DNA of 64,000 bases, taken from assembly GCA_016211105.1 (NCBI GenBank), contig JACQSX010000018.1, positions 1-64,000 on the forward strand, given 5' to 3'. Below the pieces are notes generated by a model that did no database searches, was not told where the DNA came from, and was given only the letters and a program-made list of their open reading frames with translations. The translations under genes and the position numbers were made by a program. Source of the DNA: Acidobacteriota bacterium. GTDB taxonomy: Bacteria > Acidobacteriota > UBA6911 > JACQSX01. Of this stretch, positions 1 to 64,000 are shown in pieces. Every line of letters starts with the position of its first letter. Position 1 is the first letter of the stretch.

Positions 1-183
1 CTAGCGGGAGTTTACTGAAATACGAGCGCGCCATTTGACAAAGTCATTGCTTCCGAGACACTTGGCCATTGATAATACGTATTACCCTATTGAGCTGGGT
101 AACACAGCAGTCTAGAATCTAAGGCCTGAAATACCAAATGGTTACAGTCTTCCCTCTCGCCTTTCGCAGTAAACTCCCGCTAG
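1..183. repeat. Short element bounded by 17-bp perfect inverted repeats
   Basis: The first 17 bases, CTAGCGGGAGTTTACTG, recur as a perfect inverted copy at 167-183. The 183-bp interior has no credible ORF and is AT-richer than its surroundings, with an inner palindrome AATACGTATT. This is the architecture of a MITE or another non-autonomous element. No target duplication can be tested because the window begins at the first base of the repeat. No second copy was seen in this window, and it is unrelated in sequence to the other repeat family described here. Confidence 0.55.
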
Positions 184-346
184 GCAGCCAAGTGCTTATT
201 AGGATTGAGTAATAAATCCGCGACTGACGGCACAGTTTCCCGCCGGTTGCCCACCTACAACGTGACCTCAAAAAGCCCATGTTGAAACCTAATTTTTATG
301 AGGAAGGGCGTTTTCGTCGGGTAAGGACTGTTACTCCTCGCCGGTC

Positions 347-742
347 CTAACTTCGCTTCTTCGCGAACAGACTGCTCAATTCCAACCTGCCCCCACCGGT
401 AGTAGCGAGCAACAGATAGATGAAACAAAACAGAGCCGCCCGTTCTCCCTGATTCTGGATCGGCCAAAAGCCGCGAGGAAAATGGGAGATAAAATAAGCG
501 CACGCCATTTCCCCCGCCAGAACAAATGCCACCGGGCGAGTAAAGAGTCCCAGCGCAATTGCAATGCCGCCGTAAAACTCCAAGACCCCAGCGAACCACA
601 CCAATTGGGGAAACTCGACTGCCCTGCCTCCGAGCACGCCGAACATTTTCTGCGCCCCATGCTGCCAAAAAAGAAATCCGGTAACGATACGAAGAAGCGT
701 CAATGCCACCACATTCCATTTGCTTAGCACCTGCGTGAACAT
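347..742 (-). CDS. DoxX-family membrane protein
   Basis: A 131-residue protein with four hydrophobic segments. The N-terminal part carries the DoxX/YphA signature (LRIVTGFLFWQHGAQKMFG), followed by GGIAIALGLFTRPVA. DoxX-like proteins are small inner-membrane proteins; some are linked to thiosulfate-quinone oxidoreductase or redox stress, but most have no assigned reaction. The ORF track starts upstream, but ATG at 742 is preceded by GAGGAGAAAAGT, a good ribosome-binding site. It stands alone, transcribed in the same direction as the suf operon to its right but separated by about 250 bp. Confidence 0.85.
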   Translation of the reverse strand: MFTQVLSKWNVVALTLLRIVTGFLFWQHGAQKMFGVLGGRAVEFPQLVWFAGVLEFYGGIAIALGLFTRPVAFVLAGEMACAYFISHFPRGFWPIQNQGERAALFCFIYLLLATTGGGRLELSSLFAKKRS

Positions 743-892
743 ACTTTTCTCCTCATGAAATCGGCCAATGATTCCTATGTTGGCTACTTGTAAGGACAAA
801 CGAGATGATAATCAAGGCAGCCGGAAAATCCTACCGGTTTTCGCCTCGTAAGGAAGGATCGCCCAAATCCGAGCCGCGAAATTGGACCTGAC

Positions 893-950
893 CTTGAAGA
901 GCCCCAGTGAGGCGACATAGCTTCAGCCCGCGACGCGAGCCGTGGGAGAG
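893..950. repeat. Hairpin-forming intergenic repeat-like segment
   Basis: Between doxX and sufT. It contains GAGCCCCAGTGAGGCGACATAG followed by an imperfect stem CCCGCG..CCGTGGG (927-946). From memory it resembles dispersed hairpin repeats of Acidobacteriota and Planctomycetota intergenic regions; there is no other copy in this window. The rest of the 743-991 gap shows nothing recognisable. Confidence 0.3.
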
Positions 951-991
951 CCTCGCCTCGGGAAAAACGAGTGCGGAGCGCGCTGAACCGC

Positions 992-1345
992 CTACAGTAA
1001 CCCCAGTTGCAACTTGGCGGCGTCCGACATCTTATCCATGGACCAAGGCGGGTCCCAAACGAGTTCCACGTTGACGTGGGTCACCCCGGGAATGCTTCGG
1101 ACTTTGGTTTCTACCTCTGGAGGAAGTGATTCCGCTACCGGGCACATCGGAGACGTCAGGGTCATCTGGATGTTCACGATCCCCAACGGAGCGACATCCA
1201 GGTTGTAGACCAATCCCAACTCCCAGATATTGACAGGAATCTCGGGATCATAAATGGAACGCAACACCTCGATAGCTTTTTCTTCAATCTCCTTAACGCT
1301 ACCGACCTTGTCAACCTCGGGATTGGTAACGCTGTCGTGATCCAT
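992..1345 (-). CDS. sufT: SufT / MIP18-family (DUF59) Fe-S maturation protein
   Basis: A 117-residue single-domain DUF59 protein. Family hallmarks are YDPEIPVNIWELGLVY near the N terminus, then TLTSPMCPVAESLP with the conserved Cys, and VELVWDPPWSMDKMS near the end. SufT-type proteins act as accessory factors in Fe-S cluster transfer or assembly in the cytoplasm. It is the last gene of the suf operon, 16 bp after sufU. ATG at 1345 gives the expected family length; the longer ORF from 1456 would overlap sufU. Confidence 0.88.
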   Translation of the reverse strand: MDHDSVTNPEVDKVGSVKEIEEKAIEVLRSIYDPEIPVNIWELGLVYNLDVAPLGIVNIQMTLTSPMCPVAESLPPEVETKVRSIPGVTHVNVELVWDPPWSMDKMSDAAKLQLGLL

Positions 1346-1361
1346 CGTCGTACACCCGCCA

Positions 1362-1814
1362 TTACTCGGTCGAAACTGTTTCTTGCTGATTCTCCAACGC
1401 CGCCTGCAGCGTGTGCCATGCCAGAGTGGCGCACTTGACCCGAACAGGAAATTCACTTACGCCGTGAAATACTGCAAGCTTGCCCAGTTCGGCTTGCTTG
1501 ACGGTAGCATCCGATTTCCCCGTAACTAAACTACGAAAAGCCTTGAAAAGAGCGGCGATCTCACTCCTGGTCTTGCCTTTTAACGTTTCCGTCATCAACG
1601 ATGCTGAAGCCGTCGAGATGGCGCAGCCGGACCCTTTGAAGCTAACATCCTTGACCACGTCATCCTCAAGCCTGATGTATACGGTCACTTTGTCACCACA
1701 CAGAGGATTATACCCATCCGCCTTTCGGTTCGCGTCTTCCAATTCGCGGAAATTTCTAGGCTTTCTGTTGTGGTCAAGAATAACCTCCTGATAGAGATCG
1801 TTCAAATATGACAT
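1362..1814 (-). CDS. sufU: SufU-type Fe-S cluster scaffold / sulfur acceptor
   Basis: 150 residues of the IscU/SufU fold. The three metal-binding cysteines are present (about C39 in NPLCGD, C64 in GSGCAIS, C128 in VKCATLAW) together with the conserved Asp after the first Cys. The insertion between the second and third Cys is typical of SufU rather than IscU. SufU accepts persulfide sulfur from SufS. The ATG at 1814 overlaps the sufS stop codon by one base (TGATG), so translation is probably coupled to sufS. Confidence 0.92.
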   Translation of the reverse strand: MSYLNDLYQEVILDHNRKPRNFRELEDANRKADGYNPLCGDKVTVYIRLEDDVVKDVSFKGSGCAISTASASLMTETLKGKTRSEIAALFKAFRSLVTGKSDATVKQAELGKLAVFHGVSEFPVRVKCATLAWHTLQAALENQQETVSTE

Positions 1815-3085
1815 CAGCAAAATAGCTCAATTGCTTTGTGGATTGCCCGCGCCAAGGCGTCAACCTCCTCGCGCGTGTTGTAGAGGGCGACCGATGCTCG
1901 CGCGGTAGCCGGTACTGCGAAGCGATCCATTACTGGTTGGGCACAGTGATGACCGGTGCGAATGGCAATCCCTTCTTGATCCAATACTGTGCCGACATCG
2001 TGGGGATGCGCCCCTTCGATTACAAATGAAAGCACGCCGACTTTCTCACGGGCGGTCCCAATGATGCGCAGTCGGGGAATCGTGGAAAGCACCTCGGTGG
2101 CATAACAAAGCAACTCCTGCTCATAGACAGCCACATTTCCAAGACCAACCTCATCCAAGTAGTCAATTGCCATCCCCAGTCCGATCGCTCCGGCAATGTT
2201 GGGTGTGCCGGCCTCGAACTTGAAGGGCAGGACATTGTAGATGGTCTTCTCAAAGGTAACCGAACTGATCATATCGCCGCCACCCTGGTAAGGAGGCATA
2301 TTTTCAAGCAAAGCTGACTTGCCGTACAAGATGCCTACACCGGTAGGCCCAAAAAGTTTATGGCCGGAAAAGGCGTAGAACTCGCAATCAAGTTGTTGCA
2401 CATCCACCTTCAGATGAGGCACAGACTGAGCCCCATCGATGAGCACAGGCACGTTTCGGCGATGCGCCATATCAATGATCGTGCGAACCGGAAGGACCGT
2501 GCCCAGCGCGTTGGAAACGTGAGCGACCGAGACCAACCGAGTCCTCGGATTGAACAGCTTTTCATATTCCTCCAGCAACAACTCACCCTGGTCATTGATG
2601 GGGACCACACGCAAAACCGCCCCCTTTTCCTCACACAGCATTTGCCAGGGGACGATGTTGGAATGGTGCTCCATCGCGGAAATGATGATCTCATCCCCGC
2701 TTTTTACATATTTCCTACCGTAGCTTTGGGCCACCAGGTTAATTGCCTCGGTCGTGCTCCGGACAAAAACAATTTCATGGACATGGCATGCATGAATGAA
2801 GCGTTGTACCTTGCTTCGGGCATCTTCATACGCTTCGGTAGCTTGCTCGCTCAAAGAATGCACGCCCCGATGAACGTTCGAATTGTACTGTGAATAGAAA
2901 CGGTGGAGCGCCTCAATTACCTTCTCGGGCTTCTGGGTCGTGGCTGCATTGTCAAGATAGACTAGAGGCTTTCCATGAATCTTTTGTCTCAGGATTGGAA
3001 AATCCTCTCTGATCTTGTACACGTTGAACACGGAACGAGCCGCCGGGCGCGCATCCACACTGACCACGTCGCGACTGGTTTTCAT
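1814..3085 (-). CDS. sufS: SufS-type cysteine desulfurase (group II)
   Basis: A 423-residue PLP enzyme that takes sulfur from cysteine, giving alanine and enzyme persulfide. PLP lysine K243 lies in SGHKLFGPTGVG, and catalytic C381 sits in RTGHHCAQP, the motif of group II desulfurases. The EAGTPNIAGAIGLG segment is typical of SufS. It overlaps sufD by 4 bp (ATGA) upstream and sufU by 1 bp downstream, a tight desulfurase-acceptor pair inside the operon. Confidence 0.95.
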   Translation of the reverse strand: MKTSRDVVSVDARPAARSVFNVYKIREDFPILRQKIHGKPLVYLDNAATTQKPEKVIEALHRFYSQYNSNVHRGVHSLSEQATEAYEDARSKVQRFIHACHVHEIVFVRSTTEAINLVAQSYGRKYVKSGDEIIISAMEHHSNIVPWQMLCEEKGAVLRVVPINDQGELLLEEYEKLFNPRTRLVSVAHVSNALGTVLPVRTIIDMAHRRNVPVLIDGAQSVPHLKVDVQQLDCEFYAFSGHKLFGPTGVGILYGKSALLENMPPYQGGGDMISSVTFEKTIYNVLPFKFEAGTPNIAGAIGLGMAIDYLDEVGLGNVAVYEQELLCYATEVLSTIPRLRIIGTAREKVGVLSFVIEGAHPHDVGTVLDQEGIAIRTGHHCAQPVMDRFAVPATARASVALYNTREEVDALARAIHKAIELFC

Positions 3086-4434
3086 ACCTGAACCGCCTCC
3101 TTGACAAACTCGCCGCCAGGCAGCCAGCCAAGCAGAAACTCATCCAGGCGCCTTTGCACCGCGCCGACCTTCATACGCCTGACGACCTCACTCGCAAAAG
3201 CATAAATCAGCAAGCTGCGGGCGGCTTCCTCGCCAATGCCTCGGGAGCGCAGATAAAAAAGAGCATCCTTGTCCAGTTGGCCAATCGTGGCCCCATGCGT
3301 GCACTTAACGTCGTTAGCGTAGATTTCAAGCTGTGGCTTGGTATTGATTAGGGCATCATCCGATAGCAGCAGATTTTTGTTTGTCTGCTTGGAGTCGGTT
3401 TTCTGCGCTCCCCGGTGGACCACGATTCGACCGTGGAAAACTCCTCTAGACTTGCCGTCTAGCACACCTTTGTAAAGCTCGCGGCTGCTGCAGTGCGGCG
3501 CCGCATGCTCTAGCCGGGTATGGTTATCCACATGCTGCTCTCCCCTCACCAGGTACAGGCCATCCAGCGTGCACTCGGCACCGTCACCGGCCAACACTGC
3601 GTTAAGACTATTTCGAACCAGAGCGCCCCCAAGAGCGATCGAATGCGAACCGAGGCTGCTGCTACGCTCTTGATGGTACTGCAGAGTGGCGACGTGAAAA
3701 GCTCTCGCACTCTCACATTCCAGCTTTGAGTGGTCGATGACGGCGCCATCGTTCAAAATAATCTCAGTGACCGGACAGGTAAAGTTGACCTCTTCCCCAA
3801 GTCCGACATAACTTTCCACAACGGACGCCTGGCTGTTACTATCGGCCACAATCAACGTTCGCGGATAGGATGCAATTGCTGTCCCCCGTGTGGCAGCCAG
3901 GAAAAGCAGGTGGATCGGCTTCTCGAGGATTTTCCCTTTGGGAATATATACGAAAGCGCCGTCCTGCATCAAAGCGGTATTGAGGGCATTGAAAGCGTCC
4001 TGCTCCCAGTTGGCATAGCGACCCAGGTAAGGCTCCACAGCCGCCGCGTCCTGCTGCAGGACCCGGCTAAGACTGCTGATTCGAATCCCATCCCGGGATT
4101 CCTCAACAAAGGAAAGCTCTGGAGAATAGCAGCCGTTGACAAACACAAGGCGTTCGCATTGCAGATCGGCAAATCGGAGGCCATCGATGATTTCTCGTTT
4201 CAGGCCGTCCAGCTCATATGCCTCTAGCTTGAACGGGATTGAGGTAATAGGGGCAACATTGGTAAATCTCCACTCCTCGTCTTGAAGGGTGGGAAATCCC
4301 AGCTTTGCAAATTGCAACCTTGCACTATTGCGCATCCTCTGCAGCCACGCAGGCCCTTTCCCCGCCACGCCTTTCTCAAACTCAGAAAGATGTGAAAAAA
4401 AAGGAATGTTTTCTGTTTTCACCAATTCAATCAT
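3082..4434 (-). CDS. sufD: SufD, Fe-S assembly scaffold subunit
   Basis: 450 residues of the SufB/SufD family, with a right-handed beta-helix core and the C-terminal signature ATIGQLDKDALFYLRSRG. The shorter, variable N-terminal region and the lack of SufB-type cysteines identify SufD. It forms the SufBC2D scaffold in the cytoplasm with the neighbouring gene products. It starts 27 bp after sufC and ends in a 4-bp overlap with sufS. Confidence 0.93.
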   Translation of the reverse strand: MIELVKTENIPFFSHLSEFEKGVAGKGPAWLQRMRNSARLQFAKLGFPTLQDEEWRFTNVAPITSIPFKLEAYELDGLKREIIDGLRFADLQCERLVFVNGCYSPELSFVEESRDGIRISSLSRVLQQDAAAVEPYLGRYANWEQDAFNALNTALMQDGAFVYIPKGKILEKPIHLLFLAATRGTAIASYPRTLIVADSNSQASVVESYVGLGEEVNFTCPVTEIILNDGAVIDHSKLECESARAFHVATLQYHQERSSSLGSHSIALGGALVRNSLNAVLAGDGAECTLDGLYLVRGEQHVDNHTRLEHAAPHCSSRELYKGVLDGKSRGVFHGRIVVHRGAQKTDSKQTNKNLLLSDDALINTKPQLEIYANDVKCTHGATIGQLDKDALFYLRSRGIGEEAARSLLIYAFASEVVRRMKVGAVQRRLDEFLLGWLPGGEFVKEAVQV

Positions 4435-4461
4435 GACGTCGCGGTTTTTCCTTTCAGTAGA

Positions 4462-5229
4462 TCAAACGACCTGGACTCGCTTCGGCTCTGCCTCTTCCAG
4501 CCACGAATACCCTTTATCCTCCAGCTCAAGAGCCAGATGCTTCCCTCCGGATCTCACGATGCGTCCTTCAGAAAGAACATGTACGTAATCAGGGATAATG
4601 TAATTGAGCAGCCGCTGATAGTGAGTTACTACGATGATGGCGCGCTCTTTGCCGCGCAGGGAGTTGACCCCCTCGGCCACAATCCTAAGGGCATCGATAT
4701 CCAGACCCGAGTCGGTCTCGTCCAGGATGGCCAGTCTCGGTTCGAGTATCGCCATCTGGAAAATCTCATTGCGCTTTTTCTCGCCACCAGAGAATCCTTC
4801 GTTTACAGGACGACTCATCAGGTTCTCATCCACCCGAAGGAGTCCCATCTTTTCTTTAGCCAGGGTTAGAAAGTCCATGGCGTCGAATTCGTCCAGACCA
4901 CGATGTTTACGAATCGCATTGAGCGCCGATCTCAAGAAATAGAGGTTGCTGACTCCGGGAATTTCAACCGGGTATTGGAAAGCCATAAAGATTCCCTCAC
5001 GCGCTCGATCCTCGGGAGCCATCTCCAAAAGATTTTTCCCGTCGTACCAAACTTCCCCTTCCGTCACTTCATATGTCTCGCGGCCGGCGAGGACCTGAGC
5101 CAGGGTGCTCTTGCCCGATCCGTTTGGGCCCATAATGGAGTGCACCTCGCCCACATTCACCTTGAGGTTGATTCCTCTCAGGATTTCCTTGCCACCGGCC
5201 TTCACCTTTAAGTTTCTTATTTCCAGCAT
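4462..5229 (-). CDS. sufC: SufC, ATPase of the SUF scaffold
   Basis: 255-residue ABC-type ATPase. Walker A is GPNGSGKST (about residue 35), the signature is GFSGGEKKRNEIFQ, and Walker B is LAILDETDSGLDIDAL, all characteristic of SufC. It powers conformational change of the SufBC2D complex during cluster assembly. Gene order sufB-sufC-sufD is conserved; the gap to sufB is unusually long (106 bp) and holds an inverted repeat. Confidence 0.96.
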   Translation of the reverse strand: MLEIRNLKVKAGGKEILRGINLKVNVGEVHSIMGPNGSGKSTLAQVLAGRETYEVTEGEVWYDGKNLLEMAPEDRAREGIFMAFQYPVEIPGVSNLYFLRSALNAIRKHRGLDEFDAMDFLTLAKEKMGLLRVDENLMSRPVNEGFSGGEKKRNEIFQMAILEPRLAILDETDSGLDIDALRIVAEGVNSLRGKERAIIVVTHYQRLLNYIIPDYVHVLSEGRIVRSGGKHLALELEDKGYSWLEEAEPKRVQVV

Positions 5230-5237
5230 CGGTTCCT

Positions 5238-5318
5238 TTCCTTATCGTTGTCCGTTGTCCTTGGTCCGTTGTCCGTGGTAACCAGCCATGGGAATTGCAA
5301 GAACAACGGGCAACGGAC
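5238..5318. repeat. Inverted and tandem GTCCGTTG repeat between sufB and sufC
   Basis: The 106-bp gap between sufB and sufC contains two to three iterations of GTTGTCCGTTGTCC/TTGGTCCGTTGTCCG facing the inverse unit ACAACGGGCAACGGAC about 40 bp away. The sufBCD mRNA could therefore fold a long hairpin here. From memory, similar TTGTCCGTTGTC strings recur in intergenic DNA of acidobacterial genomes. A role in mRNA stability or differential expression within the operon is inference. Confidence 0.5.
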
Positions 5319-5335
5319 GATATTTAGACCGTTCA

Positions 5336-6784
<1,449 letters not shown>

Positions 6785-6814
6785 AAGGTTTTATCCCACC
6801 TTTTCTTCTCTCAT

Positions 6815-7297
6815 TTAGCAAGGCAAACCAGGACTGCCACCGGGCTGCAGATCGCTCACGGATACAAAGCCCTCTGCAATTGGGTGAACCATATCAGAGA
6901 GCGTAATACCCTGTAGCGCTTTGGCCACGGTCTCGTTGATTCTCCAGTTGATCCTCTGCCAATTGTGGCGGACGGGACACATGGCTTCCACCCGGCAGTT
7001 GCCGGGAGCGTTGATGCATTCTGTAAGGGCGATGGATCCCTCAATGGCTTTGATCGTCTCACCCACGGTGATATTTTCCGGCTGTCTTGCGAGGCGATAT
7101 CCGCCATTTGCTCCCCGGTGAGACACCAGTAATCCCTCACGAACCAGAAGCTTGAGAATCTTGCTTACCATCGGCAGTGGAAGATGTGTCAACCCGGCCA
7201 ATTGCCGAGCGCTATACGTCGGCCGCTTGCTGTCGCTCTCGACAAAATGGATTAGCAGAACAATGCCATAATCCGTCAGCTTGCTCATCCGCATCAT
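6815..7297 (-). CDS. Rrf2-family regulator of the suf operon
   Basis: 160 residues with an N-terminal winged helix (YSARQLAGLTHLPLPMVSKILKLL, then RGANGGYRLAR) and three cysteines at about C94, C101 and C107 (CINAPGNC...MC), the Fe-S ligand pattern of IscR/SufR-type Rrf2 proteins. It probably senses cluster status and controls its own operon. It is the first gene of the suf operon. ATG at 7297 follows GGGGGTTTTAGCT; the ORF-track TTG at 7312 is less likely. Two similar dyads upstream are the probable operators. Confidence 0.9.
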   Translation of the reverse strand: MMRMSKLTDYGIVLLIHFVESDSKRPTYSARQLAGLTHLPLPMVSKILKLLVREGLLVSHRGANGGYRLARQPENITVGETIKAIEGSIALTECINAPGNCRVEAMCPVRHNWQRINWRINETVAKALQGITLSDMVHPIAEGFVSVSDLQPGGSPGLPC

Positions 7298-7315
7298 AGC
7301 TAAAACCCCCAAAGT

Positions 7316-7403
7316 AATAGAACCAAATCAGTCCTATTTATTTTTACGATAGCAAAGCCATCGCGGCAATGTCAAGGATAAATAGAACTAAAGAAGTCCC
7401 ATT
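7316..7403 (-). promoter_or_regulatory. suf promoter with two Rrf2-type dyad operators
   Basis: Two 23-bp dyads of the form AATAGAAC-N7-GTCC(T/C)ATT occur at 7316-7338 and 7381-7403. Their arms are inverted copies (AATAG[A/G]AC) and the two sites match each other at about 19 of 23 positions. Between them, on the minus strand, lie a -35-like TTGACA (7375-7370) and a -10-like TATCGT (7351-7346) with an 18-bp spacer. The downstream dyad would cover the transcription start, as expected for repression by the Rrf2 protein encoded next. The following 7404-7572 stretch shows nothing else. Confidence 0.6.
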
Positions 7404-7572
7404 TAGTAACTCTAAGAAGGAGCGTCTCTTGCGGTCAAGCCCAAATTTACATCAGGGAGGCAAAAAGACCGCGTCTCTTTGTTTCCCTCCCTCACAGAAA
7501 CGCCTGTTGTCGATTGTACCCGCTTCTTACGGGTCTAGCCTTTCTGCTGCGTCTATCCTCCCATGGCCAAGC

Positions 7573-8163
7573 CTAACGGCCTCGCGCCATCGCCTTGCGA
7601 AGCTGCGTTAGCTCGGAAGTGACCGCCTCCAGACGCAGCAGCAACTCTCGATGGCGCGTTTCGCCCGCGCTTGGTTCTTTGCCGACAAACGTGATGGTTC
7701 CACTCGGCTCGAGAATCGCCCGCTCCACTTGGCCGAGAGAACTAAACCCTTGCCGGCGCGCAGCCGCCTCCAATTCGGAGCGCGTCACCGATTCTCTTTT
7801 GCAGGTAAGTTCGTCCAGCGCCCCCTTTCGCAATAGCACCGTTTCCCTACCCTCCAGGACTCTATCTGCGGAAGGACTGACATAGAGAAGTCGATTCATC
7901 AAATAGTTAATCAGCAGCAGCGTTGCGGCTCCGATCAATCCGCCAATCAAGGAATTATCAGCGCCAATAATCGCATTCTGCACGGTATTGGAAAGGGTCA
8001 ACAACACGACTAGATCGAAAGCATTCAACTGGGCTAGCACGCGCTTCCCCCCCAACCGCAGTCCAACCACAAGAAAGGCGTAAACCAGCACGGGCCTAAG
8101 AACCTTTTCCCAGAAAGGAATGGTCAGGGTAAAAAGATCATGCCAGATTTTGGCGTCAGACAT
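7573..8163 (-). CDS. DUF421 (YetF-like) membrane protein
   Basis: 196 residues: three hydrophobic segments in the first 85 residues, with GGKRVLAQLNAFDLVVLLTLSNTVQNAI, the core DUF421 motif. A soluble domain follows (VLEGRETVLLRKGALDEL...). The family has no defined biochemical role; Bacillus members are linked to spore or envelope proteins. The ATG follows GGAGGGAAAGCG. The C-terminal ~30 residues may form a coiled coil (LLLRLEAVTSELTQLRKAM). It is not in an operon with its neighbours. Confidence 0.8.
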   Translation of the reverse strand: MSDAKIWHDLFTLTIPFWEKVLRPVLVYAFLVVGLRLGGKRVLAQLNAFDLVVLLTLSNTVQNAIIGADNSLIGGLIGAATLLLINYLMNRLLYVSPSADRVLEGRETVLLRKGALDELTCKRESVTRSELEAAARRQGFSSLGQVERAILEPSGTITFVGKEPSAGETRHRELLLRLEAVTSELTQLRKAMARGR

Positions 8164-8179
8164 CGCTTTCCCTCCGTAG

Positions 8180-8459
8180 CTAAGTACCTCGATTCATAAA
8201 TACAGTAACGTTTGCTGATGAGGCTTGCGCGGCGAGATCCAGGAGCGAGGAGGAGGCGATGCAGGGGACATCGGCGACAACGAGCGACGCCGAGATCGCC
8301 CGCAACCCCATCAGCCTGGAGGGTTGCGGCGGGATGGCCCCGCTTTCTTTGTCGCTGCTCCTCGCCAATGGGCCCCGCATTGACTCGTCGTCACTCCGCG
8401 AAATCGGGGCCATCGCGCTCGCAACAAACGTTACCGTATTTATGAATCGAGGTACTTAG
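8180..8459. mobile_element. MITE-like element, intact copy, 5-bp target duplication
   Basis: 280 bp with near-perfect terminal inverted repeats of about 33 bp (CTAAGTACCTCGATTCATAA... and its inverse), flanked on both sides by CGTAG (8175-8179 and 8460-8464), a target-site duplication. The interior contains a second stem, CCCGCAACCC...GGGTTGCGGCGGG. The ORFs on both strands that end in VFMNRGT are products of the inverted ends and are not conserved in the other copies, so it is probably non-coding. Related copies occur at 63713-63909, 24081-24155 and 29461-29495. Confidence 0.85.
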
Positions 8460-8516
8460 CGTAGAATGGTCATGGCCTAATGAAAACCCGAAAAGGATAG
8501 GAAACACAGATCAAGC

Positions 8517-9110
8517 ATGGCAGCGGCAAGAATCATCGTTGCAATGATCTTCGGGACATTTTCCGGCTTCCTAGTCTACATCATCGCGGCCTTGTTACGT
8601 CTGGTCCTCAATCCAAGTGAGACGGCTGTACCCCCGCTATTTTTCTTTGCAGCATTCCTAGGCGGATGGGCGCTGTCCAGTTTCATTCTGTTAAGAAAGT
8701 CCAGAACCCTCTCGGTGGTATTCTCACGAGGCTTTCTGATGGGCGCCACCGAATGGCTGTTCATGATTGTTATGGGCTTCTTATACGCTGGTAAAGCGGC
8801 TGCATCCATTATAAGTGATCCCACGGCAGCGGTCGGTTTCTTGGTCGGCAGTGGATTGATCGCACTCGTGACCGGTGGTTTCTCGTTGTTTATGGCCATG
8901 CTTTGTTTGATTGGCTTCGGAATTTCCTACCTCATCAGCCGAGAGACGCCCCTTGAACCCATTGAATTCCGCAAGAGCCAATGGCAGGAGTTTGCGGCTT
9001 CCTATCAAAAATTGGGCCAAGAGGAACGGAAGACGGCGTGGGAACAACTCACCAACGAACAGAAACATTACCTGCAGGAGATTCTGAAAAATGGTGGCAT
9101 CGGATCTTAA
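8517..9110 (+). CDS. Membrane protein of unknown function
   Basis: 197 residues. Four hydrophobic segments are visible (residues ~5-30, ~40-60, ~75-92, ~103-140), followed by a charged C-terminal helix rich in Gln and Glu (QWQEFAASYQKLGQEERKTAWEQL). I do not recognise a family. It lies 58 bp after the MITE copy, downstream of which its promoter must sit. Coding is supported by the long ORF, a plausible AGGA upstream and a strongly amphipathic layout. Confidence 0.65.
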   Translation: MAAARIIVAMIFGTFSGFLVYIIAALLRLVLNPSETAVPPLFFFAAFLGGWALSSFILLRKSRTLSVVFSRGFLMGATEWLFMIVMGFLYAGKAAASIISDPTAAVGFLVGSGLIALVTGGFSLFMAMLCLIGFGISYLISRETPLEPIEFRKSQWQEFAASYQKLGQEERKTAWEQLTNEQKHYLQEILKNGGIGS

Positions 9111-9141
9111 AGCCGGCATGATTGTCAGTGTCGGCTCCGTT

Positions 9142-9600
9142 TCACCATTGCTCATCTTTGCTCAGGGAGTCCAAAAAAGAGATCGGAGGCTCAAGCCTTT
9201 CGTGCTTGGCCAGCGCGGCTTCCAGTTGGATTGCCAAGTGTTCCCGCTTCTCCGCCTCCTGCCTAAGCCCTTCCTGAAGCCAACCGATCAATAGCGCCAC
9301 CATGGCGAATATCCCAAGCCTCATCAGATCGCCAAAATCGAACTTTGCGGAAAGATACGGGGGCGCAAGAAAATAATTGATGGCTACGACCGCCAGCACG
9401 CTGGCCAGAGTTCCGGCCCCTGAGCCTCCATACAGGGAGCTGATTACGATGGCTACAACGAACGCTACCGAATCGCCGGACGATTCGGGCCGCGGCTGCA
9501 GCAGGAGCACTAGCAACAGGATCACCGCTACGCTCAAGACTGCCGTCGCGTAGCGTAGAAAAGTGGAGATCATCCTTGCAAGAGAATCTCGGTATGACAT
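9142..9600 (-). CDS. DUF4118 membrane protein (KdpD-like sensor module without kinase)
   Basis: 152 residues. Four membrane helices with the DUF4118 pattern (VAIVISSLYGGSGAGTLASVLAVVAINYFLAPP) are followed by a coiled coil (EGLRQEAEKREHLAIQLEAALAKHERLE). In KdpD and related histidine kinases this module precedes the kinase core, but here the protein ends after the helix. Its start overlaps the stop of the upstream gene by one base, so the two are cotranscribed. It may be a stand-alone membrane sensor or a truncated kinase. Confidence 0.75.
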   Translation of the reverse strand: MSYRDSLARMISTFLRYATAVLSVAVILLLVLLLQPRPESSGDSVAFVVAIVISSLYGGSGAGTLASVLAVVAINYFLAPPYLSAKFDFGDLMRLGIFAMVALLIGWLQEGLRQEAEKREHLAIQLEAALAKHERLEPPISFLDSLSKDEQW

Positions 9601-10244
9601 CAGGATGGTTGCTTCACCTGCGGACCTTCCTTGTGCAACAAAGGTCTAAAGCGGGATGAAAACGTAATCCCGACCTGTTTGACTGTCTCCAACCGTGGCT
9701 CGGAAAAAAAGAACGGCATGGTCTGTCCCGGGATCAACGGCTTGCCAAAATCTATGGTGTGGACCTTCATCGGCGCTAGGTCCTTATCATACAGAATCAG
9801 ATGGATATGGAGCTCGGGCAAGATGTTCGTGCTAATGTTGGTTACTTCTCCGTCAACCCTCATTGAATTGCCCTGAAAATCGGCATGCAACGTTTTTAGT
9901 TCCAGACTCGTGGTTGTGTCTCGGCCTACATCGTAAAAATTAGGAAAATAGGACAGAGGCGTAAAGGCCAGTGCAAGGAATGCGATCAGAGACGCGCCCA
10001 GGCTTACCCACAGAGCGCGATAAACTGCGGGCAACACCGGACGCCGGCTGATCGCGGCTGAAACCGCGCGGGGTACACGCTCTTTGTACTGAAGAAAATA
10101 CTCGCGGCTTATGCGGTCCAGCAGTGCCGCTCGCTCTTCACGATGTCGAAGAAGAACATAAAGGGCTCCGGCTGCAAAAAGCACAAGGAGTACCCCGATG
10201 GCGCCCTGAAGGGAGTGACTCAAAACTTCGATACGATACTGCAT
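9600..10244 (-). CDS. Membrane-anchored protein with FxLYD-like domain
   Basis: 214 residues: an N-terminal membrane helix (AIGVLLVLFAAGALYVLL), a basic cytosolic loop, a second helix (~75-100), then an extracytoplasmic beta domain (DFQGNSMRVDGEVTNISTN...LILYDKDLAPM...PLIPGQTMPF). That domain has the layout of FxLYD/DUF2393-type domains. The function is unknown. It is the first gene of a two-gene unit with the DUF4118 protein (TGATG overlap). The 10245-10489 gap to exbD shows no clear promoter. Confidence 0.65.
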   Translation of the reverse strand: MQYRIEVLSHSLQGAIGVLLVLFAAGALYVLLRHREERAALLDRISREYFLQYKERVPRAVSAAISRRPVLPAVYRALWVSLGASLIAFLALAFTPLSYFPNFYDVGRDTTTSLELKTLHADFQGNSMRVDGEVTNISTNILPELHIHLILYDKDLAPMKVHTIDFGKPLIPGQTMPFFFSEPRLETVKQVGITFSSRFRPLLHKEGPQVKQPS

Positions 10245-10489
10245 GGATCTCTATTGCTGGCGCAAGACTTTCCTAAATCCACCGCGGAAGGCTGGCAACA
10301 ACTGCAGTCTGGCGGGAAGCAAAAACGGTTGAACGGTCCAGCATTTTTCTCCCGGCGTCGCTCACATGCATCGCCGTCAAGACTCCTATTGTAGTCATCT
10401 CCTTTACCGGATTATCAACATAAAAGTTTCTGATGGAGGTACAATTAGGGAGAAAGCTTTAGAGTTTCAAGGAGAGAATGTAGCTGCCA

Positions 10490-10957
10490 ATGGCGACGCT
10501 GAATGGCGGAAATTCCAGAGTTAGCGGAGTAACATCGGATATCAATGTTACTCCTATGGCCGACATCATGCTGGTATTGCTGATCATTTTTATGATCGCC
10601 ACTCCCATGCTGCAAGAGGGCATTTACGTGGACATGGCCAAAGCCCAAAATGCGGAAGTCGCGCAAGGAGCTATTGAGAAAGATGTGACGACGGTTGCTT
10701 TGACACGCGACGAGAAAGTTTACTGGAACCACGAAGAAATCGGCATGGACCAATTAGAAGAGAGGCTGGCCGAGTTAATGGCAAAGTCTCCGGAAAAGCC
10801 GATATTCGTCAAGAGCGACGCCGCGGTCAAATACGGCCGAGTCGTGGAAACCCTCAACAAAGCCCGAGATGCCGGAGTCGAACGCGTGGGATTGCTGGTA
10901 GAACATGAAACCAGAAGCACCGACACGAAGTTGATCAGCCAGCAGTTAGTGTTCTGA
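10490..10957 (+). CDS. exbD: ExbD/TolR biopolymer transport protein
   Basis: 155 residues with the ExbD/TolR signature: a short cytosolic N terminus, DINVTPMADIMLVLLIIFMIATPM (one membrane helix with the proton-path Asp), and a periplasmic domain containing VFVKSDAAVKYGRVVETL. It should work with ExbB in a proton-driven motor that energises TonB. No exbB is adjacent; a TonB-type gene lies about 7.4 kb away beyond the accessory island. AAGGAGAG stands 12 bp upstream of the ATG. The 10958-11141 flank carries no recognisable gene. Confidence 0.85.
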   Translation: MATLNGGNSRVSGVTSDINVTPMADIMLVLLIIFMIATPMLQEGIYVDMAKAQNAEVAQGAIEKDVTTVALTRDEKVYWNHEEIGMDQLEERLAELMAKSPEKPIFVKSDAAVKYGRVVETLNKARDAGVERVGLLVEHETRSTDTKLISQQLVF

Positions 10958-11141
10958 GCTTCTTGACCCACCCGGCTCGGGCTAGCCAAGCACACCAAGT
11001 CTTGTGGAGCGACAATATTCGGAGATTCTAAAACTCTCTCTGGAACAACCCCAACAATACAAAGCCCGGCAGATTTGAACTTGGGAACTTCTGTTACTGG
11101 GACCGTCTTATCGAGAGCGCTATCTGGAAGAAGAGTTAAGG

Positions 11142-12938
11142 TCAGACCTCCTGATCTCGTGGAATTTCGGATGAGCCGATTTTGAAGATCAGCGTGAGGT
11201 CCGTGCCTGGGAAGACGGTTTGAGTTTCATTAAGGGCGGCACAGAGTTGTGCGATTGCGTGATCGTGGGCGGCCTGCGCGAGGTGGTGAAGCCGGACGGT
11301 CAGAGTGTTGGTTTTCGAGTCGGGAACCAAATCGACTTCGTTGTGGAAGATGTGACGCAGGAGGGCGCGGGCATCGTCGGAGCGGACGAGGTGCTCACGA
11401 AGCAATGAAGCCAGACTGGTCTCGGCGCGATAGGCGATCATCTTGATGGTATCGACAAAGTGTTTGCGCTCGGTACGCAGCCGTGTGAAGCGATCCTGCT
11501 CAGGCAAGGATTGGACGGGAATGTGATGCGCGGTTTGTTTGCGCTGCTGTTTGAGGCTATCGATCTGCAGATCCAGATGCTGGATGTGTTCCTGCAGTTG
11601 CCCCTTGCGCTGGGGATAGCTCTGAAGCTCCGATTCGGCGGGGTCCTCGGATAAAGTCAGCGCGCCGAATTGGGCGGCCAACCGATAGCGCTGGCCCGTT
11701 TTGGACCGGATCTGGCTATCCAGCTGGCGCCACTGCGGATTCACCACGGAAATCGCATCAGGAATCGTTTCGGTTCCGTACTCTACCAGACGGTCTAAGC
11801 CATAGTGTTCTCTCATATATCGGAAGAAGTTTTCCTGACACCATCTGGCGAATAGCGACACCGCCAGTGTCGTCATGGGCGACAGAAAGTTGGTCGTCAG
11901 CATCGAGGTCTGATGGCCGCTGTCGGTGAGCCGACGAATCTCGCGGACCCAGAGGTTGTTGGACAAGCGGCTGCCGCGCTCGGCCAATTTCATGGTGACC
12001 GCTTCGCCACCGGCCAGGGTGATGCTCTGGGAGCTAAACTCCTCCGGTCTCCAATCGTCTTTGGGAAACTTGTGATAGGTCAGCAGGGCAATCCGCTTTT
12101 GCCACAACTGCTGGAACAAGTCCGGACTGTAGCCTTCGCGATCGATGACCACCGTGAACCAGTGGGCGCGTGGATTGTCGGCCAGCTGCTGCTCCAGCTC
12201 TGGGCTCTTGGGGAGGGATGTCTCCAACCACGGAATCACATCCTGCTTGAGCGTGGCGATCAATCCAGGGTCGACTTCCTTGTTGATATACAGAAACGGC
12301 TGCCCGTCCATCGCGTTGATCCAGTAATCGGTCGTCGCGCGCAGGCATAACCGTTCCCGGGCCACATAATGGCGCGGCAGGGCGGTCTGGTTTCCGTGAT
12401 AGACCCGCACATGGCCATCGCAGTAAAAATACAGTTCGCTGTCGTTCTGCCGCGCGATCCATTCCTTGGCCAGTTGCGCATTCCAGGTCATGGCCTGACC
12501 CAGATCCCGACACAACCGTTGCAGCTTTTCGCGCAGCGTCCGCACCTCCGGGATGCGATCCAGTCCCAAGACTTTGCCCCACTCGCCCGGCGCTTGATAG
12601 CGCAACTGTTCCACCGACCGAATCCGCGCCAGGGCCATGAATGCCAACAACAGAAAGATACTGTCGATACCGTAGAATCCGTCGGGCAGCTGATACATCT
12701 GCGGGCTATAGCGCAGCAGTCCTTGCGCCAGCAGCGCCGGCAATGCCAGCAACACGCCGCCTTGGGGCACATCGCACGCCGTTTGAAATTCGATCGGCGC
12801 CGATGCCAGTGCCCCCATCGCCGCCGCGACTCGTTCCAGCGAACGTGTCGTCGCATTTCCCATCGGCGCTTGGCTGTCGCTCTGGCTGCGCTCGCTTTTG
12901 GTGGTGATTACACTCGTGCCGCCGAGTTCTGTTTTTTT
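11142..12938 (-). CDS. Transposase, DDE-type catalytic part
   Basis: About 600 residues in one frame. The segment YFYCDGHVRVYHGNQ is a plausible first catalytic Asp, WFTVVIDREGYSPDLF a second, and the region SLFARWCQENFFRYMREHYG is the typical end of an RNase-H-like transposase core, followed by a coiled coil. The reading frame is separated from the N-terminal HTH part by an A7 run (12938-12932). Removal of one A, or a +1 shift, joins the two. The protein uses the inverted repeat for its last codons (RDQEV-stop). Confidence 0.75.
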   Translation of the reverse strand, partial: KKTELGGTSVITTKSERSQSDSQAPMGNATTRSLERVAAAMGALASAPIEFQTACDVPQGGVLLALPALLAQGLLRYSPQMYQLPDGFYGIDSIFLLLAFMALARIRSVEQLRYQAPGEWGKVLGLDRIPEVRTLREKLQRLCRDLGQAMTWNAQLAKEWIARQNDSELYFYCDGHVRVYHGNQTALPRHYVARERLCLRATTDYWINAMDGQPFLYINKEVDPGLIATLKQDVIPWLETSLPKSPELEQQLADNPRAHWFTVVIDREGYSPDLFQQLWQKRIALLTYHKFPKDDWRPEEFSSQSITLAGGEAVTMKLAERGSRLSNNLWVREIRRLTDSGHQTSMLTTNFLSPMTTLAVSLFARWCQENFFRYMREHYGLDRLVEYGTETIPDAISVVNPQWRQLDSQIRSKTGQRYRLAAQFGALTLSEDPAESELQSYPQRKGQLQEHIQHLDLQIDSLKQQRKQTAHHIPVQSLPEQDRFTRLRTERKHFVDTIKMIAYRAETSLASLLREHLVRSDDARALLRHIFHNEVDLVPDSKTNTLTVRLHHLAQAAHDHAIAQLCAALNETQTVFPGTDLTLIFKIGSSEIPRDQEV

Positions 12939-13374
12939 GAGGGGCTGGCAGCCGCCCCGCCCGGATCGCTTTGTGTAGCGTGTTGGCCAATACCTTCGTT
13001 TCACTGGCGACTTCCGGCACACTGCGTCCCTCGTCCAACAGCGTCCGCGCCCGCTCCAATACTTCTCCCTTCAGTACCGACGCGGAACTCTGGCGCGCCT
13101 TGCTCTGATAGAACCCTTTAGCGCCGTGGTCCCGATACACTTTCACGTATCGCTTCACCGTGATGCTCGGCACCCCAAAAGCCTTCACGATCTCCTTCGG
13201 CTTCACCGTCCCGTTGACGATCATCTGGCTTGTGAACATCCGGAAACTCCCTACGTCGTCTTCCTCGTGATGGAACACCGGCAAATGACCGTGGATGTAC
13301 CACACCTGTCCTTCTTCCTTTTGCACTGCAATACTGCTGTTGATTTCCGTCACTCCAGCGGGAAATATTGGCAA
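12934..13374 (-). CDS. Transposase, N-terminal helix-turn-helix part
   Basis: About 147 residues up to the A7 run. KPKEIVKAFGVPSITVKRYVKVYRDHG is a clear helix-turn-helix, and a second one follows (EGRSVPEVASETKVLANTLHKAIRAGRL). The ORF track extends it to 12706, but after LPAPQKN the frame leaves the conserved part and overlaps the catalytic frame. It is either the first half of a transposase made by frameshifting or transcriptional slippage at the A7 run, or a broken gene. Confidence 0.65.
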
Positions 13375-13491
13375 TTGTCGTTGCGCATTCCGCTTTTGTA
13401 GCCGCTTCGCCTCGCCATTGCAATCGCGTTTTCCGGTTCATTTCGTTTTCCTGGAAAGGCCCGATTTACTGGACGAGATCAGGAGGTCTGA

Positions 13492-14123
13492 AATTACCAC
13501 CAGCTCTACTCGGCGAGGTTGGCGTTGAGGATATCGCTGCCTATGTTTCTTTCATCCGGAACCGGGCAGGTCTCACCGATCAATCTGCTCTTGCAGGAGT
13601 CATTGGTACTCTTGCGCAGGCGGTGACCCCAACCTTTCTCGGAAGGCTTGAGCGAACATACAGTCACATCAGACTGGTTGCCCGAAAACTTCTGGCCTTG
13701 GTTAAGCCCCCATTGGACGACACCACGGTAACGTCGATTGTAGAAGCGCTGACTGAAAAAACTTATGCTCATGGGCACGGAATCGGCAGAAAAGAAGCAC
13801 GCCAGCTTGGTTTGAGAGTGGACGAACTTGAAGGGGAATTAGCTGCTCTCGTCTGGGAATTGTACTGCGATTATGAAAATGCGCTCCACCTGGACGAAAG
13901 TGGGGACCCCACGACATTCCTGACAGAAACTGGTCCTGACTCTGTTGCCCGCGACGACTACGAAGTAGCGTACATTGAGTCCGAGCAGCTCTTGCACGTT
14001 TTCTCTGGCAACTTGAACGTCAGGAGAATTCGCAGAATCCCCCAGCAAATATCCTTCAGCGTCAGGCACTCCTTTGCTCCAGACCAGCGCAGCGATGTCT
14101 CTTATGTCACTTGGTCTTCCTGA
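13492..14123 (+). pseudogene. 3' part of a ClpP/SDH-fold serine protease gene, cut by the IS
   Basis: Directly after the IS end, an open frame continues as LPPALLGEVGVEDIAAYVSFIRNRAG, then TYSHIRLVARKLLALVKPP and YAHGHGIGRKEARQLGL, ending in WELYCDYENALHLD. These look like the C-terminal half of the SDH (serine dehydrogenase proteinase) group of membrane-linked ClpP-fold proteases. The N-terminal half with the nucleophile is missing, and the left flank of the IS does not carry it, so material was lost. The frame overlaps the convergent AbiEii gene by up to 285 bp. Confidence 0.5.
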
Positions 14124-14606
14124 AAGGAGCTTGAGCAGGAAATAGTCTCGATACGCCGGTACCCGGATCGTAATCGTGCGACTTCCAACGTGAATGCCAG
14201 CATCCGTGCTGCCAAGGACGAGATGCTCGTCGACGACAAGGGATTCCCCATGCCTTCCCCTGACTTCGCCTTCGATGAAATCCAGCGATGTCTTAATTTT
14301 CTGCTTTCCATCGCCGAGGAATTTCACCAGCCTCAAAAAACCGGACTCTTTGGTTTTCTCTTTTGCCTCCACAGTCATTTCCGGAAGCCACTCGGCGATC
14401 TTATCAATGTTCCACTCGCCAAGCCGCGGAATCACAAAATCACAGTCTCGGGAATAGCGGGACACCGGTACATAGGCACGCAAGGCATAGCCACCAATCA
14501 CAATTAAAGGCGGCTTCCTGAAATCTGATGACTTCTGCCTCAGCCGCTCAAGGAGCTCGCCAATTTGCTCCTCTCGCAGAGCCATCAGCTCAAGCTGCTT
14601 AGCCAA
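13839..14606 (-). CDS. AbiEii-type nucleotidyltransferase (toxin of type IV TA pair)
   Basis: Up to 255 residues. Nucleotidyltransferase motifs are visible: IVIGGYALRAYVPVSRYSRDCDFVIP (GG...R-x-R-D-x-D) and a later FLLKLLSGRPSDIRDIAAL, as in AbiEii/AbiGii toxins. These toxins add nucleotides to tRNA or similar targets. The TTG at 14606 overlaps the end of the upstream AbiEi-like gene by 8 bp; ATG at 14585 is an alternative. The last ~90 residues overlap the serine-protease frame on the other strand and may not be the native C terminus. Confidence 0.72.
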   Translation of the reverse strand: MAKQLELMALREEQIGELLERLRQKSSDFRKPPLIVIGGYALRAYVPVSRYSRDCDFVIPRLGEWNIDKIAEWLPEMTVEAKEKTKESGFLRLVKFLGDGKQKIKTSLDFIEGEVRGRHGESLVVDEHLVLGSTDAGIHVGSRTITIRVPAYRDYFLLKLLSGRPSDIRDIAALVWSKGVPDAEGYLLGDSANSPDVQVARENVQELLGLNVRYFVVVAGNRVRTSFCQECRGVPTFVQVERIFIIAVQFPDESS

Positions 14607-15294
14607 GGTCGAGCACCTTTCGTGCAGCTTCTTCCACTCGCTGTCTCACGAAAAAATCCGCAATCCGGATTCGTGTGCTGTCCTCACTCTTCCCTTCAAT
14701 CATTGCGGAGCCGAGCTTCAAAACCTGGCTGACTCTGGCATTGGTTCTCCGTATCCGCTCCCATGCGTGCTTGGAAATTTTGTTCCAGTCGAGAGAATCG
14801 CGATTCTGCTGTACCGCAGCGAATGCATCCTCAAAAGCCCATTGCTTGATGCAATCGACAATCGTGTCCTCAAGAGCCTCGACGTAAAGATTATCGATTC
14901 GCTTGTAGCTGCCCGGCTTCAAGCGACGTGTCTCGACGGAAATGCCCCATCCCTGCTGTTTTGCAAATGCGCGCAGCGCTCTTGCGAAAGAGGCATCCTG
15001 AACTGCAACACTCACAATGTCGCGATGCACAAAGTCGCCGTTCCAAACTGATGCGGCGCTCTGCTTCTGAAGCACTTTGAAATTCCTGTCTTTCGCGAGG
15101 AATTCAAGTACGCTCTTGCGACGAACAGGAACCCAGTACCAACCCCAGGTGACTCTAGTGACCTTGCCTTGCGCCGCAAGCTGGCTCAAAAACTTCTTTG
15201 CGTTCCTGTCAATTTTCCCGGCATTCCTGACACTGACCAGGCTGCCTTTCCATTCCTTCTCGATCTTCTCAAGAAACTTGTTGAGGTATTCCAT
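14599..15294 (-). CDS. AbiEi-like antitoxin / transcriptional regulator
   Basis: 231 residues. The N-terminal ~70 residues form a winged-helix-like unit (KKFLSQLAAQGKVTRVTWGWYWVP), followed by an AbiEi-type core (VWNGDFVHRDIVSVAV, DNLYVEALEDTIVDCIKQWAFEDAF). It is immediately upstream of and overlaps the nucleotidyltransferase, the order of AbiE pairs, in which AbiEi antagonises the toxin and represses the promoter. ATG at 15294 follows AAGGTGAATGGC; the ORF-track start is a GTG at 15303. Confidence 0.68.
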   Translation of the reverse strand: MEYLNKFLEKIEKEWKGSLVSVRNAGKIDRNAKKFLSQLAAQGKVTRVTWGWYWVPVRRKSVLEFLAKDRNFKVLQKQSAASVWNGDFVHRDIVSVAVQDASFARALRAFAKQQGWGISVETRRLKPGSYKRIDNLYVEALEDTIVDCIKQWAFEDAFAAVQQNRDSLDWNKISKHAWERIRRTNARVSQVLKLGSAMIEGKSEDSTRIRIADFFVRQRVEEAARKVLDLG

Positions 15295-15303
15295 GCCATT
15301 CAC

Positions 15304-15357
15304 CTTACCAACCTATTTGGCAAGTTAGAGTATAAAAACTTTCGTTCACCTTTTCAA
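15304..15357 (-). promoter_or_regulatory. Promoter and dyad operator of the AbiE-like pair
   Basis: On the minus strand TTGAAA (15357-15352) and TATACT (15334-15329) are separated by 17 bp, a strong sigma-70-type promoter. Just downstream, covering the expected start site, is the dyad CTTACCAA-CCTAT-TTGGCAAG (15304-15324). AbiEi proteins are known to repress through inverted repeats at this position, so this is the likely autoregulatory site. Confidence 0.6.
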
Positions 15358-15697
15358 GTATTTTGGCAACAATGGGAGATAAAGATATTTCTGCTGAATC
15401 GTCCTCCCGTTTTCCGCCCATTTTCGTTGTAAATCTTTGGTAAGATTTGGTAAAGTGCCGACTGCAAAAGCCGAACTAAGTTATTGTTTCCGTTAGACTT
15501 TGGTAGCAGTTGGTAGGGCCTCAAGTTGCGACTTGAGATAGGCTCGACGTGCCCGCAATAAAGCGCAGACGCGCTCTCAAGAACTACAACCCAAGAAAGG
15601 AACATCTGCCCTTAAAGCGAACCGGAGTCCGGCCTGATGACATCGAGAACGTGCCGAAAGTGCTAAACTGAGCCTTAAGCTTCTTTAAAGAGACGCG
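15358..15697. other. AT-rich gap with TTTGGTA repeats and a small hairpin
   Basis: 340 bp between the divergent AbiE pair and the XRE-protease gene, visibly richer in A+T than the flanks. TTTGGTA occurs three times (two in CTTTGGTAAGATTTGGTAAAG, one in GACTTTGGTAGCAG), the same core as the AbiE dyad. A perfect 7-bp stem CTCAAGT-TGCG-ACTTGAG lies at 15520-15537 without a T-run. No ORF is credible here. Confidence 0.4.
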
Positions 15698-16861
15698 ATG
15701 CCGAGAGCGACAAAAGTACCCATCACGAAAGACGTCCTTCGTTGGGCGATTGACGAATCTGGTATTCCCTTGGCGAACCTTGCCGACAAAGTGCAAGTGT
15801 CTCAGGACGAATTGCAGCAGTGGATTGAAGGCACTGGTGTACCCACACTTTCGAAGTTTCGTCGTCTAGCATCCTTGCTTCATCGTCCTACTGCGCTATT
15901 TCTGCTTCCTGCCCCTCCTGCGGTCCAGCGACCCCATGTTCAATTTCGTCGCCCGACTGGGGGACAAGTACGACGCCCCAATCCCGCCGAACTGCGCGCA
16001 TTGCGGCAAGCAGCACGCATGCAACGTGTGCTCGCATGGGTTACGCACGAGCTAGCGATCGGGGTCAAGAATCTTCCCAAAATTCAATTGTCGACACGTC
16101 CCGAGGATGCCGCTGAGAGAGCTCGGATTTGGTGCAATATCTCGCGAATAGGAAAACTTGTGGAGGGTACTTCTTCACAGGCATTTGATGCTTGGCGCGA
16201 CATGGTCGAGAGCAAGGGGATCCTTGTCTATCTTGCCTCTCTGGGTGGGCAATCTTGCAAGGGTTTCTCCCTCTGGGATCAGAACGCTCCGATTGTCTGT
16301 GTAAATACGCATTGGCGGGAGGAGGCGAGGATTTTCACACTTCTCCACGAGCTTGGGCATCTCTTGACACGCACAAACTCCGCGTGCGTGGATGGGGAGA
16401 GACTGCCACGAACCGGTGGCGACCTTGAGGAACGATGGTGCGAGGAGTTCGCTGCTGCGGTATTGCTTCCACAAACTGAAGTTTTTGAGTTCCTTCGCAA
16501 CCTAATGGACTGGCAGCCAGGTCGGAGCATCACCAGTCTAGAAGATGCCCGCCTCCTTGCCCGGAAGTTCAACGCTAGCCTTCGGGCCGCGGTTCTGCGG
16601 CTAATCGAACTTGACGTGTCATCCTGGGACCTGTACGAGCAAATTCCGGCAACGTCTGACAATAAGACACCGGCTGTAGGTGGTCATGGTCGGACCCGAC
16701 GCCAGATCTGCGAGGACCAGTACGGTCGGCGTGTTGCACAGCTCTTTCACGCTGCGGTTCAACACGAACTGATCAGTCGTAACCAAGCTGTCGACTACTT
16801 GGACATTCCGGACGTTGAGTTCGACCACCTCGATATTGGTTCGGGCCAAACCGGAACGTAA
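15698..16861 (+). CDS. XRE-family HTH with ImmA/IrrE metallopeptidase domain
   Basis: 387 residues: helix-turn-helix at ~20-60 (PLANLADKVQVSQDELQQWIEG), then a zinc peptidase of the ImmA/IrrE family with HELGHLL (HExxH) and a downstream ERWCEEFAAAVLLP supplying the third ligand. Such proteins cleave phage or element repressors or act as regulators in toxin-antitoxin modules. It is followed after 3 bp by a PIN-like gene, a pairing seen in mobile DNA. The C-terminal ~70 residues (RRQICEDQYGRRVAQLF...) are conserved in this sub-family. Confidence 0.85.
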   Translation: MPRATKVPITKDVLRWAIDESGIPLANLADKVQVSQDELQQWIEGTGVPTLSKFRRLASLLHRPTALFLLPAPPAVQRPHVQFRRPTGGQVRRPNPAELRALRQAARMQRVLAWVTHELAIGVKNLPKIQLSTRPEDAAERARIWCNISRIGKLVEGTSSQAFDAWRDMVESKGILVYLASLGGQSCKGFSLWDQNAPIVCVNTHWREEARIFTLLHELGHLLTRTNSACVDGERLPRTGGDLEERWCEEFAAAVLLPQTEVFEFLRNLMDWQPGRSITSLEDARLLARKFNASLRAAVLRLIELDVSSWDLYEQIPATSDNKTPAVGGHGRTRRQICEDQYGRRVAQLFHAAVQHELISRNQAVDYLDIPDVEFDHLDIGSGQTGT

Positions 16862-16864
16862 AGG

Positions 16865-17362
16865 ATGGCCGTTGAACGCGCAGTTGCAGTCATCGATACG
16901 TCATCGATCATTGAGATCAGACGCAGTGTTCAGAACGCCCGCAAACAAGATGTCTTCGACGAGTTAGCTCGGCTCGCAGGTGCTGGCGAACTCTACTTTC
17001 CGAAAGAGGTTCTTAAAGAGCTTAAACGTGCAGCTGACCCAAGCAATCCAGACCAACAGTTTGCCTGGGCACGAAAGGTCGAGGCGTCAGCGACGAGTTT
17101 TCCCGTGCCGTTTGAGACAGTACGAGAAGTGCTTGCTGCGGTACCACGCGTGATTGATCCCGATAAACAGGGTGCAGACGAGGCTGACCCCTACATTCTC
17201 GCACTCGCAATAGAACTCCAGAAAGTTGGCAAGAAGGTTGTTGTCGTCACAGAAGAGACTAGGGAGACACCAACAAAGATGTCCCTCCGCACTGCTGCGG
17301 GCATTCTTGGCCTTCCCTCAATTCCGTTGGGTGCGTTCCTCGAATCAAGGAACATCGTATGA
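16865..17362 (+). CDS. PIN-like DUF4411 protein (putative toxin nuclease)
   Basis: 165 residues with a PIN-type first strand, VAVIDTSSIIEIRR, and a downstream acidic segment, GADEADPYILALAIEL, then VVVTEE. This matches the DUF4411 group of PIN-like proteins. PIN domains are Mg-dependent RNases, often VapC toxins. It starts 3 bp after the XRE-ImmA/IrrE gene, which probably acts as antitoxin or regulator. It ends in an ATGA overlap with a small ORF. Confidence 0.72.
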   Translation: MAVERAVAVIDTSSIIEIRRSVQNARKQDVFDELARLAGAGELYFPKEVLKELKRAADPSNPDQQFAWARKVEASATSFPVPFETVREVLAAVPRVIDPDKQGADEADPYILALAIELQKVGKKVVVVTEETRETPTKMSLRTAAGILGLPSIPLGAFLESRNIV

Positions 17363-17589
17363 ACGCGCGCTCGGAAAACATCCCGTCTCTCCCCGACCTT
17401 GACCTCAAGACCCGTGTAAAAGATCCTTCTGTTCCCAAGAATCTCCACATTGACCATAAAGGTTCTTTGCAACTTTTACGCCCGCAGGAATTTGGGAACA
17501 TTAAGGGAACAATTGTTGCCGAATACTGCCAAAAATCGCCTAAAACAACGAACGAAAAAGCAAGGCGAGTCAACAAGATAGCGAATTAA
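17359..17589 (+). CDS. Small hypothetical ORF coupled to the PIN gene
   Basis: 76 residues, Lys/Arg-rich, with no recognised domain. The ATG overlaps the PIN-gene stop by four bases (ATGA), the pattern of translational coupling, which is the main argument that it is real. It ends just before the tRNA fragment, so it may be chance or a truncated product. Confidence 0.3.
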   Translation: MNARSENIPSLPDLDLKTRVKDPSVPKNLHIDHKGSLQLLRPQEFGNIKGTIVAEYCQKSPKTTNEKARRVNKIAN

Positions 17590-17591
17590 AT

Positions 17592-17638
17592 GTTGTCTGC
17601 AAAACCTTTATTCAGCGGTTCGAATCCGCTTACCGCCG
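17592..17638 (+). pseudogene. 3' half of tRNA-Cys(GCA); probable integration (att) scar
   Basis: From the anticodon loop onward this reads as a tRNA: loop CTGCAAA (anticodon GCA at 17599-17601), 3' anticodon strand ACCTT, five-base variable loop, T arm AGCGG-TTCGAAT-CCGCT, 3' acceptor strand TACCGCC. The bases 5' of the loop do not pair, so only the 3' half is present. Such fragments are left when an integrative element recombines with the 3' end of a tRNA gene. The complete tRNA is not in this window. Confidence 0.7.
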
Positions 17639-17640
17639 CC

Positions 17641-17745
17641 GAAATCAAGCAAATCAAGAACATGGCGGTGGAACTGCCGGAGACATTAAAGGCTGAAAAA
17701 CTCAAGGTGGACTACTGGCGAGATAAGGAGTCCACGCGAACATTC
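17641..17745 (+). pseudogene. Short gene fragment, perhaps end of a type I restriction HsdR
   Basis: Next to the tRNA fragment the plus strand reads AVELPETLKAEKLKVDYWRDKE in the middle of a short frame. The pattern (Leu/Lys helix, then V-D-x-W-R-x-K-x-x-T-R) resembles the C-terminal region of type I restriction R subunits, but the stretch is short and the match is from memory. It also occupies the place where the 3' end of the neighbouring PIN gene should be. Confidence 0.25.
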
Positions 17746-18033
17746 CAAAAAAATGTCATCCTTGGGATCAGAAGCAATGGAAACACGGAAAGACGGCGAG
17801 ACCACGACTGCGTCGGAACGAATGGTTCTCAGAAGCTCAATTACGTCGTTGCCGTCGAGTTTTAGCCGGGGGCGTCTCATGACAGTCTCGTATTCGGAGA
17901 GAATCTCGGCAGAGACGCACAAGATATGGGGCGGGCTGCAGGCCAGGGTCAAGACTCTGTCCGGAAGGCTGTCCGCCTTCAGGAGGGCAAAGACGAGAAC
18001 GTTGGTATCAAGAACGAGCCTTGACGGGCGCAT
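17686..18033 (-). pseudogene. PIN-domain toxin (VapC/COG1569-like), 3'-truncated
   Basis: The protein begins with LVLDTNVLVFALL and carries ILCVSAEILSEYETVMRRPRL and SDPKDDIFLEC, the order found in the COG1569 PIN toxins. After DDIFLEC the usual alanine-rich helix and TGN strand are absent and replaced by unrelated sequence, so the last ~30 residues and part of the active site are lost. It is preceded by a remnant of an antitoxin gene. Confidence 0.6.
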
Positions 18034-18148
18034 CAGCGAGCCGTCTCTCGCGCCTTACGGCGTCGATTTCAGCCTGAATCTCGCGATCGGAAAGCTTGCC
18101 AGTGCCCCTCTTTTTTGACTTTTCCTGAATCCGCTTGACGATTTCAAT
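18008..18148 (-). pseudogene. Antitoxin remnant upstream of the PIN gene
   Basis: An open frame without a start codon reads IQEKSKKRGTGKLSDREIQAE then IDAVRRERR, the typical C-terminal toxin-binding tail of VapB/Phd-type antitoxins, and overlaps the PIN start. A TAA lies in frame just upstream, so the DNA-binding N terminus is gone. With the truncated toxin this is a pair decayed from both ends. The ORF at 18151-18351 on the plus strand is not convincing. Confidence 0.45.
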
Positions 18149-18337
18149 TTATGTCAGACGGTGGAAAACTCTTCAAAATCGTCAGGCCAGGCCGAGATCG
18201 TTGGGTTGTAAACGACCCGGATGAGGCGGGACAGAAGCTAAAGCAGCAGATCGTTTTTAAATTGCTCCACCTAGCATTCCTTACGCAATCGCTTTCCGAC
18301 CGCTATAGGAAGAGGAAATTACAGAGGTGGATAAATA

Positions 18338-19249
18338 TCAGCGAAGCGTAAAAGTAATCTCTATCGTTGCATAAACGTCCACGGGACGTCCATTCAATGC
18401 TCCAGGTTTGAACCTCCATTCGTTGACCACGACCCGGATCGCTTCCTGATCAAGACCGTAACCGAGCGAGCGTATGATCCTGGGCTGGTCCACGGTCCCA
18501 TTCCTCCGGATGATCGCCTGCAACACCACCACTCCTTGAACCTTCACTTTGATCGCTTCGTCGGTGTAATGCGGTAAAGTCTGGCGAATCAACACCGGGT
18601 CGACCACACCGCCGGTGCCGCCGATATAAGGTCCCTCGCCGCTACCAATACCCCCGCCCGACCCGCCTCCAAAACCTCCCCCGCTACCCGGCCCTACCCC
18701 TGGCCCCCGACCGGGACCAATACCCGTTCCAGAGCCAGACCCAATGCCACCTCCAGCGCCTGGTCCATCGGACGGAGGAGCCGCTGGCATCATGATATCG
18801 CCGTAGGCCCCCAACATGTGTTTGGGAAACTGAATGGGAGCCTGAACGTTTTGCTGTGGAGCAAGCGCCATTTGTAAATCCTTCAGGTTCGGTCTTTTTA
18901 CCTCCGGAGGAGTCGTTTGAATCTTGGCAGCCGGCGGAATATCTCCTTTACTGGCCGGCTTCGGCTCGTGTTTGCCGCCTCCTCCCCCGCCTCCGCCGCG
19001 AACGGGACCCGGAATCATCATCGAGGGAGGATGCATCAATCGGGCCATTGTCAACAGTCGCTCATCTCCTTGAACCGGCAAGGGAGAGATATTGAAGTAA
19101 GCGACGATTAAAATAATCGCAAGCAGACTGACATGAATAAACACCGAACTGCCAAGCCGCAATGCTGTACTCGGCTTTTCTGAATATTCAAGCTCGTCAA
19201 ATGTGTGGAAAATAGGGATCGGTTTTGACAACCTTCGGGCATCACTCAT
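18338..19249 (-). CDS. TonB-family energy transducer with Gly-rich linker
   Basis: 303 residues. There is one membrane helix (~35-53, VSLLAIILIVAYFNI), a long low-complexity periplasmic linker rich in Gly, Pro and Ser (a GGGGGGGG run and GPGRGPGVGPG-type repeats), and a C-terminal TonB_C domain (TVDQPRIIRSLGYGLDQEAI, NEWRFKPGALNGRPVDV). The linker is glycine-rich instead of the usual Pro-Lys type. It should couple a proton motor such as ExbBD to outer-membrane receptors. Nothing is recognised in the 314-bp gap 19250-19563. Confidence 0.82.
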   Translation of the reverse strand: MSDARRLSKPIPIFHTFDELEYSEKPSTALRLGSSVFIHVSLLAIILIVAYFNISPLPVQGDERLLTMARLMHPPSMMIPGPVRGGGGGGGGKHEPKPASKGDIPPAAKIQTTPPEVKRPNLKDLQMALAPQQNVQAPIQFPKHMLGAYGDIMMPAAPPSDGPGAGGGIGSGSGTGIGPGRGPGVGPGSGGGFGGGSGGGIGSGEGPYIGGTGGVVDPVLIRQTLPHYTDEAIKVKVQGVVVLQAIIRRNGTVDQPRIIRSLGYGLDQEAIRVVVNEWRFKPGALNGRPVDVYATIEITFTLR

Positions 19250-19563
19250 AAAGACAAAACAACTCCCATTTCAATTGTACTAAAAATTGGATTAAGTATC
19301 CGTATACTTTGACGTTCGCAAGTCCCAAAAAGTTTTAGGAAAAGTAAAAATTACTTCATCTAAGCAAGATAGCATCCCTGCTGCAAAATGAAATAGCGAT
19401 CCCGCATTTACTCCGGCGGGCAAAAAAACACTTCATTTTAACAGGCAGAGCTACCCTGGACAGGGTCGTGATCGCAGACGTGGATGTGGTCCGTGACATT
19501 TTGCCCAGCCGTAGGCCAAGTCCCGGACAACCCATCCATTTGATCCTGGGAGCAGCCTGAGGC

Positions 19564-19920
19564 TCACAGCGAAATAATCGTACGGCGGTGGAACCCCTCG
19601 CCGATGACCATATCCCCCTCCGTAACACGAACCTCGAATAGCAGCTTGCGACCATCCACCTCCAGCAGCTTGCACCAGACCTTGATCTGTGCCCCAATGC
19701 GAGCCGGTGCTTTGTGCTTGACGTTCACTTCATAGCCCACCGTCGTATAATTACGCGGCAGGAGCCGGTCCACCAGATCAGCAGACACCTTTTCCATCAG
19801 CCCAATCATCATCGGAGTCCCCAAAACAGGAACCATGGTGCGGGATACGGTAAGTGTTTGATCCACCGCCACCACTTGTTCGCTGGTCATCCCTGCCTTA
19901 ACATTTTCGAAGTTTGCCAT
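19564..19920 (-). CDS. Hotdog-fold thioesterase (FlK-like)
   Basis: 118 residues of the hotdog fold, with TVGYEVNVKHKAPARIGAQI and the preceding LMEKVSADLVDRLLP, as in the fluoroacetyl-CoA thioesterase-like family. It probably hydrolyses a small acyl-CoA; the substrate is unknown. ATG at 19920 has GTGGAGAACCA upstream and fits the family length; the longer ORF from 19974 is unlikely. Confidence 0.78.
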   Translation of the reverse strand: MANFENVKAGMTSEQVVAVDQTLTVSRTMVPVLGTPMMIGLMEKVSADLVDRLLPRNYTTVGYEVNVKHKAPARIGAQIKVWCKLLEVDGRKLLFEVRVTEGDMVIGEGFHRRTIISL

Positions 19921-20065
19921 TGGTTCTCCACACAGCCGACCACCCTCGGAATGAAAGCTCGCCGCTGATTTCATGCTGCCTCATCTGAAAATGTTTCTTC
20001 TCAAATTTTCTCTCACAACGCGCAACGATGATAACTCAAGGTCGAAGGAATTCGGTCCATTGCTC

Positions 20066-21181
20066 TCAAGCGGGCAATGTTTGCCCACTCGGTGGGGCAG
20101 CTACGGTGAGAGAATGGCCATCCGATAGTCGAAGCGTGTCGCGAAGTCGCACAGGGGCCAAGATTTCAAGCTTGTCCTCGGGATAGTCTTTTACGTCAGG
20201 CACAATCACAGCCGCTGATATCCGTCCCTCCACATTGACAGGAAAACATCGGGCGGCACAATAGCCCGCTTCCGACTGCAGGAGAATACCTTGCCGTGAC
20301 TTCAGCCTCTCAAATGCGGCCCGATCGGCAAAAGATGCGAGACGTACGTTCAGGGTACCCGGATAGGGTAGAAAGCCTAACTGTGTCACAAGTTGGCGGC
20401 GCACCCACGAAAGCTCCGTAAACCCTGAGGCCGCCTTCACACCGCTGATCACCGTCCCCTGAATCCACTCTTCGGCCTCCAACAACGGGAATAGTTCCTC
20501 CAATGAACGGATGGCGGGAGAATAAATCTGAGAATTACTGCCATCCCGAGCGACCAGTACGGCGGCCATGCCAAGGCTCCGGGCGGCTTCCACATCTTCC
20601 CGATAATTGTCTCCCACGTGAATCGCTTCTGCTGCTGTTACTCCTGCCAGGCGCAGTGCTTTGTGAAAAAGAAACGGACTTGGTTTAACGTGTCCCTCAG
20701 CCTCAGAGGCTAAGATGAAGTCAAAATATTCACGAATCCCATGGTTTGCACACAGCTTTTCCAGACGGGGTTCCCAATTGGAAATGGCAGCGACAACATA
20801 GGCCCGCCGCTTCAAGCGGGCCAGAACTGAATGGGTTTCTGGATACTGGTGAAACACGCGAGTGCTGAGCCAAGATTCCCAAATGGCTTGACGACACGCT
20901 TCCAAGTCGCGAGTCACTCCCAATCGTGTCAGCAACCCGTGGATCATCTGGTCGCGCCAGGCGAACTCTCGCTCGGCTACAATCGTGTAATCCGGAAGGG
21001 CGCCTGCTGGAGCCGACCAGGCAGCCTCTCGCGCCGCTGCTAAAGCCTGGCTCATCGTCTCTACGCCGACATCATACCCATGCGCCGCCAGGATCTCACA
21101 ATAGACCGGCGGCAAGTCGGCTGTGTGCAGCAATGTCCCGCCCACGTCGAGAAAAACCGCCTTAAAGCGCCGCATCGTCAT
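20066..21181 (-). CDS. HAD phosphatase fused to CTP-dependent riboflavin kinase (DUF120)
   Basis: 371 residues in two parts. Residues ~7-235 are a HAD hydrolase: FLDVGGTLLH, ISNWEPRL, KPSPFLFHKAL, HVGDNYREDVEAA. The usual D-x-D acid/base residue is Gly here (DVG). Residues ~242-365 match the archaeal RibK family (GTVISG, LGFLPYPGTLNVRL, CFPVNV, ILAPVRLRDTLRLSDG), which makes FMN from riboflavin with CTP. Known bacteria use the unrelated RibF enzyme. The HAD part could supply a riboflavin-pathway phosphatase step or act on FMN. It stands alone with no riboflavin genes nearby. Confidence 0.82.
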   Translation of the reverse strand: MTMRRFKAVFLDVGGTLLHTADLPPVYCEILAAHGYDVGVETMSQALAAAREAAWSAPAGALPDYTIVAEREFAWRDQMIHGLLTRLGVTRDLEACRQAIWESWLSTRVFHQYPETHSVLARLKRRAYVVAAISNWEPRLEKLCANHGIREYFDFILASEAEGHVKPSPFLFHKALRLAGVTAAEAIHVGDNYREDVEAARSLGMAAVLVARDGSNSQIYSPAIRSLEELFPLLEAEEWIQGTVISGVKAASGFTELSWVRRQLVTQLGFLPYPGTLNVRLASFADRAAFERLKSRQGILLQSEAGYCAARCFPVNVEGRISAAVIVPDVKDYPEDKLEILAPVRLRDTLRLSDGHSLTVAAPPSGQTLPA

Positions 21182-21314
21182 AGTCTCACAATTTCGGTCC
21201 CTGGCGGCAAGGCCTATACGACTACGGACTGTTGATCCGTGATTATGATCCGCAACCCCTCCGGAACCCGTACATCATATTCCTCGATCCGAAATCTGCA
21301 ACCTACAATGGAGG

Positions 21315-23996
21315 CTACACACCAACTCGTTCCAGTTTCACCGACTTTCCTGCACGAACGGCGGCATGCGCCGCAGCCATACGAGCGACCGGCACTCGAT
21401 AGGGAGAGCAACTGACGTAATCCAGATTCAAATCAAAGCAGAATTGGATCGAAGCGGGGTCTCCCCCATGTTCTCCGCAAATTCCAATCTTCAGTTCGGG
21501 CCGGGCCCTCTTGCCCTTTTCGACGGCAATGCGCATCAACTGGCCCACTCCGGGAAGATCCAAGGTTTGGAATGGATCCTTGCGTAAGAGGTTTCTCTGT
21601 TGATAGGCGCCGATGAACTTCCCTGCGTCGTCTCTGGAAAAGCCAAATGTCATTTGGGTAAGGTCATTGGTACCAAAGGAGAAGAACTCTGCCTCCCTAG
21701 CAATGTCGTCGGCGACAAGCGCCGCACGGGGAACTTCAATCATCGTACCTACCAAGTACGGGAGCTCGAACCGATATCGAGCAAACGTTTCCTGGGCCGC
21801 CTCCCGCACCAGTGCGGCCTGGTCACGAAACTCTTCCACCAGGCTCACCAGCGGAATCATAATCTCAAGAAAGGGTGATTTCCCTCGCTTCTTCAGCTCG
21901 CAGGCCGCTTCAAAGAGCGCCTGCACTTGCATCCGGGTTACGTCCGGATACGTGATGCCTAAACGGCACCCCCGATGTCCCATCATGGGATTGGTTTCTT
22001 GCAGTTCCCCGACGCGGTTTAACAACTTTTCCCTGCGTGCAATTTGCTCCGGGTCCACCCCACCAGCACGCAGGCGCAAAATCTCCGCCACCAGTTCCTC
22101 CCTCCTGGGAAGAAACTCGTGGAGCGGTGGATCCAGGAGTCTTACGGTCACTGGAAGACCGTCCATCGCTTCGAGGATGGAAAAAAAATCTGCCTTCTGG
22201 AACTCCTTCAGTTGTCCGAGAAAGAGACTTCGCTCACGCGCGTCGCCAGCCAGAATCATCTGCTGCATCACCGGTAGCCGGTCCTCGGCAAAAAACATGT
22301 GTTCGGTTCGGCAAAGCCCGATTCCGGAGGCACCAAAATCCCTGGCCTTTCTGGCATCACGCGCAGTATCTGCGTTAGCGCGTACCTGCAATGTCGAAGT
22401 CCCTTCGAGTAATCCCATGAAATCGGAAAGCAGCCCCACCTGCGCCTCTGTCTCAACTCGCTGGACTCGCCCCGGCATGACTCGACCGTCAGCGCCGTCA
22501 ACTGAAATGTAATCGCCCTGTTTGAAAACTTTGCCCGCCACACGGAGTTCCTTGCGTTCTTCATCCACATGGAGACTCTCGCACCCGACGACACAGCACT
22601 TTCCCATGCCGCGCGCAACCACGGCCGCATGGCTCGTCATCCCCCCTCGAGCCGTAAGAATTCCTTCCGCCGCCTCCATGCCGTGAATATCGTCGGGCAC
22701 CGTCTCCGTGCGCACTAAAATAACCGGATTCCCCTTCTGGGCGATTTCCGCCGCCTCGTCCGCCGAGAATACAATTCGCCCTACGGCGGCCCCAGGCGAA
22801 GCGGGCATTCCCCGCGCCAAAACCTCTGCACCCTCGTCTTTGAACACAGGATGCAAGAGTTGCTCGAGCTGCTCGGGCTCCACGCGAATAAGCGCTTCCT
22901 CTCGGCTGACCAAACCCTCCTGATACATATCCCAGCCAATCCGGACCGCCGCAAGCCCCGTGCGTTTTCCGTCTCGAGTCTGGAGCATATAGAGCTTGCC
23001 GTTTTCGATGGTAAATTCAAAGTCCTGCATCTCTCGATAATGCTTTTCCAGCTTTATCCCAATATCCGTCAACTGCTGGTAAATCGCGGGAAATGCGCGT
23101 TCCAACTCTTCCAAGCCCAGCGGCGTCCGTGTGCCTGCGACCACTTCTTCACCCTGAGCTCGAGGCAAGAACTCCCCATAGAGACCCGGTTGGCCCGTCG
23201 CAGGATCGCGCGTGAATCCCACTCCGCTTCCCGAATTCTCCCCCTTGTTTCCAAACACCATCACCTGAATGTTGACCGCCGTTCCCAAATTCTCCGGGAT
23301 GTCGTTGAAACGCCGATAAGCGATGGCCCGAGGGTTGTTCCATGAACGAAAGACCGCCTCAATGGCCATGCGGAGCTGTTCCTTCGGATCCTGCGGGAAA
23401 ACCTTGCTTTCACCCTCAATGATCTTCTTGAATTCCTCACAGGCGCGCGCCAGTTCCTCGCCTCCCAACTCAATCTCCGACCGCACGCGCTTCCCCCTCA
23501 TCGAAACGGCGAGCAACCGCTCAAATTTGTCATCGGAGATTCCAAGTACGACATCACCGAACATCTGCAGTAAACGGCGATAAGAATCGTAGACAAAGGT
23601 GGGATTCCCGGTCTCTTCCGCAAGCTCCCGGGCAGTGCGGTCGTTGAGACCGATATCAAGTACGGTATCCATCATGCCCGGCATGGAGAATTTCGCTCCC
23701 GAACGGACAGAAACTAACAACGGGTTGGGGAGCCCTCCAAATTTCTTTCCAGAGACCTGTTCCAGTTCCCGTAAAGCCGCCAGTACCTCTGGCCATATGA
23801 TCGTGGGAAAGGTTGGGGGATTATGATGAAAGAGGACACAAGCTTCGGTAGAAATGGTAAAGCCGGGTGGAACCGGCAACCCTGCCCGGCACATTTCGGC
23901 TAGACCGGCTCCTTTGCCACCCAGGACATCCTTCATGCCGCCGTGGCCATCCACGTGCCGCTCGTTGAAGTGATAGACGAATCTGGAATCAGCCAT
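21315..23996 (-). CDS. ppdK: Pyruvate, phosphate dikinase
   Basis: 893 residues, the usual length. The order is N-terminal ATP-grasp (KGAGLAEMCRAGLPVPPGF, GSGVGFTRDPATG), the swivelling phosphohistidine domain (ILTARGGMTSHAAVVARGMGK, catalytic His), and the C-terminal PEP-binding barrel (GIGLCRTEHMFF, SFGTNDLTQMTFGFSRDD, GICGEHGGDP). It interconverts pyruvate + ATP + Pi and PEP + AMP + PPi in the cytoplasm. It is monocistronic, 133 bp upstream of the HAD-RibK gene in the same direction. Confidence 0.97.
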   Translation of the reverse strand: MADSRFVYHFNERHVDGHGGMKDVLGGKGAGLAEMCRAGLPVPPGFTISTEACVLFHHNPPTFPTIIWPEVLAALRELEQVSGKKFGGLPNPLLVSVRSGAKFSMPGMMDTVLDIGLNDRTARELAEETGNPTFVYDSYRRLLQMFGDVVLGISDDKFERLLAVSMRGKRVRSEIELGGEELARACEEFKKIIEGESKVFPQDPKEQLRMAIEAVFRSWNNPRAIAYRRFNDIPENLGTAVNIQVMVFGNKGENSGSGVGFTRDPATGQPGLYGEFLPRAQGEEVVAGTRTPLGLEELERAFPAIYQQLTDIGIKLEKHYREMQDFEFTIENGKLYMLQTRDGKRTGLAAVRIGWDMYQEGLVSREEALIRVEPEQLEQLLHPVFKDEGAEVLARGMPASPGAAVGRIVFSADEAAEIAQKGNPVILVRTETVPDDIHGMEAAEGILTARGGMTSHAAVVARGMGKCCVVGCESLHVDEERKELRVAGKVFKQGDYISVDGADGRVMPGRVQRVETEAQVGLLSDFMGLLEGTSTLQVRANADTARDARKARDFGASGIGLCRTEHMFFAEDRLPVMQQMILAGDARERSLFLGQLKEFQKADFFSILEAMDGLPVTVRLLDPPLHEFLPRREELVAEILRLRAGGVDPEQIARREKLLNRVGELQETNPMMGHRGCRLGITYPDVTRMQVQALFEAACELKKRGKSPFLEIMIPLVSLVEEFRDQAALVREAAQETFARYRFELPYLVGTMIEVPRAALVADDIAREAEFFSFGTNDLTQMTFGFSRDDAGKFIGAYQQRNLLRKDPFQTLDLPGVGQLMRIAVEKGKRARPELKIGICGEHGGDPASIQFCFDLNLDYVSCSPYRVPVARMAAAHAAVRAGKSVKLERVGV

Positions 23997-24080
23997 GGGT
24001 CAACCCCCTCTTTACTAAATCATAAACCTCCACGGGACAACTGCTACGTAAATTCGAAACCACCGCCGGGCTCATTCGAA

Positions 24081-24155
24081 CGACGAGCGACGACGAGATC
24101 GCCCGCAACCCCCATCCGCCTGGAGGGTTATCGTATTATGAATTGAAGTACGAAG
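24081..24155. repeat. Truncated copy of the MITE-like repeat
   Basis: CGACGAGCGACGACGAGATCGCCC and the following GCCTGGAGGGTT match the interior of the intact copy at 8180-8459. Then, after an internal deletion, TCGTATTATGAATTGAAGTAC matches the right terminal repeat. The left end is missing. It lies between the divergent ppdK and P-type ATPase genes, so it sits in their shared promoter region. Confidence 0.75.
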
Positions 24156-24214
24156 TGGATGGCACGGGTGTTGCTTTTCTGTTTTCAGAGGCGCCCAGCG
24201 GCGAAGGAAAAGAG

Positions 24215-27055
24215 ATGGATTCCGCTGGAAGAATGGAAGGGCAACCGCGGATGGAACCACGCACAGTCGAAGATACCCGGCACCGGATGAATGAGCCCAT
24301 CACGGCTCATTGGGCAAGCCTGCCGGCCGACAAGGCAATTACCGCCCTTGCAAGCAGCTCGGAAGGTCTGGATGAACGTGAGGTGGCAGCGCGCCTTTTA
24401 CAGCATGGCTCCAACACCCTCCCGCGGCCTTTCCGCAGACCCTGGTACTTAAAATTTGCCGCGGACTTCGTTCATTTGTTCGCGCTATTACTCTGGACCG
24501 GGGCGATCCTGGCATGGGTCGCGGGCATGCCCCAACTGACCTGGGCAATCGTCGCGGTGATCTTGATCAACGGCTGCTTTAGCTACTGGCAGGAATATCA
24601 AGCCGAGCGAGCCGCAGAAGCCCTCCAGGCCCTGCTTCCACGCCAAGTCACGGTGCGCCGCCGCGGCCAAGAACAAATGGTGCGGGTAGATGAGATCGTC
24701 CCGGGCGATTGGCTGGTGTTGACAGAAGGGGAGGCGGTCCCAGCAGACGCTCGCCTCGTGGCGGTGGAGCGGCTGCGTGTCGACGCGTCGTCATTGACCG
24801 GAGAATCTCGTCCCGTTCCCCGTTCTGCGGGGGCAATCGACCCGACCGGCAAGACCTCTGCGGCGCTGTCGAACCTCGTATTTGCCGGAACTACGGTCGC
24901 CGGTGGTCGTGGGGAAGCGGTCGTGTTTGCGACCGGTGCGGCGACGGAGTTCGGACGCATCGCGCAACTCACCCACGTTCAAAACGAGCGGCCCAGCCCG
25001 CTACAACTAGAACTGGAACGGGTTACCCGCGTGGTGACGTTCCTGGCGGCAGGATTGGGGATCATCTTTTTCATCGTGGGCACGTTCCTAGGTGGGTTGT
25101 CGCCGCTTGAGGGCTTTCTCTTTGCGATCGGGATCATTGTAGCCAACGTCCCGGAGGGACTGCTACCCACACTCACGCTAGCGCTTGCCCTCGGCGTGCG
25201 CAAAATGGCCAAGCGAAATGCCCTGGTGAAACGTCTTTCGGCGGTTGAGACTCTGGGCGCCACGACGGTCATCCTGACGGACAAGACAGGGACGCTCACG
25301 GAGAACGAGATGACCGTGCGCGAGACCTGGGCAGCGGGCATCAGGTATCAATTGAACGGAACAGGCTATGATCTGACCGGCACCGTGGAATGCGTGGACC
25401 ATGAGAACGATTCACAGGCAATGACACAACTCCTTCGCACAGCCGCGCTCTGTTGCGACGCGCGATTGATTCCCCCGGCGAAGGGCCGAGACCGATGGCA
25501 GATCTTAGGGGACCCGACGGAGGCGGCAATTCTGGTGGCCGCGGCTAAAATCGGCCTTTCCCAAGAAAACCTTTCTACTTGGCCCAGACTTGCAGAGCTC
25601 CCATTCGATTCCACGCGCAAGCGCATGACCACGATCCAGCAGATCGAGGGCAGTCCGGTTGCCTGCGTGAAAGGCGCGCCAAGCGAAATATTTCCGCGCT
25701 GTATCAAGGCGCGCTGGAGCGGAGAGGTAATCGATTTTGACAACCACCACCGCCGCATCGCCGAGATTGCGCGTGATCAGTTGGCCGACCGCGGCCTGCG
25801 CGTTCTCGCGGTCGCCGCGCGAGACCTCGATCCTCAGTTGCAAGGGAGTGATGGGTGGAGAGTGGACGAAGTGGAGCGCAACCTGACGCTGCTGGGACTC
25901 CTGGCCATGGAAGACCCACCGAGGCCGGAAGTGCCGGCGGCCCTGGCTGCCTGTCACCAAGCAGGCGTCCGAGTGATCATGGTGACCGGCGACGACGGAC
26001 TCACTGCTGCAGCCATCTCTCGCGAGATCGGCTTGCACACCGATCACACCAAAACCGTAACCGGCGCAGAGCTGGACACATTGGATCCGCAGAAAATCGG
26101 CCAACTACTGGACAACCCCAACCTGCTTTTTGCGCGCGTTGCTCCGGAACATAAGATGCGGTTAGTGGAGGCATTCCAACAGAGGGGAGAGGTCGTAGCC
26201 GTCACAGGAGACGGCGTAAACGATGCCCCCGCTCTCAAGCGAGCCGACATCGGAGTGGCAATGGGAGCAACCGGCACAGACGTTGCGCGCCAAGCCGCTG
26301 ATATGATCTTAGCCGATGATAACTTCGCCAGTATTGTTGCCGCCATCGAGGAAGGGCGAGCTGTTTACGACAACGTCCGCAAGTTCGTTACTTACATCTT
26401 CGCAAGCAACGTCCCCGAGATCATTCCCTTTGTTGCATTTGTGCTCTTCCGAATTCCACTACCTCTCACAGTAATGCAAATCCTGGCGGTCGATCTTGGA
26501 ACCGACTTGCTGCCGGCACTCGCCCTGGGAGCGGATCCTGCCGAGTCTGATGTCATGCGACGACCACCCCGCGCGCGAAACAGCCGGCTGCTCAATCCCT
26601 CCACGTTGCTGCGCTCCTACTGCTGGCTCGGCCTGATCGAAGCCGGTTTCGCGTTTGGCGGCTACTTCTTCGCCTACTGGCTTGCCGGGTGGCATTGGGG
26701 CATACCGCTTTCTGGATCCGGACCGATTTATCTGCTGGCCACAACCATGTCGCTGGCCAGCATCGTGGCCTGTCAGGTGGGCAACGCTTTCGCGTGTCGC
26801 AGCAGTCGCCAGTCAATCCGGCAGATCGGCTTTGCAAGCAATCGCATGTTGTTTATCGGGATCTTCGTTGAGTTGGCGTTGCTGCTGTTCCTGATCTATA
26901 CGCCCTCACTTGCAGCAATATTCGGGCTGGCGCCGCTCCGCCCCCGGCACTGGTTGTTGTTGATCCTGTTTGGGCCTCTACTGCTCCTGCTAGAGGAAGG
27001 GCGCAAGGTCGCCAGCAGGCACATGGACGCCACGCCAACTCGCCGGGCCACCTAA
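24215..27055 (+). CDS. P-type cation ATPase, P2 (Na+/K+-ATPase-like) class
   Basis: About 946 residues. Actuator motif SLTGES, TM4 NVPEGLLPTLTLALALGVRKM, phosphorylation site DKTGTLTENEMTV, nucleotide-binding VKGAPSE, hinge VTGDGVNDAPALKRADIGVAMG, and TM5 ASNVPEIIPFVAFVL. VPEGLLP and NVPEI.PF are those of P2C/P2A pumps rather than heavy-metal pumps, so Na+, K+ or Ca2+ transport is likely. ATG at 24215 follows AAGGAAAAGAG; the longer ORF from 24143 would begin inside the repeat remnant. The stop lies 18 bp from a convergent gene. Confidence 0.92.
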   Translation: MDSAGRMEGQPRMEPRTVEDTRHRMNEPITAHWASLPADKAITALASSSEGLDEREVAARLLQHGSNTLPRPFRRPWYLKFAADFVHLFALLLWTGAILAWVAGMPQLTWAIVAVILINGCFSYWQEYQAERAAEALQALLPRQVTVRRRGQEQMVRVDEIVPGDWLVLTEGEAVPADARLVAVERLRVDASSLTGESRPVPRSAGAIDPTGKTSAALSNLVFAGTTVAGGRGEAVVFATGAATEFGRIAQLTHVQNERPSPLQLELERVTRVVTFLAAGLGIIFFIVGTFLGGLSPLEGFLFAIGIIVANVPEGLLPTLTLALALGVRKMAKRNALVKRLSAVETLGATTVILTDKTGTLTENEMTVRETWAAGIRYQLNGTGYDLTGTVECVDHENDSQAMTQLLRTAALCCDARLIPPAKGRDRWQILGDPTEAAILVAAAKIGLSQENLSTWPRLAELPFDSTRKRMTTIQQIEGSPVACVKGAPSEIFPRCIKARWSGEVIDFDNHHRRIAEIARDQLADRGLRVLAVAARDLDPQLQGSDGWRVDEVERNLTLLGLLAMEDPPRPEVPAALAACHQAGVRVIMVTGDDGLTAAAISREIGLHTDHTKTVTGAELDTLDPQKIGQLLDNPNLLFARVAPEHKMRLVEAFQQRGEVVAVTGDGVNDAPALKRADIGVAMGATGTDVARQAADMILADDNFASIVAAIEEGRAVYDNVRKFVTYIFASNVPEIIPFVAFVLFRIPLPLTVMQILAVDLGTDLLPALALGADPAESDVMRRPPRARNSRLLNPSTLLRSYCWLGLIEAGFAFGGYFFAYWLAGWHWGIPLSGSGPIYLLATTMSLASIVACQVGNAFACRSSRQSIRQIGFASNRMLFIGIFVELALLLFLIYTPSLAAIFGLAPLRPRHWLLLILFGPLLLLLEEGRKVASRHMDATPTRRAT

Positions 27056-27073
27056 TAGACTCCGTTCACGGAC

Positions 27074-27934
27074 TTACGGAGAGAGATATTTCTTCAGGAA
27101 TCCGATCGTGCGGCTCCACGCGAGGTCCGCTGCTTCCTTGTTGTAGCGCGCCGCATTCGTGTTGTTGTTGAAGGCGTGATTCGCGCCCTCATACATGTAC
27201 ATCTGATAAAATTTATTGTTCGCCTTAAGCGCGGCTTCATAATCGGCAATACCGGCGTTGATTCGCTGGTCGAGCGAGGCATAATGAAGGAGGAGCGGAG
27301 CCGAGACCTTCGGCACGTCCGCAACCGGGAGCTGCGCGCCGTAGTAGGAGATGGCCGCATTGAGCGACGTGCCGGCAGCGGCAAGCCGGTTCACCATGCC
27401 GCCACCCCAGCAGAAGCCAACGACGCCGACCTTGCCCGTGGACCCCTCATGGCTCGCGAGGAACGGCACAGCGGCGGCAAGGCGCGCAACGGTCTCTCCG
27501 GCGTTCAGGCTGCCTATCATCTCGGTCGCCTTACTCTCGTCTGCGGGCGTTCCACCGAGGGGTGACAACGCGTCGGGCGCAAGGGCAAGGAAACCCTCGA
27601 CGGCCAGGCGCCGGGTGACGTCCTGGATGTGTGGGTTAAGGCCACGATTTTCATGAATTACGATGACGGCCGGGCGCTTTGCGCCATCCTTGAGTCGCGC
27701 CAGATAGCCTGTAATCTTGGCGCCTGCAGCGTCATACTCAACGCGTGAGATGGCCAAACGCTCGTCGTTCTCTGTGATGATCTGGGCTTGGGCATAGTTG
27801 TTCTGAAGAGCGGGCAAAAGCGCCAGCGCAGCCGCTGCCCCCCCCACAAGCTGCGCCAAGCGGTCGAGAAAATCCCGGCGGCTCATGTCCCCATGAGTGA
27901 ATTCGTCGTAGAGATCAATGATTTTCTGGTCCAA
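27074..27934 (-). CDS. Exported dienelactone hydrolase family protein
   Basis: 286 residues with a twin-arginine signal (SRRDFLDRLAQLVGG...QNNYAQA) some 25 residues from the start, then an alpha/beta-hydrolase domain of the DLH family: HENRGLNPHIQDVTRRLA, VGFCWGGGMVNRLAA with the nucleophile Cys, and late GANHAFNN with the His. Dienelactone hydrolases open lactone rings in aromatic breakdown; many members act on other esters. A TTG at 27934 behind AAAGGAGGAACAAA is a far better start than the upstream ATG of the ORF track. Confidence 0.88.
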   Translation of the reverse strand: MDQKIIDLYDEFTHGDMSRRDFLDRLAQLVGGAAAALALLPALQNNYAQAQIITENDERLAISRVEYDAAGAKITGYLARLKDGAKRPAVIVIHENRGLNPHIQDVTRRLAVEGFLALAPDALSPLGGTPADESKATEMIGSLNAGETVARLAAAVPFLASHEGSTGKVGVVGFCWGGGMVNRLAAAGTSLNAAISYYGAQLPVADVPKVSAPLLLHYASLDQRINAGIADYEAALKANNKFYQMYMYEGANHAFNNNTNAARYNKEAADLAWSRTIGFLKKYLSP

Positions 27935-28209
27935 TTTGTTCCTCCTTTCTTGGTCGGTGCGCCGCATATCGGGCATCGTGTGATGACTTGGTGTGCCACT
28001 TTAATAGGGAAGGCGAGGCGGTGCGGCCGCCAGGCACTTTCCCCACACGCTGGGCTAGGCGCACGCTATTGTTCACGGGCAACTCCTGCTTCTGGATGGC
28101 TCTTTCGTAGAGCGCCACAGTACGTTATGATGCCTATATCTAACGTAAGACCGTTGGAGAAACAAGGAAAATCCCAGTGGACCGCTTCTGGATATAGAGG
28201 TATTGAGTA

Positions 28210-29481
28210 GTGGTCAGCGCTTCCCGCGAATTTCAGGTCTTTGCAAAACCGGCTGGCCCCATCTGCAACCTGGACTGTCGCTATTGTTACTACCTGAAGA
28301 AGCAGAACCTCTATCCAAAGGTCGCGTCGTTCCGCATGCCGGACAGCCTCTTGGAGGAGTACATCGTCCAGCACATCAAAGCGTCCCAGGGCCCGGCAAT
28401 CACCTTTTCCTGGCATGGCGGAGAACCAACGGTCTTGGGTCTGGACTACTTTCGCAGGATTGTCGCGCTGCAGCGCAAGCACCAGCCTCCTGGCCGGCGC
28501 ATCCTCAATGGCGTGCAGACCAACGGGATTTTGCTCGACGAGGAATGGTGCCGCTTTTTTTCAGTGGAAGGCTTTGGCGTCGGGCTCAGCCTGGACGGCC
28601 CGGCGGAAATGCACGACCGGTACCGCGTGACCAAAGGCCAGGAGCCAACCCACAAGCAGACGATGCGCGCGTTCGAACTCTTGCAGCGGTACAAAATCCC
28701 ATGCGACATCCTGTGTGTGGTGCATGATCAAAATGTCCGGTACCCCACCCAAGTCTACCGGTTCTTCAAGGAGATCGGCGGTCAATACTTGGGGTTTCTT
28801 CCCCTCGTTGAGCCAATGGAAGACGCCGAGGGCGGCGTGAGCCCCCGCACGGCGCCAGCGGAAGTTTTCGGCACGTTTCTCTGCGCTATCTTCGACGATT
28901 GGATCCGGCAGGACACCAACCGGCTCGTGGTGCAGATATTCGAGGAGGCTTCTAGGCCGGCCCGCGGGCTGGAGCACTCACTCTGCATCTTTCGGGAGAC
29001 ATGCGGTGAAATCCCAGTGATCGAGCATAACGGCGACTTCTTTTCATGTGATCACTTCGTCGACGCAAAACACCGCTTGGGAAACATCCGCGAGACCCCA
29101 CTGGTGGAACTGCTGGAGAGCCCGGCGCAGAAAGCCTTCGGACAGGCCAAACGGGATACGTTACCCCGCTATTGTCAGGCATGTGAGGTCCGCGCCATGT
29201 GCAACGGCGGGTGCCCAAAGGATCGCTTCATCCAGGCGCCGGACGGCGAAGAGGGCCTGAACTACCTGTGCCCAGGATTGAAGCGTTTCTTCAGCTACAG
29301 CCGACCATGTCTACTAAAGCTGGCATCCCGGTCGCAAGCCAAGCTGCCACCCGAACGAGTAATGCGGCCAGCGGAGGCCACGCATGTAAAGCGTCTTGCA
29401 AAGACAAGTCGCAATGATCCTTGCCCCTGCGGCAGTGGCCGCAAGTACAAAAAATGTTGCCTTAGTACCTCGTATTTATGA
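28210..29481 (+). CDS. Anaerobic sulfatase-maturase-type radical SAM/SPASM protein with SEC-C tail
   Basis: 423 residues. The radical SAM motif is CNLDCRYCYYL, followed by FSWHGGEPTVLG and a SPASM region with CDHFVDAKHRLGN, YCQACEVRAMCNGGCPKDRF. These are marks of anSME enzymes that convert Cys/Ser to formylglycine in sulfatases. A C-terminal SEC-C zinc motif (DPCPCGSGRKYKKCC) is added. No sulfatase gene lies in this window. The final residues (LSTSYL) and the stop codon come from a repeat remnant. The start is GTG. Confidence 0.87.
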   Translation: MVSASREFQVFAKPAGPICNLDCRYCYYLKKQNLYPKVASFRMPDSLLEEYIVQHIKASQGPAITFSWHGGEPTVLGLDYFRRIVALQRKHQPPGRRILNGVQTNGILLDEEWCRFFSVEGFGVGLSLDGPAEMHDRYRVTKGQEPTHKQTMRAFELLQRYKIPCDILCVVHDQNVRYPTQVYRFFKEIGGQYLGFLPLVEPMEDAEGGVSPRTAPAEVFGTFLCAIFDDWIRQDTNRLVVQIFEEASRPARGLEHSLCIFRETCGEIPVIEHNGDFFSCDHFVDAKHRLGNIRETPLVELLESPAQKAFGQAKRDTLPRYCQACEVRAMCNGGCPKDRFIQAPDGEEGLNYLCPGLKRFFSYSRPCLLKLASRSQAKLPPERVMRPAEATHVKRLAKTSRNDPCPCGSGRKYKKCCLSTSYL

Positions 29482-29495
29482 ATCGAAGTACTAAG
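29461..29495. repeat. Minimal MITE remnant (two terminal repeats back to back)
   Basis: CTTAGTACCTCG joined to TATTTATGAATCGAAGTACTAAG: a left end fused to a right end of the MITE-like family, with the interior lost. It forms a near-perfect hairpin of 12-bp arms. It overlaps the last seven codons of the anSME-type gene and provides its TGA stop. Confidence 0.7.
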
Positions 29496-29677
29496 CAAAT
29501 GATTCCGTGCCAATCAATCCTGTGACATAAGTCCAGTGAAAGCGGGGTCGATTTGGCGCCATTGACAACCGGGTGCCGCGTCCCGACGAAAACGTTACAA
29601 GTTAGGTAATCCCCCTTCCCTGGAGCGGTATCCAATATATGGATGAAATCTTGATTGGCATTGAGGTGACAAACATC

Positions 29678-30325
29678 ATGTTTCCATTATTTGGCCGGAA
29701 AAGCCTTAAAAGGTTGCTACTTTCCCTTGTTTTTCTTTCCTTCTGCTTTGCCCCGACGCCAGTTGCGCAGGCGCAGGGAGACGGTCCAGAGCCCGGTGGC
29801 AGGTTTGAGATGCGCAATGTGCCGCCTCGGCGCCTTGAACGGCGACGCATGATGCCCGGGCGAGAAATGGGTCGTGCTCGGCTGCTTGCATTCCTGCTGC
29901 GGGCCGATGTCCAGCGGGAGTTGGGAATCACGGCAGAACAGCGGAAGAAACTCGAGGAAATCGTTTTCAGCACTCGCAAAGCTACCATTCAAGAGCGGGC
30001 AAACCTGGAGACGCATCGCCTGGAATTGACCCGATTGATGCGCGCGGAGAATCCAGACCGAGCCGCGATTAACAAGAAACTTCAAGAGGTCAGCGACGCC
30101 CGCCTGGCGTTGTCCCGTTCCCTGGTCAACGGTTTGTTGGATGGTCGCGCCGTGCTGACGAAAGAACAACATGACAAGATTACTCAGTTTCTCCAAAGAC
30201 GGTTGACTGAGAGAGTGAGAGGTGGGACCCCTGAGCCGGGGCCAATTCGACCGGATGGTCGTACTCCGGCTCCGCCGCGACGCAATGAACCCGCGCTACC
30301 CCCATTACGTCCTCCTGGAACCTAA
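29678..30325 (+). CDS. Spy/CpxP-like periplasmic protein
   Basis: 215 residues: signal peptide (RLLLSLVFLSFCFAPTPVAQAQ), an Arg-rich segment, then the helical LTxxQ-type core (RELGITAEQRKKLEEIVFS, VLTKEQHDKITQFL), and a Pro-rich tail. Spy/CpxP proteins are periplasmic chaperones or stress sensors, often tied to metal or envelope stress. ATG at 29678 lies behind GAGGTGA and gives a normal signal peptide. Confidence 0.78.
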   Translation: MFPLFGRKSLKRLLLSLVFLSFCFAPTPVAQAQGDGPEPGGRFEMRNVPPRRLERRRMMPGREMGRARLLAFLLRADVQRELGITAEQRKKLEEIVFSTRKATIQERANLETHRLELTRLMRAENPDRAAINKKLQEVSDARLALSRSLVNGLLDGRAVLTKEQHDKITQFLQRRLTERVRGGTPEPGPIRPDGRTPAPPRRNEPALPPLRPPGT

Positions 30326-30820
30326 AGCGTTTCAGCGACGGCGCTAGTCCAACTCCGTGCGACGTGGACGATGTTTGCATTCCTGAACCGGCGCGAGAAG
30401 GTCACACAATTGGATGGTTGTCCGGAGTTTCACAGGTCGGACAGCCTGCCAATTTGATGTTTACGTCTACCTCCACAACCGCGCCTACGCCAACTCTAAC
30501 GACCCGGCCGCAGCTACGCTGACGGGAGCGGTTTCGCCGCCGCGGTCGCTCCGGTCGCCGTGGACGTGCTCGTCATCATCGTAGCCATTGGTTGTTCCCG
30601 CAAATAAAAAGGAAGAACAGAATTCCCCTTGGGTACACAACTTGCTAGGCTAACAGGTGCAGTTCCCCCGGGCAGTTGCTGGGAGCTGGGATCGTTCGAT
30701 GTGAAACGGGGTTGTCGGCTATGATCGCCAGGCAAGGGTTTTGCTTTCGATGTCCCGAGCCCCTAAGGAGAACAGAATTCCCATTTCGTCCATCATCACG
30801 GGCTAATACAGAGGCATTCA
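30326..30820. other. 495-bp gap with a 14-bp direct repeat
   Basis: No gene is convincing here; the minus-strand ORF at 30514-30735 is low-complexity. AGAACAGAATTCCC occurs twice, at 30614-30627 and 30769-30782, each preceded by AAGGA. The second copy lies 39 bp before the acyl-CoA synthetase start. It may be a regulatory site or part of a duplicated segment. Confidence 0.35.
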
Positions 30821-33556
30821 ATGGAAGAGCCCCGCACGCCCACTACGCTGCCTCACAGCGGGAGGTATGACCGCCGCACCCTGAATTCGATCTTTGCGCC
30901 CAAGACGGTGGCCGTGATTGGCGCTACAGAGAAGCTCCTCAGTGTAGGACGCACCGTGTTGTGGAATCTCGTCAGCAATCCGTTTGGAGGTACGGTTTTC
31001 CCGGTAAACCCGAAGCGCACGAGCATTCTAGGGATCAAAGCTTACCCCAATATTGCGTCTGTTCCTGAAAAGGTGGATCTTGCCGTCGTGATTACTCCAG
31101 CCCCCACCGTACCAGCCATCATCGCAGAGTGCGTCGATGTAGGAGTGAAGGGAGCGATTGTCATCTCTGCTGGATTTAAGGAAAGCGGAGCAGCCGGCGC
31201 CGAGTTGGAGAAGCGAATCCTCAACGAAGTGCGCCGTGGAAAAATGTGGCTCATCGGGCCTAACTGTCTTGGCGTGATGAGCCCCGTCACTGGCCTGAAC
31301 GCAACATTCGCCAGCGCCATGGCCCGCCCCGGCAATGTGGGTTTTATCAGCCAAAGCGGCGCCCTCTGTACTGCGATCCTCGACTGGAGCTTGCGCGAGA
31401 ACGTCGGCTTCAGCGTCTTCGTATCGGTGGGCTCGATGCTCGACGTGGGATGGGGCGATCTCATCGATTACCTTGGCGATGACTCGCGTACCACCAGCAT
31501 CGTGATTTACATGGAAAGCGTCGGCGATGCGCGAGCCTTCCTTTCCGCGGCTCGAGAAGTGGCAATCAGCAAACCTGTCATCGTCATCAAGGCCGGACGA
31601 ACTGAAGCCGCAGCAAAGGCTGCAGCCTCCCACACGGGTTCACTTACCGGCAGTGACGAAGTTCTAGACGCCGCGTTCCGCCGCAGTGGAGTGTTGCGGG
31701 TGAACAACATATCGGATCTTTTTTACATGGCGGAGGTTCTAGCCAAGCAGCCGCGCCCTCGAGGGCCGCGCCTCACCATCGTCACCAATGCAGGCGGCCC
31801 TGGCGTGCTCGCTGCTGACGCGCTGATCGCAGGGGGCGGCGAACTAACTCCGTTGGCGCCGGAGACTACGGCAGGCCTCAATCAGCTTCTCCCGGACCAC
31901 TGGAGTCACAACAACCCGATTGATATTCTCGGCGACGCCGATGTAGAGCGATACGCAAAGGCCATCGAGATCGCTGCAAAAGACCCAAACGGCAATGGGA
32001 TCCTGGTAATTCTGGCGCCTCAGGGCTTGACCGACCCGACGCAGACAGCCGAGCGATTGAAAAGATACGCGAGACTGGAAGGCAAACCAATCCTTGCTTC
32101 TTGGATGGGGGGCTCGGACGTCACAGCGGGGGAGGCAATTCTCAATCGGGCCAATATCCCGACCTTTCCCTACCCGGATACAGCGGCTCGCCTGTTCAAT
32201 TACATGTGGCGTTACAGTTATAACCTGCGCGGGCTCTACGAAACACCCATGCTACCGGCGAATTCCAATGGAGGTAATTCGGACCGCGCTCAGGTTGCCG
32301 ACCTCATTGAAACTACTCGCAGCTCCGGTCGGACGATTCTCACGGAAGTGGAATCCAAACAATTATTGAGCAGTTACGGCATTCCCACGGTCCCGACGCG
32401 CCTGGCCGCCAATGAAGACCAGGCGATCCAATTTGCAGACGAAATTGGATATCCGGTCGTTCTGAAGCTTTCTTCTGAAACCGTGACTCACAAAACGGAG
32501 GTGGGGGGCGTCGAGCTGAATCTTAACGGACCAGACGCCGTTCGAAGCGCCTATGGCGCAATCCAGTCATCCGTGTCCGAAAAGGTTGGTGCGGAACATT
32601 TTCTGGGAGTCACCGTTCAACCCATGATCCGATCCGAGGGGTATGAACTCATTATCGGCAGTAGTCTAGATCCTCAATTTGGCCCGGTGTTGCTCTTTGG
32701 GTCCGGCGGGCAGTTGGTAGAGGTGTACAAAGATCGCGCGCTAGCCCTTCCGCCGCTCAATACGACTTTGGCCCGGCGCATGATGGAACAGACAAGGATC
32801 TTTAAGGCTTTAAAGGGAGTTCGCGGCCGCAAGCCGATGGATCTCGCCGCGTTGCAACAACTGATGGTCCGGTTCAGTCAACTGGTCGTGGAACAACGTT
32901 GGATCAAGGAGATCGACATCAATCCGCTGTTGGCTTCACCGGAGCAATTGATCGCGCTCGATGCCCGCGTGATTCTCCACCCATCCGATGCGCGCGAGGA
33001 TCAACTCCCCAAACCCGCCATCCGTCCTTATCCAACTCAATACGTGAAGCCATGGACAACAAAGAACGGGCTGAAGGTGGTGATCCGTCCCATCCGCCCG
33101 GAAGATGAGCCACTCATGGTTAAGTTTCACCAAACACTTTCCGAGCGCACGGTTTATCTCCGGTACTTTCACATGGTGAAGCTGAGCCAGCGCGTCGCGC
33201 ATGAGAGGCTTACACGCATCTGCTTTATTGATTACGACCGGGAGATGGCCCTGGTCGCCGAACACAAAAATCCGCAGACTGCAGAACGGGAGATTCTGGG
33301 CCTGGGACGGCTGACGAAGAGTGGGCCGAACGAAGCTGAATTCGGCATTCTGGTAACCGACCAATTTCAGGGCCAAGGATTGGGTACGGAGTTGCTGCAT
33401 CGATTGGTAGAGGTCGGTCGCGCTGAGAAACTTCGCCGTATTGTCGCCAATATTCTCCCTGAGAACCACGACATGCAACGAGTCAGCGAAAAAGTCGGTT
33501 TCCGCGTCCGTTACGCCGTAGCGGATCAAGTGATCAAAGCGGAAATTGATTTGTAA
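30821..33556 (+). CDS. NDP-forming acyl-CoA synthetase fused to GNAT acetyltransferase (PatZ-like)
   Basis: 911 residues: CoA-binding domain ([17 protein letters not shown]), succinyl-CoA-ligase-like domains with the phospho-His region [18 protein letters not shown], an ATP-grasp domain ([22 protein letters not shown]), and a C-terminal GNAT domain (~745-911, [21 protein letters not shown]). This is the layout of protein lysine acetyltransferases such as Pat/PatZ, which acetylate metabolic enzymes including acetyl-CoA synthetase. The synthetase core keeps its His, so catalysis by that part is possible. Confidence 0.92.
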
Positions 33557-33672
33557 GCCTGACAGGAGCGATCACTTTTAGGCTGAAAACCTCCTCCCGT
33601 GCTCCATGCGGTGAAAAGCGCCCGAGCGATATCGTTCTCAGAAAAAAAATCGCCGGCGTGCGCACCCGCTGT

Positions 33673-34617
33673 TCACGGTCTCACAATCCATACCGAGCAG
33701 GGCGCTCCATGCAAAACATGAGTAGAAACGCTCCCCAGGAAAAATCTCTCGATCGCGCTTTTCCCCTTGGCGCCAAGCATGATAACGTCCGCGCCCAGTT
33801 CGCCAGCAGCCTTCAGAACCTGTTCCGCGGGATCGCCATCGCGTATTTGAGCTGAGACATTCGTGGCTGTTATTCCGATTTCCTGCACTGCCTGATTCGC
33901 TGCCAGTTCGGCGGCTTGTCGCTCTTCCTCCCAAACCTCCGTCAACAGACGCAGCGAAGCGCTGTCGAAACCGTAGCGGGACAATTCCGGGACCACGGTC
34001 AGGACCCTGACAGCAACACCAGCTCCAAGTGGTAGGGACTTTAAGGTTTGCAGTGCCGCGCTTGCATCCGGCGAACCATCATATGCCAAAAGCACCCGCA
34101 ACCCGGCATCGTCGTGCTTCTCAGGCGTCAACAGATCGGCAGGTCGCTCGCTACCCTCCCGCCGCAGTTTAACAATTAGGACCGAGCAGGGCGCATGCTT
34201 GACCACTTGTTGCGAAACACTGCCCAGGAGCAACCCCCGGAATTCGCCCAGACCACGCGAACCGATCACTAAAAGGTCAGACGGCAGTTCTCTACAAGCG
34301 GCGACAATCTGATCAGAAACGTGACCCTCACGCATTGTTGTGTTCACTGCGAGACCTCGAGTGCGAAGACGTTGCTCCTCACGCAGCAACAACCGGTGCG
34401 CCCCTTCTCGCAACTTGGTTCGGAACCCCTCGAAAGCTTCGCTAATCTGCTTGCCGATGATGGGATGCTCCGCCGCAAACAGAGGTCGAACCGGTTCTAC
34501 TACGGCCAGCAACGTGACCTCACTACCGTCAGGGAGCGGCAACCGCGGCAATAAGTCGACCGCAGCTTCCGAATATTTCGATCCGTCCGTCGCTAACAAA
34601 ACCTTCATTGGGAACAT
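33673..34617 (-). CDS. Tandem universal stress protein (two UspA domains)
   Basis: About 314 residues, two Usp domains in tandem. Each starts with a V-L-L-A-x-D-G strand (VLLATDGSKYSEAA, VLLAYDGSPDASAA) and ends in an ATP-binding loop of the G-x2-G-x9-G-S type (GSRGLGEFRGLLLGSVS and GAKGKSAIERFFLGSVS). Both halves should therefore bind ATP. ATG at 34617 or 34608 is likely; the ORF-track start at 34668 adds an atypical leader. It is divergent from leucine dehydrogenase. Confidence 0.9.
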   Translation of the reverse strand: MFPMKVLLATDGSKYSEAAVDLLPRLPLPDGSEVTLLAVVEPVRPLFAAEHPIIGKQISEAFEGFRTKLREGAHRLLLREEQRLRTRGLAVNTTMREGHVSDQIVAACRELPSDLLVIGSRGLGEFRGLLLGSVSQQVVKHAPCSVLIVKLRREGSERPADLLTPEKHDDAGLRVLLAYDGSPDASAALQTLKSLPLGAGVAVRVLTVVPELSRYGFDSASLRLLTEVWEEERQAAELAANQAVQEIGITATNVSAQIRDGDPAEQVLKAAGELGADVIMLGAKGKSAIERFFLGSVSTHVLHGAPCSVWIVRP

Positions 34618-34697
34618 CCCCGCCCGCAGAGATACCTGAAACTTGCCGGGTCGTTCATCTCCGTTCAAGATGGAAGTTCATTTGCGATCGTTAAAAT

Positions 34698-34714
34698 CTG
34701 GCACACTTTCTGCC
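34698..34714 (+). promoter_or_regulatory. Sigma-54-type -24/-12 promoter upstream of leucine dehydrogenase
   Basis: CTGGCACACTTTCTGCC: GG at 34700-34701 and GC at 34712-34713 are separated by the required 10 bp, and TGGCAC is the exact -24 core. The leader to the gene start would be about 155 nt, leaving room for other elements. Confidence 0.45.
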
Positions 34715-34878
34715 TTCTCATGGATACGTCTCCGCACCTTAACTGCGTATCATAGCTGACTGGTGGCCATGACGGTGATACATTTTCAGAAGAAAAGAGG
34801 TAAGAATTCAACGTTCAAGTTCCGAGCCGAAACGTCTACCAAGCGGGACTAATGGCTAAACAATGTGAGGAAAAAACC

Positions 34879-35988
34879 ATGACAATCTTTACCGATAAAA
34901 TGGAAGAATTCGGACACGAACAGCTCATCTTCTGCCAAAACAAGGACGTGGGGCTGCGGGCAATCATCGCCATCCACGATACGACCTTGGGACCTGCCCT
35001 TGGGGGTACAAGGATGTGGCCTTACGAAACCGAGGAGGAAGCGATCATAGACGCATTGCGTCTGGCACGCGGCATGACCTCCAAGGCTGCCGCGGCAGGC
35101 TTGAACCTGGGCGGCGGCAAAGCAGTGATTATCGGCAATTCGAAGACCGATAAATCCGAAGCGTTGTTCCGAGCCATGGGTCGCTTCGTCGAGAGTCTTC
35201 AGGGGCGGTTCATCACCGGCGAAGATGTAGGGATCGATGTGAATGACATCGAGTATATGTATATGGAAACCCGCTGCGTCGTCGGACTTTCAAGAGCGCA
35301 CGGTGGAGGGGGGGACCCTTCGGTGGTCACTGCTTTCGGCTTAGTGCAAGGGATGAGAGCTTGCACCAGAGAAAAATTCGGCTCAGAATCACTTCAGGGT
35401 TTAACTGTAGCGTTGCAGGGGCTGGGGAACGTTGGCTACCATTTGGCTAAGTTTTTAACCGACCACCGGGTGAAGGTCATCGGCACGGATATCGACGATG
35501 AAAAGGTGCGCCGCGCGGTGGATCAACTGGGAATCGTGCCAGTGAAGCCGGATGAGATCTACCAACTCCACGCCGACATCTTTGCTCCTTGCGCCCTGGG
35601 CGGCATTATCAACGATGAGACCATTCCTCAATTCAAATTCAAGATCATCGCCGGCTCCGCTAATAATCAACTGCAGGAAGACCGGCACGGCGACGACTTG
35701 CAGCGACGCCAAATCCTGTATGCGCCCGACTACGTCATCAATGCCGGCGGATTGATCAACGTGTTTGTCGAACTGGAAGGCTATGACCGCGAGCGGGCGC
35801 TGCGCATGACGCGGAGTATTTACTACAATTTGACCCGGGTGTTCGAGATCGCGCGGCGCGAGAACGTCCCTACATCGAAAGCGGCAGACCGGTTAGTCGA
35901 CCAGCGCATCAACACGGTAAAACAACTAAAGAACATGTACACCGGTCACAGCCTCCACCGCCAGCGCTGGGAAACAAGGAGGATGTGA
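34879..35988 (+). CDS. Leucine dehydrogenase (Glu/Leu/Phe/Val dehydrogenase family)
   Basis: 369 residues. Substrate-binding GPALGGTRMWPY, catalytic Lys region MTSKAAAAGLNLGGGKAVI, and Rossmann fold GLTVALQGLGNVGYHLAKFL. This is the short amino-acid dehydrogenase type that deaminates branched-chain amino acids with NAD+. ATG at 34879 stands behind GTGAGGAAAAAACC; the ORF-track start is 9 codons upstream. It is followed 2 bp later by a small membrane gene, probably as an operon. Confidence 0.9.
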   Translation: MTIFTDKMEEFGHEQLIFCQNKDVGLRAIIAIHDTTLGPALGGTRMWPYETEEEAIIDALRLARGMTSKAAAAGLNLGGGKAVIIGNSKTDKSEALFRAMGRFVESLQGRFITGEDVGIDVNDIEYMYMETRCVVGLSRAHGGGGDPSVVTAFGLVQGMRACTREKFGSESLQGLTVALQGLGNVGYHLAKFLTDHRVKVIGTDIDDEKVRRAVDQLGIVPVKPDEIYQLHADIFAPCALGGIINDETIPQFKFKIIAGSANNQLQEDRHGDDLQRRQILYAPDYVINAGGLINVFVELEGYDRERALRMTRSIYYNLTRVFEIARRENVPTSKAADRLVDQRINTVKQLKNMYTGHSLHRQRWETRRM

Positions 35989-35990
35989 TC

Positions 35991-36350
35991 GTGAGATTTT
36001 TGATTCGCCTGCTGGTCAATGCGGCGGCTTTATGGGTAGCGGTCCGACTCATCCCGGGAATCGCCTATCAAGGCGGCTGGATTCCATTCCTCGGCGTCGC
36101 GTTGGTCTTTGGTGTTCTGAATGCTTTTGTCCGGCCAATTGTGAAACTCCTGACGCTGCCTCTGCTGCTTCTCACTTTAGGCCTCTTTACGCTGGTCATC
36201 AACGGATTCATGCTTTGGCTCACCGCTGCCCTCTCGGGCGTTCTTGGATTGCACTTCCACGTCTCGGGTTTCTGGCCTGCGCTTTGGGGAGCCCTGGTGG
36301 TAAGCATTGTGAGCACCTTCCTTTCAGCGTTTCTTGCAACCGAAGCTTGA
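35991..36350 (+). CDS. Phage-holin-4-2-like (YvlD) membrane protein
   Basis: 119 residues, four hydrophobic segments, with NAFVRPIVKLLTLPLLLLTLGLFTLVIN, the diagnostic run of the PF04020 family. Despite the family name these proteins are common chromosomal membrane proteins without known lysis function. GTG at 35991 with AAGGAGG 8 bp upstream is the best start. Confidence 0.85.
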   Translation: MRFLIRLLVNAAALWVAVRLIPGIAYQGGWIPFLGVALVFGVLNAFVRPIVKLLTLPLLLLTLGLFTLVINGFMLWLTAALSGVLGLHFHVSGFWPALWGALVVSIVSTFLSAFLATEA

Positions 36351-36657
36351 CGCTCTAAGCGGTCCCTCAATCCCGAGCCGCGGTACTGGAATCCTCCAAC
36401 GTTGAAAGGACGGGGGGCTGACGGTAACGGTTGGGAAGGTAAGAAGGGATCCGGGCCCCCCGGCAATTCTACTTCTGCCCAGGCATAGGCAAATTATGTG
36501 CCAAAGTTGCTGTTCTCCTGAGTCTTCTCTCGGCGTTGAATTTAGCCTTCATTAATCTCCAGGAGCAATCCCTTTGCCGAAGAGACAGGGTGGAATCGCC
36601 CATCGGATTGGGTCAGATCCCCCGCTTGGCGGAGGATTTCGCCCCTCGGTCTTTGCC

Positions 36658-36673
36658 TGGTACATTGATTGCT
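36658..36673 (+). promoter_or_regulatory. Sigma-54-type -24/-12 promoter upstream of HAD-ATPase fusion
   Basis: TGGTACATTGATTGCT: GG and GC 10 bp apart, TTGCT exact at -12, one change in the -24 core (TGGtAC). The expected start is about 44 nt before the GTG of the next gene. The rest of the 36351-36727 gap shows nothing recognised. Confidence 0.5.
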
Positions 36674-36727
36674 TAAATGCTTGTGGAGGGCAGCGGCGAC
36701 CGTAAACGCGACAGGATTGAATAAACC

Positions 36728-38464
36728 GTGAAGTTCGGCGTGCTGGTGCTTGACTACGACGGAACAACGGCGGAGAGCGGGACTCTTCATCCCGAGGTGC
36801 GTGCCGCAATCGCAGAGGCGCGCTCCCGAGGTGTCGCCGTAATTTTGGCCACCGGTCGCATCCTGAGCGAATTGCGGCGCGAGGTGGGCGATCTACGATT
36901 TCTAGATGCCATCGTAGCCGAAAACGGCGCCGTGCTCGCATTTCCCGAAAGCGGCCGATCGACATTGCTCGGCCAGGCGCCCTCTGCTGTTTTCCTTCAG
37001 GAATTGAGGCGCCGCGGAATCGACGCCCGGGCCGGCGAGTGCGTAGTGGAAGCTGAGGCCACGCTGGCGTCCCGTATCCTCCCCGTAATTCGCGAACTGG
37101 AGTTGCCGTTGACCATTATGTTTAATCGTGAGCGTCTGATGGTGCTCCCACAATCGATAAGTAAAGCCACAGGCCTGCGAGAAGCGCTCACAGCTCTCAG
37201 GCTCTCCGTTCACAACGCGATCGCCATTGGGGACGCGGAGAACGACCATGATTTGCTGAACGTCTGTGAGATCGGTGTCGCCGTCACCTGGGGAAGCCCA
37301 ACACTCCAGTCGGTCGCCGACGAGGTGCTTGAAGGTATGGGGCCCGCCGCGGTCGCGGCGTATATCCGGCAGATGGTCGCCCAACGTTGCTTACCACCGG
37401 AGCGAACCGGGCGGCGTCACTTGATTTTAGGTTCCACGGAGAGCGGGCAGACCCTGCAAATTGCCCTTCGTGGTCGCAACGTGCTTGTTGCCGGAGACCC
37501 GAAATCCGGAAAATCCTGGGTTGCAGGTCTACTTTGTGAACAACTGATCCTTCAGCGGTACTGCGTATGTGTAATCGATCCCGAGGGCGACTATGGAGCT
37601 CTCGAGTCGTTGCCGGGAGTGATGACTTTCGGCAGGGAAGACCCGCCGCCTAAACTCCGCGACCTCACGCGCGCTCTACGCTATCCAGATGCAAGTATCG
37701 TGATTGATCTTTCAAAAATGGCGCACGACAAAAAACGCGCCTACGTAAACTCACTACTGCGGATGTTGGTCCCACTGAGACGCCAAATGGGGCTGCCCCA
37801 CCGGATCCTGGTGGACGAGGCACACTACTTTCTACATGAACCTGACGTGAAAGAGTTGCTCGACCTCGAGCTGGCCGCATACACCCTGGTCACCTATCGG
37901 GTTTCCAACTTGCATCCAGACGTGTTGAAGGCCAGCGAAGCGATCATTGTGACGCGGGAGACCGATCCAGCCGAGGTCCGAGCGTTGCTGGAGCTGTGCG
38001 GAATCCGCGGAAACGGAAGTGATCGGGAAAGGATCTTCGAAAGTTTGGCAATCAACGAAGCCGTGCTTCTTTCCCGCTGCGGAGAGCCTGGGGGGGGGAT
38101 GCAACGGTTTCAGATCGCGCCCCGGCTGACGCCTCACGTGCGGCACCGCCACAAGTATCTGGACGTGCCCGTCCCTGAAGGCGAGGCGTTCTTATTCACG
38201 CATGACGGCGCAAAGACGGGCGAGTGTGCCAACACATTGAGGGACTTTGTGGCGGTCTTGGGCTATTCCAACTCAGAAGCCCTTGATGGCCATCTAAGGA
38301 ATCACGATTTCTCCAAATGGATTGCCGACGTGTTCGGCGACTATCTTTTGGCGTCCCAGATTCGGGAACTCGAGACCCAATATCAACTCGGCCGGGCGTT
38401 CGACATCAACGATTCCATGATCCAGTTGATTCAAGAACGTTACGCCGTGGCCGATGAACCATGA
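36728..38464 (+). CDS. HAD-IIB (Cof-type) phosphatase fused to HerA-like P-loop ATPase
   Basis: 578 residues. The N-terminal ~215 are a Cof-type HAD phosphatase with all motifs (DYDGTT, ATGR, a Lys in LPQSISKATG, GDAENDHDLL). Residues ~245-460 are a P-loop ATPase: Walker A GDPKSGKSW (~256), Walker B RILVDEAHYF (~360), as in HerA/DUF87 proteins. A C-terminal helical domain (LRDFVAVLGYSNSEALDGHL, DFSKWIADVFGD) resembles DUF5752 modules tied to sugar-phosphate enzymes; that link is weak. The substrate and partner are unknown. GTG start. Confidence 0.75.
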   Translation: MKFGVLVLDYDGTTAESGTLHPEVRAAIAEARSRGVAVILATGRILSELRREVGDLRFLDAIVAENGAVLAFPESGRSTLLGQAPSAVFLQELRRRGIDARAGECVVEAEATLASRILPVIRELELPLTIMFNRERLMVLPQSISKATGLREALTALRLSVHNAIAIGDAENDHDLLNVCEIGVAVTWGSPTLQSVADEVLEGMGPAAVAAYIRQMVAQRCLPPERTGRRHLILGSTESGQTLQIALRGRNVLVAGDPKSGKSWVAGLLCEQLILQRYCVCVIDPEGDYGALESLPGVMTFGREDPPPKLRDLTRALRYPDASIVIDLSKMAHDKKRAYVNSLLRMLVPLRRQMGLPHRILVDEAHYFLHEPDVKELLDLELAAYTLVTYRVSNLHPDVLKASEAIIVTRETDPAEVRALLELCGIRGNGSDRERIFESLAINEAVLLSRCGEPGGGMQRFQIAPRLTPHVRHRHKYLDVPVPEGEAFLFTHDGAKTGECANTLRDFVAVLGYSNSEALDGHLRNHDFSKWIADVFGDYLLASQIRELETQYQLGRAFDINDSMIQLIQERYAVADEP

Positions 38465-38498
38465 CTCTCGCCTCCTTGAAGAGGCCGCAATCGAGGTC

Positions 38499-38514
38499 TG
38501 GCATGAATCTTGCC
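38499..38514 (+). promoter_or_regulatory. Sigma-54-type -24/-12 promoter upstream of Cys-rich protein
   Basis: TGGCATGAATCTTGCC: TGGCAtG core, N4, TTGC, GG-GC spacing 10 bp. Predicted start about 38525, roughly 30 nt before the ATG, with GAGGTAA as ribosome-binding site. This is one of the best matches in the window. Confidence 0.62.
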
Positions 38515-38555
38515 TCTTGAACGTAAGAAGGGTGAACCCCGAGAGGTAACTGAAT

Positions 38556-38915
38556 ATGCTTAGCATGCAAGAACTCAAAGAATTAGAGCAGAAAGTAAAA
38601 GACGTGATTTGTCCTGTTTGCACCGAGCGCCGACCTGACGGTACCTGCGAGCTCACAGAACAGGAATGTCCAATCTCGGTTCATCTGCCGCGCCTGGTGC
38701 AAATTGTCAGTTCCGTGCACAGCAATCGGATGGAAGACTATGTCCAAAAGGTGCGCGACGATGTTTGCAGCATTTGCCGCACCACTCTCTCTCCACGCGG
38801 TCAATGCAATTGGAGAGCAGAAGGACACTGCGCATTGGACGCCTACCTCCTTCCCATCGTAGAAGTGATCGATGACTTTCTTGTCGGGAAAGCTAGTATC
38901 CCGTCTCCGAAATAG
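38556..38915 (+). CDS. Small protein with duplicated Cys motif
   Basis: 119 residues, not recognised. Two similar halves can be seen: VICPVCTERRPDGTCELTEQECPISVHLPRLV and a second unit with VCSICRTTLSPRGQCNWRAEGHCALDAYLLPIVEV. Each half has C-x2-C...C...C followed by a helix. It probably binds two metal ions or Fe-S clusters; eight Cys in all. It sits behind a strong sigma-54-type promoter and next to the Rrf2/molybdoenzyme operon, which suggests a role in that pathway. Confidence 0.7.
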   Translation: MLSMQELKELEQKVKDVICPVCTERRPDGTCELTEQECPISVHLPRLVQIVSSVHSNRMEDYVQKVRDDVCSICRTTLSPRGQCNWRAEGHCALDAYLLPIVEVIDDFLVGKASIPSPK

Positions 38916-38990
38916 CATAGCAATCGTTGCGGCGGGACACTAGAGCACGATTGGATCAGGGTGAAATGCCACATGTCGGATGACGAGCTT

Positions 38991-39455
38991 TCAGCGGCGC
39001 TGACCCTGGCGCACACGGTTCTCATCCGGGTTCTGCCACCAGGTAGGTCTCTTAGCTGATTTTTTGTCCACGAGATCGGCAATCGTATGGCTGCGTAAAT
39101 ACCTCTCCACGTCGTACCGCACGACCTTCCAGTCCTGGTGCATCGGGCAAGGCATACTGGCAGAGCATTCCTGCAAGCCGTAAAGGCACCTGCTAAATAC
39201 GTCGTTACCATCGATTACAGCCAGCACGTCGATCAGGCGTATTCTGCCGGCGGGTCTCGCAAGCAAAAATCCTCCACCCGCTCCTTTAACCGACTTGACG
39301 AAACCTTCTCGGTTAAGCCCCTGGAGGATTTTGGCCATAAAGTGGTAGGGCACCTTCTGACGCTGACTGATTTCGCGCACGTCACACACTTGGCGTGCAT
39401 CAGCCAAATGAGTCAGAGAACGAATCGCGTATTGGCACTTCTTCGAAAAGATCAC
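38991..39455 (-). CDS. Rrf2-family regulator at the end of the molybdoenzyme operon
   Basis: 154 residues: winged helix (AIRSLTHLADA, VPYHFMAKILQGLNREGFVKSV, GAGGGFLLAR) and three Cys at about 90, 97 and 103 (CLYGLQECSASMPCP), the ligand set for a redox- or NO-sensitive Fe-S cluster as in NsrR/IscR. The start is 6 bp downstream of the HELMH protein gene, so it is cotranscribed with the oxidoreductase genes. Probably senses NO or oxygen and controls this operon; the site is not identified. Confidence 0.85.
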   Translation of the reverse strand: MIFSKKCQYAIRSLTHLADARQVCDVREISQRQKVPYHFMAKILQGLNREGFVKSVKGAGGGFLLARPAGRIRLIDVLAVIDGNDVFSRCLYGLQECSASMPCPMHQDWKVVRYDVERYLRSHTIADLVDKKSAKRPTWWQNPDENRVRQGQRR

Positions 39456-39461
39456 ACCGTT

Positions 39462-40442
39462 CTAAATTCTCGGCAAAGCCGCTTCCGCCGCTCGTGACAG
39501 CTCCCGAGCGCGATACAGATCTGCACACTGGCAGCAAAGCCCATGCTCCGGCCGCCAGTTGGGAAAGTCCGCCGCAATCTCCTCAAGCGCACTCTCCGGA
39601 AGCTCATCAGAGTCATAAAGAAGACGGACGGACGGGAAACGACACAGCGGGCATGGGCTGGTCCTCGCTTTCCCGCTGCCCGACGGAGTGCCCTTCACGT
39701 CCGAATTTAAAGCCCGCGCCACCAAGGCCTCGTGAGTCTGAGACGAGGAGTCAAAGACTTGCCGGAATTTTTCTTCCGCCTCCTCGCCGCAGAGCGAAAA
39801 AGTCTCCATAAACTCCTCCAGACGTTTCTCCCGGATTCCTCCTTCCACCCAATCGTGGCGGGATAGGCGACCATCAATCCACATATCCCACAACACCCGG
39901 TAGCGCTCGCGTATGAGGTTGTCGTAGGCGGAACCCGCCTCGGATTTTGGCAACATCGCCTGGTATCCAAATTGAGGATCCAGCATGTCGGCAATGTGCA
40001 TTAATTCGTGGCGGAGGAGAGCCTGCAAACTGCAAGCGTTTAATAAAGTCTGAGGGCGAAGCTTGATCACAATGACTCGATCTGCCTCGCGACCCTCCAA
40101 CGAAGTGTTCCCAGGCACATAAAGATCGGCGCTCTCTTCCTGAGCGGATCGCGCCGGAACGATGCAACACAAACGGATTTGTCCGGCCAGCAAAGTCTGT
40201 TCTTCAAGCGCGGCGACGACGGGATACCCCAGCCCCAGAAGGGAAAACCAGGTGGCGTGAAATTCGCGGAATCGCCTTTCCCGCTCCTCACCGTCCGGCA
40301 AATCGTAGATCCGGTTGCGAGCCGCGCGAAATCTCGCCTCGTCCGCGTGATCTGCAATACACAAGAGAACTGCCTCTTCCACCAGTACGGCGTCGTATTC
40401 GATACGAAAAGAGTGAGCCACGTCTTCACACCTGGGCGTCAT
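39462..40442 (-). CDS. Putative HELMH metalloprotein with C-terminal zinc ribbon
   Basis: 326 residues, family not recognised. LLRHELMHIADML (~145-149) is a gluzincin-like HExxH motif with flanking hydrophobics, and a C-terminal Cys cluster (SPCPLCRFPSVRLL ... LCCQCADLY) is a likely zinc ribbon. The ATG at 40442 overlaps the TorD gene stop by 4 bp (ATGA), so it is translated with the chaperone. This position suggests a maturation or quality-control protease for the molybdoenzyme, by inference only. Confidence 0.65.
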   Translation of the reverse strand: MTPRCEDVAHSFRIEYDAVLVEEAVLLCIADHADEARFRAARNRIYDLPDGEERERRFREFHATWFSLLGLGYPVVAALEEQTLLAGQIRLCCIVPARSAQEESADLYVPGNTSLEGREADRVIVIKLRPQTLLNACSLQALLRHELMHIADMLDPQFGYQAMLPKSEAGSAYDNLIRERYRVLWDMWIDGRLSRHDWVEGGIREKRLEEFMETFSLCGEEAEEKFRQVFDSSSQTHEALVARALNSDVKGTPSGSGKARTSPCPLCRFPSVRLLYDSDELPESALEEIAADFPNWRPEHGLCCQCADLYRARELSRAAEAALPRI

Positions 40443-41263
40443 TGTGGCGTTTGCAGTTGCACCAGTTCTGATTGGGCGCCGCAGGCCATCGGAACGCCGT
40501 CTTCCTCGGCAGGTCGGAGCTGAAGCAAGGGAGGGCCCGCTTCGATTCCCAGCCGCCGGCACTCAAAGGTGACAAAACCATACAGCAACTCTCCAAGCTT
40601 TCCGAAGAATCCCTCATCTTGTTTCTGGAGCAGGCGCGCAAAAGCCATCCCGAAACGGCCCACATGATCCTTCAAGAAAAGCCGAATTGCCTTACGCGTC
40701 TCCTCCAGCATGGCCGCGTCGCCAGCCGCCAACGCGAAGGCCTCCTTACGCGAAAGGAAGTCCAGGAACTCCAGCTCGCAACTCACGTGATCGGACCGTT
40801 CATGTTCCGTTTTGCGAGTCGTCAGTCCGAACGCCTGATAAAAGCCTTCGATTTTGGCCAGTTGTCTAGGTTGTTGAAAAAGACCTTCGTGCCCATATTC
40901 GGCTTCATAAGGGCACACCACACCACGCGCCGTGTGACCAAACAGACGCCCGTGAGCGGAGAGCAGTCGATCGAGGCTGACTGACCGGAAGGACTTGATC
41001 CAATCGGTGACCCGGGCCGAAAGATCGATCGGATCGCTGTCCGGCGCCGCGATCTCCCTCCCCTCCGGCAGGTCGCATGAGCTGAGGAGTTGGGCTGCTT
41101 GCTGCAGCGCCCGCCTCACCCTTTTTGATCGGACTTCGTTAAAGATTTGCAGTGTAGGGGTGTGCAAGGCAAGCGACAAAGTGCCGTAAAACACGCTGCG
41201 GCACAGCGCTTGGTCGCACGGCTGCGGTGTATCCCATTGTGTTTTTGTCTTAGATCTCCCCAT
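40439..41263 (-). CDS. TorD/NarJ-family molybdoenzyme chaperone
   Basis: 274 residues, all-helical, with CPYEAEYGHEGLFQQPRQLAKIEGFYQAFGL, the conserved TorD-family core, and the later EHERSDHVSCELEFLDFL (E-x-x-D/H). Such chaperones bind the Tat signal and help load the molybdenum cofactor before export. The beta-subunit gene ends 120 bp upstream. It is longer than typical NarJ (about 230) owing to a C-terminal extension. Confidence 0.85.
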   Translation of the reverse strand: MGRSKTKTQWDTPQPCDQALCRSVFYGTLSLALHTPTLQIFNEVRSKRVRRALQQAAQLLSSCDLPEGREIAAPDSDPIDLSARVTDWIKSFRSVSLDRLLSAHGRLFGHTARGVVCPYEAEYGHEGLFQQPRQLAKIEGFYQAFGLTTRKTEHERSDHVSCELEFLDFLSRKEAFALAAGDAAMLEETRKAIRLFLKDHVGRFGMAFARLLQKQDEGFFGKLGELLYGFVTFECRRLGIEAGPPLLQLRPAEEDGVPMACGAQSELVQLQTPQ

Positions 41264-41383
41264 GTCTCACCATCATTACGGCTATTCCCCGGTGCGCTCC
41301 CCAGGATGCGCAGATTCGATGCGACCAAAAACGCGGTAGATCATCACCGTTCCTTTACGTCGCAGCTCGCTTCCGGCAAAAAT

Positions 41384-42652
41384 CTAAATTGAATTCTGAT
41401 GCTTCGCCGGACGAACATGTAAAGGTTCTTCAACCGTAGTCCGGAACAGCTCTTTGCCGTTTTTCCCAAAGGCAATCACCGTGTCGTTGTAAATGCGGAC
41501 CGGTCTGCCACGGTAGGTACCTTCGTAGACCAGCGGCCCTTCCTTAATTTCATAACGGAAAATGATCCGGTTGGAACGTCGGAACAATTGCAGCACGGCC
41601 AAAAGTTCTCGATCCGGATTGTTGTATCGCTCTATCGCGCGGTCGACGCCCGGACCAAACATCTGTCTCAGGTACTCTCTGGGAACCCATCGAGGCGGAA
41701 TGTAATAGCCGTTTGGAGAAGTCCCAAACTGCGGATAAAGGGGAAGGGCCACCTTGGCGACGTGGACTAAGTAATACAGAGGGTGTTGGCGGTCCTCAGC
41801 CCAGGTGCCATCGGAATTTAACCGCACAAGACCCTGCATGCGGATTTGTCCGATGCAAGCCGCCATGCAACGCGTCTCCATCGGTTGGCCTTCGCTTTCC
41901 GGGTCTGTCCCTTCCACACGAGGATAGCAGGCAACGCACTTTTCTGAGACGCGCGTGTTGCCGCGATACATGGTTTTCTTGTACGGGCAGGCCTCCACAC
42001 ATTTTCTGTAGCCGCGGCACTCGCTCTGATCCAAAAGAACAATACCGTCTTCCGGGCGCTTGTAAATCGCTTTCCGCGGGCAGGCGCCGAGGCAGGCAGG
42101 ATAGGTGCAATGATTGCAGATGCGCGCCAGATAAAAAAACCACGTGTTATGCACCGGTAACTGCTCGCCTGTCTCATGCAGTTTGTCGCGAATTCCCCGC
42201 TTTCCTACCGGATTATCTTCATAGATATTAGGAGAATTCCACTCCTCATCAGAGGGAAGGTATCCCAAAACACGGGCACTTTGAGGCTGCAACGTTTTTT
42301 CCCCAGCCTCGAAGATCGTCTGTCCCGAAAATTGTCCGTAAGGAGACTTGCCATTATCGGAGACCGAACCTGTCCACCGCTGGCCGTCCGGATTTGTCTG
42401 GTTGAGCAAATCCAAAATCTTTACATCCCAAAATTGAGGATATCCACCGTAAGGCTTTGTTTCGACGTTGGCCCACCACATATGCTCCTGCCCCTTGCTG
42501 AAGGTCCAGGTAGACTTGCAGGCCATGGTACAACTTTGGCAGGCAATGCAGCGATTGATGTTGAAAACAAACGCAAATTGGCGCTCCGGGTATTTGCCAT
42601 CATAGGGATAGCTCATTTCGCGTCCCAGTTGCCAGTTATAGACTCGACTCAT
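41384..42652 (-). CDS. Four-cluster Fe-S beta subunit (NarH/DdhB family)
   Basis: 422 residues with four Cys groups: CIACQSCTMACK, CNHCTYPACLGACP, CRGYRKCVEACP, and CVACY...RCMAAC. In the third group the second ligand position is Tyr (CRGY), as in DMS dehydrogenase and selenate/perchlorate reductase beta subunits; NarH has Trp. That position predicts one [3Fe-4S] plus three [4Fe-4S] clusters. It passes electrons between the molybdenum subunit and the haem subunit. Its ATG overlaps the small upstream gene by 4 bp. There is no signal peptide, so it is exported with the alpha subunit. Confidence 0.92.
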   Translation of the reverse strand: MSRVYNWQLGREMSYPYDGKYPERQFAFVFNINRCIACQSCTMACKSTWTFSKGQEHMWWANVETKPYGGYPQFWDVKILDLLNQTNPDGQRWTGSVSDNGKSPYGQFSGQTIFEAGEKTLQPQSARVLGYLPSDEEWNSPNIYEDNPVGKRGIRDKLHETGEQLPVHNTWFFYLARICNHCTYPACLGACPRKAIYKRPEDGIVLLDQSECRGYRKCVEACPYKKTMYRGNTRVSEKCVACYPRVEGTDPESEGQPMETRCMAACIGQIRMQGLVRLNSDGTWAEDRQHPLYYLVHVAKVALPLYPQFGTSPNGYYIPPRWVPREYLRQMFGPGVDRAIERYNNPDRELLAVLQLFRRSNRIIFRYEIKEGPLVYEGTYRGRPVRIYNDTVIAFGKNGKELFRTTVEEPLHVRPAKHQNSI

Positions 42653-43002
42653 GGTCCATCCTCGTGTTGTTGGTGGTGTGGTTCTAACGGCCGCAGAGAA
42701 TCTAACGACACATCAAATCTTTCCGGAGAATCGTGAATGACAAAGCGAAAGTTATCCCATACCTGCAGAGTTTCTTTGATAATGGAGCTGATTTTTTCTT
42801 CACCCAGCCTTTGCAGGGCGCGGTACGCTCCCGCGTAAAAAGATTGACGGAAGAGAGACAGCAGGCGTTGCTGCGAAAAGCCCAGACGGGCAAACTCTTC
42901 CGCAAACGCATAGGCCATCTCCAGATCGGAGTCCTCTTCGGCCGGCACTTCGACTCCCACGAGCAGCGTAGGATCGGTGGGATCGGGATCAGCGTAAGGC
43001 AT
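42649..43002 (-). CDS. Small protein between alpha and beta subunit genes
   Basis: 117 residues, acidic N terminus and two helices (MAYAFAEEFARLGFSQQRLLSLFRQ, AYRALQRLGEEKISSIIKET). No family recognised. It starts 7 bp after the alpha gene behind GAGGTGAAGAGCAT and overlaps beta by 4 bp, so it belongs to the complex or its assembly. It has no signal peptide and no Cys. Confidence 0.7.
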   Translation of the reverse strand: MPYADPDPTDPTLLVGVEVPAEEDSDLEMAYAFAEEFARLGFSQQRLLSLFRQSFYAGAYRALQRLGEEKISSIIKETLQVWDNFRFVIHDSPERFDVSLDSLRPLEPHHQQHEDGP

Positions 43003-43009
43003 ATGCTCT

Positions 43010-46000
43010 TCACCTCCTCGTCTTGGTCAATTCCCCTGCAAGATAGAGCTTCATCGTTTCATTCTCATTGTCCGGGGTGAGACCGGTGGTGGCCGGTTTC
43101 CATATACCCTTTCCACCCAGACCTCCATCCTCTGCTTTCGTGATCCTAACCAGAGTTTCTTTGGGGACGGTATTGATCGCATGATTGTCGGCTTCACCGC
43201 CGAAGATAAATGTCATGGAAACCTTTGCCTTGTGAAACAGTGTGTCGGTCTGGTGCATGGGCATGTGCCAGTTGCGCGTAATCGACTGCTGCGAGCCATA
43301 GCGCAAGTTCGCCTGATAGCCCGTGTTTTCCGAAAGCGCTCGCCCATCAGGACGCGTTTCATGGGCTTTGACACTTTTTTCAGTGGCGATAAACGGCGCG
43401 TGCTTCATCATCACGATGTTGTACGGGTAGGCATGGTTGTACTTGACGCGAAGCATGCAGCGCGACACCTTGTAGAAGGGATCGCTCGGCTTGGCGCCGA
43501 GGTAGGGGCGATCAGCCGGGTTCGCGTCCACATAGACGTAGTCGCCATCATTGATCCCCAAGTCTCTGGCGGCGGCAGGGTTTATGTGCAACTGATGCTC
43601 TCCCACGCTGGGCGCGCGCTTATCGATGCGAAAGGGATCACCGAAGTTGGAGTCATACAACATGTGCCAATCGACATTGGACCAGGAACTGTGCACGCGG
43701 TGCCGTGTCTTGGGCGTGAGGCAATAGAACTGAAAACCTTTTTCCCATAGAAAATTTTTCGTGTTCTTGACTTCGTGCCACGGCATCTTGATGTTACGGA
43801 CAGTGCGAGCATCCCAATGCTCTGCATTTCTCGGAATTCCATAGTCGTTCGGGCGCACGTAGGGATTGCTGCTCACGATGACATTCGGTAGATAGGGGGT
43901 CGCTTCCGGACCTTCCCGGTGCACGATGAAATTCTCGCCGTATTCAATCGCTTCCGGCACATCTGCGTAGGCGTGCAGGCGACCGGTGTCAGTGAAGAAT
44001 GGCTCGTTGTCATGGACTTGCTCATAAAAGGGGATCCGGGGATAGGTCCGGAAATTCATCAGCGCTCCTCCCGGAGGTCCATACTTGCCGGCCATGATGT
44101 CCTCAAGCTTGTAGCCTGAAGTCGTCGTGGAGGTATCAAGCAATCTCTGGAGATAAATGCTACGTTTCCCTTCAAGCTCAAACTTGAAGTAATCGCGAAA
44201 CCGCTTGTCGCCGGTCAGATCGGCAAGACTCGCGGCGATGCCCGCCAGAATCGTCAAGTCATCCTTACTATTGAACACCGGAGGAATTCCCCCCTTCCAA
44301 ATCTGCAGGAAGGGATTGGAGCAACTGCCGGTCACCTCTAGGTCTTCAAACTCCAGCCAAGAGTTGGCCGGCAAGGCGATATCCGCGTACTCAATGGATG
44401 CGGTCATTTGGATATCAAAGGAGACAATCATCTCCACATTCGGGTTGACATTCTTGATCACTCCGTAGGCCCACTTGGCGTTATTGATCAGGTTGACGTT
44501 GGTGAAGATGATTCCCTTGGTGGGAGTTGGCATGTGAGTGTTGCCGGTAAAATTCTTCCGGCCGACTCGCGGCGTGTCCACAATCAGGGCCAGGTCGCCA
44601 TGATCCCAGTAGGCGGGTTCCTCGTCCTTGGTGTAGGCGTGAGCGTGCACGTCCTTACCGTACGCCTTGGGATCCAGATTGGGTTGGAACGGATCTTCCG
44701 CCACCCATCCCTTGAAACCGGGTCCTGTCCAGGGCGATCCTTGAAACAGGGCTGCCTTGTAATTGCCTGCCCAAGTGTGAGAGCCGGCGCCCGGTTTTCC
44801 GACGTTACCCGTCAGCATCAGGGGGAGATAGGAAGCACGGTTCATTTCTGTCGCATGAAACCAGTGATTAATCCCCTCCCCCTGATGGATAGCAACTGGC
44901 TTGATGGTGGCGATGTCTTCGGCCAGTTGCTCAATCAAGTGCCGGGGAGCCCGCGTGATTTCACACACTGCGTTTAGGTCGTAATCCTTTAAGTGCGTCT
45001 GATATAAGCTCCACAGTGTGGCTACTCGCACGGTGTCTCCCTTCGCCAGACGAACCTCCCAGGTGCCCTCCAGCGCCGGCTTGAGGGACATCACATCGCC
45101 AAGCTGATCTCGGGTGATGGCCCGCGGGACGTTGGCCTGCACATCCCAAACGACGAAATCCCCAACCGCCTCGTGCTGCTCCCGCGTCAGGCCCTGGATC
45201 TTCATCGAGGGGCCGTCCGGCGAGAGCGGGCTCTTGTAGTTTTCAAAAATCTCATGCGCGCGAAGGCGCCGCAAATTGTCGGTTCGAACTAGAAGCGGAA
45301 AATCGGTGAATTTCTTAACGAAGTCTTCGTCGTAAGCTTTGCGGTCAATGAGGAGCTTGGTTACGCCGAGCCACAGAGCCGCGTCCGTTTGAGGCCGGAT
45401 GGGGATCCAGTAGTCGGCCTTGGTGGATGGAGGTCCGTACTCAGGCGCGATGACGACAATCTTGCCTCCCCGCTCCATGGTCTCAATAAACCAGTGCGAA
45501 TCGGCCAGCTTGTTCTCCACCAGGTTCTTGCCATCCATAATGATGAGCTTGGAATAGCGCAGATCATTGAAATCACAATCGGATGCCTGCAGGCCGTGAA
45601 CCCAGGGATGACCCGGCGCCTGATCGCCGTGCCAGGTGTAGTTGGACCAGTTGCGACCGCCGAGCGCCTTGTCGGCACTCACTCCTCGGATGCGGGCATC
45701 CAGCAGGGCCAAGGAATTGTTGAGCCGATACATGCCGTACTTTCCCAGTACTCCCAGCAATCCCATCCCGCCGCGCGTCTTGATACAGCGAGTGCCGGCG
45801 CCGCCCATGGCATCGATCATTTCCGGCTGGTAGCCCTGGGCCAAGAGTCGCTTCTTACCCTCTTCGCCACTGTATCGGGCGGCAATGGCGTGGAGCGCTT
45901 TGGCAATGTTTTTAAAGGCGTCTTCCCATGTGATCTGAACGAACTCGTCCTGGCCGCGGGCGTCAAACAGATATTTGGACTTTAACTCTCGAGTCAACTC

Positions 46001-46468
46001 GGGAAACCCCGCATCTGCCCACGCTTTCCAACCCTTCCGAACGATGGGATGGCGCAGGCGGTACGGCCCGTAGATGACCCGGTGAAACGTGTATCCTTTG
46101 GCGCACTGGCGCGGATTCCAATTGTTGGTGGCGTGATTTCCGTAAAGATCGGAATAGTTTTGCACATCGTATGTCGCGCCGGTGCGGACCACGATCCCGT
46201 TGCGAAGATAAGCGCGAATACGACAGGCGTGCGTATCGTTAGGAGAGCACACCCAGTCGAACGAACTGTCGTACTTGTATTGATCGTGATAAATCTTTTC
46301 CCAATCGCGCGCGACCGATCGAGAAAGGGGATTCTCTTCCGCAAGCGGCTGCAGAAGCCGGCAGCTTACCCCCATCCCCAAAATGCTTGCTCCGGTTCCT
46401 ACTCCCACCCAGCGGAGGAAATGACGCCGGCTCATCGCGGCATTACGTTTTCCGATTTCATCCTGCAT
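43010..46468 (-). CDS. Tat-exported type II DMSO-reductase-family catalytic subunit
   Basis: 1,152 residues. A twin-arginine signal (SRRHFLRWVGVGTGASILG) predicts an extracytoplasmic enzyme. The Fe-S site CSPNDTHACRIRAYLRNG...NPRQCAKG and the segment SNYTWHGDQAPGHPW, with its candidate Mo-ligating Asp, place it in the type II group (nitrate reductase/nitrite oxidoreductase, DMS, ethylbenzene, selenate and chlorate enzymes). From memory the N-terminal motif is closest to archaeal exported nitrate reductases. Substrate and direction are not determinable here. AGGAG lies upstream of the ATG. Confidence 0.88.
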   Translation of the reverse strand: MQDEIGKRNAAMSRRHFLRWVGVGTGASILGMGVSCRLLQPLAEENPLSRSVARDWEKIYHDQYKYDSSFDWVCSPNDTHACRIRAYLRNGIVVRTGATYDVQNYSDLYGNHATNNWNPRQCAKGYTFHRVIYGPYRLRHPIVRKGWKAWADAGFPELTRELKSKYLFDARGQDEFVQITWEDAFKNIAKALHAIAARYSGEEGKKRLLAQGYQPEMIDAMGGAGTRCIKTRGGMGLLGVLGKYGMYRLNNSLALLDARIRGVSADKALGGRNWSNYTWHGDQAPGHPWVHGLQASDCDFNDLRYSKLIIMDGKNLVENKLADSHWFIETMERGGKIVVIAPEYGPPSTKADYWIPIRPQTDAALWLGVTKLLIDRKAYDEDFVKKFTDFPLLVRTDNLRRLRAHEIFENYKSPLSPDGPSMKIQGLTREQHEAVGDFVVWDVQANVPRAITRDQLGDVMSLKPALEGTWEVRLAKGDTVRVATLWSLYQTHLKDYDLNAVCEITRAPRHLIEQLAEDIATIKPVAIHQGEGINHWFHATEMNRASYLPLMLTGNVGKPGAGSHTWAGNYKAALFQGSPWTGPGFKGWVAEDPFQPNLDPKAYGKDVHAHAYTKDEEPAYWDHGDLALIVDTPRVGRKNFTGNTHMPTPTKGIIFTNVNLINNAKWAYGVIKNVNPNVEMIVSFDIQMTASIEYADIALPANSWLEFEDLEVTGSCSNPFLQIWKGGIPPVFNSKDDLTILAGIAASLADLTGDKRFRDYFKFELEGKRSIYLQRLLDTSTTTSGYKLEDIMAGKYGPPGGALMNFRTYPRIPFYEQVHDNEPFFTDTGRLHAYADVPEAIEYGENFIVHREGPEATPYLPNVIVSSNPYVRPNDYGIPRNAEHWDARTVRNIKMPWHEVKNTKNFLWEKGFQFYCLTPKTRHRVHSSWSNVDWHMLYDSNFGDPFRIDKRAPSVGEHQLHINPAAARDLGINDGDYVYVDANPADRPYLGAKPSDPFYKVSRCMLRVKYNHAYPYNIVMMKHAPFIATEKSVKAHETRPDGRALSENTGYQANLRYGSQQSITRNWHMPMHQTDTLFHKAKVSMTFIFGGEADNHAINTVPKETLVRITKAEDGGLGGKGIWKPATTGLTPDNENETMKLYLAGELTKTRR

Positions 46469-46552
46469 GTCTTCTTTTCTCCTTCGTTACGGAATCCGTG
46501 TGGGAAAAACGTCGTTCGTGATTCGCCAACCACTCCATGCGCTCCTTACCAC

Positions 46553-48166
46553 TCATGGCGCAATATAGAGGTCCTGCCAAATGGTGATTGATTTCTTTCC
46601 GTCCCGGTCGGCTGCGCTGCCGTCCCACACCGCAAAAGCCACCGGGATTGTGGCGCCGGGCCGGATAGAAACGCTGTCCCGCCCCTTTCCTCCAAGTGTC
46701 CGTCTTAACACCACTCGGTAGGAACCCGTGGTATAAACACCCGAGGCATTCACCTGCTGATCAACCATAGGACGGGCTTTCAGCGTGCCGAACCCCCTGG
46801 CAGCCAAATCCTCCACGGGACTCTTTCGCGTAGGATCAGAGACAATATTTTTTGCGCCCCAGCCGGTGACAAACGCTGGATCGGATTCCAGGGTTAGCGC
46901 GCGCCGTGTCGGCTGTTCCAGGGGAGAACGGAGCAGATTGGGATAAGAGTCGATGCCAATATTGGGATAGACCTTGTCCAGATCTTGGAAGGCGGGCTCC
47001 AAGTCCGCTTGTCTCTCAGATTTCCACATCCAGATGTTGACTGCCTGCGCATGGGATGCTTCTCCTCCCATGCCAAAGAAAGGAGGATCTGACGTGAGAG
47101 AGAATTCAGCGGCGGCCGCGTCCCTGAAGTCCTGAGGACGCATGGCGGTATGATCGTGAGTTGAATCGGGCCATACTAATTGAATCGCTATTTCCTTTCC
47201 GTCATGCAAGGCCTGGACAGTAAGTATTTCCGGCCGATTGTCGCGCCACCATAAAGGCATGAGGTGAAGATTAACCGAGGGCGTGCTTCTCCACATCCCA
47301 TCATCCGGATGGTTGGGTAATTGCTTCACCCGCGTGGCAGTGATACGGAAACGCTTCATTTCCATGTGAGAGCGTTGCTCATCACTGGACAGGGAACGCA
47401 CAAAGTGCACAACGTCCCAGGCGTCTTTGCCATATAGATGAAGACTGGCAGGCATCGGTGAGCCTGGCAATCCGGCCACGACTCGCTTGTAAACTTCCTG
47501 CGACTCCGGGCTTCCTTTAAAAACGCCGGCGGTCAGATCTCGTGGCCGCAGAGGAAATCCTTCGGAGTCTTCTTGTTCCTGCTGTCCATCGCCTTTGCCA
47601 AGCGGGCCGTGACAACCGGCGCAACTGGTAACAAAGAGCTGCCTGCCGTGAAGTTTCGCCTCGGCAGTGTCAGGAGGCTCGGGTGGAACCTGAATGTGAC
47701 CGGTGGGAGTATCACTAACACCGGTGGGCTGGTGATCCGGACCGATTTTGATGGGATTTTGCGCGAACGTTCTTATGTAATGGACCAAAGCCCAGCGGGT
47801 CTCCTCGGTCAGATGAGCCCACGAAGGCATCGCCGAGCCCGGCATCCCTCTGGATAGGGTGCGGAATAGATCCTCATCGGTGGGAGTGTAGTCCCAGGTG
47901 GAAACCAAGCGAAACTTTGCCAATACAAAATTGCGGGGCTTGGGATAGAGCAGGTAAGCTGCCGTTCCTTGACCGTCGCCCGTGAGACCATGGCAAGGAG
48001 AGCAATTTTTCTCATACGTTTGTTTCCCCAACGCCAGCAACTTTGGCGAGGAGGGAATCATCGTTTTCGGAGTCAGATTATCAGTCGACTGACTGCCTTC
48101 TGGCGACCGCGCACAGCCAGCCCAAAGCCAGATGAGTAGCGTCAGCGACAGGACGGCTTTCATAGT
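46553..48166 (-). CDS. Haem subunit: two cytochrome c sites plus ethylbenzene-dehydrogenase-gamma domain
   Basis: About 537 residues. Signal with lipobox LWAGC, then two CxxCH sites (CSPCHGLTGDG; CAGCHGPLGKGDG), each followed by a Met-containing loop (GSAMPSWAHL; GSPMPASLHL). The C-terminal ~280 residues (LHLMPLWWRDNRPEILTVQALHDG... to IWQDLYIAP) are the ethylbenzene-dehydrogenase gamma fold, which binds haem b. It is the first gene of the molybdoenzyme operon. In most relatives these domains are separate proteins. The start at 48166 suits the lipoprotein signal; 48205 is an alternative. Confidence 0.82.
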   Translation of the reverse strand, partial: TMKAVLSLTLLIWLWAGCARSPEGSQSTDNLTPKTMIPSSPKLLALGKQTYEKNCSPCHGLTGDGQGTAAYLLYPKPRNFVLAKFRLVSTWDYTPTDEDLFRTLSRGMPGSAMPSWAHLTEETRWALVHYIRTFAQNPIKIGPDHQPTGVSDTPTGHIQVPPEPPDTAEAKLHGRQLFVTSCAGCHGPLGKGDGQQEQEDSEGFPLRPRDLTAGVFKGSPESQEVYKRVVAGLPGSPMPASLHLYGKDAWDVVHFVRSLSSDEQRSHMEMKRFRITATRVKQLPNHPDDGMWRSTPSVNLHLMPLWWRDNRPEILTVQALHDGKEIAIQLVWPDSTHDHTAMRPQDFRDAAAAEFSLTSDPPFFGMGGEASHAQAVNIWMWKSERQADLEPAFQDLDKVYPNIGIDSYPNLLRSPLEQPTRRALTLESDPAFVTGWGAKNIVSDPTRKSPVEDLAARGFGTLKARPMVDQQVNASGVYTTGSYRVVLRRTLGGKGRDSVSIRPGATIPVAFAVWDGSAADRDGKKSITIWQDLYIAP

Positions 48167-48747
48167 CAGGTATCCTGTGGGCTTAGCGAATACGTATCGA
48201 TTCATAGCTGATAAGTTCTCCTGCACATGAAACAAGGCCCGAGGCCAAGGTGCTCTGCCGGGTGAACCAAATACATTCCATTGCGCCTCGCGTAAGGAGT
48301 GCATGCACGCCATATTCCAAAATCGGAGTCAGCAGTCCGATTTAAAATGGCTTTCGGACGCCGCCCTGCAGATGAATGCCGGAGGCCGAAGATTCGGTGT
48401 TGCCCCGCGATCTTTTATCGTCTGGGTCTTTTCGCTCAACACTGGGTCAAATTTCCAATCAGGAATCACAGTCCGGATGTGTGGTGTACCCATGCATAGT
48501 AGATCCGTAGCGTTCGCCAGTCATGGGAGCCGAAGGCCACAGGTGAGAATGCTTTTCACATGGCGCCAGATTTGCTCCTCGCTCCATCAAGAAGAGCGCA
48601 TGAGAGAAGAGAGAAAACGTTGCTGGAGCTACAAAAATTGAAGCCACCACTCAACACAGTCAACCACGCCATCTGCATTCAGAGGAAGCCGCATAGGTCG
48701 TGCGGTGGACTGCGCCCGCGAGGGAAGTTGCTCGGCGTCTTGGCCCG
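48167..48747. other. Divergent intergenic region between molybdoenzyme operon and hemG
   Basis: 580 bp without a credible gene. A -24/-12-like site for hemG lies at 48561-48576 (separate entry). For the leftward operon only a weak match exists (TTGGAATATGGCGTGCA, minus strand, about 48320-48304). No clear Rrf2 dyad was found. Confidence 0.4.
48561..48576 (+). promoter_or_regulatory. Sigma-54-type -24/-12 promoter upstream of hemG
   Basis: TGGCGCCAGATTTGCT: TGGC at -24, TTGCT at -12, GG-GC spacing 10 bp. The leader to the hemG start at 48748 would be about 160 nt. Confidence 0.5.
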
Positions 48748-50151
48748 ATGAGTTCCCCCAGACGTATTGCCATTGTCGGCGCCGGTATCTCCGGATTAGC
48801 GACCGCATTCTTCCTGCACAAGGAAAGTCCCCGTTACAACCTCGAAGTTGACCTGACGGTTTTGGAGTCATCCAACCATCTCGGAGGGGTGATCCGAACG
48901 GAAAAAGTAGGAGGCTTTCTACTCGAGGCCGGACCGGAAGCCTTTGTCACGTCAAAACCCGCGATCCTGGAATTTGTCGATGAACTAGGCCTTTCCCGGG
49001 AATTGGTGGGTTCCAATGACCACATTCGCCAAACCTTCGTTGTCAATAACTTGAGGCTTTATCCGCTTCCGGAAGGGATGGCTTTTCTTGCTCCGATCGG
49101 GCTGCAAGCTCTCTGGTCTACTTCCTTGGTCAGCAATTGGGGCAAGATTCGAGCACTGTTGGAACCCCTTGTGCGCCGGGGCAATGGGGATCCCAGCGTC
49201 CACGCGTTCTTGGAGCGGCGCCTGGGAAGGGAGCTGACACACAAGATCGCCGAACCTCTCGTTTCCGCCATCTACGGAGGGGATGTGCGACAGCTCAGCG
49301 CGCCCAGCGCGCTCCCTGAAACCTATCAGCTTGAACAGAAGTTCGGCAGCCTCTGGAGAGGCCTCCGCGCCGCGGCGAAAGTTCATCCCTCCGCTGTCAA
49401 AGGACCCCGTTTCCTGACGCCGCACGAGGGGATGTCACGGCTGGTGGATTGCATCGTCAGTCAACTCGGCCGCGTGGCGATCCATCGAGGAGTAACAGGT
49501 CTGCACATCTATCCCACCTCGGGCGCTTATCGCCTTCGCAGCGCCGATTTCGAAGATGCTTTCGATCTGCTGGTTCTTTGCACTCCCGCGGGCGCGGGCG
49601 CTGAAATTATCAAAACGGCCAGCGTCGAAGCATGCCAGGACCTGAATCAAATTCCTTACACCTCAACCATCCTTGTTTTCCTCGCGTACAAGCGCTCGGA
49701 ATTTTCTCATCCCCTCAAAGGGTTCGGTTTTGTCGTACCGGAAAGCGAGTCCACGTTCCTGGATGCCTGCACCTGGGTGAGTAGCAAATTCCCAGATCGT
49801 TGCCCGCCGGACGCCGTATTGCTCCGTTGCGCAATTCACGACGGCCGCCGGCCTCGGCCCGCGGCCTCAGACGAAGAGATGGTGGACCGCGTCCACCACC
49901 AGATCAAACAGATTTTGGGCATTTCCTGCGCTCCCACATTCTTCCGTGTGTTCCGCGTTCCCAAGGCGATGCCGCAATTTAACGTCGGCCACAGCCGCCG
50001 ATTAGAGGGAATCAAAAGCGCGCTGGCGCAACATCCTGGAGTATTTATCTCGGGCGCGTTTTCCGGAGGTGTGGGAATTCCTGACTGCGTGCGCATGGCA
50101 CGAGAAACGGCTGCAGCCGCGGCGCAGTTTCTCCTCAGGCACTCCCGATGA
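48748..50151 (+). CDS. Protoporphyrinogen oxidase (HemY/HemG type, FAD)
   Basis: 467 residues: FAD-binding IAIVGAGISGLATAFFL, HLGGVIRTEKVGGFLLEAGPEAF, and the PPO segment LVSAIYGGDVRQLSAPSALP. The C-terminal GVFISGAFSGGVGIPDCV closes the FAD site. It oxidises protoporphyrinogen or coproporphyrinogen in haem synthesis; Gram-positive-type enzymes of the same fold act on the copro form. It fits the need for haem in the adjacent cytochrome genes. ATG at 48748 matches the family N terminus although no strong ribosome-binding site is seen. Confidence 0.9.
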   Translation: MSSPRRIAIVGAGISGLATAFFLHKESPRYNLEVDLTVLESSNHLGGVIRTEKVGGFLLEAGPEAFVTSKPAILEFVDELGLSRELVGSNDHIRQTFVVNNLRLYPLPEGMAFLAPIGLQALWSTSLVSNWGKIRALLEPLVRRGNGDPSVHAFLERRLGRELTHKIAEPLVSAIYGGDVRQLSAPSALPETYQLEQKFGSLWRGLRAAAKVHPSAVKGPRFLTPHEGMSRLVDCIVSQLGRVAIHRGVTGLHIYPTSGAYRLRSADFEDAFDLLVLCTPAGAGAEIIKTASVEACQDLNQIPYTSTILVFLAYKRSEFSHPLKGFGFVVPESESTFLDACTWVSSKFPDRCPPDAVLLRCAIHDGRRPRPAASDEEMVDRVHHQIKQILGISCAPTFFRVFRVPKAMPQFNVGHSRRLEGIKSALAQHPGVFISGAFSGGVGIPDCVRMARETAAAAAQFLLRHSR

Positions 50152-50349
50152 GGCTTTCTGCATCCCCTCTCGATTGAATGACGTTGCGGCAAGGAAAGTT
50201 GCGATTCCGCCCTGTTCTTGCAATCCCTGTTGACACCCAAGATCCGAGGCGGCGATTTCAATTGGAACAGGAAATGCATTCCTGGAGCGTGTCGACAGGA
50301 TACGCTCCCCGAGGGTGTCGTGCCCCGACAATGACCCTATGAATAGGAA

Positions 50350-52851
50350 ATGGATGGATACATGATTGAACTAGGATATTTTTCACTGGCGTTCGCCTGG
50401 CTGATGACGCTATTCGCTGTGGCGGCAATGTTGTGGAGCGGCCACGAACCCTCGTCGCTTCTACGAAGCGGATATAGGGCAGTCACGGCCGCATTTCTAC
50501 TCGCGTTGGCGGCCTCGGCAGCTTTGGTCGTGCTTCTCGTGCAGCGAGACTTTCACGTTGAGTATGTCTCCCAGTACACCAGTCGCGATCTACCACTGGT
50601 TTACACCGTAAGCGCCTTCTGGGGAGGACAGGCGGGTTCGTTACTGTTGTGGACCTTGTTGCTGTCTTTCTTCGGGGTCATCGTGTTGCTCCAAAACCAG
50701 GGAAAGCGCGACGATTTGTTGCCTTACGTAGAAGCGACCATTCTGGGCGTTCAGCTCTTTTTCCTCACTCTAATGCTTTACGGCGCCAACCCATTTGCCA
50801 CCCTCGAAACCATCCCGGCTGACGGGCAGGGACTCAATCCGCTGCTGCAAAACCCCTTCATGATTGTTCACCCGCCATTTTTGTATTTAGGGTATGTTGG
50901 GTTCACGATTCCTTTCGCTTTTGCCATCGCTTCGCTCGTGTTGCGCAAAAGCGATGCCGATTGGATCCGGGTCACACGCCGTTGGACGTTAGTGAGCTGG
51001 CTGTTGTTGACCGCCGGCATCGTCCTAGGAGGTCATTGGGCGTACCTGGTGCTTGGATGGGGAGGCTACTGGGCGTGGGATCCGGTGGAAAACGCCTCGC
51101 TGATGCCTTGGTTGACTGCGACCGCCTTTCTGCATTCAGTGATGATCCAGGAAAAGAAAGGGATGCTCAAGCGTTGGAACCTGGTGCTCATTATTCTCAC
51201 ATTTGAACTTTGCATTTTCGGGACCTTCCTCACCAGGAGCGGCATTATCTCCTCGGTACACTCTTTTGCCGGCTCCAAGCTTGGGCCTTTGTTTCTACTA
51301 TTCTTGGCTACTTCCACCCTTTTCTCCCTGTTCCTGCTGCTGTCACGCGTACGCGAAACTCGGACTGAACAGCGCATCCTTTCTTTACTCTCTCGCGAAA
51401 GCTCGTTTCTGCTGAACAATCTGCTTTTTGTCGGGATCACATTTGCTGTTTTCTGGGGCACAACGTTTCCGGTCATGTCGCGCGCAGTCACGGGCCAGAC
51501 CGTGTCTGTTTCAGCACCTTTCTTTAACAGCGTCATATGGCCGATCGCCTTAGGATTGCTGATATTGACCGGTATCTGCCCACTGATTGCCTGGCGCAAG
51601 GCAACGTTTCGAAACTTTCGCAGAAATCTACTCGCCCCGCTCGTTTTTGGGATCCTAACCGGCGCCGCGTTATGGATCGCGGGCGTGCGAGGTTGGATCC
51701 CCGTAATATTTTTTTCCTGTGCCGCCTTTGTGACCGCCACAGCACTGCTGGAATTCTTTCGCGGCGCGAAGGCGCGAAGCACGACTTCGGGCGACAATTT
51801 CGCCCGCGCCTTGCTCGCGGTTACGCTGGTAAACAAGCGCCGCTATGGCGGATTTTTCATCCATCTCGGAGTAGCAACAGCCTTTGTCGGCATCATCGGC
51901 AGCTCATTCTACAGCCGCGAGTTCGACTTTCAGCTCAAACCAGCACAGTCCACCACGGTTGGCGACTATCGCATCGATCTGTTAGAGCTTGCGGGACGCA
52001 CAGACCCCAACAAAGAGGTGGTTTATGCGCGGCTTCGACTCTACAAGCAGGGAAAATTCATGGAAGAGCTCCAGCCGGAAAAGCACTTCCACAGAAATTC
52101 GGAGCAGCCCCAAACTCAGGTCTCCCTACTCTCCAGGCTCACAGAAGATTTCTACCTGATCTTGACTGGATGGGAGCAAGACCAAACGGCGGTGTTTAAG
52201 GCCTACATTAACCCTGTGGTATCGGTGCTCTGGCAGGGAAGCAGCATGGTTCTACTTGGGACGCTGTTTGTGCTGTTGCCAGACTCACGGAGACGCAGGC
52301 GGCAAGCGGCGCAGGGCAAAGCCGACCCACAGAAAACTGCAGATTCGGACGAGACAAAATCTCGCCCTGGGGCGAAAGAAAAGAGGCATGCGGCCAGAGT
52401 GGCGCTGGGAGGTCTGGCGATTGCCTTCTCAGTTTTGTCGAATTGGGGAACGGCCGCCCCGCCGTCGGTGCGCGACATCACGTCTCAATTAGTCTGCCAG
52501 TGCGGGTGCGGCAACATGATTGTGGCCAATTGCGACTGCTCCAATGCGCAAACGATAAAGAATGATGTCGCCGGATTGATCCGACGCGGTCAGGACCGCA
52601 ATCAAATCCTCACTTCCTATGTTTCTCGCTACGGTCAGTCGGTGCTTGCGGCTCCGCCCAAAAAAGGATTTAACCTCCTCGCTTGGCTGTTCCCATTTGT
52701 CGCCATCCTGGCAGCCGCGATCTGGCTTGGCAGAAAACTGCGCAGTTGGAGATCCGCTGAACTCGCACAACCTGCCAAGGTCGGCGTCAGCGAAGCCGAC
52801 CGGCAGGCCTATCAAGATTGGATCCGTCAAGAACTGGAAAATAGCCGGTGA
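50350..52851 (+). CDS. CcmF-CcmH fusion, cytochrome c haem lyase
   Basis: 833 residues. The first ~650 are CcmF with many membrane helices, PFMIVHPPFLYLGYVGFT and the WWD haem-binding stretch GWGGYWAWDPVENASLMPWL. After a linker comes a CcmH domain, ITSQLVCQCGCGNMIVANCDC, with a C-terminal helix. CcmF and CcmH are normally separate and attach haem to CxxCH apocytochromes in the periplasm. The CcmH thiol motif is an extended CQCGC form. It is followed by a GTGA-overlapping small gene. A weak -24/-12-like TTGGAACAGGAAATGCA is at 50263. Confidence 0.9.
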   Translation: MDGYMIELGYFSLAFAWLMTLFAVAAMLWSGHEPSSLLRSGYRAVTAAFLLALAASAALVVLLVQRDFHVEYVSQYTSRDLPLVYTVSAFWGGQAGSLLLWTLLLSFFGVIVLLQNQGKRDDLLPYVEATILGVQLFFLTLMLYGANPFATLETIPADGQGLNPLLQNPFMIVHPPFLYLGYVGFTIPFAFAIASLVLRKSDADWIRVTRRWTLVSWLLLTAGIVLGGHWAYLVLGWGGYWAWDPVENASLMPWLTATAFLHSVMIQEKKGMLKRWNLVLIILTFELCIFGTFLTRSGIISSVHSFAGSKLGPLFLLFLATSTLFSLFLLLSRVRETRTEQRILSLLSRESSFLLNNLLFVGITFAVFWGTTFPVMSRAVTGQTVSVSAPFFNSVIWPIALGLLILTGICPLIAWRKATFRNFRRNLLAPLVFGILTGAALWIAGVRGWIPVIFFSCAAFVTATALLEFFRGAKARSTTSGDNFARALLAVTLVNKRRYGGFFIHLGVATAFVGIIGSSFYSREFDFQLKPAQSTTVGDYRIDLLELAGRTDPNKEVVYARLRLYKQGKFMEELQPEKHFHRNSEQPQTQVSLLSRLTEDFYLILTGWEQDQTAVFKAYINPVVSVLWQGSSMVLLGTLFVLLPDSRRRRRQAAQGKADPQKTADSDETKSRPGAKEKRHAARVALGGLAIAFSVLSNWGTAAPPSVRDITSQLVCQCGCGNMIVANCDCSNAQTIKNDVAGLIRRGQDRNQILTSYVSRYGQSVLAAPPKKGFNLLAWLFPFVAILAAAIWLGRKLRSWRSAELAQPAKVGVSEADRQAYQDWIRQELENSR

Positions 52852-53120
52852 ACTTTATGATATTGTTGATTCCGCTTTTCTTCATTGCTTTGGTGATCTA
52901 TGTTTCGATGCCTCTGTTTACAACAGTGCAAGGGGCGCGCGCGCGCCGCTCAAGGGCGGAAGAGACCATGCGCGACGGTCAGCGGAGAAAGGAATCCATT
53001 CTTCAGGAACTTCACGACATCGAGATGGATTTCCTGACCCACAAACTTTCCGAAGAGGATTTCCGGGCCCTCAAACAAACCTACGAGGACAAGCTGATCG
53101 TGCTGTTGAAGAAGAAATAA
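52848..53120 (+). CDS. Small membrane-anchored coiled-coil protein (CcmI-like position)
   Basis: 90 residues: one N-terminal helix (ILLIPLFFIALVIYVSMPLF) and a charged coiled coil (EETMRDGQRRKESILQELHDIEMDFLTHKLSEEDF). The layout matches the N-terminal anchor of CcmI/CycH-type proteins but the TPR part is absent. The GTG overlaps the CcmF-H stop by 4 bp, so it belongs to the cytochrome assembly operon. Confidence 0.7.
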   Translation: MNFMILLIPLFFIALVIYVSMPLFTTVQGARARRSRAEETMRDGQRRKESILQELHDIEMDFLTHKLSEEDFRALKQTYEDKLIVLLKKK

Positions 53121-53128
53121 GCGAACGC

Positions 53129-53632
53129 ATGTATACCTTCTATTTGATCGCGGTCTGGTTGCACATCCTGGCTGCGATCATCTGGATTGGCGGGATGGCC
53201 TTCCTGGGCATGGTGTTGGCCCCCTACGCGCGACGGCCGGAGCAGCGGGATATTGCGATTTCGATGATCCGCTGGACCGGTATGCGCTTCCGCTCCATCG
53301 GCTGGGTCTGCATCGGGCTCCTCATCCTGACCGGCTTGTTCAGCGTTTCTTATCGAGGCTACGGCTGGCAAGACTTGTCAAGCCCATTCTGGCAGAGCTC
53401 GTTCGGACACACGCTGGGATTGAAATTCTCCTTGCTGGCAGTCATCTTGCTTCTCAGCCTCCTACATGATTTCATCATTGGTCCTCGAGCGGGCGCGATA
53501 AGCCAGACGAATCCCAGCTCATCGCAAGCCAGGCGTCTCAGGCGGCAGGCCGCCTGGATCGGTCGCGTGAATCTATTGCTGGCCGTCGTTGTCGTGGCCC
53601 TGGCAGTGATCTTGGTCCGAGGTCGGCCTTGA
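53129..53632 (+). CDS. CopD-like four-helix membrane protein
   Basis: 167 residues. Four membrane helices, with YLIAVWLHILAAIIWIGGMAFLGMVLAPYARR, a His near the start of helix 1 as in CopD/DUF4149-type proteins, and HDFIIGPRAG after helix 3. These proteins take part in copper handling or act as haem-b membrane proteins; the exact role is not clear. It starts 8 bp after the previous gene and is likely in the same operon. Confidence 0.75.
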   Translation: MYTFYLIAVWLHILAAIIWIGGMAFLGMVLAPYARRPEQRDIAISMIRWTGMRFRSIGWVCIGLLILTGLFSVSYRGYGWQDLSSPFWQSSFGHTLGLKFSLLAVILLLSLLHDFIIGPRAGAISQTNPSSSQARRLRRQAAWIGRVNLLLAVVVVALAVILVRGRP

Positions 53633-53674
53633 ACGGAATGGGGATTGCGGAATTACAGCATAAGAGGTGACAAA

Positions 53675-53992
53675 ATGAAGAATGAATTGCCGGAATTCTT
53701 GCAGAAGGTGGTAGATCGTTATCCCCAGGTCTGGGAAAAATACGAAGACCTGAGCTATACCATCAGTTTGGTGGACGGACTTGATGACAGATCGCAAAAG
53801 CTTGTCAAGTTGGCAATCGCGATTGGGGCCGGCAGGCAAGGAGCCGTCCACTCCCATACCAGGAAGTGCAAGAAGGCCGGATTCAGCAACGCCGAGCTTT
53901 ACCATGCGGCGCTGCTCGCAATCACGACCACTGGATGGTCGGGAGCCATTGCAGCCTTGTCCTGGATTGATGACGAACTAAAGGAATTGTAG
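53675..53992 (+). CDS. Carboxymuconolactone decarboxylase/AhpD-fold protein without CxxC
   Basis: 105 residues, the CMD fold (DDRSQKLVKLAIAIGAG, HSHTRKCKKAGFSNAELYHAALLAI). In AhpD the pair C-x-x-C precedes H-x3; here the segment reads GAVHSHTRKC, so the redox pair is missing. It may be a non-redox member. ATG at 53675 stands behind GAGGTGACAAA. It converges with the next gene with 12 bp between stops. Confidence 0.75.
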   Translation: MKNELPEFLQKVVDRYPQVWEKYEDLSYTISLVDGLDDRSQKLVKLAIAIGAGRQGAVHSHTRKCKKAGFSNAELYHAALLAITTTGWSGAIAALSWIDDELKEL

Positions 53993-54004
53993 ACGATTTC
54001 GGAA

Positions 54005-56647
54005 TCAGTGGTGGTGCCTGGCAGCCATGGGCTGGCTCAGCAGAAAAATATTAAGCAGCGTGAAGACGAAAGACAGAGCCACCATGGGTGTGATGGTTCT
54101 CAAGGCTGTCTTTCGGTCCGGGCAAGATTTTAGCGCGATACGGCAACCTAAGTAAATTGAGGCGATGTAGAAGGTTACCAGAACCGTCATTTGCAGCCAG
54201 TAGATGATGGAATCCGACGCCAGTGGCGGCATGCCCCAATCGGGGACGCCGAGATTGACGGGCGTATATTTGGCGAAGGTTCTCCTGATGACGGGGACAA
54301 TTCCCGAACCTTCTTTCAACAGGTGCAACAAGTTGTGGGCCAGGTGCAGCGCAATGCCCACTGGAATGAACATGTACGCGTAGGTTTGAAAGGCAGCCCT
54401 GACGGCCACCTTCCCACGCGTCAGCAGGGTCGCCAGCGCGGCCGCCGCCAAAAGCAGCAGCGGAGCGATGAGTAAAACGCCCGCCCCGTATACCAGCGTA
54501 AAAGTCGTCTTTTCAATCGCCACATGGCTTTCCACGCCCAGGGCATGCCAGGGGACCCAACTGGCAACATAATCCATCCACGCATGCCATGGTTCCACCA
54601 TGTGGCCGGTCACCACAACCGTCAGGCCCACCAGCGCGATCGCGAGGAAAGCTTCGTCCATGTGACGTCGTGAACTCTTCCAGATATCCCGCGCAAAAGG
54701 TCGAACTTGCAGAGCAAGGTTCTGATGTGGACAAGCCTTAATGCAATCCCCGCACAAGTTGCAATAGTTGTTCCGATCCAGGCTAGACGGGAACTGCATC
54801 ATCGGGCAGCCGGGCAGCGCCGGAGTTCCGGCATAGCACTCCTTACCCACGCAGAGCCGGCAGACTTCCCGATTCTTTGCTCTCAGTTCCAGGCCCGAGA
54901 ACATCGAATAGAGCCCAATCAAGCCCCCAATCGGACAGATATGGCGGCAAAACGTCGCCCTTTCAAAAAAGTAGCCAACAGCGATGGCAGCGATCGCGAC
55001 TAGAATTACAAGTAGTGATGTGTACAGAGGGGTTGCGACGATTCCCCAGAAGTCATCCGCCCAGGTCACGAAGAAAAACGCGATATTGGCAATCCAAATA
55101 TTTCGAAGGACCCGCGGTAGTTTCCTTTGGGGGGAGAACGCGCGACTTGTCCAAGTGGTCAAGGCTCCGAACGGGCACATCGCGCACCAAATTTTCCCGG
55201 CGAATACGAAAGCAAAAATGATGGCGGCCCACCAGATCGTCCAGGTCAGCTTCGTGGCCAAGTTGCGCCCGCCCACCGGCACGTCCCAGATCCCAAGATA
55301 AATGACCAGGGCAAAAACAATCAGGTTGGGAGTCCACAATGTCGGTTGAAAATATTTGGAACGGACAAATCCATATAATGGCTTCCAGACAAACAGATCG
55401 AAACTCCATGCTCCGTCGGACCATTTGCGTCGGAGAAGCAAGACCGACGCTAGGGCCCCAAGGACGGCTAAAGCCGCAGCGACATAGGCCAACGCAGCAG
55501 TCGGGATGGAATCGGAGGACGGTAACGGTCCGTGGGCAGAGTGTCCCGCAGCGTTTCTCCCCACCCGGATCGCGCTGGAACTATTGAGCATCAAATGCAG
55601 CGAAGGCGCCTGAAAATGCAACTCCAGCCCATAGTCTCCTTCCTGAAGAGGCAGAAGCGTCCCGTTGTAAACTCCACTTGGTTGCTCCCGGAAGCTCAAT
55701 TGGAGCGTATCGGAAGCGCCAGACGACACCATTTCGTGACCCGTGTGGACGGCATCGTGATTGCGCGACGTTGAATCGGCCAGTGGCACGGCTTCCTGGT
55801 TCGCCTCCAAACGAAGGTAACCGGCGAGCCTTCCCGCAACTCGACGGCCATTTTCATCGGTAATTGATACGGTGATCACCGCCGGTTGACCGGGCTGTAA
55901 CTCAGGGAAGAAACTGGCCGAGCCCGAGTACGACTTCAGTTGTGAGTCCAGCCTTAGGACTTGTGGGGTGCTGCCGGCCGCATCCGCTTCACTGGTGGGC
56001 GTGAATGAGAGAGACGACGGTTGCTGCCCAGCGCTGCCAAGCAGGTGATGGCGAACAGACGGAGCCAGATACTGGTGCAGTAACAGGGCGATCAGCCCAA
56101 GAAGTACCGCAGCAAGAATGAGGGCCTGGACGCGTTTTCTTCGGATTGGAACTGCCTTTCTCCAAGACCCGATGACGACAGGGACGGAGAGCGCGGCGAG
56201 CAAGATCCAAAATCCCGTGCCGACCCAGCCGTAGGGGTCTGCAGAAACCATCACATCGACCTGATGCCACTCCGTTGTGCCATCGGCATTATGCAGCCCT
56301 AAACCCAGCAGGTAATTCCCGGGGAGATCAAAAACGTGGGAGATTCCAAAAATGCCTGGGTTTCCCGTTTGTGAAGGAACAAGCAGCGGGCCGGCGAGTA
56401 ACTGATTCCCATCGGCGGAAAGAATTTCAGCCGTCACCTGGCTGGTGGTAGGCACTTCCGATCCCAGCAAAGGGTCCGCGGAAGTCAAAAGCTGGCTCAC
56501 CTGAATTTGAAAATACGAGGGATACCCTGCCACCAGAGGAGTTGGCCGTGGCTCAACACTTACGCGCTGCGAATTCTCTTGAGCCGCAAGCTCACAGCCA
56601 AACCCTAGAATAAGAACAATCCACAAACATTTTCTGAGGCGGTTCAT
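54005..56647 (-). CDS. NosR/NapH-like polyferredoxin with large periplasmic region
   Basis: 880 residues. Signal peptide, then two extracytoplasmic beta domains (residues ~30-150 and ~240-370) that look like copper-binding CopC/YtkA-type folds, separated by membrane helices. The second half has NosR/NapH features: CAMCPFGALTTWT, CRHICPIGG, then ferredoxin motifs CRLCVGKECYAG...GCP and CNLCGDCIKACPH, and further helices. Such proteins carry quinol electrons to periplasmic enzymes. It ends in a His-rich tail (RHHH). ATG at 56647 is behind GGAGGGC. It lies close to the molybdoenzyme operon. Confidence 0.78.
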   Translation of the reverse strand: MNRLRKCLWIVLILGFGCELAAQENSQRVSVEPRPTPLVAGYPSYFQIQVSQLLTSADPLLGSEVPTTSQVTAEILSADGNQLLAGPLLVPSQTGNPGIFGISHVFDLPGNYLLGLGLHNADGTTEWHQVDVMVSADPYGWVGTGFWILLAALSVPVVIGSWRKAVPIRRKRVQALILAAVLLGLIALLLHQYLAPSVRHHLLGSAGQQPSSLSFTPTSEADAAGSTPQVLRLDSQLKSYSGSASFFPELQPGQPAVITVSITDENGRRVAGRLAGYLRLEANQEAVPLADSTSRNHDAVHTGHEMVSSGASDTLQLSFREQPSGVYNGTLLPLQEGDYGLELHFQAPSLHLMLNSSSAIRVGRNAAGHSAHGPLPSSDSIPTAALAYVAAALAVLGALASVLLLRRKWSDGAWSFDLFVWKPLYGFVRSKYFQPTLWTPNLIVFALVIYLGIWDVPVGGRNLATKLTWTIWWAAIIFAFVFAGKIWCAMCPFGALTTWTSRAFSPQRKLPRVLRNIWIANIAFFFVTWADDFWGIVATPLYTSLLVILVAIAAIAVGYFFERATFCRHICPIGGLIGLYSMFSGLELRAKNREVCRLCVGKECYAGTPALPGCPMMQFPSSLDRNNYCNLCGDCIKACPHQNLALQVRPFARDIWKSSRRHMDEAFLAIALVGLTVVVTGHMVEPWHAWMDYVASWVPWHALGVESHVAIEKTTFTLVYGAGVLLIAPLLLLAAAALATLLTRGKVAVRAAFQTYAYMFIPVGIALHLAHNLLHLLKEGSGIVPVIRRTFAKYTPVNLGVPDWGMPPLASDSIIYWLQMTVLVTFYIASIYLGCRIALKSCPDRKTALRTITPMVALSFVFTLLNIFLLSQPMAARHHH

Positions 56648-56674
56648 CGACCAGCCCTCCATAGAAAGTAGCAG

Positions 56675-56690
56675 GCAATTTGATTTCCAA
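56675..56690 (-). promoter_or_regulatory. Weak sigma-54-type promoter of the polyferredoxin gene
   Basis: On the minus strand TTGGAAATCAAATTGCC has GG-GC spacing 10 bp and TTGC at -12; the -24 core is TGGaAa. Expected start about 17 nt before the ATG, leaving just room for the GGAGGG site. Confidence 0.35.
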
Positions 56691-56825
56691 TTGAAGAACC
56701 TCCGGGCCACCCAACTCATGGGACAAGATTGCGGCCTCTCGAAAAGTGGGAAAAGCGGGGAACGCTTCCCTTGCTGCCCTAATCGTTGCCAGAATGGTAT
56801 GTTGTGGTTTCAAATGCTTGAGAAT

Positions 56826-57332
56826 ATGAAAATCCTGGTCGTCTACTTCTCCTTCACCGGCAATGTCCGGACCCTGGCGTCGTGGATCCAAGCCGAACTG
56901 GAGGCAGTCGCTGAAGTCACGTTTAAGGTGATCGAGCCACGCAGTCCCCACGACTATTGGGGATGGCTCGCCCGCTCATTTTTGCCGGGCTGGAGGGTAG
57001 CAATCAAGGAAACCACGACCGACCTAGCGCCGTTTGACCTTATCTGTTTCGGATTTCCTAAGTGGACCCTCAGTTGCCCGCCCGCAAACCAGTATCTGAA
57101 AATCATGAAACACAGCCAGGGGAAAAGATTTGCTTTGTTTATGTCCTACGGTGGCTTCGACCAGGAGCGTTACTTGCGGAGCATGGTCAGAAAGGTCGTC
57201 AAACGGGGAGGTTATATCGTCGCCGCGCAGGCGATCAAGCGAAGCGCCATCCGACAGGGCGCCCACTCGGAGGCGCTTCGTTCTTTTTGCCGCCGTGCAA
57301 TGGCCGGTTGCGCTCGAGACCCTAAAGGGTGA
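56826..57332 (+). CDS. Flavodoxin-like protein
   Basis: 168 residues: VVYFSFTGNVRTLASWI is the flavodoxin phosphate-binding loop (S-x-T-G-N-T), with CFGFPKWTLSCPP and MSYGGF in the expected FMN-loop positions. It may be a flavodoxin or NAD(P)H-quinone-type reductase. It is divergent from the polyferredoxin. The ORF-track start at 56691 lies too far upstream; ATG at 56826 matches the family. Confidence 0.8.
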   Translation: MKILVVYFSFTGNVRTLASWIQAELEAVAEVTFKVIEPRSPHDYWGWLARSFLPGWRVAIKETTTDLAPFDLICFGFPKWTLSCPPANQYLKIMKHSQGKRFALFMSYGGFDQERYLRSMVRKVVKRGGYIVAAQAIKRSAIRQGAHSEALRSFCRRAMAGCARDPKG

Positions 57333-57634
57333 AAACACCCAATGGAGTGGGGAAAATGCCCTTTTGCCGAAGAATCCTTTTGTCAGGTATCAGCGGCTGA
57401 AAAATTTGCCTTACCGCTGAGATACGGAAGCCTCCAAGGCTGCGCAGAGTTTTGTTGGTTTGCGCCGTCTCTGTGTTTTCCGCGGCTCTGCAGCAAGCGC
57501 GCTTCAATTCGTTTGGCGCCATCGCCAATTCTTTCTCTCGTTCGCTACCACGGGGGTGCCGGTCAAGGTCGTCGTTTCCTCCCCACCCTCAGTTTGTACC
57601 GAATCTTGCTTGAGATTTGGTGGGAGGAACAATT
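57333..57634. other. 302-bp gap with repeat-like segment
   Basis: No gene recognised. The text around 57440-57495 (CAGAGTTTTGTTGG...CGTCTCTGTGTTTTCCGCGGCTCTGCAG) resembles, from memory, degenerate dispersed repeats of the CTCTGTG type seen in several phyla. No -24/-12 site was found. Confidence 0.25.
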
Positions 57635-58846
57635 ATGGATTCGGAAAAAGAAAATGTGACGCCCCTGCCCCAGCCGTCCGCCATCGACTTCGCGCTGACA
57701 CCGTTTGTCGCCATCTGGGAGATAACCCGAGCGTGCGACCTCGCCTGTCGCCACTGTCGCGCCGAGGCGATTCGCGATGCGCTCCCTGGAGAATTAACCA
57801 CTCGCGAGGGGTTGGCGGTCCTCGAGGAGCTGGCCGCAATGGGAACGCCCATCTGCGTGTTGTCCGGGGGCGATCCCGCCAAGCGCGCCGACCTCTGTGA
57901 TCTGGTGCGTCAGGGACAAGAATTGGGAATGCGCATGGCCACGATTCCTGCGGCAACACACCGGCTCACTCGCGAACTGGTCCAAGATCTCAAAGACGCG
58001 GGTTTGTCGCAGATGGCTTTAAGCCTGGATGGGCCGACTGCGGAAATTCATGATACTTTTCGCGGCACACCCGGGGCCTTCGAGTTGACGCTCGGCGGCG
58101 CCGCTTATGCCAACCAGGTTGGATTGCCCTTTCAGATCAACACCACATTCAGCGCTTACAATTGGCAGCACTTCGACGCGATGGCCGATCTGGTCCGCAG
58201 GCTCGGCGTTGTCTTCTGGGAGGTTTTTTTCCTGGTGCCCATGGGTCGAGGACGAGAAGTGGGCCAAATGAATTCCGAACAGTTCGAACGACTGTTTGAA
58301 AGACTGGCCCATTTTGCACGCAGCGTCAATTTCATCGTGAAGATAACCGAAGCGCCTCACTATCGCCGCTATCTGATGCAGCAGCGTAAAAGCGCAAACG
58401 GAGGAAACCACCAGGATAATAAGCCTGCCGGCCATCCTCGCACCTCCCTGCGCGACAAAGGACAACTCCCTGCTCACATGACACGCGATTTCGGGCCTGG
58501 AGGAAGCATCGGACTCGCGCCCAAGGGCGTTAATTCCGGAAACGGCCACTTGTTTATTAGTTATTGCGGCGATATCTGTCCCAGCGGATTCCTACCACTC
58601 GCATGCGGCAACGTGCGCCGTCAGTCGATCGCCGACGTATACCGATCACACCCGGTGTTCCGCGAACTGCGGACTCCCGAGTTGTTCAAAGGGAAATGTG
58701 GGGTGTGTGAGTTTCGCAACGTGTGCGGCGGCTCGCGCGCTCGCGCTTATGCCATGACGGGCGATTATCTGGCGGAGGAACCATTCTGCGCATATGAGCC
58801 ACGCCGACAGGGCGAGCAATGCTGCGGAGCTAGTGTTGGAGGTTAG
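57635..58846 (+). CDS. Radical SAM/SPASM protein (AhbC/NirJ-like group)
   Basis: 403 residues. Radical SAM motif CDLACRHC, SGGDPAKRADL, MALSLDGPTAEIHDTFRG, and a C-terminal Cys region (YCGDICPSGFLPLACGNVR, GKCGVCEFRNVCGGSRARAYAMTGD). This layout is shared by NirJ, AhbC/AhbD and the TIGR04053 family acting on haem precursors. An exact reaction cannot be assigned. ATG at 57635 follows GGGAGGAACAATT. The ric gene starts 2 bp after it; the two are an operon. Confidence 0.85.
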   Translation: MDSEKENVTPLPQPSAIDFALTPFVAIWEITRACDLACRHCRAEAIRDALPGELTTREGLAVLEELAAMGTPICVLSGGDPAKRADLCDLVRQGQELGMRMATIPAATHRLTRELVQDLKDAGLSQMALSLDGPTAEIHDTFRGTPGAFELTLGGAAYANQVGLPFQINTTFSAYNWQHFDAMADLVRRLGVVFWEVFFLVPMGRGREVGQMNSEQFERLFERLAHFARSVNFIVKITEAPHYRRYLMQQRKSANGGNHQDNKPAGHPRTSLRDKGQLPAHMTRDFGPGGSIGLAPKGVNSGNGHLFISYCGDICPSGFLPLACGNVRRQSIADVYRSHPVFRELRTPELFKGKCGVCEFRNVCGGSRARAYAMTGDYLAEEPFCAYEPRRQGEQCCGASVGG

Positions 58847-58848
58847 TT

Positions 58849-59580
58849 ATGAACTTTGCAGAAAGAAAAGTGGGAGATCTTGCGGCTGAGATCGCGGGGG
58901 CCCCCAGCATTTTTGACAATTACCGCATCGACTACTGTTGCGGAGGAAATAAGACTTTGCAGCAAGCTTGCCGGGATGCGGGAGTGAACCTGGATCAAAT
59001 GGTGGCTGAGCTTGAAAAGAGCGGCACGCGGCGCGAAGGGGGCCAGGAATCCGTTGATTGGAACATGCAGTCGTTATCCAAGCTAATCTTACACATTGTC
59101 AACAGGCATCACTCGTTGTTAAAGCAGGAGCTACCAAGGTTGCGCGAGCTGACAAACAAAGTCTGTTCGGTCCATGCTGCCAACCACCCGGAGCTGTTGC
59201 AGATTCAGCAGCTTTTCACCGCTCTGAAGGCCGAACTGGACCAGCACCTCCAAAAAGAAGAGGCGATTTTGTTCCCGTATGTCATGCTCCTGGAAGACGC
59301 AGCACAGCGGAACAAGCTGCCTCCGGCGGCGCCCTTCGGAACCATACAAAATCCCATTGGGATGATGACCCTCGAACACGATCATGCGGGGGAGGCATTG
59401 CGTGCTCTTCGTACTGTCAGTTCCGATTACGCCATCCCGGCTGACGGCTGCGCCAGCTACCGTTCCCTCTTCGAGGGGCTGAAGGCTTTTGAGCGGGACT
59501 TGCACCAGCATATCCACTTAGAGAACAACATCCTTTTTCCTCGCGCGCTGCAGCTAGAGGAAAACGCGATAGGAGGGTGA
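58849..59580 (+). CDS. ric: Ric/ScdA di-iron Fe-S cluster repair protein
   Basis: 243 residues: ScdA N-terminal domain with FDNYRIDYCCGGNKTLQQAC, then a haemerythrin-like domain whose ligands are visible (LILHIVNRHHSLL, HLQKEEAILFPY, LEHDHAGEAL, HQHIHLENNILFPRAL). It repairs Fe-S clusters damaged by NO or oxidation. It is 2 bp after the radical SAM gene. The 59581-59784 gap before the NtrC gene has only a weak ORF. Confidence 0.93.
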   Translation: MNFAERKVGDLAAEIAGAPSIFDNYRIDYCCGGNKTLQQACRDAGVNLDQMVAELEKSGTRREGGQESVDWNMQSLSKLILHIVNRHHSLLKQELPRLRELTNKVCSVHAANHPELLQIQQLFTALKAELDQHLQKEEAILFPYVMLLEDAAQRNKLPPAAPFGTIQNPIGMMTLEHDHAGEALRALRTVSSDYAIPADGCASYRSLFEGLKAFERDLHQHIHLENNILFPRALQLEENAIGG

Positions 59581-59784
59581 GATGGGAGATGCGGGGGAAA
59601 CATCCGGCGGAAGTTTTCATTGAACCTCAAACAGCTTCGAGCACTTGCTCAGTTCAGAAGCAAGCCCAGATCGCCCAGTCAGGCGGCTCTTTGTCTATGA
59701 CACTGCCCATACGCTCAACAGGGTACGGCCCGGTGCGAATGATCCATCGGAAAATCCACGAATACTTCGAACGTTCGCGCACGA

Positions 59785-61161
59785 CTACCCCTTGGCGGCT
59801 ATTCTGTACTTCTTAATCTTGTAGCGCAGAGTATCACGCGAGATATGCAACAGTTTTGAAGCATTCGTCTTATTGCCATGGGCCATTTCTATCGCCTGCT
59901 GGATCAACAACTTCTCCACGTCATACAGGGAGAGTCCGTTGGGGGGAAGGCGCCAGTCTCCCTGAGACTCCAGTTCCGCAAGCGCTCCGGTCGAAATCTG
60001 AATATGAAAATGTTCGTCGTCGAGGAGATCAGCCGTTGCCAGAATCATGGCCCGCTCCACGGCATTCTTTAGCTCCCGGACGTTCCCGGGCCACTGATAC
60101 TCCATCAACATTTTCTCCGCCGTCTTGGTCACGCCTCGAATCGATTTCTTGAGGCGGACGTTGCAAAGTGAGATGAAATGCTTCAGTAGTACCGGAATAT
60201 CCTGTTTGCGCTCTCGAAGGGGTGGAAGCCAGATGGGGATAATGGACAGACGATAGAACAGATCCTCGCGAAAGCCCTTCTTCTTTACCAGTTCCAGAAG
60301 ATTTCTATTCGACGCCGCGACCACGCGCACGTCAATGTGGATGTCCTTCACTCCGCCGATGCGCCGGATGCACTGGTCCTCCAACACCCGCAATAACTTC
60401 GACTGCAAGTGCAGCGGTAATTCCCCAATTTCGTCGAGGAAAATGGTTCCACCATCGGCCAACTCGAACAGTCCTTTTTTCGTGGCGCGCGCATCGGTAA
60501 ACGCCCCCTTCTCATAACCGTACAGCTCGCTTTCCATCAGCGTTTCGGGAAGCGCGGCGCAATTTTGGATTACGAATGGCTGCCGCGCCCGGCGGCTATG
60601 GTAGTGTAAAGCCTTAGCGACCAAATCCTTCCCGGTTCCGCTTTCGCCTTCGATCAGCAAGGTGGTCGTTTCGGTTACAGCCAGTTTCTGAACCAGCGCC
60701 TTGACATCTTGGATCGCAGGCGAGTTGCCGACGATGTTGTCAATGGAATATTCCGCCTTGATTTCCGACGTGACTCGCTCAACGACAGTGCGCAGGGCAT
60801 GAGACTCCAGAGCATTTTTCAGTGTGTTTTCCAGCCGCTCAAAATTGATGGGCTTCTCCAAGAAATCAAAGGCGCCCAACTGCAGAGACCGTACCGCATC
60901 GGAGATCGTCCCGTGCCCGGTCATCATCAATACCGGCAGGTCCGGCCACTGCTTCTTGATCCTAATCAGTAACTCCAAGCCATTCAGGTCGGGCAGGCGC
61001 ATGTCCAGAGTCACCGCGTCTGGCGCTTGCGATTCAAGAGCCTGGAGCGCGGCAATGCCACTTTCTGCTTCCATTACGTTGTAACCCCAACCTTCCAGCT
61101 TCTGGCGAACGGACCAGCGCAACAGCCGCTCATCATCGACCACCAGAATCGTTTTCGACAT
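59785..61161 (-). CDS. NtrC-family sigma-54 response regulator
   Basis: 458 residues: receiver with D10, D53 and K103, AAA+ domain with Walker A GESGTGKD (~172), GAFTDA loop (usually GAFTGA) at ~219, and a C-terminal Fis-type HTH (NKTNASKLLHISRDTLRYKIKKY). It activates sigma-54 RNA polymerase after phosphorylation by the kinase encoded 3 bp upstream. The -24/-12 sites found around it make it the natural candidate regulator of this block. Confidence 0.95.
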   Translation of the reverse strand: MSKTILVVDDERLLRWSVRQKLEGWGYNVMEAESGIAALQALESQAPDAVTLDMRLPDLNGLELLIRIKKQWPDLPVLMMTGHGTISDAVRSLQLGAFDFLEKPINFERLENTLKNALESHALRTVVERVTSEIKAEYSIDNIVGNSPAIQDVKALVQKLAVTETTTLLIEGESGTGKDLVAKALHYHSRRARQPFVIQNCAALPETLMESELYGYEKGAFTDARATKKGLFELADGGTIFLDEIGELPLHLQSKLLRVLEDQCIRRIGGVKDIHIDVRVVAASNRNLLELVKKKGFREDLFYRLSIIPIWLPPLRERKQDIPVLLKHFISLCNVRLKKSIRGVTKTAEKMLMEYQWPGNVRELKNAVERAMILATADLLDDEHFHIQISTGALAELESQGDWRLPPNGLSLYDVEKLLIQQAIEMAHGNKTNASKLLHISRDTLRYKIKKYRIAAKG

Positions 61162-61164
61162 CGG

Positions 61165-61860
61165 CTACTTCCTCCCCGGCAATATGATTTCAAATCCATC
61201 CCTGGCTGGTAGGAGTTTAATGGTCCCGCCCATAGCGGTCAGCCAGCGTTGTGCAATGGAAAGGCCCAGCCCAGCGCGGCCTGGCTTGGTGGAAAAAAAA
61301 GGCTCAAAGATACGAGTGGCAATTCCCCGATCAATGGGCGGACCCTGGTTGCGGACGTGAATCACAATCTTACCCACTCCCGGACGTACGGTGACACTGG
61401 CCAAATGGGCGCCGTTGTCGACCATATTCTGGATGACTTCAATAAGCACTCGTTGCAGCATCACAAGGTCGGCGCGGACACGAAGGCCTCTCGGCCCGGA
61501 CATTTTGACCTTGAAATCGACCGGCTTGCCGGACAGTTGATCATGTGCTGATTGCACGAGCGCATCGAACGGCAGGTCCTCCGGGCGAGGCTCCGGACAA
61601 AAGCTGTATTCCAGAAATTGCCGAACCACACGGTCTATTTGCTCAACCTCGTTGTTTATTTCATTCCCTATCTGCTCGCCGTCCCGGGAGAGCTTTTCTG
61701 TTTCACGCAAAACTTCCAACGCCGCCTTGATTCCAGCCAGTGGGTTGAGGATCTCATGCGAAAGTCCACGAGCCAGTTGCTGCAAGCTTGCTTGGCCGGA
61801 CATGCGTGCCCTGTTACGGCGAGGAGTGGCGTTTTCCCTTCGGGCCAGGTTTTTGGACAT
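61165..61860 (-). CDS. Soluble sensor histidine kinase, partner of the NtrC regulator
   Basis: 231 residues. HisKA H-box ARGLSHEILNPLAGI, N-box EVIQNMVDNGAHLA, and G-box GRAGLGLSIAQRWL. There is no membrane segment and no sensor domain of note; it resembles NtrB cut to its catalytic part. It probably responds to a protein partner. ATG at 61803 is a possible shorter start. It is divergent from the SRPBCC gene. Confidence 0.9.
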   Translation of the reverse strand: MSKNLARRENATPRRNRARMSGQASLQQLARGLSHEILNPLAGIKAALEVLRETEKLSRDGEQIGNEINNEVEQIDRVVRQFLEYSFCPEPRPEDLPFDALVQSAHDQLSGKPVDFKVKMSGPRGLRVRADLVMLQRVLIEVIQNMVDNGAHLASVTVRPGVGKIVIHVRNQGPPIDRGIATRIFEPFFSTKPGRAGLGLSIAQRWLTAMGGTIKLLPARDGFEIILPGRK

Positions 61861-62025
61861 CTACTTTCATATTATCATCCGGCGCGCCATTTACTCACGA
61901 TTTTGGGCATATGCCCCAGGCTTTTCCAGCGCCGGACCCGCCTGCAAAAGGATCCTGGCATTAGATTTACTTAAAACCAACACAAGGAATGCTTCATTCG
62001 CCCGCTGCCAAACAGAGGCGCATCT

Positions 62026-62041
62026 TGGCACTGGATTTGCT
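62026..62041 (+). promoter_or_regulatory. Near-consensus sigma-54 promoter upstream of SRPBCC/globin-kinase genes
   Basis: TGGCACTGGATTTGCT, preceded by T: the full TTGGCAC-N5-TTGCT pattern, GG-GC spacing 10 bp. The predicted start (about 62052) falls at the ATG of the next ORF, so the first gene would be leaderless or start further in. It likely drives the SRPBCC and globin-kinase genes. Confidence 0.65.
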
Positions 62042-62052
62042 ATGCGAATTGC

Positions 62053-62460
62053 ATGGTTTCTGCCAGAACCCGAAAGACGATCAGCGAGAACATTGGGATC
62101 TCCCGGTCTCCCGATGAGGTATTCGATTTTGTCCGATCAGTGGGTAATTTGAACCGGTGGTCCTGGTTTCGAAACATAAAAGCCGTCGAAGCCAATTTAT
62201 ACCAGGCGGAAGATATTGAGGGGACCTGCCGATTTTTCTGGATCGAGGACAACGGAAGGCGTCGTGTGATCCTGCAGCAGACGCAACACACGGACAGTCC
62301 ATGCTTGGTCGTCTCCATTACGGGAAGTGAAGATAAAAGCTGCGTACATTCCCAATACTCTAGTTTCAGAATTACTGCCACCCAACGCCATCAACTTACC
62401 CAACAGATGTTAGCAATCAAAAAACTAGTGGAAGACAGCCCCGCCGGAGCTGTTGAGTAG
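62053..62460 (+). CDS. SRPBCC (START-like) domain protein
   Basis: 135 residues with ISRSPDEVFDFVRSVGNLNRW, the start of an SRPBCC ligand-binding fold, and strands through WIEDNGRRRVILQQTQ. Ligand unknown; such proteins bind lipids or polyketides, sometimes haem-related molecules. It is 42 bp upstream of the globin kinase, perhaps cotranscribed. The start codon is at the predicted promoter start site, so the N terminus is uncertain. Confidence 0.6.
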   Translation: MVSARTRKTISENIGISRSPDEVFDFVRSVGNLNRWSWFRNIKAVEANLYQAEDIEGTCRFFWIEDNGRRRVILQQTQHTDSPCLVVSITGSEDKSCVHSQYSSFRITATQRHQLTQQMLAIKKLVEDSPAGAVE

Positions 62461-62502
62461 CCGTCGAGTTCCAGTGTTAGAATGGTGAATGGAGATGACG
62501 GC

Positions 62503-63732
62503 ATGGAAAATTTTCTGGAAATCCAGCGGTACATCAATTTTACCGAACAAGATGTCGCCATCCTGAAGAGGCTCGCTCCGATCATGCAGCCTCATCTGCC
62601 GAAAATGGCGGAGCGTTTTTACTCCGAAATCCCCAAGCACCCTGAAGCGTTTAAGGTTTTCAGAGAGCCTGAGCAAATCGATCGCCTGAGGCGATCGCTC
62701 CAACGTTGGGGCACCGAGCTATTCACGGGCGTTTACGACGAAAAATACGTGCAGCAACGGTATCAAATCGGGCATATCCACGTCCAAATCCACCTGCCAC
62801 AAAAATACGTCATCAGCGCCATGGCATTGGTACGAGAGTATTTTCACCAGGTCATCAACCAGGAGATCGACGACGCGCCCTTCCGAATGCAGGCCAACAT
62901 CAGCATGGACAAGATCCTAGATATCGATCTGAATTTGATGTGCGAGGCCTATTTCAGCACCAGCATGCAGGCTCTTCGGGAAATAAACCAGCAACTGGAG
63001 GAAGCCAACCGGAGGCTACATGAAGCAAGTGAGGTCAAAAGTGAGTTCCTTGCCAGGACCTCCCATGAGCTGCGCACTCCCCTCAGCTCCATCCTCGGTT
63101 TTATTCGTCTCGTGGTGGACGGTGTCTGCCAAACCCGCGAAGAAGAGATGGATCTGCTCAACGATGCCTTCCAGGCTGCAGAACATCTGCTCTCCATTGT
63201 CAACGACCTCTTGGATGTGGCCCGCATTGAGGCGGGCAAGCTCGAAATGCAGCCGCGGCCGTTCGAAGTGCGGCCCATTCTAAGGCAGGTATTTGCCTTG
63301 ACTACCTTGCAAGCCGAACAAAAGTCGGTGCAACTGAAAGATGGCACGGATCCCATAAAATTGCCCAGGGTTTGGGGAGATCCGGAACGCTTCAAACAAG
63401 TATTGATCAACATCATCGGCAATGCCGTCAAATTTACCGACCATGGCCAGGTGATGGTCAGCACACGACTCGATGACGGTTATCTGCAGTTTGAGGTGAA
63501 AGATACCGGAATTGGCATTGCCAAGGAAAAACAGGCAGAATTATTCGAGAAGTTCAAGCAGGTGGACACCTCGCTGACTCGTCGCTACGGAGGCAGCGGC
63601 CTCGGATTGGTCATCAGTAAACATCTGGTGGAACGAATGGGCGGAAAGATCGAGTTGCACAGTGAGGGTTTGGGGTTTGGTACCACCGTTACCTTCACCA
63701 TCCCAATTCATCCTAAGTACCTCGATTCATAA
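62503..63732 (+). CDS. Protoglobin-coupled histidine kinase
   Basis: 409 residues. The N-terminal ~155 are a globin-coupled sensor: RYQIGHIHVQIHL carries the proximal His (about H93), and Y10 is a likely distal residue. Then come a coiled coil, a HisKA domain with H188 (ARTSHELRTPLSS), and HATPase_c (NIIGNAVKFTDHG, DTGIGIAKEKQAELFEKF, GGSGLGLVISKHLVERMGG). It should sense O2, NO or CO through haem. The last residues (KYLDS) and the stop come from a MITE copy. ATG at 62503 follows GGAGATGACGGC. A response regulator follows. Confidence 0.9.
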   Translation: MENFLEIQRYINFTEQDVAILKRLAPIMQPHLPKMAERFYSEIPKHPEAFKVFREPEQIDRLRRSLQRWGTELFTGVYDEKYVQQRYQIGHIHVQIHLPQKYVISAMALVREYFHQVINQEIDDAPFRMQANISMDKILDIDLNLMCEAYFSTSMQALREINQQLEEANRRLHEASEVKSEFLARTSHELRTPLSSILGFIRLVVDGVCQTREEEMDLLNDAFQAAEHLLSIVNDLLDVARIEAGKLEMQPRPFEVRPILRQVFALTTLQAEQKSVQLKDGTDPIKLPRVWGDPERFKQVLINIIGNAVKFTDHGQVMVSTRLDDGYLQFEVKDTGIGIAKEKQAELFEKFKQVDTSLTRRYGGSGLGLVISKHLVERMGGKIELHSEGLGFGTTVTFTIPIHPKYLDS

Positions 63733-63909
63733 ATACGGTGACGTTTGCTGATGGTCCTTACGAGGCGAGATCCAGGAGCGAGGAGGAGGCGATGCAGGGG
63801 ACATCGGCGACAACGAACGACGCCGATACCGCCCGCAATCCCCATCAGCCTGGAGGGTTGCGGCGGGATAGCAACAAACGTCATCGCACCGATGAATCGA
63901 GGTACTAAG
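63713..63909. mobile_element. MITE-like element, second copy, at the 3' end of the globin kinase
   Basis: 197 bp, matching the copy at 8180-8459: left end CTAAGTACCTCGATTCATAAATAC, interior GGCGAGATCCAGGAGCGAGG and GCCTGGAGGGTTGCGGCGGGAT, right end GATGAATCGAGGTACTAAG. It is internally shortened by about 80 bp, and its right end is diverged. The first 20 bases contain the kinase stop codon TAA (63730-63732). No clear target duplication is left. Confidence 0.85.
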
Positions 63910-63911
63910 GC

Positions 63912-64000
63912 ATGACGAAGAAACAAACCATCCTGGTCGTGGAGGACAACGTCCTGATCGTCAAGTTTTACCACATGGCGCTCGGGCGGCAAGGGGGCTA
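63912..64000 (+). CDS. Response regulator receiver domain, cut by the window end
   Basis: 29 residues visible: MTKKQTILVVEDNVLIVKFYH, the first beta-strand and acidic pair of a CheY-like receiver. It follows the globin kinase and the MITE, so is probably the partner regulator of that kinase. The stop is beyond the window. Confidence 0.75.
   Translation, partial: MTKKQTILVVEDNVLIVKFYHMALGRQGG

Follow-up and report, generated by a model that had tools for sequence, protein, structure and literature searches.

What would a bacterium that already has the standard riboflavin kinase RibF do with an archaeal-type, CTP-dependent kinase of the RibK family joined to a HAD phosphatase? The question is raised by a gene in the window, the 64,000-nucleotide stretch of Acidobacteriota DNA analysed here (genome G000). 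The gene (positions 20066–21181, on the minus strand, which the original prediction had left out) is a single open frame of 371 amino acids with an ATG start and a stop. Residues 6–204 (20570–21166, minus strand) form a HAD hydrolase domain, matching the Pfam profile PF00702 at 75.4 bits against a cutoff of 26.4. Residues 244–360 (20102–20452, minus strand) form a CTP-dependent riboflavin kinase domain (PF01982/DUF120), matching positions 1–119 of the 121 in the Pfam profile with a score of 94.1 bits (cutoff 25; E 7.8e-27). The profile search of the C-terminal part that had been suggested as a check is therefore significant, and the predicted fusion of HAD and RibK holds, with both profiles above cutoff in one frame; the motifs that had been quoted for the kinase half, GTVISG, PYPGTLNVRL, CFPVNV and ILAPVRLRDTLRLSDG, were all found as given.

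Among solved structures, the kinase half comes closest to RibK MJ0056 (PDB IDs: 2p3m, 2vbs–2vbv; E 4e-9), with the riboflavin kinase 3cta as a further relative, and the nearest relative of the HAD half is human HDHD3 (PDB ID: 3k1z; E 7e-21). The best family match of the HAD half is likewise HDHD3/DREG-2 (TIGR02252), at 128 bits, though it stays below the cutoff of 155.2 and departs from that family in its motif I, DVGGT. The kinase half misses the NCBIfam equivalogs NF040694 (ribK_Meth; 59.9 bits of the required 168) and NF010762 (79.8 of 279). A single-sequence structure prediction of the protein gave a pLDDT of 39, too low for use.

The architecture with HAD at the N-terminus and RibK at the C-terminus is found in four further genomes of the same class (G014, G024, G026 and G035, the last at a contig end with its N-terminus missing). 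As four relatives have orthologous fusions, there is no need to invoke a frameshift or a chimeric assembly of two genes, the artefact that had been named as the prediction's possible undoing, and we rule it out. The HAD halves of these relatives are 41–46% identical to that of the window, compared with about 30–35% for the closest HADs of the class that stand alone, and the five sequences with an N-terminal HAD form one group in the RibK tree (support 96/86). Another genome, G037, has the reverse order, RibK followed by a HAD with the canonical DIDGT. A standard ribF was found in the window's genome (PF01687, E 5e-38) and, alongside RibK, in each of the six genomes of the class that have RibK, so that RibK is an extra, second kinase and not a replacement for RibF. 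The original remark that bacteria usually use RibF tells only part of the story, since this genome carries both.

Comparison of gene neighbourhoods showed no neighbour of the window gene to be conserved in G014 or G024. Elsewhere in the window, at 15698–17362 on the plus strand, adjacent frames resembling a helix-turn-helix/metallopeptidase protein and a PIN protein look by eye like a possible pair of the toxin–antitoxin type. Two divergent standalone RibKs from the same phylum as the window (L032:6601-7023 and L033:7109-7522, both minus strand) are not near UbiD, and each lies near a large gene that by eye is glycosidase-like.

Evidence on the role of such kinases came from more distant bacteria. 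Among plasmid sequences, the best match to the window kinase domain (44% identity) is a DUF120 protein without a fusion partner in Azoarcus sp. KH32C, which lies inside a phenylphosphate carboxylase operon in the order UbiD, UbiX, DUF120, NUDIX. A search of a phage collection gave no match. When the whole protein was scanned against genome contigs there was one irrelevant HAD match, and this was the entry point to a second phylum, for which a set of 399 genomes was reached via a contig titled Clostridiales; RibK is present in nine of them. In one (G682), UbiX and RibK are fused in one frame at two loci, L083:3576-4595 and L084:1898-2860 (both minus strand), the first confirmed by Pfam and NCBIfam and the second by translation, and a HAD and two UbiDs lie alongside the first. 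RibK, UbiX and UbiD stand in a row in G608, and in G522 RibK is followed by a PEP-utiliser, UbiD, a KdsC-like HAD and two further UbiDs. A PEP-utiliser is also near the RibK of G726. Two other genomes, G656 and G453, have a type 2 isopentenyl-diphosphate isomerase (IDI-2), UbiD and then a RibK::HAD fusion, and the RibK of G415 is fused to a histidine phosphatase (L085:1999-3051, plus strand). Overall, five of the nine RibK loci lie within 6 kb of a UbiD. The probability of this arising by chance is about 3e-6 with 6 UbiDs assumed per genome, and 4e-3 with 32 assumed in every one. G682 itself has 32 first-look UbiD candidates.

Phosphatases have been joined to RibK at least three separate times, since the HDHD3-like HAD is N-terminal, the PGP/PpaX-like HAD C-terminal and the histidine phosphatase N-terminal. 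In other bacteria (G522, G608, G682, G656, G453 and Azoarcus), kinases of this RibK family are fused to, or in operons with, UbiX or UbiD, whereas the window protein has no UbiX domain and does not adjoin ubiX. No UbiX or UbiD was found close to the window gene or its orthologues with an N-terminal HAD, and the ubiX neighbourhoods in the class held nothing informative.

The window's genome is nevertheless rich in UbiD, with 13 matches to PF01977 (for instance G000:C43, C22 and C20). Within the class, the six RibK genomes all have 9–15 UbiDs, compared to a median of 1 in the 32 others (Mann-Whitney p 6e-5, a value that ignores relatedness); UbiD-richer genomes that lack RibK are G003 (14), G016 (6) and G001 (4). 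A similar picture emerges in the second phylum, where seven of the nine genomes with RibK have five or more UbiDs against one of the 390 without (Fisher p 9e-13, again ignoring relatedness, with UbiD counts that are lower bounds in some genomes as at most seven candidates were scored per genome). The one RibK-free genome to reach this number is G399, with 5 UbiDs. At the other end are two second-phylum genomes with divergent RibKs and one UbiD each, none nearby (G587 and G745), and G211, where a partial RibK at the end of a contig occurs with no UbiD.

We consider it probable that the HAD::RibK protein is a two-domain flavin-cofactor supply enzyme, serving as a dedicated source of FMN for UbiX in a bacterium dependent on many UbiDs. 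In the UbiX reaction, reduced FMN and a dimethylallyl phosphate yield prFMN (PMC6541611). We infer that the kinase half, as a member of the bacterial RibK subfamily, most likely turns riboflavin and CTP into FMN beside the housekeeping RibF, and that this FMN is delivered to UbiX, where in its reduced form it would be prenylated to prFMN, the cofactor of UbiD. The HAD half would most likely hydrolyse a phosphate of the same pathway, with FMN or a spent flavin-5′-phosphate as the first choice, and the protein would thereby set the balance of riboflavin and FMN for UbiX. That FMN itself is the HAD substrate is a tentative suggestion by analogy, favoured because a HAD FMN hydrolase fused to a riboflavin kinase has a precedent in plants (PMC2972280, PMC9678776). 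The plant protein, AtFHy/RFK, likewise has an N-terminal HAD phosphatase and a C-terminal riboflavin kinase in one chain. The arrangement is a convergent one; the AtFHy/RFK kinase is of the RibF/flavokinase type, unrelated to RibK, and its HAD belongs to another branch than that of the window protein. The earlier guess that a phosphatase step might be coupled to FMN formation is, given this precedent, plausible, but it missed the best-supported context, that of prFMN, UbiX and UbiD. For the HAD half as the ArPP phosphatase of riboflavin synthesis, we found nothing more than a weak match to YigB, below cutoff (43 of 225 bits).

A rather unlikely alternative places the HAD half, and the other phosphatases joined to RibK, on the prenyl side of the UbiX reaction, either making DMAP from DMAPP or removing DMAP or the pyrophosphate product, so that both substrates of UbiX would be supplied or tuned. 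Several neighbours are consistent with this: IDI-2, which makes DMAPP, is a neighbour of both UbiD and RibK::HAD in G656 and G453, a NUDIX gene adjoins DUF120 and UbiX in Azoarcus, and for the C-terminal HAD of G656 the nearest family is the PpaX pyrophosphatase (110 bits, under the cutoff of 218), pyrophosphate being a possible substrate. The presence of IDI-2 is ambiguous, however, since this enzyme needs FMN too. Additionally, the UbiX proteins here have Q or H at the position of PaUbiX residue 181, and these residues go with the use of DMAPP (PMC6541611). A supply of DMAP is therefore not required, which weakens our initial idea of the HAD as a DMAP maker.

It is also unlikely that the protein serves as a second-line riboflavin kinase for general use, paired with an FMN hydrolase in the manner of the plant enzyme and without any special tie to prFMN, with the richness in UbiD reflecting a shared anaerobic or aromatic-degrading lifestyle. 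Consistent with such a role, the window gene lies outside any UbiD operon, its own tie to UbiD consisting solely of family membership and co-occurrence, and five genomes (G211, G587, G745, G232 and G253) have RibK with just 0–2 UbiD matches. What argues against it is the fusion of UbiX to RibK and the repeated operons with UbiX and UbiD in unrelated bacteria.

The residues of the window protein bear on its proposed role in FMN supply. The HAD half has the nucleophile D12, S134 of motif II, K166 of motif III and the acidic D191 and D196 of motif IV (motifs II–IV at 20594–20782, minus strand). Motif I, DVGGT (21134–21148, minus strand), lacks the general acid/base Asp that most HAD phosphatases have two residues after the nucleophile, with Gly14 in its place. 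The replacement of the second catalytic Asp by Gly, reported in the original prediction, is thus real, and it is a feature of the clade, as DVGGT is found in every N-terminal HAD fusion in which the N-terminus is present (G000, G014, G024 and G026). In the kinase half, T276 and N278 of PGTLN (20348–20362, minus strand) are the equivalents of T43 and N45 of MJ0056, which bind Mg. They are invariant across the aligned RibK domains, as is E339 (20165–20167, minus strand), the family glutamate ahead of an AP..LR stretch. In the window copy the glycine-rich CTP loop, GxGE(A/G), is degenerate, with SGVKAASGF (20420–20446, minus strand) at this place in an alignment with archaeal and bacterial RibKs; the relatives have SGKGEAAAF or SGTGEAAAF (G024, G026 and G035) or SGKREAADF (G014). 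By profile, then, the protein belongs to the RibK family, with one family feature missing in its own copy. Compared to MJ0056, it shares the full-length domain with the conserved GTxN and Glu, but it occurs in a bacterium with RibF, is fused to a HAD, has W for Y and C for G in the signatures, and has lost the T..H motif as well as an intact CTP loop.

The loop and the missing acid/base Asp would also fit a window copy that is decaying towards a binding or regulatory protein. We regard this as quite unlikely, since the gene has an unbroken frame and keeps the key T, N and E of the kinase and the D, S, K and D of the HAD, and DVGGT, being conserved across the clade, is not recent decay. Alignment shows that the archaeal RT/KT..H and FG motifs are replaced in most bacterial RibK copies, and because of this and the degenerate loop of the window copy, activity or substrate may have shifted. 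A full change of acceptor in most bacteria, for instance to a CTP-dependent dimethylallyl alcohol kinase making DMAP for UbiX in genomes that already have RibF, is nonetheless very improbable, because GTxN, the Glu of the family and the AP..LR stretch have for the most part been conserved, T..H is kept by the RibKs of G522 and G608, both in UbiD/UbiX operons, and a UbiX with Q181 should prefer DMAPP.

Within the titles and abstracts searched, a set outside which most subscription journals fall, we found no paper tying a riboflavin kinase to UbiX in the sense of FMN supply and none treating the FMN of UbiX as a supply problem, and DUF120 appeared in one unrelated paper. A paper on UbiD accessory proteins mentions numerous associated genes whose function is unknown (PMC10865409). 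The supply of FMN to UbiX may extend beyond the window protein: it is an even call whether UbiD-rich bacteria run a dedicated, RibF-independent prFMN line from a CTP-dependent, archaeal-type RibK to UbiX, the two being fused in some lineages, in which phosphatases of at least three origins tune the substrate levels and the window protein is one branch. UbiD enzymes require prFMN for the carboxylation and decarboxylation of aromatic compounds. If our reading is true, RibK and its fused phosphatases would be accessory genes able to limit or boost holo-UbiD, and the persistence of an archaeal-type kinase in bacteria that have RibF would be accounted for. It would also offer proteins that can be tested directly, the UbiX::RibK fusion foremost among them.
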